From Planctomycetota bacterium (lineage in GTDB: Bacteria; Planctomycetota; PLA2; JAEUHO01): a stretch of DNA of 33,654 nucleotides. The notes under the pieces are model-generated. The model did no database searches and was not told the origin of the DNA. It was given only the letters and a program-made list of their open reading frames with translations. Positions 1-33,654 of the stretch are shown here, in pieces. The stretch covers positions 1 to 33,654 of the forward strand of contig JAQBWE010000005.1 of NCBI GenBank assembly GCA_027625315.1. Reading direction: 5' to 3'. A program made the translations under genes and the position numbers. The number at the start of each line of letters is the position of its first letter. The stretch's first letter is position 1.

Positions 1-1129
1 GTCCCCGGCGGGCGGGCCGACGGTCCCCGCCGCGCCCTCGCTGGCTACGGTTCCGGCGCCCCGGCAGGACCTCCTCTCCGCACCGCAACTCACCAGCACG
101 GGAATGCGCTGGGGAGGCTACGTGACGCTCGAGTACCTCGGCGCGACGAACCGCAACTCAAACTTCGACTTGCACCGCCTCATCCTGACGTTCGACACAC
201 AGATCACGGACTGTGTGGACGCGTCGATGGAGCTCGAGATCGAGCACGGCGGCGTGGGCGGCGGCAACCGCGACGGCGACGTCAAGCTCGAGCACTTCAC
301 CGTCAACTGGCGGCTCGCCGACGCGTTCAACATCAAGCTCGGAGCGCCGATCGTTCCGTTCGGTCGCTACAACCTCTATCACGACGACCCGCTCAACGAC
401 TTCACGAATCGGCCCTGGGTTGCGCGCTACATGGTGCCCACCGGGTTCGGTCAGCCTGGGATTGGGATCTTCGGATCGTGGCAAGCGGGCTGCGGCACGC
501 TCGCCTACGACGTGCTCGTATCAAGCGGTTTCTCCGATGGGTTCACCAACAGCGGCGGCGTACGCAACGGCCGACAGAGTTGGCGGAGCGACAACAACGA
601 GAACAAGCAGGTGTGGGGGCGCATGTCCTACACCAACAACTTCACGTTCTTCGACTACCTGGAGGCCGGCCTCTCGGGCACCTATGGCCGCTACGACGAC
701 GCCGGCGAGAACGATCTGTTCGGCGTCGCGGCGGATCTGTTGCTGCGCAAGGGGCCGTGGGAGTTGCAAGGCGAGTACTACCAGTACGACATCGAGCGCG
801 ACGACCTTGATCCTGCTACCGCCGTGCGTGGCCAGAGCGCCTGGTACGCGCAGCTGGCCTATCACTTCTTCCCGTGCGCGTGGCGTCACTGCCGCAGCTG
901 CCTGCTGCAAGACACGTCGCACTTCACGTTGGCCGCACGGATCCAGAGCATGGACCTCGACGACCGGGTGAGCGGCGCGAGCTTCAACGACGACCTGATG
1001 GGCTACGCGCTGGCGCTCAACTACCGCCTCAACGAGCGCACCGTGTTCCGTCTCGATCACCAGTGGCTCGAGCCTGAGAAGGCCTCGAGCGAGCGTGAAT
1101 GGTCCTTCTCCTTCTCCACGTACTTCTAG
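1..1129 (+). CDS. Outer-membrane porin-like beta-barrel protein (5' partial; frame is open to the window start)
   Basis: ORF 104..1129 extends in frame to base 2 without a stop. Alternating hydrophobic/aromatic beta-strand pattern (GGYVTLEYLG, RLILTFDTQI, FNIKLGAPIVPFGRYN) and a terminal aromatic (WSFSFSTYF) as in outer-membrane barrels. Confidence 0.7.
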   Translation, partial: SPAGGPTVPAAPSLATVPAPRQDLLSAPQLTSTGMRWGGYVTLEYLGATNRNSNFDLHRLILTFDTQITDCVDASMELEIEHGGVGGGNRDGDVKLEHFTVNWRLADAFNIKLGAPIVPFGRYNLYHDDPLNDFTNRPWVARYMVPTGFGQPGIGIFGSWQAGCGTLAYDVLVSSGFSDGFTNSGGVRNGRQSWRSDNNENKQVWGRMSYTNNFTFFDYLEAGLSGTYGRYDDAGENDLFGVAADLLLRKGPWELQGEYYQYDIERDDLDPATAVRGQSAWYAQLAYHFFPCAWRHCRSCLLQDTSHFTLAARIQSMDLDDRVSGASFNDDLMGYALALNYRLNERTVFRLDHQWLEPEKASSEREWSFSFSTYF

Positions 1130-1146
1130 AGCGGCAGGCACCCCTC

Positions 1147-1521
1147 ATGCGTCACCTTCGAAACTTCCGACTCCATCTCGCCCGCGTCGTCCTGGGCGCG
1201 GCGCTCCTACCCCTCGTCGCGGCCTGCGCATGGCAGGTGCCCGCCGACCCGGGGCTCAACTTCAAGTACCGTTCGCGCGCGAGTCAGCCCGCGGCATTCG
1301 TGAGCGCGCCGGCGGAGCAGGTCTCTGTCTCCGCCGCTTCAGACGAGGGCGCGCGCGCTCTCTATCTCGACCACTGCAGCCGCTGCCACCAGCCGTTCGA
1401 TCCGCAGTCCGTGCCGGCCGCCCAGTGGCCGCTCTACGTGGCCAAGTACGCGCCGCGGGCCGGCCTGTTCGGGACGGACCGCTCCCGCGTGCTTGCCTGG
1501 CTGCAAGCCAACGCCCCCTAG
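1147..1521 (+). CDS. Mono-heme c-type cytochrome lipoprotein/secreted protein
   Basis: MRHLRNFRLHLARVVLGAALLPLVAACAW lipobox-like signal, then one CSRCH heme-binding motif. Internal ATG of ORF 1099..1521 chosen because it gives a proper signal peptide. Confidence 0.75.
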   Translation: MRHLRNFRLHLARVVLGAALLPLVAACAWQVPADPGLNFKYRSRASQPAAFVSAPAEQVSVSAASDEGARALYLDHCSRCHQPFDPQSVPAAQWPLYVAKYAPRAGLFGTDRSRVLAWLQANAP

Positions 1522-1570
1522 TGCGTTTGCTCTAGAGGCCTAGCCCGAGGAGGCGGCAATCCGTGCTGGA

Positions 1571-1756
1571 TCAGCGTCGATCCCACGAACGGCGAGCCAC
1601 GCGCGCCAGCACGAGCAGCGCGGCAATGCACGCGGCGAGGATCAATAACTCCGTGCCGTGATGGACCACTTCGCCGCCCACGTGCTCGTGGCCGGGATGG
1701 GCCCGGGCAAGCGGAGTGGATAGCCAGAGCAGGGTGACGAACAGAACCAAGCGCAT
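1571..1756 (-). CDS. Small His-rich exported/membrane protein (61 aa)
   Basis: Signal peptide MRLVLFVTLLWLSTPLARA, then HPGHEHVGGEVVHH and one TM helix. Follows the PNGase F-like gene on the same strand. Confidence 0.55.
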   Translation of the reverse strand: MRLVLFVTLLWLSTPLARAHPGHEHVGGEVVHHGTELLILAACIAALLVLARVARRSWDRR

Positions 1757-1821
1757 GGCGATCTCCGCGCGCGGCCGGTTGGTCGCCCGCGCGCGCAGAG
1801 TCTCGCCCAGGGGTCCCCCGC

Positions 1822-3696
1822 TCAGCGCGTCCCGAGGCTCACGCCCATGCGGCCCGGTGCGATCGCAAACTCAAGGCGCTGCGTGCCGCGGTAGACGACG
1901 ATCGGGAGCGGCGTCTCGCTGGCCGCCGCGCCGCCGATGGCCGCGCGCAGATCCTCGACGGTGTCGAGGCGGCGCCCGTTGTACTGCGCGAGGTAGTCGC
2001 CCGCTTGGACGCCGGCCTGCGCGGCTGCGCTGTTGCCGTCGACGCTCGTGACGAGCAGCGTCGGCGCGGGCGTGCGCCACTCCGGCTGGCGATACAGGAC
2101 GAGGTAGCTGTGCACCACTTGGCTGGCCGCGGCGACATCCTTCGCGGGCGGCACCTGCTCGAACTCGTAGGGCCCCGGTTCGTAGCGCAGCTCCGCTACG
2201 GCGCCCGGCTGTACGTGCGGCGTGAGATCGATCCACCAGGGGTGGACGAGATCACCCGGTGCCCAGCCCGCGCGCGCGTACTGCCACGTGCCGAACTGCG
2301 GGCGGTTCGGGTTGAGATAGACATCCGTCTTCCACAGGCGATTCTCGAAGCGCTGCGGCTCCGCGTCCTCGCCAGGCTGGAACACGACTGTCCGCGTGCA
2401 CGGGGTGAACTCGCCTACCTGGGAGTGGCCGGTGGTCGTCATGAACACACGCGCCGCGGCGGCCTCGGCCGGGATCGTCACCGCGCGCGGCGTGAAGAAG
2501 TCGCGGAAGCGATTCTCCTCGGAGCGGTAGTGGGCCGAGCCGTGCCAGAGGGGCTCCACCTGGTACGGCTCCAACGCCGGCGTGCCATGGTGGAAGTCGA
2601 GCGTGATGCTCAGCATGTAGCCGCGATTCTTGTAGAACGTCGTGCCCGCGGCAACGCCCAGCGTGCACGCGCCGGTGAGCAGCGGTCGGAAGTGCGTGAC
2701 ATCGACCTCCCAGTGGCACGGCGTGCGGTACGAGGTGATGAACGGCACGATGGCAAGCTTGGTGCCGTCGGCTGTGACGACGTACACCTCGCCGTTTCGA
2801 TCCCACTCATCCCAGTCGTTGCCGGCGTCATGGATGTCGAGCGTAAGGATCACCCGGCCGAACGCCCAGCCTTCGGGCGGCAGTGCCAGCGGCTTCTCGA
2901 AGAAGGTCTTCGCGTTGTTCGTCAGCACGTGGTTGAACACCTCGACATGCAGGGGCGGTCGGGCCGGGGTCGCGGCCTCGCCGCCCTCGAAGCGAATCGA
3001 GTCGACGTCGAAGACCGTCGCGGCGTCGGCGCGCGTGCCGGCCCCGATCGCGAGGCGCATCGGGTAGGGCGCGAGGCGCGGAATGAAGTAACGCTCGTAG
3101 ACCGGGGCGCCGGCCACGGCGACGCTCACCTCGGCGCCACCGACGACGTGCACGAGCTCGACCACAAACTCAGAAACGGCACCGCGGAACTCGGCAGGCG
3201 CGACCCGCTTCACGATCTCGCGTCCATCGAAGTGCAGCGAGATCTCGCGTTGGGGGAGGTCGGCGTAGTTGCCCCACGGCGAGAACATCTCCGGGCTCGG
3301 CGGGTTGTGCACGTCGACCCCGACCGCGAACGACCCGCGTAGGTTCGGCTCGACCCAGCTGGGCACGAACGGCGCGGGACCGCGCACGCCGAACGCGCTC
3401 GTGTTGAGGAACACGAAGGCGCCGCCGTCGCCGCCCGCGTGGACCCGCAACCGACAGGCTAACTTCACCGTCGCGCGCGGGCCCTCGAACGCTGGTTCGA
3501 AGGCGACTGCGTTGGACTGCCCTTTCGTCCAGGCCTCATCGAGAAGGCCGAAGCGGCCGTCCGTCGCGCGCGGGCCGCCGCCGGCGCCAAACTGCGCGAG
3601 GTGGTAGCTCGGCCCCACGGGTTCGTCCTCGGCGTGGGCGGGGAGGCCAGCCCCGACTAGGAGGGAGATGAGGAGCAGGAGACGGGCGACACGCAT
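1822..3696 (-). CDS. Secreted PNGase F-type (peptide-N-glycosidase F) protein with N-terminal lectin-like region and C-terminal PDZ-like domain
   Basis: Signal peptide; NDWDEWDRNGEVYV, PFITSYRTPCHWEVDVTHFRPLLTG and PQFGTWQYARAGWAPGDLV resemble PNGase F N and C domain motifs. C-terminus LLVTSVDGNSAAAQAGVQAGDYLAQYNGRRLDTVEDLRAAI is PDZ-like. Confidence 0.75.
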   Translation of the reverse strand: MRVARLLLLISLLVGAGLPAHAEDEPVGPSYHLAQFGAGGGPRATDGRFGLLDEAWTKGQSNAVAFEPAFEGPRATVKLACRLRVHAGGDGGAFVFLNTSAFGVRGPAPFVPSWVEPNLRGSFAVGVDVHNPPSPEMFSPWGNYADLPQREISLHFDGREIVKRVAPAEFRGAVSEFVVELVHVVGGAEVSVAVAGAPVYERYFIPRLAPYPMRLAIGAGTRADAATVFDVDSIRFEGGEAATPARPPLHVEVFNHVLTNNAKTFFEKPLALPPEGWAFGRVILTLDIHDAGNDWDEWDRNGEVYVVTADGTKLAIVPFITSYRTPCHWEVDVTHFRPLLTGACTLGVAAGTTFYKNRGYMLSITLDFHHGTPALEPYQVEPLWHGSAHYRSEENRFRDFFTPRAVTIPAEAAAARVFMTTTGHSQVGEFTPCTRTVVFQPGEDAEPQRFENRLWKTDVYLNPNRPQFGTWQYARAGWAPGDLVHPWWIDLTPHVQPGAVAELRYEPGPYEFEQVPPAKDVAAASQVVHSYLVLYRQPEWRTPAPTLLVTSVDGNSAAAQAGVQAGDYLAQYNGRRLDTVEDLRAAIGGAAASETPLPIVVYRGTQRLEFAIAPGRMGVSLGTR

Positions 3697-3773
3697 GGAG
3701 TCCTCCGAGACGCGGGCCCCGACAGCCTGCGCGCCCGTCCCTGGGCTGGCGAGTGAGAAAAGTGAAATCCATG

Positions 3774-3787
3774 TTGACGAAAGTCAA
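3774..3787. promoter_or_regulatory. Inverted repeat TTGAC-GAAA-GTCAA in divergent intergenic region; possible operator
   Basis: Perfect 5-bp arms around GAAA, in an AT-richer patch just upstream of the DUF2089 gene. Confidence 0.3.
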
Positions 3788-3809
3788 AGCGGGATGCATG
3801 ATGTGAAAT

Positions 3810-4118
3810 ATGGGTTTCGATTTATCAAAGCACCCCCTGGCTTGCCTCGAGCGGCCGGACCTCGACATGATCGTCGAGTTCGTCTTGCAGTCGGGCTCCA
3901 TCAAGGGCCTCTCCGCGTCCTACGGCGTGAGCTACCCGACCATGCGCCAGCGGCTCGATGAACTGATCGAGCGCACGCGCGCCGCCCTGGCGGGTCGCGC
4001 GCCGGACCCGCTGCGCGAGGCGGTGGCCCGTCTGGTCGCGCGGGGCGAGCTCACGCCGGGCGGGGCCAGGGAGGTGCTGGACGCAGCCAGGAACGCAGCG
4101 CAGGAGGTCGGACAATGA
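3810..4118 (+). CDS. DUF2089-family HTH protein
   Basis: HPLACLERPDLDMIVEFVLQSGSIKGLSASYGVSYPTMRQRLDELIE matches the DUF2089 pattern (hplxxL...fvLxSGxlKxLaxxygVSYPTvRxRLDxLI). Confidence 0.8.
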   Translation: MGFDLSKHPLACLERPDLDMIVEFVLQSGSIKGLSASYGVSYPTMRQRLDELIERTRAALAGRAPDPLREAVARLVARGELTPGGAREVLDAARNAAQEVGQ

Positions 4119-4468
4119 GTGCGTGGTGGAGCGAACAGGCAGGAACCATGATCGGGGCGTTCGGTGGCGCGGGTGTCGGTGTGGTGGGCGGAATCTTCGG
4201 CGCGGTCGCGGGGACCCTGGCGTCGCGCGGCCGCGCGCGGCGGTTCGTGCTCGGCGTGCACGCGACCCTGTTCATCGCCGGAGCCCTCTCGTTGGTCGCG
4301 GGCCTCGTCGCGTTGGCGAGCGGCCAGCCGTACCACGTGTGGTATCCGCTCGTCCTGCTGGGCGGGATCCCCACGCTGGTCTTCGGCTTCTTGTGGCCGG
4401 CCATGCGCCAGCGCTACATCCAGGCCGAGCAGCGCGCGCTGGCGGCCGAGGAGATCCGACGGGGCTGA
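4115..4468 (+). CDS. Small integral membrane protein, translationally coupled to the DUF2089 gene
   Basis: ATGA overlap with the upstream CDS; Gly/Ala-rich TM segments (GAFGGAGVGVVGGIFGAVAG; PLVLLGGIPTLVFGFLWP). Confidence 0.65.
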   Translation: MSAWWSEQAGTMIGAFGGAGVGVVGGIFGAVAGTLASRGRARRFVLGVHATLFIAGALSLVAGLVALASGQPYHVWYPLVLLGGIPTLVFGFLWPAMRQRYIQAEQRALAAEEIRRG

Positions 4469-4477
4469 ACCGAGGGG

Positions 4478-5227
4478 CTACTTGCTGAACTCGAAGGCGT
4501 CCTTGAGTCCGAGCGGATCCATGTCCGTCAGCTCGTAGCCCTCTTCGAGCCTGTCCGCCCTCTCCGCGCCTACCGCCTGCCGCATCTTCGCCTGATGACC
4601 CACGACGACGCCCATGACGCCGCCGATATTGCCGAGCACGCGGCCCATGTACTTGCCGGTGAGGCCCGCGCGCTTGACCGGGTCGCTCTTGGCCTCCTCG
4701 AACTCCCGGCGTACGTCCTCCACGGTGCCGTTCTCGTCCTTGAGCAGTTTGAGGAACTCCTCGGTCGTCTCGTTCGCGATGCGCCGTACGGCATCCTCTT
4801 CTTGGCTCGTCAGTCCGAGTTCCGAAGCGGCTTCCCGCAGCGTGACCTTTTTCTTTGGCGGATCCGACGGTAGGGAACCGATCTTGCCGCCGCTCTCTTC
4901 GGCTGCGGCGGCCACGGAGGTGCGGACGCTCTCCTCGATGGCGGGGCGCAAGCGCGCCTCAAGCCGCTCGACGATCGCATCCAGATCGTCGCCTGCGGGT
5001 TGGGCCGCCGAACCGGGGCCTCGCCCTTCAAGACCCGGCGCCTGACGCATGGGGCGCTGACCCAGCGTGGCTTCGATGCGATCGAGGCGTGTGATTACGG
5101 CCGACAGGTCGGTGGATTCTGCCGATGTGCTCAGCGGCGTCGACGAGCCGCCGATCATCATCGTCGCCACCGCGCCGGCCGCGCCGCCGATGAGTCCGAG
5201 CAAGAGTGCGAGTCCAGTCTGATGCAT
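4478..5227 (-). CDS. Hypothetical protein with N-terminal TM anchor and coiled-coil/helical region
   Basis: ORF of 249 aa, N-terminal MHQTGLALLLGLIGGAAGAVATMMIGG, charged helical remainder; convergent with 4115..4468. Confidence 0.6.
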   Translation of the reverse strand: MHQTGLALLLGLIGGAAGAVATMMIGGSSTPLSTSAESTDLSAVITRLDRIEATLGQRPMRQAPGLEGRGPGSAAQPAGDDLDAIVERLEARLRPAIEESVRTSVAAAAEESGGKIGSLPSDPPKKKVTLREAASELGLTSQEEDAVRRIANETTEEFLKLLKDENGTVEDVRREFEEAKSDPVKRAGLTGKYMGRVLGNIGGVMGVVVGHQAKMRQAVGAERADRLEEGYELTDMDPLGLKDAFEFSK

Positions 5228-5409
5228 GGGGAAATCTCCGCAGGTGCGAGCCCAGACGCGACGTGTCTGGGCGGCCTAGCACGCGCATGAGCATACACAC
5301 GAAAACTAGCGCGGACCCGCAGTCGGCCCCGGCGCTCGCGCCGATGCCGTGCTTCGCGACAGACCGAGCCTTTGCTACCTTCCCTCCGACTCAGGGAGGG
5401 ACACGGCGC

Positions 5410-5910
5410 GTGCATCGACGGCGACTTCTGCTTGCGGTGCTGATCGGCGTGCCGCTCGGCGTGGGCCTCTTCACCATGCACTACGCAGGCGGCACGGCCT
5501 ATCTGAGCTCCGACCCGCAGGCATGCGTGAACTGTCACATCATGCAGGGTCACTTCGATTCGTGGCAAAAGTCGAGCCACCACGGCGTCGCCGTGTGCGT
5601 CGACTGCCACCTCCCGGCCGACTTCTTCGGGAAGTACCTCGCGAAGATGGATCAGGGGTGGCGGCACTCCAAGGCGTTCACCTTGCAGGACTTCCACGAG
5701 CCGATCATGGCGGCAGAGAGCAGCCAGCGCATCGTGCAGGACAACTGCGTGCGCTGTCACTCCGAGTTGTTGCATCCGTCCATCGCGAACGCGGCGACGG
5801 ACCGCGACCAACTCTCCTGTGTGCACTGCCACCGGGCGGTCGGCCACGGGGCCTGGGTGGCGCTAGGTGGTCCCGAGCGCGGTGAAGCCGCAGAAAGAGA
5901 GCGCAAGTGA
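5410..5910 (+). CDS. nrfH: Cytochrome c nitrite reductase small subunit NrfH (tetraheme, NapC/NirT family)
   Basis: N-terminal TM anchor and four CxxCH motifs (CVNCHIM, CVDCH, CVRCH, CVHCH). Start GTG preceded by GGAGGG; overlaps nrfA by 4 nt. Confidence 0.9.
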
Positions 5911-7337
5911 CGGGCGAACGGAAGAGCAAGGGATGGGGCTTCTTCGGCGTCGTCTTGGTGGGCTCGGTCCTCGTGACCGCCCTCGTGACGGCGTTGCTGC
6001 TGAACATCTCCGACCGTAAGGACGAGGCGCGGACGCGTTTCGTGCGCCTCGTCGAGGTGAACGAAGACACGACGGATCCGGCGGAGTGGGGCAAGAACTG
6101 GCCGCGCCAGTACGACTCCTACCAGCGCACCGCCCTGGCCACGCGCACGCGCTTTGGCGGGCACGGCGGCAGCGAGGCGCTGCCCGAACAGAAGATCGAG
6201 CGCGACCCGTGGCTCAAGCGCATGTTCCTCGGCTACGCGTTCTCGATCGACTACCGCGATCGTCGCGGCCACGCCTACATGCTGCAGGATCAGGAGGAGA
6301 CCGATCGGCAGACCAAGCCTCAGTCGGGTTCCTGCTTGCACTGCCACGCTTCGATCATGCCGCTGTACCGCAAGCTCGGCGACGGCGATGCCATGAAGGG
6401 TTTCGCGAAGACCAACAAGATCCCCTACAAGGAGCTGAACAAGCAACTGCACGACATCGGCCATGCCCATCCGGTCTCGTGCGTGGACTGCCACGATCCC
6501 GAGAGCATGAGCCTTCGCGTGACCCGGCCCGGGTTCATCAACGGCATCCAGGCGCTGGCAGCCGGGGAGGCGGAAGTGCCGCACATACCCTCGATCACGC
6601 AGTGGCGCGCGGGGGACCGCAGCACGCCCTACGATCCGAACCAGCACGGAAGCCGCAACGAGATGCGCAGCTTCGTTTGCGGCCAATGCCATGTCGAGTA
6701 CTACTGCTCGAGCGACTTTCCGCTGACCTTCCCGTGGGGGCACGGGATGACGGTTGACCAGACCGAGCAGTTCTGGAACGAGACGAAGCTCTCCAGCGGC
6801 GAGCGGTTCTACGACTACAAGCACAAGGAAACCGGTGCGCCGATCCTGAAGGCGCAGCATCCTGAGTTTGAGTTGTGGAGCCAAGGCATCCACGCGCGCA
6901 GCGGCGTCGCATGCGCTGACTGCCACATGCCGTACATGCGCGAAGGCGCCACGAAGATCTCCGACCACTGGGTGCGAAGCCCGTTGCTGAACATCAACCG
7001 TGCCTGCCAGGTGTGTCATCACTTCTCGGAGGATGAGATCAAGGCGCGCGTGGACAGCATTCAGGGCAAGACGCGCGACTTGATGTTGCGCGCGGGCGAG
7101 GCTCTGATGGGGCTGCTCGACGCGATCCTCGAGGCCCGCGGCGCGGGAGCGAGCGACGAGCAACTGGCCGAGGCCCTTGAGTTCCAGCGCAAGGCGCAAT
7201 GGCGACTCGACTTCATCGCCGCCGAGAACTCCATGGGCTTCCATGCGCCCCAGGAGGCCGCACGCGTGTTGGCCGAAGCGGCGCACATGGCCCGCGAAGG
7301 GCAGATCGCCGCGATCACTTGGAACAAGGCCAAGTAG
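5907..7337 (+). CDS. nrfA: Cytochrome c nitrite reductase catalytic subunit NrfA (pentaheme, all CxxCH)
   Basis: Five heme motifs: [34 protein letters not shown]. Conserved [21 protein letters not shown] segment as in NrfA. Confidence 0.92.
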
Positions 7338-7345
7338 AGACGGCT

Positions 7346-7383
7346 GGGCGGGCGGACGGGGCTCACTCGCGCCCCGCCCGCCG
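7346..7383 (+). terminator. GC-rich stem-loop after nrfA (no T tract)
   Basis: GGGCGGGCGGACGGGGC-tcactcgc-GCCCCGCCCGCC, 9 nt after the nrfA stop. Confidence 0.4.
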
Positions 7384-7453
7384 CGCACACCCCCACGGGA
7401 TGGCCCCGGGCTCGGTCCCTCGCTAGGACCAGGCCCCCCTGGAGGAGAAGGTC

Positions 7454-8473
7454 TTGATGACGACCGCCCTGATCCTGCTGCTCGCGACGTCCGCGTTCGC
7501 TGACGAGATCATGCTGAACTCCGGCGATACCGTCGAAGCAGAGATCGTCAGCGTCGATCACACCGGCATGACCGTCAAGACGGCCGAGAAGACCGTTGAG
7601 TACGCCCCGGCGGATCTCGATCCGCAGTACTACTACGGCGAGTGGTCGGACCGCGCAGGCAAGGACGCCGAGTCGCACCTGCGCCTAGCCGTATTCGCCT
7701 TCGAGAACGGCATGTTCAACCAGGCCCGCAGCCACTACCGCAAGGCGCAGGCGCTGGACAAGGCGCTGGTCGAGAAGTTCGAAGCCGAGATCGTGCCGCA
7801 GATCAAGGAAGGCATCGCCGCCAAGTTGCTGGCCATGGCCCGGTCCGCGTTCGCTGCGAAGGACTATCACAAGGCCGAGGAGATCGTCGCCAAGATCCTC
7901 ACGCGACTTGAGGACACGAAGGCCGCTGCCGAGGCGCGCGACATCCTTGCGGATGTGCACCTGTGGGAGCTCGACCACGATCAGGAGCGCCTCCTCAAGC
8001 GCTTGACGCAATACCTACCGAAGGACGAGGCGGAAGCCCTGCGCGTGCGGGACCGCATCGCCTCGCGCGTGGCGCCCATCGAGAAGCGCATCGACAACGC
8101 CCGCAACACCGTGACCCGCGGGCTGCGCACCACCTCGGCCAACCGCTCGAAGGACATCTTCAAGGAGGCCGGGTTGGAGTTCGAGCGCCAGGTCAAGGCC
8201 GTCGACAAGCGCGTGGCCGAGGCTGGCGATGACGCCGCCCTGAAGGAGTACTTGGCGGGCGTGCGCGAGATCGCCGTGCGAGAGGGCGTGGACGCCTACC
8301 TGCATGCCGGCAACGTGTACATGGTCCGCACGTCGTTCAACGACGCGAAGAAGATGGCGGCGGCCGCCCTCGCGGTTGACCCCGCCAGCGTCAAGGCCAA
8401 GAAGTTCAACGAAGAGGTCATCGAGGCCGAGAAGCAGAACAGCCGGTGGTGGACCACCGCGGCCCGCCGTTAG
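7454..8473 (+). CDS. Secreted TPR-like repeat protein
   Basis: Signal-like N-terminus; MLNSGDTVEAEIVSVDHTGMTVKT small-barrel-like region; then helical repeats. Likely start TTG 7454 or ATG 7457. Confidence 0.7.
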   Translation: MMTTALILLLATSAFADEIMLNSGDTVEAEIVSVDHTGMTVKTAEKTVEYAPADLDPQYYYGEWSDRAGKDAESHLRLAVFAFENGMFNQARSHYRKAQALDKALVEKFEAEIVPQIKEGIAAKLLAMARSAFAAKDYHKAEEIVAKILTRLEDTKAAAEARDILADVHLWELDHDQERLLKRLTQYLPKDEAEALRVRDRIASRVAPIEKRIDNARNTVTRGLRTTSANRSKDIFKEAGLEFERQVKAVDKRVAEAGDDAALKEYLAGVREIAVREGVDAYLHAGNVYMVRTSFNDAKKMAAAALAVDPASVKAKKFNEEVIEAEKQNSRWWTTAARR

Positions 8474-8869
8474 GCGGCGGTACGCAGTCCTAGCGGACCG
8501 GCGGGGGGGCAACTCGCTGCTGGAGCGGGCGCGCGTCGTGCGGCGCGCGGGCACGGCCTTGGCCGGCTCAGCCTTCGCGTTGCGACGGGCGACATGGCGG
8601 CCCTGCAGCCTCTCGGGCTCCAGACCCATGCCGAACATGATCTGGCGCGAGGTCGCGTTCGGCGACCCAGCCCAGGTGTAGGTGCGGCCGTTGTGGAACG
8701 TGGACCACGTTCCAGGGTGGCCTCAGCAGTGCCCGACTTCCCAGGTGTACACCTGGCCCGACTTGCCGACCTTCGCCACGGGGAACGTGTCGTAGGCCAT
8801 GGCCGAGGGTGCGAGGAAGAGGATGGCGGCGAGGCCCGCGAGAGCCGTCCGCTGAATCCGCTTGATCAT
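8474..8869 (-). CDS. Candidate small secreted selenoprotein (TGA at 8723-8725 read as Sec), or a 48-aa peptide ending at that TGA; 3' boundary uncertain
   Basis: ATG 8869: MIKRIQRTALAGLAAILFLAPSAMAYDTFPVAKVGKSGQVYTWEVGHC-[TGA]-GHPGTWSTFHNGRTYTWAGSPNATSRQIMFGMGLEPERLQG... The frame is open on both sides of the TGA. A frameshift at C7 (8503-8509) would be needed to stop at the TAA near 8474. Confidence 0.45.
8694..8714 (-). promoter_or_regulatory. Perfect palindromic hairpin 8 nt downstream of the in-frame TGA: candidate bacterial SECIS element (alternative: terminator stem)
   Basis: Minus strand TGGAACGTG-GTC-CACGTTCCA: 9-bp stem, 3-nt loop starting with G, loop 17 nt after the TGA. Confidence 0.45.
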
Positions 8870-9273
8870 CGTGTGAGTCTCCTGCCGGGGATCTGCGGCA
8901 CAGGCCGAACTCCCAGGTCAAGCGGTTCATGTTCCTCCTGGAACTCCGCCTGTCCAGACTTTCGTCCACCCAGGCTGCGCGCAGGATGGCGGCATGAAGA
9001 TGGCCCAACATGGGTCTCAAAGCCCTGTTCGTTGGGCCTGATGCACGACCTCTGGCGTGCGGAGCACGGACGATTTGGCGCGCATTTGCCGCGCGGATCG
9101 CCGGACGCCGGCCGGGCTGTGCCCGCGCTCGACCCGCGGCGGCCGTTCAGGTATTCAGCGCCTAGCGTTCCCACTTGTATGCACAGCGGTGCGGAATTCG
9201 CCGCAGACACATCGGTCACTGTCTATAAACGGATCGTCTGGTTTCAGTATTCAGCGCACCGCAGAGGAGTCCC

Positions 9274-9714
9274 ATGCCCAACATCGCAGTCGTTCTGAAG
9301 GACGAAGTGTTTCGTCTCGCCCGTAAGGAGCTGAGGCAACATCTCCCCGCCCTCAAGAAGACGATCGTCGAGCAGCGTCACGCCATCGCCGATCTCAAGC
9401 GCCGCGTCCTAGAACTCGAGCGCAACCAGCAGTTCCTCAAGAAGCAGGAAACCCGCCGTCTCAAGACCAAGCCGAGTTCTCCGGCGGCCGCTGACGGCCT
9501 ACGGTTCTCGCCCAAGTGGGTTTCGGCCGACCGCAAGCGCCTGGGTCTCTCGGCCAAGGACTACGCCGGCCTGGTCGGCGTGTCCATGCTCACGATCTAC
9601 AACTGGGAGAAGGGCAAGAGCAAGCCGCAGGCGCGACAACTGGCGGCTCTTGCCAGCGTGCGCGGCCTCGGCAAGCGCGAGGCGCTCCGCCGGCTCGAAC
9701 TGCTCGAGGCGTAG
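9274..9714 (+). CDS. XRE/Cro-type helix-turn-helix protein with N-terminal coiled coil
   Basis: RKRLGLSAKDYAGLVGVSMLTIYNWEKGKSKPQARQLAALASVRGLGKREALRRL is an XRE-type HTH; N-terminal heptad-like region. Confidence 0.75.
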   Translation: MPNIAVVLKDEVFRLARKELRQHLPALKKTIVEQRHAIADLKRRVLELERNQQFLKKQETRRLKTKPSSPAAADGLRFSPKWVSADRKRLGLSAKDYAGLVGVSMLTIYNWEKGKSKPQARQLAALASVRGLGKREALRRLELLEA

Positions 9715-9784
9715 ATCGCCGAACCCTCGCGGTGGGGCTCCGGGTCCGCGTGGTCTTCGGAGTCGGAGCGGGTAGCCTCCCTCG

Positions 9785-10999
9785 ATGGCCGACGTCCTGC
9801 CCTACGAGCCCGTGCTTGCGTCGCTTGACGCGCCGTACGAATTGCGGGGCGAGCCCGCCCGCACGCTGGAGCCTTGGGACCGGCACGTCATCGTCGATGT
9901 GGTTCACGACGGCGTGCGCGTCCCCCCGGAGTTGACGCCGCTGCTTGACGAAGCCGGCGCATTGCGCCCGGACGTGCGCGCGGCCTTCATCCGCGAGCGT
10001 GACTGGGGCGCGGCGGCCGTCGCCGAGCGCCTGGCGTTCCATCTGGGACTGCGCGGCTACCAGCACGTGCAGGCCGCCCGGGTCGTAAGTGACTACAACC
10101 GCTTCCGCGGGTGGAGCGTGCCCGAGTCGGGCCACCTCGGCCGGCGGGCGCTGTTCCCGCCCGCGAGCGAGTTGCTCTCGTCTGAGCAGGGGGAGCATGC
10201 GCTCGCGCGGTGCTTCGATCCGGTCTCGGCGGCCATCCACGCGCGTTGCGAGGAGGCGTTCCGCGGGGTCGGCGTCCGAGACGCACGTCTGACGCGCGTG
10301 ACCGTGCACACCTATGACGACCGCGTGGGGTCGGGTCAGCGTCGGCCCAAGGCGAGTCTCATCTTCACGCCGTTCGAGTATCACGAGTTTGCGCGGCTGC
10401 CCGCGAACATCTATCCACCGGTGTTTCCCGATCGCCTGGCGGAGTTCACGGCCGATCGCGCGCTCGCGTACCGCATCGCGCTGATGTTGGAGAAGAACTA
10501 CCTACCCGTGGCGATCAACTCGCCGTACTTCCTGCCGCTCGGTGGTGCCGAGATGCGTCTGCAGGTGTGGTGCTTCCTGCGCCACCTCCAAGATCTCGTC
10601 CGTGCGCAGGGCGGCGACGCAGAGATCCAACAGTTCGAGCCGCTATGGCCGCAACTGCTCGACGTTCGTACGCCTTGGGTGGGCCGCAACCTCGGGTCGG
10701 ACGTCGAGGCGCGCGTCCAAGCGCTCGAGGCGTGGGTCGAAGCCAATCGGTTCGAGGCCGTGCAGCGCTATCGCTACTCGGCGTACCGCCCGAACGCGAT
10801 CGAGGTCGAGGTGCGCAAGGACGTCATCTGGGCTGGCGGCTGGGAGGTGCTCGCCGACGGCCGCGAGGCGTTCGTGCCCGAGCCCGGCGGGCTACGCGAG
10901 GACAGCGTCGAGCGCATCGCCTCCATCATGGCGAGCGGCATTCGCGAATACCTCGTCAAGGACCAGCCGCAGAAGCGCGCGGGAGCCCGGGTGCAGTAG
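9785..10999 (+). CDS. N-formylglutamate amidohydrolase-like protein
   Basis: VHDGVRVPPEL, FIRERDWGAAAVAERLAFHL, ARVVSDYNRFRG, DARLTRVTVHTYDDR resemble FGase-type motifs; long divergent C-terminal part. Confidence 0.5.
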   Translation: MADVLPYEPVLASLDAPYELRGEPARTLEPWDRHVIVDVVHDGVRVPPELTPLLDEAGALRPDVRAAFIRERDWGAAAVAERLAFHLGLRGYQHVQAARVVSDYNRFRGWSVPESGHLGRRALFPPASELLSSEQGEHALARCFDPVSAAIHARCEEAFRGVGVRDARLTRVTVHTYDDRVGSGQRRPKASLIFTPFEYHEFARLPANIYPPVFPDRLAEFTADRALAYRIALMLEKNYLPVAINSPYFLPLGGAEMRLQVWCFLRHLQDLVRAQGGDAEIQQFEPLWPQLLDVRTPWVGRNLGSDVEARVQALEAWVEANRFEAVQRYRYSAYRPNAIEVEVRKDVIWAGGWEVLADGREAFVPEPGGLREDSVERIASIMASGIREYLVKDQPQKRAGARVQ

Positions 11000-11033
11000 G
11001 GCGCGCGGCGCGCACCCGCGGTACGCTCGCCGC

Positions 11034-11867
11034 GTGAGCCTCCACGAGCCCGCCCAGCCCGGCCTACGCGGCCGCTTGCATACGGTCATCTTCGAGGCCG
11101 ACACGCCCGTGGGCAAGGCGTTCGACGTGGCCTTGCTCCTCGCGATCCTGGCAAGCATCGTCGTCGTGTCCCTCGAGAGCGTCGCGCCGATTCGCGCCGC
11201 GCACGGAGCCCTGCTGCGCCAAATCGAGTGGGGTCTGACCTTCGCGTTCACCGCCGAGTACCTCCTGCGGCTGTTGTGCGTGCAGAAGCCGCTGCGCTAT
11301 GCCCGCAGCTTCTTCGGTCTCGTCGATCTCTTGGCGATTCTGCCCACGTGGTTAAGCCTCGTGTTCGTCGGCACCCATTCACTCGTTGTGATCCGCGCCC
11401 TGCGGCTGCTGCGGGTGTTTCGGGTGTTCAAGTTGGGTCACTTCGTGCGCGAGGCCGACGTCCTCGGCCGGGCCCTCCTCGCCGCGCGCCGCAAGATCCT
11501 AGTGTTCTTGGGCGCCGTGCTGACGCTCGTGTTCATCCTCGGCACGCTGATGTACCTCGTCGAAGGCGAGGAGAGCGGGTTCTCGAGCATTCCCGAGAGC
11601 GTGTACTGGGCCATCGTGACCCTCACGACGGTCGGCTACGGCGACATCGCCCCGGTCACGGTGCTGGGCAAGTTCATCGCCTCCGTGGTGATGATCGCGG
11701 GCTACGCCATCATCGCGGTGCCCACCGGTATCGTGGGCGTCGAGCTCGCGCGCGCCAGCCAGCCGACCACGCCGGTGAGCACCCAGGCGTGCCCCGCTTG
11801 CGGGCGGGACGGCCACGCGCCGGACGCGGCGTACTGCAAGTACTGCGGCGCCGCCTTGCACGGCTAG
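11034..11867 (+). CDS. Voltage-gated-type potassium channel with C-terminal zinc ribbon
   Basis: S4-like RALRLLRVFRVFKL, selectivity filter TLTTVGYGD, C-terminal CPACGRDGHAPDAAYCKYCG. GTG start in frame. Confidence 0.9.
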   Translation: MSLHEPAQPGLRGRLHTVIFEADTPVGKAFDVALLLAILASIVVVSLESVAPIRAAHGALLRQIEWGLTFAFTAEYLLRLLCVQKPLRYARSFFGLVDLLAILPTWLSLVFVGTHSLVVIRALRLLRVFRVFKLGHFVREADVLGRALLAARRKILVFLGAVLTLVFILGTLMYLVEGEESGFSSIPESVYWAIVTLTTVGYGDIAPVTVLGKFIASVVMIAGYAIIAVPTGIVGVELARASQPTTPVSTQACPACGRDGHAPDAAYCKYCGAALHG

Positions 11868-12748
11868 GCGACGGGTCGCGGGATCCGGCGCGCGTCGCGC
11901 AGGTAGAGCGCCACGCCGGTCCAGATCAGCGCGAACGTGACGCCATGCGCCAGCGTGAACGCCTCGCCGTACACGAGCGTTGCCAGCAGGAACTGGCCCG
12001 TCGGTGCCAGGAACTGCAGCATGCCCACCGTGGCGAGGGGGAGTCGGCGCGCGCCGAACGCGAACAGCGACAACGGAATGGTGGTGATGAGGCCCGCGAC
12101 GGGGACCAGCCACTGCACCAGGGGTGTCGATTGGGAGAAGTCTGTGGGGCCGGGCTGCAACCAAAGCCAGATGGCAGCGAACGGAGCGAGCAGGAGCACC
12201 TCGATGAACAGCCCGGGCAGCGCGTCGACGGGCGCGAGCTTGCGAACGAGGCCGTACAGTCCGAACGTGAACGCGAGGGCCAGCGCGAGGAACGGCAACT
12301 TGCCCACGACCAACACCAGCACGGCCACACCCGCGCCCGCGAAGGCGAGCGCGACCACCTGCGCCCGGCGCAGTCGCTCGCCCAGGAGCAAGAACCCGAG
12401 CAGCACGTTCACGAGGGGGTTGATGTAGTAGCCCAGGCTCGTCTCCATGACACGGCCGGTGACGACCGCGTCGATGAAGAGGAACCAGTTGCATGCCACG
12501 AGCGCGGCGGAGATCGCGAGCACCGCGACGACGCGCGGGCGCGCGAGGGCGAGGCGGACGCGGGGCCAGCCTCCAAGCAACAGGAGGAGCAGAGTCCCGA
12601 ACGGCAGCGCCCAGAGCACGCGCCAGCCGATCATCTCCATTGGAGCAATCGGCGCCACGGCCTTCCAATAGATGGGCACGATGCCCCACGTGGCGAAGGC
12701 GGCGGTGGTGGCGGCGAATCCGCGGCGGCGCTCGAGATCCGGGTCCAT
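11864..12748 (-). CDS. rarD: RarD-like EamA-family permease
   Basis: Ten-TM pattern; FATWGIVPIYWKAV, WRVLWALP, ACNWFLFIDAV, SLGYYINPLVNVLLGFLLLGERL, GMLQFLAPTGQFLL typical of RarD. Confidence 0.88.
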   Translation of the reverse strand: MDPDLERRRGFAATTAAFATWGIVPIYWKAVAPIAPMEMIGWRVLWALPFGTLLLLLLGGWPRVRLALARPRVVAVLAISAALVACNWFLFIDAVVTGRVMETSLGYYINPLVNVLLGFLLLGERLRRAQVVALAFAGAGVAVLVLVVGKLPFLALALAFTFGLYGLVRKLAPVDALPGLFIEVLLLAPFAAIWLWLQPGPTDFSQSTPLVQWLVPVAGLITTIPLSLFAFGARRLPLATVGMLQFLAPTGQFLLATLVYGEAFTLAHGVTFALIWTGVALYLRDARRIPRPVA

Positions 12749-12759
12749 GTCGCGGGAGG

Positions 12760-15114
12760 CTACCGGGGACCTGGCACGGGCCCGCCGAAGATGCGGCTCT
12801 CGCGCCAGTTCGTGGACTCGATCCACACATGGGTTTGCAGTCGTCCCGCGCCTCCGTGGGCGGGGTCGATCGTCAGCCACGGATGAAGTTCCTGGAGCAA
12901 GAGGTGCGCGGCCCACGCGAGGCAGCAGTTGCTGTCGAGGTCATCGAGGAGCAGGGCCGTCAACTCCGCCCGATCGCCGCGCGTCGCTCCCTCGTTCTGG
13001 AGCTGATCGATGATCCACGTACGCCCCGAACGCAGCAGCCGCCGCGTCTCCTGGTAGGCGTCGTGGTCGGCCGGCACGAGCGCGAACGTTGCATCCCAGT
13101 ACGTGCCGCCGCCGCGCGCGTCGCGGCGGGTGCGCAACCAGCTGCGCGCCACGGGGGCGTCGAGGTCACCAACGGGATGGGTCGTGTAGGACTCGGTGGC
13201 CATGCCCAAGACGCAGTCGGCCACATCGCCAGCCAACAACCGGCCCCAGGCCGTCTCCAATTCGGGGCGCGTGGCGTCGGGATCGTTCTCGGCGCGCATC
13301 GCCAAGTTCTCGAGCAGCGCGCCTACCGAGGGGTGCATGCCGCGGCGCACAAGCATCGCCATGAGCGCCTGCACCGACTGCGCGGCTCGCAGTCCGGCGT
13401 CCTCCTCGGCGGGATCGCCCGCGCGGCGGGAGATCAGAAACGCCTCGATGGCGGCGCCCGGTACGCGCCCCAGCGCCCAGGCGTGCTCGGGTTCCCAATG
13501 CGGCCACGCCGCGATCATGGCGCGCTCGTGGCGCGGCGCACCCAAGCGGGCGAGCATCAGCAAGATATCTGCGCGAACCTCCGGCTGGCTCTCAAGCCAC
13601 GCCTCGAGCATGTGGACCGTGGCCGGCTCATCTCGGACTTCGAGCACGGCCAGCACGCGTGCCCACTCCTCGAAGGACTCGTCCTGCCAGTCGAACGTCG
13701 GCATCGTGGCCAGCCGTTGCAGCAGCGTCGCCGCGCGGCCCGGGTTCAGTGCGATGGGATGGATTTCGGCGAAGAACCACGCGAGGCCGAGCAGCGCGTC
13801 CGCATCGTCGGTCGCCGTCTCGTCCCAGAGCACCTCAGCGATGGCGTCGAGATCCTCCGACGAGATGTCGATGCCCTCGTAGACGCGGAGGTCCATGCGC
13901 CCCGTGGGTGTCAGTGGATGCCGCGGGGATGCGGCGCCCAGCCCCGCGTCGAGTAGCGCACGCGCCGCGCGGGCCCGGGCTTTGGGGCGATCGACGACCC
14001 ACAGCAAGTCTTCGACGGCGCTATCGACCTCGGCGGCGGCCAGTCGGCGCTCAAACAACGCGGGCTCCCCGATCCGCGCCAGCACGGCGGCCGCGTAGTC
14101 GCCGCGCATGTCCGGCTCCTTAGCCCACGACCGAACGTCCTCCGTCGCACCCAGGCGCGCGAGATGCGTCAGCGCCCAGCGCAGCGGCGTGCCTGCGTAG
14201 GGGTGCGAAGCGGGGGCGTCGCTCGCAACGCGCACGACCTCGCGCAGATACGGCACGTCCTTGGGCCCCGGCGTCAGCGTGAGCAACCAGCGTCGCAGCC
14301 AGTGAAAGGGCTCGACGACGCTGTGCGGCGTGCCGTAGTCGCCGATTGAAAAGCCGTTGGGCTCGGTGGGATGGGTGGCGTACGCGACCTCCAGGAACGC
14401 GGGGGGCAGCCCACCCTCCGGCGCGCTGGTGATCTCCACGGCGGGCAGGGCTTCGGGCCGCGGTCGGCCGGCGCGCTCAGCGCGCAGGCGGCGCAAGCCG
14501 TAGAGCGCGCCGCGGGCGATGTGCGCGCGCGCGGCATCCGTGCGGTCGTGTTCACCCAGGTTGAGCACCGTGAAGAGCGTGCCTCCGAAGGCGCGCGCAC
14601 CGCCGACCGGTAGTAGTGCGACCAACGCCTCGGCGTGTTCGGTGCGCGCGGCCCGGTGCGGGAGGTCGAGCACGGCCGCGGAGAGGTCGAGCGCCGGGTC
14701 CGCCGCGGCGGCGCGATAGAACGGCACCACATCGTCAGCGCCGAACGCGTGGCGTCCGCCCAGGCCCCACGCTGGGGCCTCGGCGAAGGTGAGGTGTGGG
14801 TCAGCGCGCAGGATCTCCATCTTGCGCGCGAGCTCGGCGGCATCGAGATACGGATAGCCAATACCGCGTGCGCCAAATCTCGCCAGGGCGGGATCGTCCG
14901 CTGCGAGCGCTCGGCGCAGGATGGCCACGCGCGTGGGTTCGCTCGTTTGCTCCCACCATGTGCGGGCGGCTTCGTGCCGGGGGTGCTCCGGGTTGTCGAG
15001 GGGCGCCAGGCGCTCCAGGTCCTCGTCCGCCGCCGCCGCGCGCATCGCCAGCGGCACGGCCGGGAGCAGGCCGGCCAAGAGGAGTATGGCTGCGACGGGC
15101 AAGACAAGGCGCAT
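12760..15114 (-). CDS. Large secreted helical-repeat (HEAT-like) hypothetical protein
   Basis: Internal ATG gives signal peptide MRLVLPVAAILLLAGLLPAVPLAMRAAAA; long helical-repeat ORF. Confidence 0.6.
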   Translation of the reverse strand: MRLVLPVAAILLLAGLLPAVPLAMRAAAADEDLERLAPLDNPEHPRHEAARTWWEQTSEPTRVAILRRALAADDPALARFGARGIGYPYLDAAELARKMEILRADPHLTFAEAPAWGLGGRHAFGADDVVPFYRAAAADPALDLSAAVLDLPHRAARTEHAEALVALLPVGGARAFGGTLFTVLNLGEHDRTDAARAHIARGALYGLRRLRAERAGRPRPEALPAVEITSAPEGGLPPAFLEVAYATHPTEPNGFSIGDYGTPHSVVEPFHWLRRWLLTLTPGPKDVPYLREVVRVASDAPASHPYAGTPLRWALTHLARLGATEDVRSWAKEPDMRGDYAAAVLARIGEPALFERRLAAAEVDSAVEDLLWVVDRPKARARAARALLDAGLGAASPRHPLTPTGRMDLRVYEGIDISSEDLDAIAEVLWDETATDDADALLGLAWFFAEIHPIALNPGRAATLLQRLATMPTFDWQDESFEEWARVLAVLEVRDEPATVHMLEAWLESQPEVRADILLMLARLGAPRHERAMIAAWPHWEPEHAWALGRVPGAAIEAFLISRRAGDPAEEDAGLRAAQSVQALMAMLVRRGMHPSVGALLENLAMRAENDPDATRPELETAWGRLLAGDVADCVLGMATESYTTHPVGDLDAPVARSWLRTRRDARGGGTYWDATFALVPADHDAYQETRRLLRSGRTWIIDQLQNEGATRGDRAELTALLLDDLDSNCCLAWAAHLLLQELHPWLTIDPAHGGAGRLQTHVWIESTNWRESRIFGGPVPGPR

Positions 15115-15265
15115 GGCGGGCGAACCCCTCCGGATCCTCCCCGTCGTACGCCGGACGGCGTCACCACGCAATGGGCCCCGTGTGCTGCGCCTGATTCCGG
15201 GGTCCGGTCGCGCCGGAACTTCTGGTATCACGAGCGCCCACCTGGCTCGCTGGAGGCTCAACCCC

Positions 15266-16411
15266 GTGACACATCGCTTCTCTCTTCGCTTGGCGCTCCT
15301 CGCCCTGACCGCCGTATTCACGCTGCCGTTCGCTCAGCGCGCCGGTGCCGACGAGACGCCTGCCTCCGCAAGCGAGCGCGTTCCGATCCTTTGGGAGGTG
15401 CAGAACGAGCCGAAGATCTACCTCTTCGGAACGATCCACGTCGCTGATCCGCGCGTGACGTCGCACCCGCCGGCCGTGCAACGCGCGTTGGACGAGTCGC
15501 AAGCGCTCTACACGGAGCTCGACTTTTCCAAGCTCGGCCCGGAGTTGCAGCAGCACATCATGCTGCCCGACGGCAAGTCGTTGGGGGACTACGCCTCGGA
15601 CGAAGTCGTGGAGGCACTCGATCGCGTCCTCACGCGCTATGAAATCCCCGCCATACAGGCGGCGCAGTTCAAGCGGTTCAGGCCCTGGCTGACTTCCGTG
15701 CAGGTCCCGATTCTCGTGAACACCAAGCGCAAGGCCGACGAGGCCGCGGCGGCCGCTGCGGAGAACGACGAGCCCGCGCCGAGCGCGCCCGCCAATCCGA
15801 TGGCGAGTCTGCCCCTCGACCTGCAGCTCTACATGGGCGCGATGCAGCAGGGCAAGACTGTCGGCGGACTCGAGTTCGCCGAGGAGCAGTTTGCGATCTT
15901 CAACGAGATCACGTACGAGAAGCAGGTTGAGATGTTGGCCGAGTCGCTGGCCGCCCTCGAGAAGCTCGACGAGCCGCAGGACGAGAACGCTGCGGAGGTC
16001 GTCGATCCGATCGAGGCCCTCATCCGCACCTACATCGCCGGCGAGGCCGACCGCTTCTACGACATGATGAAGGAGCAGATGGGCGGCAACGCTGAGATGA
16101 CCGCCTTCATGGAGCAGCTGCTCGATCGCCGCAACGAGACGATGGTGCGGCGCATGATCGAGGCGGGCAACAAGCACCCCGACAAGACGATGTTCGTCGC
16201 CGTCGGTGCCGCGCACTACCCCGGGCCGGTCGGCGTCGTGAAGCTGTTGCAGGACACGGGGTTCCGTGTGCGGCGCATACGGTCCCTCGCGGACATGGAC
16301 GCGCCGTGGCCGCCGCTGCGCACGGCTCCGGCCGCGTCGTCGCGCGCCGCTCCGGGCCGCATTCGCATCGGGCCCTTCTGCTTCCCGCGTCCGGGCTGCT
16401 GTCCTAAGTAG
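15266..16411 (+). CDS. TraB/GumN-family protein
   Basis: ILWEVQNEPKIYLFGTIHVADPRV and MFVAVGAAHYPGPVGVVKLLQDTGFRVRRI are TraB/GumN signatures; GTG start with signal peptide. Confidence 0.88.
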   Translation: MTHRFSLRLALLALTAVFTLPFAQRAGADETPASASERVPILWEVQNEPKIYLFGTIHVADPRVTSHPPAVQRALDESQALYTELDFSKLGPELQQHIMLPDGKSLGDYASDEVVEALDRVLTRYEIPAIQAAQFKRFRPWLTSVQVPILVNTKRKADEAAAAAAENDEPAPSAPANPMASLPLDLQLYMGAMQQGKTVGGLEFAEEQFAIFNEITYEKQVEMLAESLAALEKLDEPQDENAAEVVDPIEALIRTYIAGEADRFYDMMKEQMGGNAEMTAFMEQLLDRRNETMVRRMIEAGNKHPDKTMFVAVGAAHYPGPVGVVKLLQDTGFRVRRIRSLADMDAPWPPLRTAPAASSRAAPGRIRIGPFCFPRPGCCPK

Positions 16412-17204
16412 CGGTCACGCGACCCACACAAGTCGCCACCGTCTGCTTGCCGCCGACGGACTCGTCGGCGCCGTGTCGGGTGAGCAAGTCCCGCACCTGC
16501 GCGTCGAACACGCGGGCGGAGACACCCATCCGCGCGCGCGAGAGCCCGTTGCGTGAATGCAGCGACTCGATGTAGTCGTCTGTGCGCTGCTCGGTGATCT
16601 CATCGACCCTGGAGTCGCGCTCCGTCCAGACGACGTGGCCGCTCGCGGCCAGCAGGTCGGGAACCGAGACGGGCTGGTAGTCGCGATTCGTGGAGTAGCG
16701 GCCGATGAGTCGGCGCAGCTCGTCGTCCCACGGTGCGGGGCTTGCCGTGCGGTCGAGAAGCACGAAGGGAGCGCCGGGGGCGAGGACAGCCGCGAGGATC
16801 GGAAACGCGAGATCCCAATTCGTCCAGTGGATGCTCTCGCCGGCCACGACCAGGCCATACGGGCCCGCGAGCGAGGCCGACTCGAGGGGAGCCTGGATCC
16901 AGCGCAGGTTGGCGGCCTCGCCACCAGGCCGCGTCTTGCCTACGCGGATCATCGCCGCGGAGGGCTCGACAGCGTCGACGCGCAGCAGGTGCGGCGCGAG
17001 CGGTCGCGCGACATCGCCCGTTCCTGCGCCGACATCAAGCGCGATCGGTGGGTCGGGGCGCAGCGTGTCATGCAGGAGCGCCAGCGCCTCAGCAGCGTAC
17101 GGCGGCCGATGGCGGTAGGCGGCGGCCATCTCCGCGTCCTGCCACTGCGACGCGTAGTCGGGTCCCAGGTGGCGGGGCTTCAGAGGGCCAGCCGCGCGTC
17201 CCAC
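16404..17204 (-). CDS. SAM-dependent class I methyltransferase
   Basis: IALDVGAGTGDVARPLA motif I; RVDAVEPSAAMI motif II. Confidence 0.85.
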   Translation of the reverse strand: MGRAAGPLKPRHLGPDYASQWQDAEMAAAYRHRPPYAAEALALLHDTLRPDPPIALDVGAGTGDVARPLAPHLLRVDAVEPSAAMIRVGKTRPGGEAANLRWIQAPLESASLAGPYGLVVAGESIHWTNWDLAFPILAAVLAPGAPFVLLDRTASPAPWDDELRRLIGRYSTNRDYQPVSVPDLLAASGHVVWTERDSRVDEITEQRTDDYIESLHSRNGLSRARMGVSARVFDAQVRDLLTRHGADESVGGKQTVATCVGRVTAT

Positions 17205-17211
17205 GTGCGAC

Positions 17212-17574
17212 CTAGCCGAGACCGAGCGTCAGCTTCGCCGCCTCGGAGAGGAGGTCCTTCGACCACGGCGGATCCCATACGAGTTCGACCGCGACATCGT
17301 TGACGCCCTCGAGCGCCTCGATCTTGGTCTGCACTTCGGGCGGCAAGCTGCCGGCCACCGGGCAGGCGGGGCTCGTCAGGGTCATGTCGATGTCGACCTT
17401 GCCCGCCGCTTCGTCGATCGCGATGCGGTAGATGAGGCCGAGCTCGTAAATGTTCACCGGGATCTCGGGATCGTAGATCGTCTTGATCGCCTCGATGACG
17501 CGCGCTTCGAGGCTGCCCGCTGCGGGCGTCGCGTCGGTGCGCTCATCAGTGTCGGTCGTGGCTTCGTCGCTCAT
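17212..17574 (-). CDS. sufT: SUF-associated DUF59/MIP18-family protein (SufT)
   Basis: VIEAIKTIYDPEIPVNIYELGLIYRI and MTLTSPACPVAGSLPPEVQTKIEAL; last gene of the suf cluster. Confidence 0.9.
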   Translation of the reverse strand: MSDEATTDTDERTDATPAAGSLEARVIEAIKTIYDPEIPVNIYELGLIYRIAIDEAAGKVDIDMTLTSPACPVAGSLPPEVQTKIEALEGVNDVAVELVWDPPWSKDLLSEAAKLTLGLG

Positions 17575-17579
17575 GTTCG

Positions 17580-18032
17580 CTACTCCGTGGATACCGGCTG
17601 ATCGCTACCAGCGAGCGCCGCCTCAACCGTGTGCCACGCCAGCGTTGCACACTTCACGCGCACGGGATACTCCGCCACGCCTGAGAACACCGCCATCTTG
17701 CCTAGGTCCTCGAGGCGCTGAGCACCGTCGATGTTGCCCATGGCGAGGTCGCGGAACACGAGGCCGAGGCGCTTGGCCTCCGCCACAGACTGACCCTTGA
17801 GGGTCTCGGTCATGACGGACGCAGAAGCCTTCGAGATCGAGCAGCCCTCGCCCTCGAAGCGCACGTCGGCGATCATGTCGTCCTCGACGCGCACGCGAAC
17901 GACGAACTTGTCGCCGCACAGGGGATTGAAGCCCACGGCGCTGCCCGTGGCGCCGTCGAGCGGTCCGAAGTTTCGCGGGCGCTTCGTGTGACCGAGGATC
18001 ACGTCGTTGTAGAGGTCGCGTAGATCGGACAT
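17580..18032 (-). CDS. sufU: SufU-type Fe-S scaffold/sulfurtransferase
   Basis: LYNDVILGHTKRPRNFGPL, NPLCGDKF, GCSISKASASVMTE, VKCATLAWHT with SufU Cys/Asp ligands. Confidence 0.93.
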   Translation of the reverse strand: MSDLRDLYNDVILGHTKRPRNFGPLDGATGSAVGFNPLCGDKFVVRVRVEDDMIADVRFEGEGCSISKASASVMTETLKGQSVAEAKRLGLVFRDLAMGNIDGAQRLEDLGKMAVFSGVAEYPVRVKCATLAWHTVEAALAGSDQPVSTE

Positions 18033-19270
18033 CAGGCGAATACCTCGCGCACTTTGGCCAGCGCCGCGACAAGCGCGTCGATCTCCGCGTGCGTGTTGTA
18101 GATCCCCAGCGAGGCGCGCGCCGTCGCCGGAACGCCGAAGCGCTCCATGACCGGCTGGGCGCAGTGGTGGCCCGTGCGCACGGCCACACCCTCGTGATCG
18201 AGGATCGTGCCGATGTCGTGGGGGTGGATGTCCTGCAGCACGAAGCCCAGGACGCCGGCCTTGTGCGCCGCCGTTCCGATCATGCGCAGGCCTTCGACTT
18301 CACCCAGGCGCTGTGTGCCATAGGCCAGCAGTTCGGCTTCGCGCGCCGCGATGGCGTCCAAGCCGAGGGCGCTGATGTAGCGAGCCGCGGCGGCGAGGCC
18401 AATGGCGCCGGCGATGTTCGGCGTGCCTGCTTCGAAGCGAAACGGCGCGTCGTTGTAGGTCGTCTGCTCGAAGGTCACCGAGCGGATCATGTCGCCGCCG
18501 CCCTGCCAGGGCGGCATCGCGTCGAGCAGTGCGCGCCGACCGTAGAGCACGCCGATGCCGGTCGGTCCGTACATCTTGTGGCCTGAGAGCGCGTAGAAGT
18601 CGACATCCAGCGTGTGGACGTCGACGGCCATGTGCGGGGCGCCCTGGGCGCCGTCCACCACGATCACGGCGCCGACGGCGTGCGCGCGCCGCGCCAGCTC
18701 AGCGATCGGATTGATCGTGCCGAGGGCGTTGGACACATGCGTGACGGCGACGATGCGCGTGCGGTCGCCGAGTAGGGCGTCGAAGGCGTCGAGGTCGAGC
18801 TCGCCGGCGTCGGTGATCGGAACCACCTTGAGTGTCGCGCCGGTCTGTTCGCAGAGCAACTGCCACGGCACGATGTTGGCGTGGTGCTCCATATGCGTGA
18901 GGAGGACGTCGTCGCCGGCCTGGAGTGTGGCGCGGCCGTAGCTGAACGCGACGAGGTTGAGCGACTCCGTCGTGCCGCGCGTGAACACGATCTCGCGCGC
19001 GTCGGCACCTAGGAACCCCGCCATGGTCGCGCGGGCGTCCTCAAAGAGCTGCGTGGCTTCCTGACTCAGCCGGTGGACGCCGCGGTGCACGTTCGAGTTC
19101 GACACGGTGTAGAACTGCTCGATCGCGTCGAGTACGGGGCGCGGGCGATGGGTGGACGCGGCGTTGTCGAGATAGACGAGCGGCCGACCGTTCACCTCGC
19201 GCGTGAGGATCGGGAAGTCGGCCCGGACGCGCGCGACGTCGAGAGCGGGAGCGGTGGACGCCCGGCTCAC
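18032..19270 (-). CDS. sufS: Cysteine desulfurase SufS
   Basis: VYLDNAASTHRP, GTTESLNLVA, LSGHKMYGPTGIGVLYG (PLP Lys), VRTGHHCAQP. Confidence 0.95.
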   Translation of the reverse strand: MSRASTAPALDVARVRADFPILTREVNGRPLVYLDNAASTHRPRPVLDAIEQFYTVSNSNVHRGVHRLSQEATQLFEDARATMAGFLGADAREIVFTRGTTESLNLVAFSYGRATLQAGDDVLLTHMEHHANIVPWQLLCEQTGATLKVVPITDAGELDLDAFDALLGDRTRIVAVTHVSNALGTINPIAELARRAHAVGAVIVVDGAQGAPHMAVDVHTLDVDFYALSGHKMYGPTGIGVLYGRRALLDAMPPWQGGGDMIRSVTFEQTTYNDAPFRFEAGTPNIAGAIGLAAAARYISALGLDAIAAREAELLAYGTQRLGEVEGLRMIGTAAHKAGVLGFVLQDIHPHDIGTILDHEGVAVRTGHHCAQPVMERFGVPATARASLGIYNTHAEIDALVAALAKVREVFA

Positions 19271-20624
19271 GATGCGTCCTCGGCTCGCGGCTCGCGTTCC
19301 AAGCGTGCGGCGAGCAGCGCATCAAGTCCCGCGGTCAGGAGCGGATCGCCCGCCGACTCCGTGATCTCGTTGGCGAAGGCGTGCACGAGCAGGTTGCGCG
19401 CCTTGAGGCGATCAATGCCGCGGGAGCGCAGGTAGTAGAGCGCGTTCTCGTCGAGTCGGCCGATGGTGGCGCCGTGGGCGCACTTGACGTCATCGGCGTA
19501 GATCTCGAGCTGCGGGCGCGTCTCGGCCACGGCGTGGTCCGAGAGCAGCAGGTTGTGATTCGCCTGCTCGGCCAAGGTCTTCTGGGCGTGCTGGGCAACG
19601 ACGACGCGGCCGGTGAACGAGCCGCGCGACTTGCCGCCGAGGATGCCCTTGAACAGTTGCCGGCTGGTGCCATGGGGCACGGGATGGGTGACGACCGTGT
19701 GGTTGTCGTAGTGCTCTTCATTGGCGATCACGTACAGGCCGCGCAGATCGCACTCGGCGCCTGCGGCGCCCACGCTCACGTGCATCTCGTTGCGGTCGAT
19801 GGCGCCGCCGAGCGAGATGGAGGTCGATGCGAACCGACTGTCACGTGCCTGGAGCACACCGGTGAACCCTACGTGGTACGTGCGGGTGCCTTCGCGCTGG
19901 ATGCGGACGGCGCGGGCCGAGGCGTTGGCGCCGACGATGTATTCGGTGACCGCATTGGTGAGGCAGGTCCCCCCCGCGAGCGCCCCGATGCAATCGATGC
20001 CGTAGTGCTCCACGACCGTGACGGCGCTGCCCTGCTCCGCGACCACCAGCGTGCGCGGGTGCACGGCGACGCGCGCTCCCGTGGGGGCGTGGAGATACAG
20101 CAGTTGGATCGGCTGGTGCACGGTGACGCCGGCCTTCACATGCACGATGGCCGCGTCGTCGAGATACGCCTGATTGAGGGCGACAAACGGATGGGCGGAG
20201 GTGTCTGCCGCCCTGCCAAGCGCGGCTTCGATCCAATCCATCGACGAACCGCTGGCTCGCAGCGCGGCGAAGCTCGTAAGCGTCACGCCCGCCGGCAGGT
20301 CGTTCACGAACGACAGCGCGGGAGCGTAGCGACCATTGAGGAACACAAGCCGCGGACCACGCTCAAGCCCCAGCGCGAAGCGGTGGGCGGCGAGCGACGC
20401 CGGCGGATGGGCCGGCGGCGGAGCGGGCGGGAACGCCTCCCGGGCGAGCGGTCGGACATCGGTGTAGAGCCAGTCCTCGTCCCGGCTCGTAGGCAGACCG
20501 AGCTCCGCGAAGTGCGCCAGACCTTGGGCCCGGCGCTCGGTGAGCCACAGCGGGGCCGCACGCTCAGCGACGAAGCGCGGGTGATGCGTTTCGAAGGCCG
20601 TCGGTTGGGAGGAGGTCAGCGTGG

Positions 20625-20628
<4 letters not shown>
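19267..20628 (-). CDS. sufD: Fe-S cluster assembly protein SufD
   Basis: SRDEDWLYTDVRPL; DVKCAHGATIGRLDENALYYLRSRGI typical of SufD/SufB-like proteins. Confidence 0.93.
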
Positions 20629-21410
<782 letters not shown>

Positions 21411-21423
21411 GTTCGTTGCGCCG

Positions 21424-22932
21424 TTAGCCGACGGCGCCCTCCAGGCTGACCGCCAACAGCTTCTGCGCCTCGACCGCGAACTCCATGGGGAGCTCGCGGA
21501 AGACTTCCTTGCAGAATCCATTCACGATGAGGTTCACCGCGTCCTCGGTGCCGAGGCCACGCTGGTTGAGATAGAAGATCTGGTCCTCGCCGATCTTGCT
21601 CGTCGAGGCTTCGTGCTCGAGATGCGCGCTGGGATTGCGCACCTCGATGTACGGGAAGGTGTGCGCACCGCACGCATCGCCCATCAGGAGCGAGTCGCAC
21701 TGGCTGTAGTTGCGCGCGTTGTGGGCGCTCGCGAGCATCTTGACCTGGCCGCGGTACGTGTTCTGGCCCCTGCCGGCCGAGATGCCCTTGGAGATGATCG
21801 TGCTACGGGTGTTCTTCCCGATGTGAATCATCTTGGTGCCCGTGTCGGCCTGCTGGTGGTGGTTGGTCAGCGCGACGCTGTAGAACTCACCGACGGAGTC
21901 GTCGCCCTGCAGGATGCAGCTGGGGTACTTCCAGGTGATCGCGGAACCCGTCTCGACCTGGGTCCACGAGATCTTGCTGCGCCGGCCACGGCAAGCGCCG
22001 CGCTTCGTGACGAAGTTGTAGATGCCGCCCACGCCGTTCTTGTCGCCCGGATACCAGTTCTGGACGGTGGAGTACTTGATCTGGGCGTCGTCGAGCGCGA
22101 CGAGTTCGACGACGGCCGCGTGCAGCTGGTTCTCGTCGCGCATCGGCGCCGTGCAGCCTTCGAGGTAGCTCACGTGGCTGCCTTCGTCGGCGACGATCAG
22201 CGTCCGCTCGAACTGCCCCGTGTTCGCCGCGTTGATGCGGAAGTACGTGGAGAGTTCCATCGGGCAGCGGACGCCCTTGGGGATGTAGACGAACGAGCCG
22301 TCCGAGAACACGGCGCAGTTGAGCGCAGCGAAGAAGTTGTCCTTCTGCGGCACGACCGAGCCGAGGTACTTGCGCACCAGTTCCGGGTGCTCGCGCACAG
22401 CCTCGCTGAACGAGCAGAAGATGATGCCGAGCTCACCGAGCTTGCCCTTGAAGGTCGTCGCCACCGACACGCTGTCGAACACCGCATCCACGGCCACACC
22501 TGCCAGCGCGGCGCGTTCGGCGAGCGGAATGCCCAGCTTCTCGTACGTCGCGAGGAGCTCGGGATCGACCTCGTCCAGGCTCTTGGGGCCGTCCTTGTTG
22601 CTCTTCGGCGCCGCGTAGTAGCTGATGGACTGGTAGTCGATCGCCGGGTAGTGCACGAGCGCCCAGGTGGGCTCCTTCATCGTGCACCAGTGCCGGTAGG
22701 CCTTCAGGCGCCACTCAAGCAGCCACTCGGGTTCCTGCTTCTTGGCCGAGATGAAGCGGACGGTGTCTTCGCTCAGGCCCGGCGGCAGCGAGTCCTGCTC
22801 GATGTCGGTGACGAAGCCCCACTCGTAGTCCTTGCGAGTGAGGTCGTCGATCTCCGGATTGCGGGCGACACGGTCAGAGACACGCGCGGTGCTGGCGGGT
22901 TCGAGGTCCGGGGCGTCGGATCGCGTGCTCAT
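21424..22932 (-). CDS. sufB: Fe-S cluster assembly protein SufB
   Basis: [73 protein letters not shown]. Confidence 0.96.
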
Positions 22933-23411
22933 CGAGTATCTCCCGTGGCGCTCTGCAGCGAGCGGCCCATCCGCTCGTGCCAGCCGCGCTGGGGTGTGGC
23001 CATCTCTTGGAGGGAGATGGAGGAGAGCGCCGTGAGGATGGCGCTGTTGATGCGGTCCCAATTGGTCCGGGTGGGGCAGAACGACTCCACCCCGCAGTCC
23101 GGCCCGCTGGCGTCGAGGCAGTCCATCAGGGCAATCGGGCCCTCGATGGCCTCGATGACGTCGGCCACGGAGATTGCCGAAGGCGCGCGCGCGAGGGCGT
23201 AGCCGCCGTGGGCGCCGCGCTGGGCGTCGAGTACGCCGGCGCGGCTCAGTAGGCCGAGCAGTTTGCTGACCGTCGGCGCGGGCAGGCCCGTGTCCTTCGC
23301 CAGCTCGGCGGCGGAGCGCCGCACCGGCTGGCCCGCGGCGCCGGCATCACGCCACGCGCACCACGTCATCAGCAGGATGCCGTAGTCGGCGAGCTTGGAG
23401 ACGCGGATCAC
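22929..23411 (-). CDS. Rrf2/IscR-family Fe-S-sensing regulator of the suf operon
   Basis: [10 protein letters not shown], Rrf2 w[27 protein letters not shown] with C-x7-C-x5-C; overlaps the sufB start. Confidence 0.92.
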
Positions 23412-23444
23412 GTGGGCCTCGTTCCTTATGACCCCCTTGGGGGC

Positions 23445-23469
23445 AATCCATACCGATACGGTCTGGATT
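23445..23469. promoter_or_regulatory. 25-bp dyad upstream of the rrf2-suf operon; candidate regulator operator
   Basis: AATCCA-t-ACCG-ata-CGGT-c-TGGATT: 10 of 11 arm pairs match; centred about 46 nt upstream of the GTG start. Confidence 0.55.
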
Positions 23470-23506
23470 CACCAGTGTAGGCCCGCAGTGAGGGGGGTCA
23501 ATCCCG

Positions 23507-23932
23507 TCACCGATAGCGCTGGCCCGCGAGTTCGAGCCAACCACCTGCCTGGCGACCGTCCGGATCGCGGTGGGTCCAGTGCACGACGCCCCCCTTGGCG
23601 TTCCACTCGAACCGGCCCCGAAAGGTGAGCGAATCGCCCTTGCGCCAGGGCACGGGGGGCGCCAGGTCGACGTTGTGGCTGATCTTGATGGTGTGGCCGC
23701 CCGCCAGCTCCACGAGGCACAGCTGATGGCGCGGCGGATCGCGGTCCTCGGGGAGTAGGTGCACGATCCGACCCTCCCCCTCGACCCAGACCCCCGACCG
23801 CTGCTGGGCGATGGCGTCGGCCAGGGCGCCGGACGTGGCGGGTTCCGTCCGGTAGCGCGCGTACGCGGCGAGTGCCAGCACCACGAGGATCGCGACCAGG
23901 GCAAGGGGAGAACGGCGACGCATGCCTCGCAT
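23507..23932 (-). CDS. DUF3465-family exported/membrane protein
   Basis: HQLCLVELAGGHTIKISHNVDLAPPVPWRKGDSLTFRGRFEWNAKGGVVHWTHRDPDGRQAGGWLELAGQRY matches the DUF3465 pattern. Confidence 0.75.
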   Translation of the reverse strand: MRGMRRRSPLALVAILVVLALAAYARYRTEPATSGALADAIAQQRSGVWVEGEGRIVHLLPEDRDPPRHQLCLVELAGGHTIKISHNVDLAPPVPWRKGDSLTFRGRFEWNAKGGVVHWTHRDPDGRQAGGWLELAGQRYR

Positions 23933-24018
23933 GCTACGGGCGTGGTGCTCGGGCGGTCGATTTGGGGGCCCGGCCCGCGCGGGGCCTATGGTGGAACAAG
24001 TACCCCTGCGAGGACCCG

Positions 24019-24738
24019 ATGGGCCGCCGACCCCGCTACCGCAAGTCCGCCCTCTCCGGCCTCCTGGTCGTGGACAAGCCGCTCGGGTGGACGTCCATGG
24101 ACGTCGTTCGGAAAGTGCGCACGGCCGCCGGCTGGGTGAAGACCGGCCACGGCGGCACCCTGGATCCGCTCGCCACGGGGGTCGTGGTCTGCTGCATCGG
24201 TTCCGCCACCCGGGCCGTCGAGGCGATCATGAAGATGGGCAAGGTCTACGAGACGACCATCGATCTCTCGGCGTTTACGCGCACCGACGACGCTGAGGCC
24301 GAGCGCGAAGAGGTCGAGGTCGCCACGCCGCCCGACGAGGCCGCGGTGCGCGCCGCGCTGGAGGCCTTCATCGGCGACATCGAGCAGGTGCCGCCCAAGT
24401 ACAGCGCCGTCCATGTCGAGGGCAAGCGGGCCTACAAGCTCGCCCGGGAAGGGACCGACGTCGTCTTGGAGGCGCGGCCCGTGCGGATCGATGCCATCGA
24501 GGTGCTCGGCTACGAGTACCCGCGCTTGAAGATCCTGGTGCGCTGCGGGAAGGGCGTCTACGTGCGCAGCCTCGCCCGCGACCTAGGCAAGGCGTTGGGC
24601 ACGGGCGGTCACTTGGCGGCGCTACGCCGGACCGCCATCGGCGAGTACGGCCTCGAGGGTGCTGCGACCGCCGAGCGACTGATGTCGCCGATCGGTCAAT
24701 TCGACCTGCTCGACCCGCCGCCCGTCGAGCCGTGCTAG
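24019..24738 (+). CDS. truB: tRNA pseudouridine(55) synthase TruB
   Basis: LVVDKPLGWTSMDVV, GHGGTLDPLATGVVVCCIG, PPKYSAVHVEGKRAYKLARE, CGKGVYVRSLARDLG. Confidence 0.93.
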   Translation: MGRRPRYRKSALSGLLVVDKPLGWTSMDVVRKVRTAAGWVKTGHGGTLDPLATGVVVCCIGSATRAVEAIMKMGKVYETTIDLSAFTRTDDAEAEREEVEVATPPDEAAVRAALEAFIGDIEQVPPKYSAVHVEGKRAYKLAREGTDVVLEARPVRIDAIEVLGYEYPRLKILVRCGKGVYVRSLARDLGKALGTGGHLAALRRTAIGEYGLEGAATAERLMSPIGQFDLLDPPPVEPC

Positions 24739-25137
24739 AGCCCCGCCGCGGGCTCGGTGCTGCGTCGTTCTCCGCATCGACTGCGGCCTGTTCCCCAGGC
24801 GCTCGGCCGCAGCCCGCCGCCGGCGCCCCTCTGCCCGCGGCACGCGGTTCGCCTGCTCGCGGTCGTTCGTAGATGGGGGCGCCGCTCCGCGCGGTACGTT
24901 TCGCTCCTGGGGCTGGAGAAAGCGCGGGGCGGTCGCCCTCTCTTTGCGTGGCGCGGGCCCCCTCCGTACCCAGCGCCCGGCGAGCGGTCTGCGCGGCCAA
25001 CCCACATCTGGGCGGCCAACCCACAGTGGTGAAGTTGAACCACCTGCGGGCTGAGCGGCGACGTGCCCAGTCCGCGCGGGAGCGCGGAACCGAATCGGGA
25101 CCCTCGTAGGGGGCCCTCGAGGCGGGCCGGGAGAAAG

Positions 25138-25229
<92 letters not shown>

Positions 25230-25339
25230 GCGAGGCACGGTCTGTCGAAGCCAGCCGACCCTTATACCACCCGGTATCCAGCCGTCGCGGAGTGCCGCAG
25301 GGGGCGTCGCTGGAGCCTCCCGCGGGTACCATCCGCCCC

Positions 25340-26788
25340 ATGTCAGGCTCGAATCACGGGGGTCATCCCCATCGCTCTAACCGGCGCTTGCGCAAACCTC
25401 GCGGCGAAGGCCGCTCTTCCGACGGGGGCGGCCGCGGCGGTCGTGGTCGAGGTCGCGGTGGCGACAGCCCGCACCCGACCGGCGGCGGCCAGGGCTATGT
25501 AACCTCCGGCCGAGCCGAGCCCATTCCGGCCGACCTCCCCGCGACCAACTTCGCGACCTTCGGCCTGGCTCCGCCGCTCGAAGCCGCCATCGCCGCCGTC
25601 GGCTACGTCGATCCGTCGCCGATCCAAGCCGCCATGATCCCGCTCGTGCTGAACGAGAAGAACGTGGTGGGTCAGGCCCAGACCGGAACCGGCAAGACGG
25701 CCGCGTTCCTCATTCCGCTGCTCGGCCTCCTCGACCACGTCGAGGACGAGGAGATCGTCGCCCGCGGCGAGCCCGCGGGCCCGGTTCGCATCCTCATCGT
25801 CGCGCCCACGCGCGAGTTGGCGATCCAGATCGCCAAGGAAGCCGACAAGCTCACGCGCTTCGTGCCCGTGCGCACCGTGTGCTGCTACGGCGGCACGCCG
25901 ATCGACCAGCAGCTGCGCGCCCTCAAGGACTCGACCGTGGTCGTCGGCACCCCCGGCCGCCTCCTCGACCTGATTGGCCGCGGTCAGCTCAAGCTCGACC
26001 AACTCGACGCGATCGTGTTGGACGAGGTCGACCGCATGTACGACCTCGGATTCCGCGAGGATGTCGACCGCATCATGGAGGCGGGCCGTGCACGTCAACA
26101 GACGGTGCTGACCTCCGCCACCCTGAACAGCGACGTCGAGGACCTCATCGGCAAGCACGTCGGTGAGCACGAGCGCGTGATCATCGAAACGAACTCGCTC
26201 ACGGTCGAGTCCATCGATCAGACCTTCTACTTCGTGGATCCGCGGCGCAAGCAAGACCTCCTGTTGGCCGTGATCGACAAGTTGAAGCCTGCGAAGGGCA
26301 TCGTCTTCGTGCGCACGCGGTTCAGCGTGGACCGGCTCACCCACCACCTGCAGCAGCGCGGTGTCGCCGCTGAGCTGATCCACAGTGGCCTGCCCCAGCG
26401 CAAGCGCGAGCAGATCCTTGAGCTGTTCCGCGAGGGGCGCTTCCCGCTGCTGATCGCGACCGACGTGGCCGCCCGCGGCCTCGACATCGACGACATCACG
26501 CACGTTGTGAACTACGACATCCCGAACCACGCGGACGACTATGTCCACCGTGTGGGGCGCACCGCCCGCATGGGCAAGGAAGGCGCCGCGGTCACCCTGG
26601 TCACCCAGGATGACGGTCCCTTCCTCACCCAGATCGAGAAGCTGATCAACAAGGAGATCCGCCAAGAGGCGTTCCCCGGCTTCGAGGTCGACAAGCCCAT
26701 CCCGCGTGAAGAGCGCGTCCAGGCCCGCGAAGCGGAGCGGCCCCCCGGTCTGCCCCCTTGGGCCACCGTCCGCCGCCGCCGTCGCTGA
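25340..26788 (+). CDS. DEAD-box family ATP-dependent RNA helicase with RG-rich N-terminus
   Basis: Q-motif region, AQTGTGKTAAF, PTRELAIQIA, DEVD (motif II variant), SATL, ATDVAARGLDI, HRVGRTARMG; GGRGGRGRGRGG N-terminus. Confidence 0.93.
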   Translation: MSGSNHGGHPHRSNRRLRKPRGEGRSSDGGGRGGRGRGRGGDSPHPTGGGQGYVTSGRAEPIPADLPATNFATFGLAPPLEAAIAAVGYVDPSPIQAAMIPLVLNEKNVVGQAQTGTGKTAAFLIPLLGLLDHVEDEEIVARGEPAGPVRILIVAPTRELAIQIAKEADKLTRFVPVRTVCCYGGTPIDQQLRALKDSTVVVGTPGRLLDLIGRGQLKLDQLDAIVLDEVDRMYDLGFREDVDRIMEAGRARQQTVLTSATLNSDVEDLIGKHVGEHERVIIETNSLTVESIDQTFYFVDPRRKQDLLLAVIDKLKPAKGIVFVRTRFSVDRLTHHLQQRGVAAELIHSGLPQRKREQILELFREGRFPLLIATDVAARGLDIDDITHVVNYDIPNHADDYVHRVGRTARMGKEGAAVTLVTQDDGPFLTQIEKLINKEIRQEAFPGFEVDKPIPREERVQAREAERPPGLPPWATVRRRRR

Positions 26789-26800
26789 CCGGCCCGCTTC

Positions 26801-26831
26801 GAGAGGAGCCGCGCGGCTGCGTGGCTCCGCT
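26801..26831 (+). terminator. Stem-loop downstream of the DEAD-box gene (no T tract)
   Basis: GAGaGGAGCC-gcgcggctgcgt-GGCTCCgCTC. Confidence 0.35.
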
Positions 26832-26847
26832 CCGGTAGGCTTGCAGC

Positions 26848-28032
26848 ATGCGACAGACCGTCTCCAGCGGCGATCTTGCGCTCGCAGCGCAACCCGCGAC
26901 CAAGGAGGCGTTCCGCCCCTACGGGCACGTGCTCGCGCCCGGCGCTCGGGCTTGGCTAGGGCGACGCGGCCGCGTGTTGGTCACGCATGCGGAACGGCGC
27001 ACGGGTTCGCGCGTCGTGAGCGAGCTGGTCCGCTATCCGGAAGCGCGGCGGGCTGTGCTCTCCGTCGGGCGCACGCCCATGTGGATCCTCGTTGTGCCGG
27101 CTGGCGAACAGCCCGACACACCGCCGGCTGTGTTTCTCGTGCCCGGCGGCTCGGGCGTCGTGCTGCGCGAGGGCGTCTGGCACGCGGGCCCAGTGCCGTT
27201 GGCCGACACCACGCTCTGCGAGATGCTGGAGGCGGTCGGACCGGCTGATCGACTCGATCGGCGGTCGGTCCGGGAGTTCACCGGCCACGACGCCGTGTGG
27301 GTGCTCTTGCCAGAGGATCCCGTCGTCGGTGGGGGTGCGCTCGACCTTGGCGCGCCCGGCGCGGTGCTGCTCGACGCCGCGCTCCAGGGCTGCATCCGGC
27401 TTGGCTGCTTGGTGCTGCACGATCTTGAACCGGCGCAGGGGCTCGCCGCCGACGCCGACGCGGCGTTCGAGGCCGCGTGGCAATCAACCTGCGCAGACCT
27501 GCGCGCGGCCTGCGAGGACGGCGAGGCCCTCGACGTGCTACCCGGCGTGGCCGCCGGCCGGGCGCTGTACCGCGACCTCGGGCTAGTCGGCGGACGGTTC
27601 GTGCCGCGGGCTGAGACCATGCTGCTTGAGGCCTTGACGGGTCCGTCCCCGACCGGTTCGGCGCTGGCCCGCGCCCTGGCGCTCGCCCAGCTCAAGACCG
27701 CGGTCCCGCTGGGGGCGTACGACGGCGGCGTCCTGGGCGAGCAGGTTCTGCTGCGCACCGGCGGCGGTGGCGAGGAGTTCGAGGGGGCGGATGGCCGCAG
27801 GGTCGCGATCGAAGGCCTGCCGGTGCTGTGCGACACAAGCGGACCGTTCGGCAGCCCGCTGGGCGACGCCCCGCGCGCGGGGGCGGGACCACGGGCCCGG
27901 CGCCTGCTCGTCGTTCTCTATCTGCCCACCTCTGCGGAGACCGCGACCGTGGAGCGCTGGCTGGACGAAACGGCGCAAATCCTGGCCCTGCACACCGGCG
28001 GGCGCGAGGTCGGGCGATTGATCGTCGGGTAG
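26848..28032 (+). CDS. Fusion of an AllA-like (ureidoglycolate lyase/cupin) domain to a B3/B4 tRNA-editing-like domain
   Basis: N-term TKEAFRPYGHVL...PAVFLVPGGSGVVLREGVWHAGPVPL (AllA-like). C-term YRDLG...FVPRAETMLLEALTG...QLKTAVPLGAYDGGVLGEQVLLRTGGGGEEFEG (B3/B4-like). Confidence 0.6.
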   Translation: MRQTVSSGDLALAAQPATKEAFRPYGHVLAPGARAWLGRRGRVLVTHAERRTGSRVVSELVRYPEARRAVLSVGRTPMWILVVPAGEQPDTPPAVFLVPGGSGVVLREGVWHAGPVPLADTTLCEMLEAVGPADRLDRRSVREFTGHDAVWVLLPEDPVVGGGALDLGAPGAVLLDAALQGCIRLGCLVLHDLEPAQGLAADADAAFEAAWQSTCADLRAACEDGEALDVLPGVAAGRALYRDLGLVGGRFVPRAETMLLEALTGPSPTGSALARALALAQLKTAVPLGAYDGGVLGEQVLLRTGGGGEEFEGADGRRVAIEGLPVLCDTSGPFGSPLGDAPRAGAGPRARRLLVVLYLPTSAETATVERWLDETAQILALHTGGREVGRLIVG

Positions 28033-28223
28033 GGCGGCCCGCCAATCGGCGCCCTCCCTGGGGCTGGGCATCCCCTTCGCCCCGGGCTTTGGGTAGGATC
28101 TCGCCGCCCCCCGCGACGTGACTTCTCGCGGGCGCGCGCCGGACCGGCCCTCTTTCCTCGAGCCAGCCCCGGTACATCAACCACCTCGACGGACCCAGAC
28201 GGGTCCCATCGGAGCACGGCACC

Positions 28224-30365
28224 ATGCCCTGGAAGACTGAGATCGATCGCATCGTCATTCGTAACGTCGCCGACGCAGGCAAAGGGGGCGAGGGCGAGAT
28301 CGCCCGCGCCCAGCGCACCCTGCACGACCTCCTGACCCTCGCTCCGGACCGAGCCGAGAGTCATTTTCACCTCGGTGCTGCGGACGAGATCCTCGGCGAG
28401 GCCGCGGCCGAGCTGCCCGCCTCGAAGGGCGAGGCCGCTCGCTGGCGCTACCTGGGCGCGCTCGATGCCGCCGCACGGCGTGGCGACAAGGACCGCCTCA
28501 CCGCCCTGCTGGAGGACAAGCGCTTCGAGGGCGCGCTCGGCCGACCGGAAGGTCGCGTGGCGCTGCGGGCGGTGAGTCGCATGCTCCTTCGTGATGGCCA
28601 GGAGGAGCGCGTGTTCGGGTGGTACGCGGCGCACCTCAAGGCCACCGAGGATCCCGAAGACGGCAGCCGCCGCGACGCGGAGTTCCTCCTGGAGGAAGCG
28701 CTGCGGCGCGCGGACCGCTACGAGCGCGGCGAGCGTGACGAGGGCGCCGCACTGGCGCGACTCGAGCGGGCCGGTGCCTTTGCCGACAGCGTCGGGCTCG
28801 AGCCGCGCGCGCGGGCCAAGGTCGATCGCAAGATGGGCCGCCTGCACCAACTCGGCGAGCGCTGGGACGAGGCCGTGCGCTGCTACACGAGCGCCCTTGA
28901 GGGCCTGCCCGAGGACGATCCGTACCGCAGCGTGCTGGTCGGTGATCTCGCCCTCTCCACGCTCGGCGTGCGCGGCACGCTCGACTTGCTGCCGCAGGAA
29001 GAGCGCGAAGCGCGTGACGCGGCCCGCGAAATCCTGCTGGGCGAGGCCGGCGAGGGCGAAGGCCGCTCGTACAACGCGATCTACACGCTTGGCGTCCTGC
29101 ACTACGAGGACGGCGACTTCACATCGGCCGCCAAGTGCTTCCGCGAGGCCGACGAACTCATGCGAGCGAACCGCGCCAAGGCGCGCATCGTGCATGCGCG
29201 ATCGCGCTTCTTCCTCGGACATTGCCTGCTTGAGCTCGGCGCCGAGGGCGACGACCTCGAGGCGGCCGTCGGTTACATCAAGCGCGATGCAGGCCCCAGC
29301 AACCTGAGCCCGGAGATCAAGGATCCCGTCTTCGAACTGATGGAGGAACTCGCCCCGCAGCAGAGCCGCCCCCAGCGCGGTGAACGCAACGAGCGCGGCC
29401 GCCGCGGTCGTGGTCGTGGGGAGCGTGAAGAGCGCAGCGAGGGCGATCGCGCAGGCGCGCCGGCCGAGTCGGCGGCCGATCATCTCGCGGAGGCCCGGCG
29501 CGTGGTGGAGGACGATCCCCACGCCGCCCTCGTGTCGATCGACGCCGCGTTCCGCAGTCGTCCGGACTTCGACACATGGTTCGGTGCCTACCGTACGCGG
29601 CTTGAGGCGCTCGTTGGGCTCAACGTGCGCGACGAGGCTGTACGGACGTACGAACGCTTCCGCGCCAAGCTGTATGAGCGCAGCGCGTTCGAGCAGATCG
29701 AGAGCCTGCTGCTCGACACGAGTGGCCCGCTTGCCAACCTGCTCGACGACCGCGCCTACATCCAGGAGTTGATCGACCTGTACGAGGTCATGCCCGAGCG
29801 CGATGGCGAGTTCGTGGAGCAGTGCTTGGCGGGTGCGCAGGCTGGCCTCGACGAGGGCAGCTCGAACTCCTTGGCATGCGCCGTGGCCATGTTGCGCGAG
29901 GCGGGCGAACGCGATGCAGACGCGGTCGCGGGCTTGCTCAAGCGCGCGCTCAAGGCTTCAAAGGAAGCGGAGCTCGATCTCGACGAGCCGTCCATCGCCG
30001 ACGCGAAGGCGCTGGTGGCGGAGCTCGACGAGGAGCCGCACATCCTGATCGTCGGGGGCGATGAGGGCCGCCGCCCGCACTTCGAGCGGTTCCGGGCTCT
30101 TGGCAAGGACGTGGGCTTCGAGGCCTCGTGGATCTTCACCGGCTCGCGCCCGCCCCAGAAGACGCTCGAGGAGATCGAGAAAACCGCGGAGGACAGCAGC
30201 GCGATCCTGGTGCATCACCACACCGATCCTGAGCTGCGTTCTGAGATCTTGAAGATGGCCGAGGAGATGGACCTGCCGCTGCGCGAGGCGTCCTGGATGG
30301 GCGTCACCGGCGTGGCCGCTGAGGTCCTGCGTACGCTGAACGAAGCCATGATCGAGGAGGATTGA
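28224..30365 (+). CDS. TPR-repeat protein with C-terminal DUF2325-like domain
   Basis: Multiple helical repeats; C-term ILIVGGDEGRRPHFERFRALGKDVGFEASWIFTGSRPPQKTLEEIEKTAEDSSAILVHHHTDPELRSEIL. Confidence 0.65.
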   Translation: MPWKTEIDRIVIRNVADAGKGGEGEIARAQRTLHDLLTLAPDRAESHFHLGAADEILGEAAAELPASKGEAARWRYLGALDAAARRGDKDRLTALLEDKRFEGALGRPEGRVALRAVSRMLLRDGQEERVFGWYAAHLKATEDPEDGSRRDAEFLLEEALRRADRYERGERDEGAALARLERAGAFADSVGLEPRARAKVDRKMGRLHQLGERWDEAVRCYTSALEGLPEDDPYRSVLVGDLALSTLGVRGTLDLLPQEEREARDAAREILLGEAGEGEGRSYNAIYTLGVLHYEDGDFTSAAKCFREADELMRANRAKARIVHARSRFFLGHCLLELGAEGDDLEAAVGYIKRDAGPSNLSPEIKDPVFELMEELAPQQSRPQRGERNERGRRGRGRGEREERSEGDRAGAPAESAADHLAEARRVVEDDPHAALVSIDAAFRSRPDFDTWFGAYRTRLEALVGLNVRDEAVRTYERFRAKLYERSAFEQIESLLLDTSGPLANLLDDRAYIQELIDLYEVMPERDGEFVEQCLAGAQAGLDEGSSNSLACAVAMLREAGERDADAVAGLLKRALKASKEAELDLDEPSIADAKALVAELDEEPHILIVGGDEGRRPHFERFRALGKDVGFEASWIFTGSRPPQKTLEEIEKTAEDSSAILVHHHTDPELRSEILKMAEEMDLPLREASWMGVTGVAAEVLRTLNEAMIEED

Positions 30366-31747
30366 CCGTGTCCGCCACGCCGCCGGAGTCTGCGATGGAG
30401 GCTCGTCCCACCGAGACGTTTCTGCGCGAAGGCACGGGTGACGTCCACGCCGCGCGTCGTGCGCGACTGATGGACCGCATCGGGCCCACGTCAGCGGCGC
30501 TGATCGTGGCGTACCCCGAGCGCAACCGCAGCAACGACACGAACTACACGTACCGCCCGAGTTCCGACCTCTGGTACCTGACCGGCTTCGAGGAGCCCGA
30601 AGCAGCCATGCTGCTGCTGCCGGGTCACGATGAGCATCCGTTCGTGCTGTTCCTGCGCCCGCGCGATCACAAGCTTGAGATCTGGGATGGCCCGCGCGTC
30701 GGCTTGGACCGGGCGCGCGAGCGACTCGGCGCCGACTGCGCCCTCGCGTTCGAGGATCTCGCAAAGGAGCTGCCGAGGTTGCTCGCGGGGCGCACGTCGT
30801 TGCACTACGCGTTGGGTCTGGACGGCGCGATGGACACCCTCGTGGTGGGTGCGTATCGCAAGGCGATTCGCACGGCGCGCGGACGCGCGCGCGCTCCGAC
30901 AGCCATCCTCGATCCCGTGGACGCGCTCCACGAGATGCGCCTCATCAAGTCGCCGGAAGAGATCGAGGCCATGCGTCGGGCGGGCTCCGTCTCGGCCGCT
31001 GGCCACGTGCGCGGCATGCGCGTGACGCGTCCCGGCCTGATGGAGTTCGAGCTGCAGGCCGAGATCGAGCACGTGTTCAAGCAGCAGGGCGCGCGCGCGC
31101 CGGGCTACTCGAGCATCGTCGGCGGCGGCAGCAACGCCTGCGTGCTGCACTACATCGACAACCGTGCGGCGCTCGCCGCTGGTGACCTCGTGCTCGTAGA
31201 CGCGGGCGCCGAGGTGGGCTACTACACTGGCGATATCACCCGCACCTGGCCCGTGTCGGGCGAGTTCAACGGGTTCCAGCGCACCATCTACGACCTCGTG
31301 CTGCGTGCGCAGATGGAGGCCATCTCCCTCGTGCGGCCCGGCCTGCCCTGGCATGAGCTCCACGAGTGCACCGTACAGGTCATCACGCAAGGTCTCGTCG
31401 ATCTGGGGCTGCTGGACGGCCCGGTTGAGAAGGCCATCGAAGAGGCGGCCTTCAAGAAGTACTTCATGCACGGCACGGGCCACTGGCTCGGCATCGACGT
31501 GCACGACGTCGGCATCTACGCGCGCGACGGCGAGAAGAGCCGCCCTCTCGAAGAGGGCATGTGCTTCACCATCGAGCCGGGCATCTACTTCCACCCCGAG
31601 GAGGAAGGCGTGCCCAAGGACTTCGTCGGCATCGGCGTGCGCATCGAGGACGACATCCTCGTGACGGCCGACGGCTGCGAGGTGCTCACGCGCGGCGTGC
31701 CCAAGGAGCCCGAAGAGATCATGGAGCTCATCGGGAAGGACGCCTGA
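30362..31747 (+). CDS. pepP: Xaa-Pro aminopeptidase (M24B, PepP type)
   Basis: DTNYTYRPSSDLWYLTGFEEPEA; metal-ligand regions LVLVDAGAEVGYYTGDITRTWP, HGTGHWLGIDVHDVG, CFTIEPGIYF, VGIGVRIEDDILVT. Likely GTG start at 30368. Confidence 0.92.
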   Translation: MTVSATPPESAMEARPTETFLREGTGDVHAARRARLMDRIGPTSAALIVAYPERNRSNDTNYTYRPSSDLWYLTGFEEPEAAMLLLPGHDEHPFVLFLRPRDHKLEIWDGPRVGLDRARERLGADCALAFEDLAKELPRLLAGRTSLHYALGLDGAMDTLVVGAYRKAIRTARGRARAPTAILDPVDALHEMRLIKSPEEIEAMRRAGSVSAAGHVRGMRVTRPGLMEFELQAEIEHVFKQQGARAPGYSSIVGGGSNACVLHYIDNRAALAAGDLVLVDAGAEVGYYTGDITRTWPVSGEFNGFQRTIYDLVLRAQMEAISLVRPGLPWHELHECTVQVITQGLVDLGLLDGPVEKAIEEAAFKKYFMHGTGHWLGIDVHDVGIYARDGEKSRPLEEGMCFTIEPGIYFHPEEEGVPKDFVGIGVRIEDDILVTADGCEVLTRGVPKEPEEIMELIGKDA

Positions 31748-32520
31748 TGCGCCTTCTGCTCGTCCTGTTCCTAGCACTGGCCTGCATTGGCTGCGGGGAG
31801 TCCACGGAGTCGACGTTGGCGCGCGTCAAGGCTCGGGGCGTCATGCGCGTAGCGATGGAGCCCACGTTTCCGCCGTTCGAGACCCGCGACGAGAACGACC
31901 AGCTCGTGGGCTTCGACGTCGACCTCGCGCGCGTCATCGGCGGGGAACTCGGCGTGGAGGTCGAGTTCGTCACCGTCGTTTGGGACAGCATCATCCCCAC
32001 GCTGCTCTCGGGGAAGGCCGACTTCATCATCAGCGGCATGACCGCGACCGCGGAGCGTGCGCTCACGGTCTCGTACACCGAGCCCTACTTCCACACGATC
32101 ACGTGCTTGCTCGTGTCCTCAAGCAAGGCTCCGGGGCTCACTGACGTCGAGCAACTGAACGAGGCCGGGCGCGTGATCGTCGTCAAAGAGGGTACGACCG
32201 GCCACACGGCGGCCGAGGCGAGTTGCCCCAAAGCGAACATCGTCGCCGTGAAGACCGAGAACGACGCGGCCCGTGAGGTGCAACTCGGCCGGGCCGACGC
32301 GTTTCTCTACGATCTGCGTTCCATCCGCACGCACCACCGCCTGAATCCCGACGACACGTACGTGATCACCAAGCCGGTCACGATCGAGCCCTACGCGATC
32401 GCGTTCGCGCACGGGGACGCTGAGACCGCCGCGCGGCTCAACGCGATCCTGCGCGCCATGCGCGGCGATGGCCGCCTGAAGGAGCTCCATGGGAAGTACG
32501 ACCTCGAGGACACGGAGTAG
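31747..32520 (+). CDS. Amino-acid ABC transporter substrate-binding lipoprotein (SBP family 3)
   Basis: Lipobox LACIGCGE; GVMRVAMEPTFPPFETRDENDQLVGFDVDLARVIGGELGVEVEFV. Confidence 0.92.
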   Translation: MRLLLVLFLALACIGCGESTESTLARVKARGVMRVAMEPTFPPFETRDENDQLVGFDVDLARVIGGELGVEVEFVTVVWDSIIPTLLSGKADFIISGMTATAERALTVSYTEPYFHTITCLLVSSSKAPGLTDVEQLNEAGRVIVVKEGTTGHTAAEASCPKANIVAVKTENDAAREVQLGRADAFLYDLRSIRTHHRLNPDDTYVITKPVTIEPYAIAFAHGDAETAARLNAILRAMRGDGRLKELHGKYDLEDTE

Positions 32521-33304
32521 CCGCGACTTCTGGATTCGCGCGGGCGTCACCGCGGGCGTCCTCGGTGTGGCCGGCCTGTTTCTGTTCGTCCTGACGCCGT
32601 ACGAGTACCGCTGGGAGCGCATGGTCGAGGGCACGCGCGTGTCCCAGTGGGCGGCCGCGTTCGGCACGACGCTGTGGATGTCGCTCGCCGCGCTCGTGAT
32701 CAGCCTCGTCTTCGGATTGGCTGGTGGTCTGGCGCGCATGAGCCGCAAGCCGGGTTGGAATCAGCTGGGCGGGCTCTACGTGGAGTTCGTGCGCGGCACG
32801 CCTCTGCTGGTGCAGGTCATCTTCGCGTACTTCGTCGGCGCCGTCATCTTCGCCAATCTCTTGGCCCAGGCTGGCGCACCCGACGGACTGATCGCGCTCG
32901 TCGAGAATCCGCATGTCGTGGGGGTCGTGGCCCTGGGCATCTTCGCAGGCGCGTACGTGGCCGAGATCGTGCGCGCCGCGGTGGAGTCCGTGGACCGTGG
33001 GCAGACGGAGGCGGCCATGTCGCAGGGGCTGACCCGCGCCCAGGTCCAACGGCTCGTCGTGTTTCCGCAGGCGCTTCGCCGGATGCTGCCGCCGCTCGCG
33101 GGCCAGTTCGCGAGCCTCGTCAAGGACAGTTCGCTCCTGATGCTGATTCCCGGGGTGGTCGAGATCTCCATGCGGACGAGTCTCATTCGTTCGCGGACGT
33201 ACCTAGACAACGAGCCCCTGCTGATCGCGCTGGGCCTGTACTTCATTCTGTGCTTTGGCCTCTCGCGCCTAGCCCGGCGGCTGGAACTGCGGCTCGCCGC
33301 GTAG
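32489..33304 (+). CDS. Amino-acid ABC transporter permease (HisM/GlnP type)
   Basis: TLWMSLAALVISLVFGLAGGLAR; YVEFVRGTPLLVQVIF; GAYVAEIVRAAVESVDRGQTEAAMSQGLTRAQVQRLVVFPQALRRMLPPL. Confidence 0.93.
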   Translation: MGSTTSRTRSSRDFWIRAGVTAGVLGVAGLFLFVLTPYEYRWERMVEGTRVSQWAAAFGTTLWMSLAALVISLVFGLAGGLARMSRKPGWNQLGGLYVEFVRGTPLLVQVIFAYFVGAVIFANLLAQAGAPDGLIALVENPHVVGVVALGIFAGAYVAEIVRAAVESVDRGQTEAAMSQGLTRAQVQRLVVFPQALRRMLPPLAGQFASLVKDSSLLMLIPGVVEISMRTSLIRSRTYLDNEPLLIALGLYFILCFGLSRLARRLELRLAA

Positions 33305-33364
33305 CCCACTCGACCTTCCCGGCAGGGGTAGGATGCGCCCGCTTTCCGGGTGCGAGGAGCTGAC

Positions 33365-33654
33365 GTGTTGCGATCTCTGTTGCTGGGTGTGGGGGCCGTG
33401 CTCGTGCTCGGCGTGTTGCTCGTGGCGCTTGACGTGATCTCCCTGTGGCCCGAGTCCGACGTTCGGGTCATCGGCGATGGATCCAGCTTGCGCGAGCTCG
33501 AGGAGCATGAAGCAGCCACGCTCAAGGCGCTGGGCACCGCGAAGGACGCGTCGGAAGATGGCGCGCTCGTCGAAATCGATCCCGCCGCGCTGCTGCCCGC
33601 CGAGGTTCGCGGTGGCCGGCGCGGCGGCGGCAGTGTGCGCGGGCGCGTCGTGCG
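33365..33654 (+). CDS. Hypothetical membrane-anchored protein (3' partial)
   Basis: Open frame from GTG 33365 to the window end: VLRSLLLGVGAVLVLGVLLVALDVISLWPESDVRVIGDGSSLRELEEHEAATLKALG... Confidence 0.5.
   Translation, partial: MLRSLLLGVGAVLVLGVLLVALDVISLWPESDVRVIGDGSSLRELEEHEAATLKALGTAKDASEDGALVEIDPAALLPAEVRGGRRGGGSVRGRVV

Follow-up and report, generated by a model that had tools for sequence, protein, structure and literature searches.

Introduction

New families of selenoproteins are rarely found, and most of the methods by which they are predicted require the existence of homologs having Cys. The authors of deep-Sep have acknowledged that their method may miss selenoproteins that lack Cys homologs (PMC12013277). 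Among the selenoproteins in which Sec is adjacent to Cys, animal thioredoxin reductase has GCUG at its active site (PMC8914392), and the bacterial selenoproteins SaoC, SaoL, HgcA, MbdU and KCU-star also have a vicinal Cys-Sec (PMC13188914, Table 1). CU motifs are also found in selenoproteins that are linked to metals, i.e., MerB-like SaoL, HgcA, MbdU and a CopZ-like protein (same table).

Here we describe a planctomycete gene that almost certainly encodes a selenoprotein, with the UGA at codon 49 specifying Sec; Sec insertion has not been shown experimentally. The gene belongs to a new family that is exported, apparently Sec-only, and unlisted in the databases and literature that we checked. 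As in animal thioredoxin reductase, adjacent Cys and Sec are flanked by Gly: CU is present in every member of the family, and three members (L096, L058 and L053) have the identical GCUG. Unlike in that enzyme, the motif is internal, lying in a loop that connects two predicted strands within a ~57-residue domain, and the protein is bacterial, exported and devoid of FAD/NADPH domains. We do not claim homology, and identification of the gene product as a thioredoxin reductase was rejected because this ~120-aa protein has no FAD/NAD(P)H domains. The family shares with SaoC, SaoL, HgcA, MbdU and KCU-star that it is a bacterial selenoprotein with vicinal Cys-Sec, but these lack its GxPGTWST core, and the family has no match in NCBIfam, from which the NF models listed in Table 1 of PMC13188914 come. 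Moreover, SaoC and KCU-star have names that point to a C-terminal CU, in contrast to the internal CU of the new family.

Results and Discussion

The gene and its 3' end

The window, by which we mean the whole stretch of 33,654 nt that was analyzed, is contig C154 of a draft genome of a member of the Planctomycetota (3.2 Mb, 342 contigs, 92% complete). The initial annotation had proposed that a frame on the minus strand starts with an ATG at 8869, encodes a signal peptide, and runs on past a TGA at 8725-8723, which is codon 49 and directly follows Cys48. Rereading of the sequence confirmed all of these points: TGC-TGA occupies positions 8728-8723 (codons 48-49) and the frame is open beyond it. 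The features of the gene are given in Table 1. No match to a promoter or terminator was found near the gene.

Table 1. Features of the predicted selenoprotein gene and their coordinates in the window
Feature	Position	Strand	Basis and remarks
Predicted selenoprotein gene	8490..8869	-	~125 aa; 3' end at 8490 inferred, presuming one base lost in the C7 run; homolog ends compared
AGGAG, likely ribosome-binding site	8879..8883	-	9 nt upstream of ATG; direct sequence reading
Putative Sec-type signal peptide MIKRIQRTALAGLAAILFLAPSAMA, residues 1-25	8795..8869	-	Read from sequence, no dedicated predictor; comparable segment in 14/14 homologs
Core domain K33-L83, including Cys48-Sec49	8621..8773	-	17 invariant alignment columns; AlphaFold2 pLDDT 79-81
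TGC codon 48, invariant Cys adjoining Sec	8726..8728	-	Alignment of homologs
TGA codon 49, predicted to be read as selenocysteine	8723..8725	-	TGA at same codon in 14/14 homologs
bSECIS hairpin GGAACGUG-GUC-CACGUUCC, apical GGU, 16-17 nt past UGA	8695..8713	-	Homolog comparison; fits model of PMC13188914 Fig. 2A
Basic K/R/A/P/T/S-rich tail, pI ~12, probably disordered	8510..8620	-	Low pLDDT at model end
C7 run, probable homopolymer indel shifting the natural stop out of frame	8503..8509	-	Sequence; homolog C-termini

As assembled, the open reading frame extends far into the antisense strand of a plus-strand TPR gene that ends at 8473, unlike the frames of the homologs, which reach a stop codon after a short basic tail. 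If the C7 run is read as C8, the protein ends with ...SSSELPPPPVR followed by TAG, the stop lying at 8492-8490, ~16 nt short of the convergent TPR gene. This end matches the proline-rich C-termini of homologs, such as SLPTPPASARR and LPPPPAGAPAKK, each directly followed by a stop. It is therefore likely, as far as the letters allow one to judge, that the C7 run of the window copy is a homopolymer miscount that has frameshifted the 3' end. The indel that had been suspected at this site is thus supported by the way in which the homologs end.

A family with one conserved in-frame TGA

Searches that started from the read-through protein and went on to a profile retrieved 14 homologous loci in eight genomes of three genera, all within one bacterial family, and one in-frame TGA is present at the same codon in 14/14. 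Six of the genomes belong to the genus of the window and two to other genera of the same bacterial family, and there are up to three copies per genome. The sharing of the TGA codon by 14 loci in eight genomes means that its in-frame position exceeds chance. The read-through homologs have 90-194 residues and consist of a signal peptide, a 57-residue core and, usually, a basic tail rich in K/R/A/P/T/S. The N-terminus of all 14 has a basic-hydrophobic-small segment like that of the window copy. In L047, L070 and L053, there is no basic tail and the protein stops soon after the GM[GK]L core end; the tail is dispensable in these members.

The consensus of the core is GxSGQxYxWxxGxC-U-GxPGTWST...GRxYxWxGP...RQIMxGMGL. 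Seventeen core columns are invariant (K33, S37, G38, W43, G46, C48, U49, G50, P52, G53, T54, W55, T57, W66, G68, M81 and L83), ten of which fall after U. Homologs ending at the TGA would have refuted the proposal; instead, each of the 14 runs on, and the protein sequence downstream of the TGA is conserved. Homologs having Cys are customary supporting evidence for a bacterial selenoprotein, without being a strict requirement. It had also been anticipated that homologs would have either U or C in the HC[CU]GH context, and this was borne out for U only, as no Cys form was found: the pattern CCG[HDQ]PGTW gave no homolog in 84,980 genomes, and a profile search of 392 members of the phylum revealed no relative without the TGA. 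The 16 stretches that fit the Cys-form pattern in the 84,980 genomes were rejected, none being homologous, as was a weak match without a stop in G090 (L102, E 8e-4), which is a low-complexity chance match. The exact TGA pattern occurs at 58 loci in this set of genomes, 13 of them true and all of these in Planctomycetota; the other 45, together with four viral matches, were judged from their translations to be due to chance. It should be noted that all homologs come from a single bacterial family, which is a caveat to the case for a selenoprotein, and that the tree obtained from the 57-column core is almost unsupported.

The segment after the TGA was assessed by column permutation instead of pN/pS, which was uninformative: past the hairpin, pN/pS is not clearly below 1, and it suffers from saturation and from the GC bias of third positions. 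Over codons 10-33 after U, i.e., past the hairpin, the protein score of the true frame exceeded those of all permutations of nucleotide columns (0/2000 as high). It also beat both other frames, one of which is broken by stops in six members.

A SECIS-type hairpin behind the TGA

In 14/14 members, the sequence following the TGA is GGN-NNN-CCN-GG[G/A]-ACG-TGG-T[C/T]C-ACG-T[C/T]C, which can fold into a hairpin whose stem has at most 8 bp and whose common form is GG[G/A]ACGUGGUCCACGU[C/U]CC. Six base pairs are invariant, and one pair is G-C in eight members and A-U in six, with no mismatches, so that the silent third base of a Gly codon is coupled to Ser versus Phe at residue 58. The covariation was not equaled in any of 500 shuffles (0/500), and kinship among the sequences inflates such counts; the outermost pair is missing in five members. 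The two Thr codons of the stem are invariably ACG (28/28), as compared to 57% ACG locally, which is another sign of constraint at the RNA level. By itself, the hairpin of the window would not convince (z -1.8; 4.5% of the TGAs in the window have one that is equally stable), and the case for it therefore depends on its conservation.

A bulged U has been described in the stem of the fdhF SECIS of Escherichia coli, whereas the stem of the family hairpin is fully paired and lacks it. In other respects, the family hairpin resembles the fdhF SECIS and the bSECIS model (PMC13188914, Fig. 2A), having an apical GGU at ~20-22 nt, an 8-bp stem, a spacing of 16-17 nt and an energy below -7.5 kcal/mol, and it satisfies all four conditions of that published model. 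A search for a SECIS was among the checks suggested in the initial annotation, and a SECIS-type element is located at the right distance in 14/14 and contains one covarying pair. Comparison of the homologs shows that the UGA of codon 49 belongs to the coding frame, and that the hairpin downstream of it is conserved for RNA structure.

Selenocysteine machinery of the host and its relatives

The draft genome contains a tRNA-Sec (68.8 bits, gathering cut-off 47), which ARAGORN identifies as SeC with anticodon TCA (UCA), and a SelB match above the curated cut-off that is located at a contig end. Neither selA nor a true selD was found in the draft, which is 92% complete. Across 12 genomes of the bacterial family, tRNA-Sec exceeds the cut-off in 9/12 and SelB in 11/12, a SelA match is present in 11/12, and SelD exceeds the cut-off in 9/12. 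Since selA and selD are neighbors in most of these genomes, a single gap could explain both absences, and one shared assembly gap probably accounts for them. Of the Sec genes expected in the host, tRNA-Sec and SelB are present; SelA and SelD were not found in its draft genome, although nearly all members of the bacterial family have them.

The SelD genes of nine genomes (L137-L145) each contain one in-frame TGA, the sequence around it being VRLTQYASAGG-U-AAKVDK, or near to this, where it was read. In addition, an MsrA gene with an in-frame TGA is present in three genomes (L149 in G001:C103, L157 in G005:C66 and L181 in G006:C49). In L149 and L157, the TGA is at the catalytic position (GUFW) and the N-terminus is signal-like; judging from these features, they probably encode an exported selenoprotein MsrA. 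At these two loci, the Sec-MsrA gene lies within 2 kb of a member of the family described here, and these two members are the closest relatives that the window copy has. The two proteins have in common that they contain Sec and are probably exported, but they are unrelated in sequence (MsrA corresponds to Pfam PMSR), and MsrA is a known selenoprotein family. All of the genomic criteria tested indicate that the lineage decodes UGA as Sec.

How codon 49 is read

The reading of codon 49 as Sec, which the initial annotation had put forward, is supported by the conserved TGA, the conservation of the protein downstream of it, the hairpin, and the tRNA-Sec and SelB of the host, and it has to be weighed against two others. 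If UGA were an ordinary stop, the gene would encode a secreted peptide of 48 residues with GHC at its end, and what follows would be a decayed or unrelated frame. It is true that UGA stops translation elsewhere in the genome, that the hairpin of a single sequence is only modestly stable, and that the window frame is disrupted at its far 3' end. However, decay does not fit with a TGA, a frame and post-TGA residues (PGTW, T57, W66, G68, M81 and L83 are invariant) that have been kept in 14/14, with homologous frames closed by a stop that lies mostly after the basic tail, with a hairpin that covaries, or with Sec machinery in the host lineage, and we consider a stop very improbable. Decoding of UGA as another residue, through a variant genetic code or leaky readthrough with Trp, deserves equally little credence, even though a frame that is open under another code would look identical. 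The SelA and SelB matches that exceed the cut-offs have no internal TGA, which argues that TGA does not generally serve as a sense codon; SelD and MsrA of these genomes have an in-frame TGA where Sec is known to occur in these proteins; and the SECIS-type hairpin, the tRNA-Sec(UCA) and SelB all point to Sec.

Fold and family assignment

No member of the family has a significant match in Pfam or NCBIfam, and a sequence search of the PDB and a plasmid search did not reveal a relative. AlphaFold2 predicts, with moderate confidence (pLDDT 79-81, pTM 0.61-0.64), that the core consists of four beta strands followed by a helix, with Cys-Sec located in the loop that joins strand 2 to strand 3. Fold searches against the PDB and viral structures gave no match, none in the PDB being below E 0.5, and fold matches consequently provide no support for a redox fold. 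A thioredoxin-fold oxidoreductase was rejected on these grounds, the predicted four strands and helix not being a thioredoxin fold. Table 1 of the 2026 catalogue, which covers 119 prokaryotic selenoprotein families, contains no CUGxPGTW entry (PMC13188914), and the core peptide was not found printed in the literature searched; the selenoprotein families of Haft were compared only via this table and NCBIfam. Within these limits, the family remains undescribed, as had been surmised.

Genomic neighbors and possible function

Four members in two genera (L154, L156, L158 and L159) adjoin a divergently transcribed gene for a VKOR-DsbA fusion, which has a long Pro/Ala linker and a CxHC motif; in the one fusion scanned, the E-values of the domains were 9.7e-13 (VKOR) and 2.4e-9 (DSBA). 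At L154, a Thioredoxin_7 gene ends ~38 nt ahead of the start of the selenoprotein gene. The window copy has no VKOR neighbor, and no VKOR match was obtained in G000, G001, G002 and G007, four genomes that do contain the family. Therefore, not every member can have VKOR as its partner, and VKOR at most serves a subgroup. Because the core tree is almost without support, we do not claim that the VKOR-linked members form a clade.

Known bacterial biology would suggest that SelB and Sec-tRNA-Sec decode the UGA of codon 49, and that the signal peptide exports the protein. In the envelope, Cys48-Sec49 might then alternate between the selenol/thiol and selenenylsulfide forms, and could act as a thiol-disulfide or peroxide redox couple similar to that of the terminal GCUG in animal thioredoxin reductase, though housed in a different, small fold. 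Electrons may, in one subgroup at least, be exchanged with the VKOR-DsbA fusion or the thioredoxin-like protein that is encoded next door. There are no protein data, and whether the vicinal Cys-Sec has such a redox role in the envelope, a function that is inferred, appears to us to be evenly balanced. Taken as one claim, a new exported selenoprotein whose UGA is read by SelB, whose Cys-Sec is redox active, and whose partner is encoded next door in at least one subgroup, is the view towards which we lean, with reservations. A further step would be that the family comprises Sec-obligate exported mini-proteins of undescribed fold, in which an internal GCUG-type selenenylsulfide serves as an electron carrier in the envelope, linking a VKOR-DsbA relay or thioredoxin to targets, for example oxidized proteins, i.e., a selenium-based periplasmic redox system that arose de novo in one planctomycete lineage. 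We offer this only as a tentative possibility.

The main rival to a redox role accepts the same new selenoprotein, but holds that the exposed Cys-Sec is an envelope ligand for soft metals (Hg, Cu, Ag, Cd), or a carrier or store of selenium, without electron cycling. It can draw on the CU motif known from metal-linked selenoproteins (PMC13188914), on the small size, export, basic tail and up to three copies per genome of the family, and on the absence of any enzyme-like match in the fold search. On the other hand, no metal-resistance genes were recognized among the inspected neighbors, four neighbors are thiol-redox VKOR-DsbA genes and two loci are near MsrA, and beyond Cys48, Sec49 and M81 the core offers no invariant Cys, His or Met with which a metal site could be completed. 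We regard binding of metal or selenium as unlikely, without dismissing it.

Given that no Cys form exists in anything searched, the family is one that standard pipelines are likely to overlook, and annotators would cut the protein at 48 residues. The family would provide a second natural setting, namely an exported protein of unrecognized fold, for the vicinal Cys-Sec (GCUG) chemistry of animal thioredoxin reductase, and this bears on the choice of Sec over Cys. In addition, the 14 aligned genes with their covarying SECIS constitute a compact system in which to study the mutual constraints of SECIS and protein sequence.

Other genes near the family members and in the window

The upstream neighbor on the same strand is, at L150 and L155, a repeat protein weakly resembling the C-terminal domain of squalene-hopene cyclase and, at L151 and L153, a GNAT acetyltransferase. 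The plus strand of the window contains a gene for an NrfA-type cytochrome c552 nitrite reductase (5907-7337; Pfam 4e-124), preceded by one for a small c-type cytochrome like NrfH (5206-5910). A minus-strand gene (1822-3696) encodes a protein that has PNGase F-like domains and, at its C-terminus, a PDZ domain.
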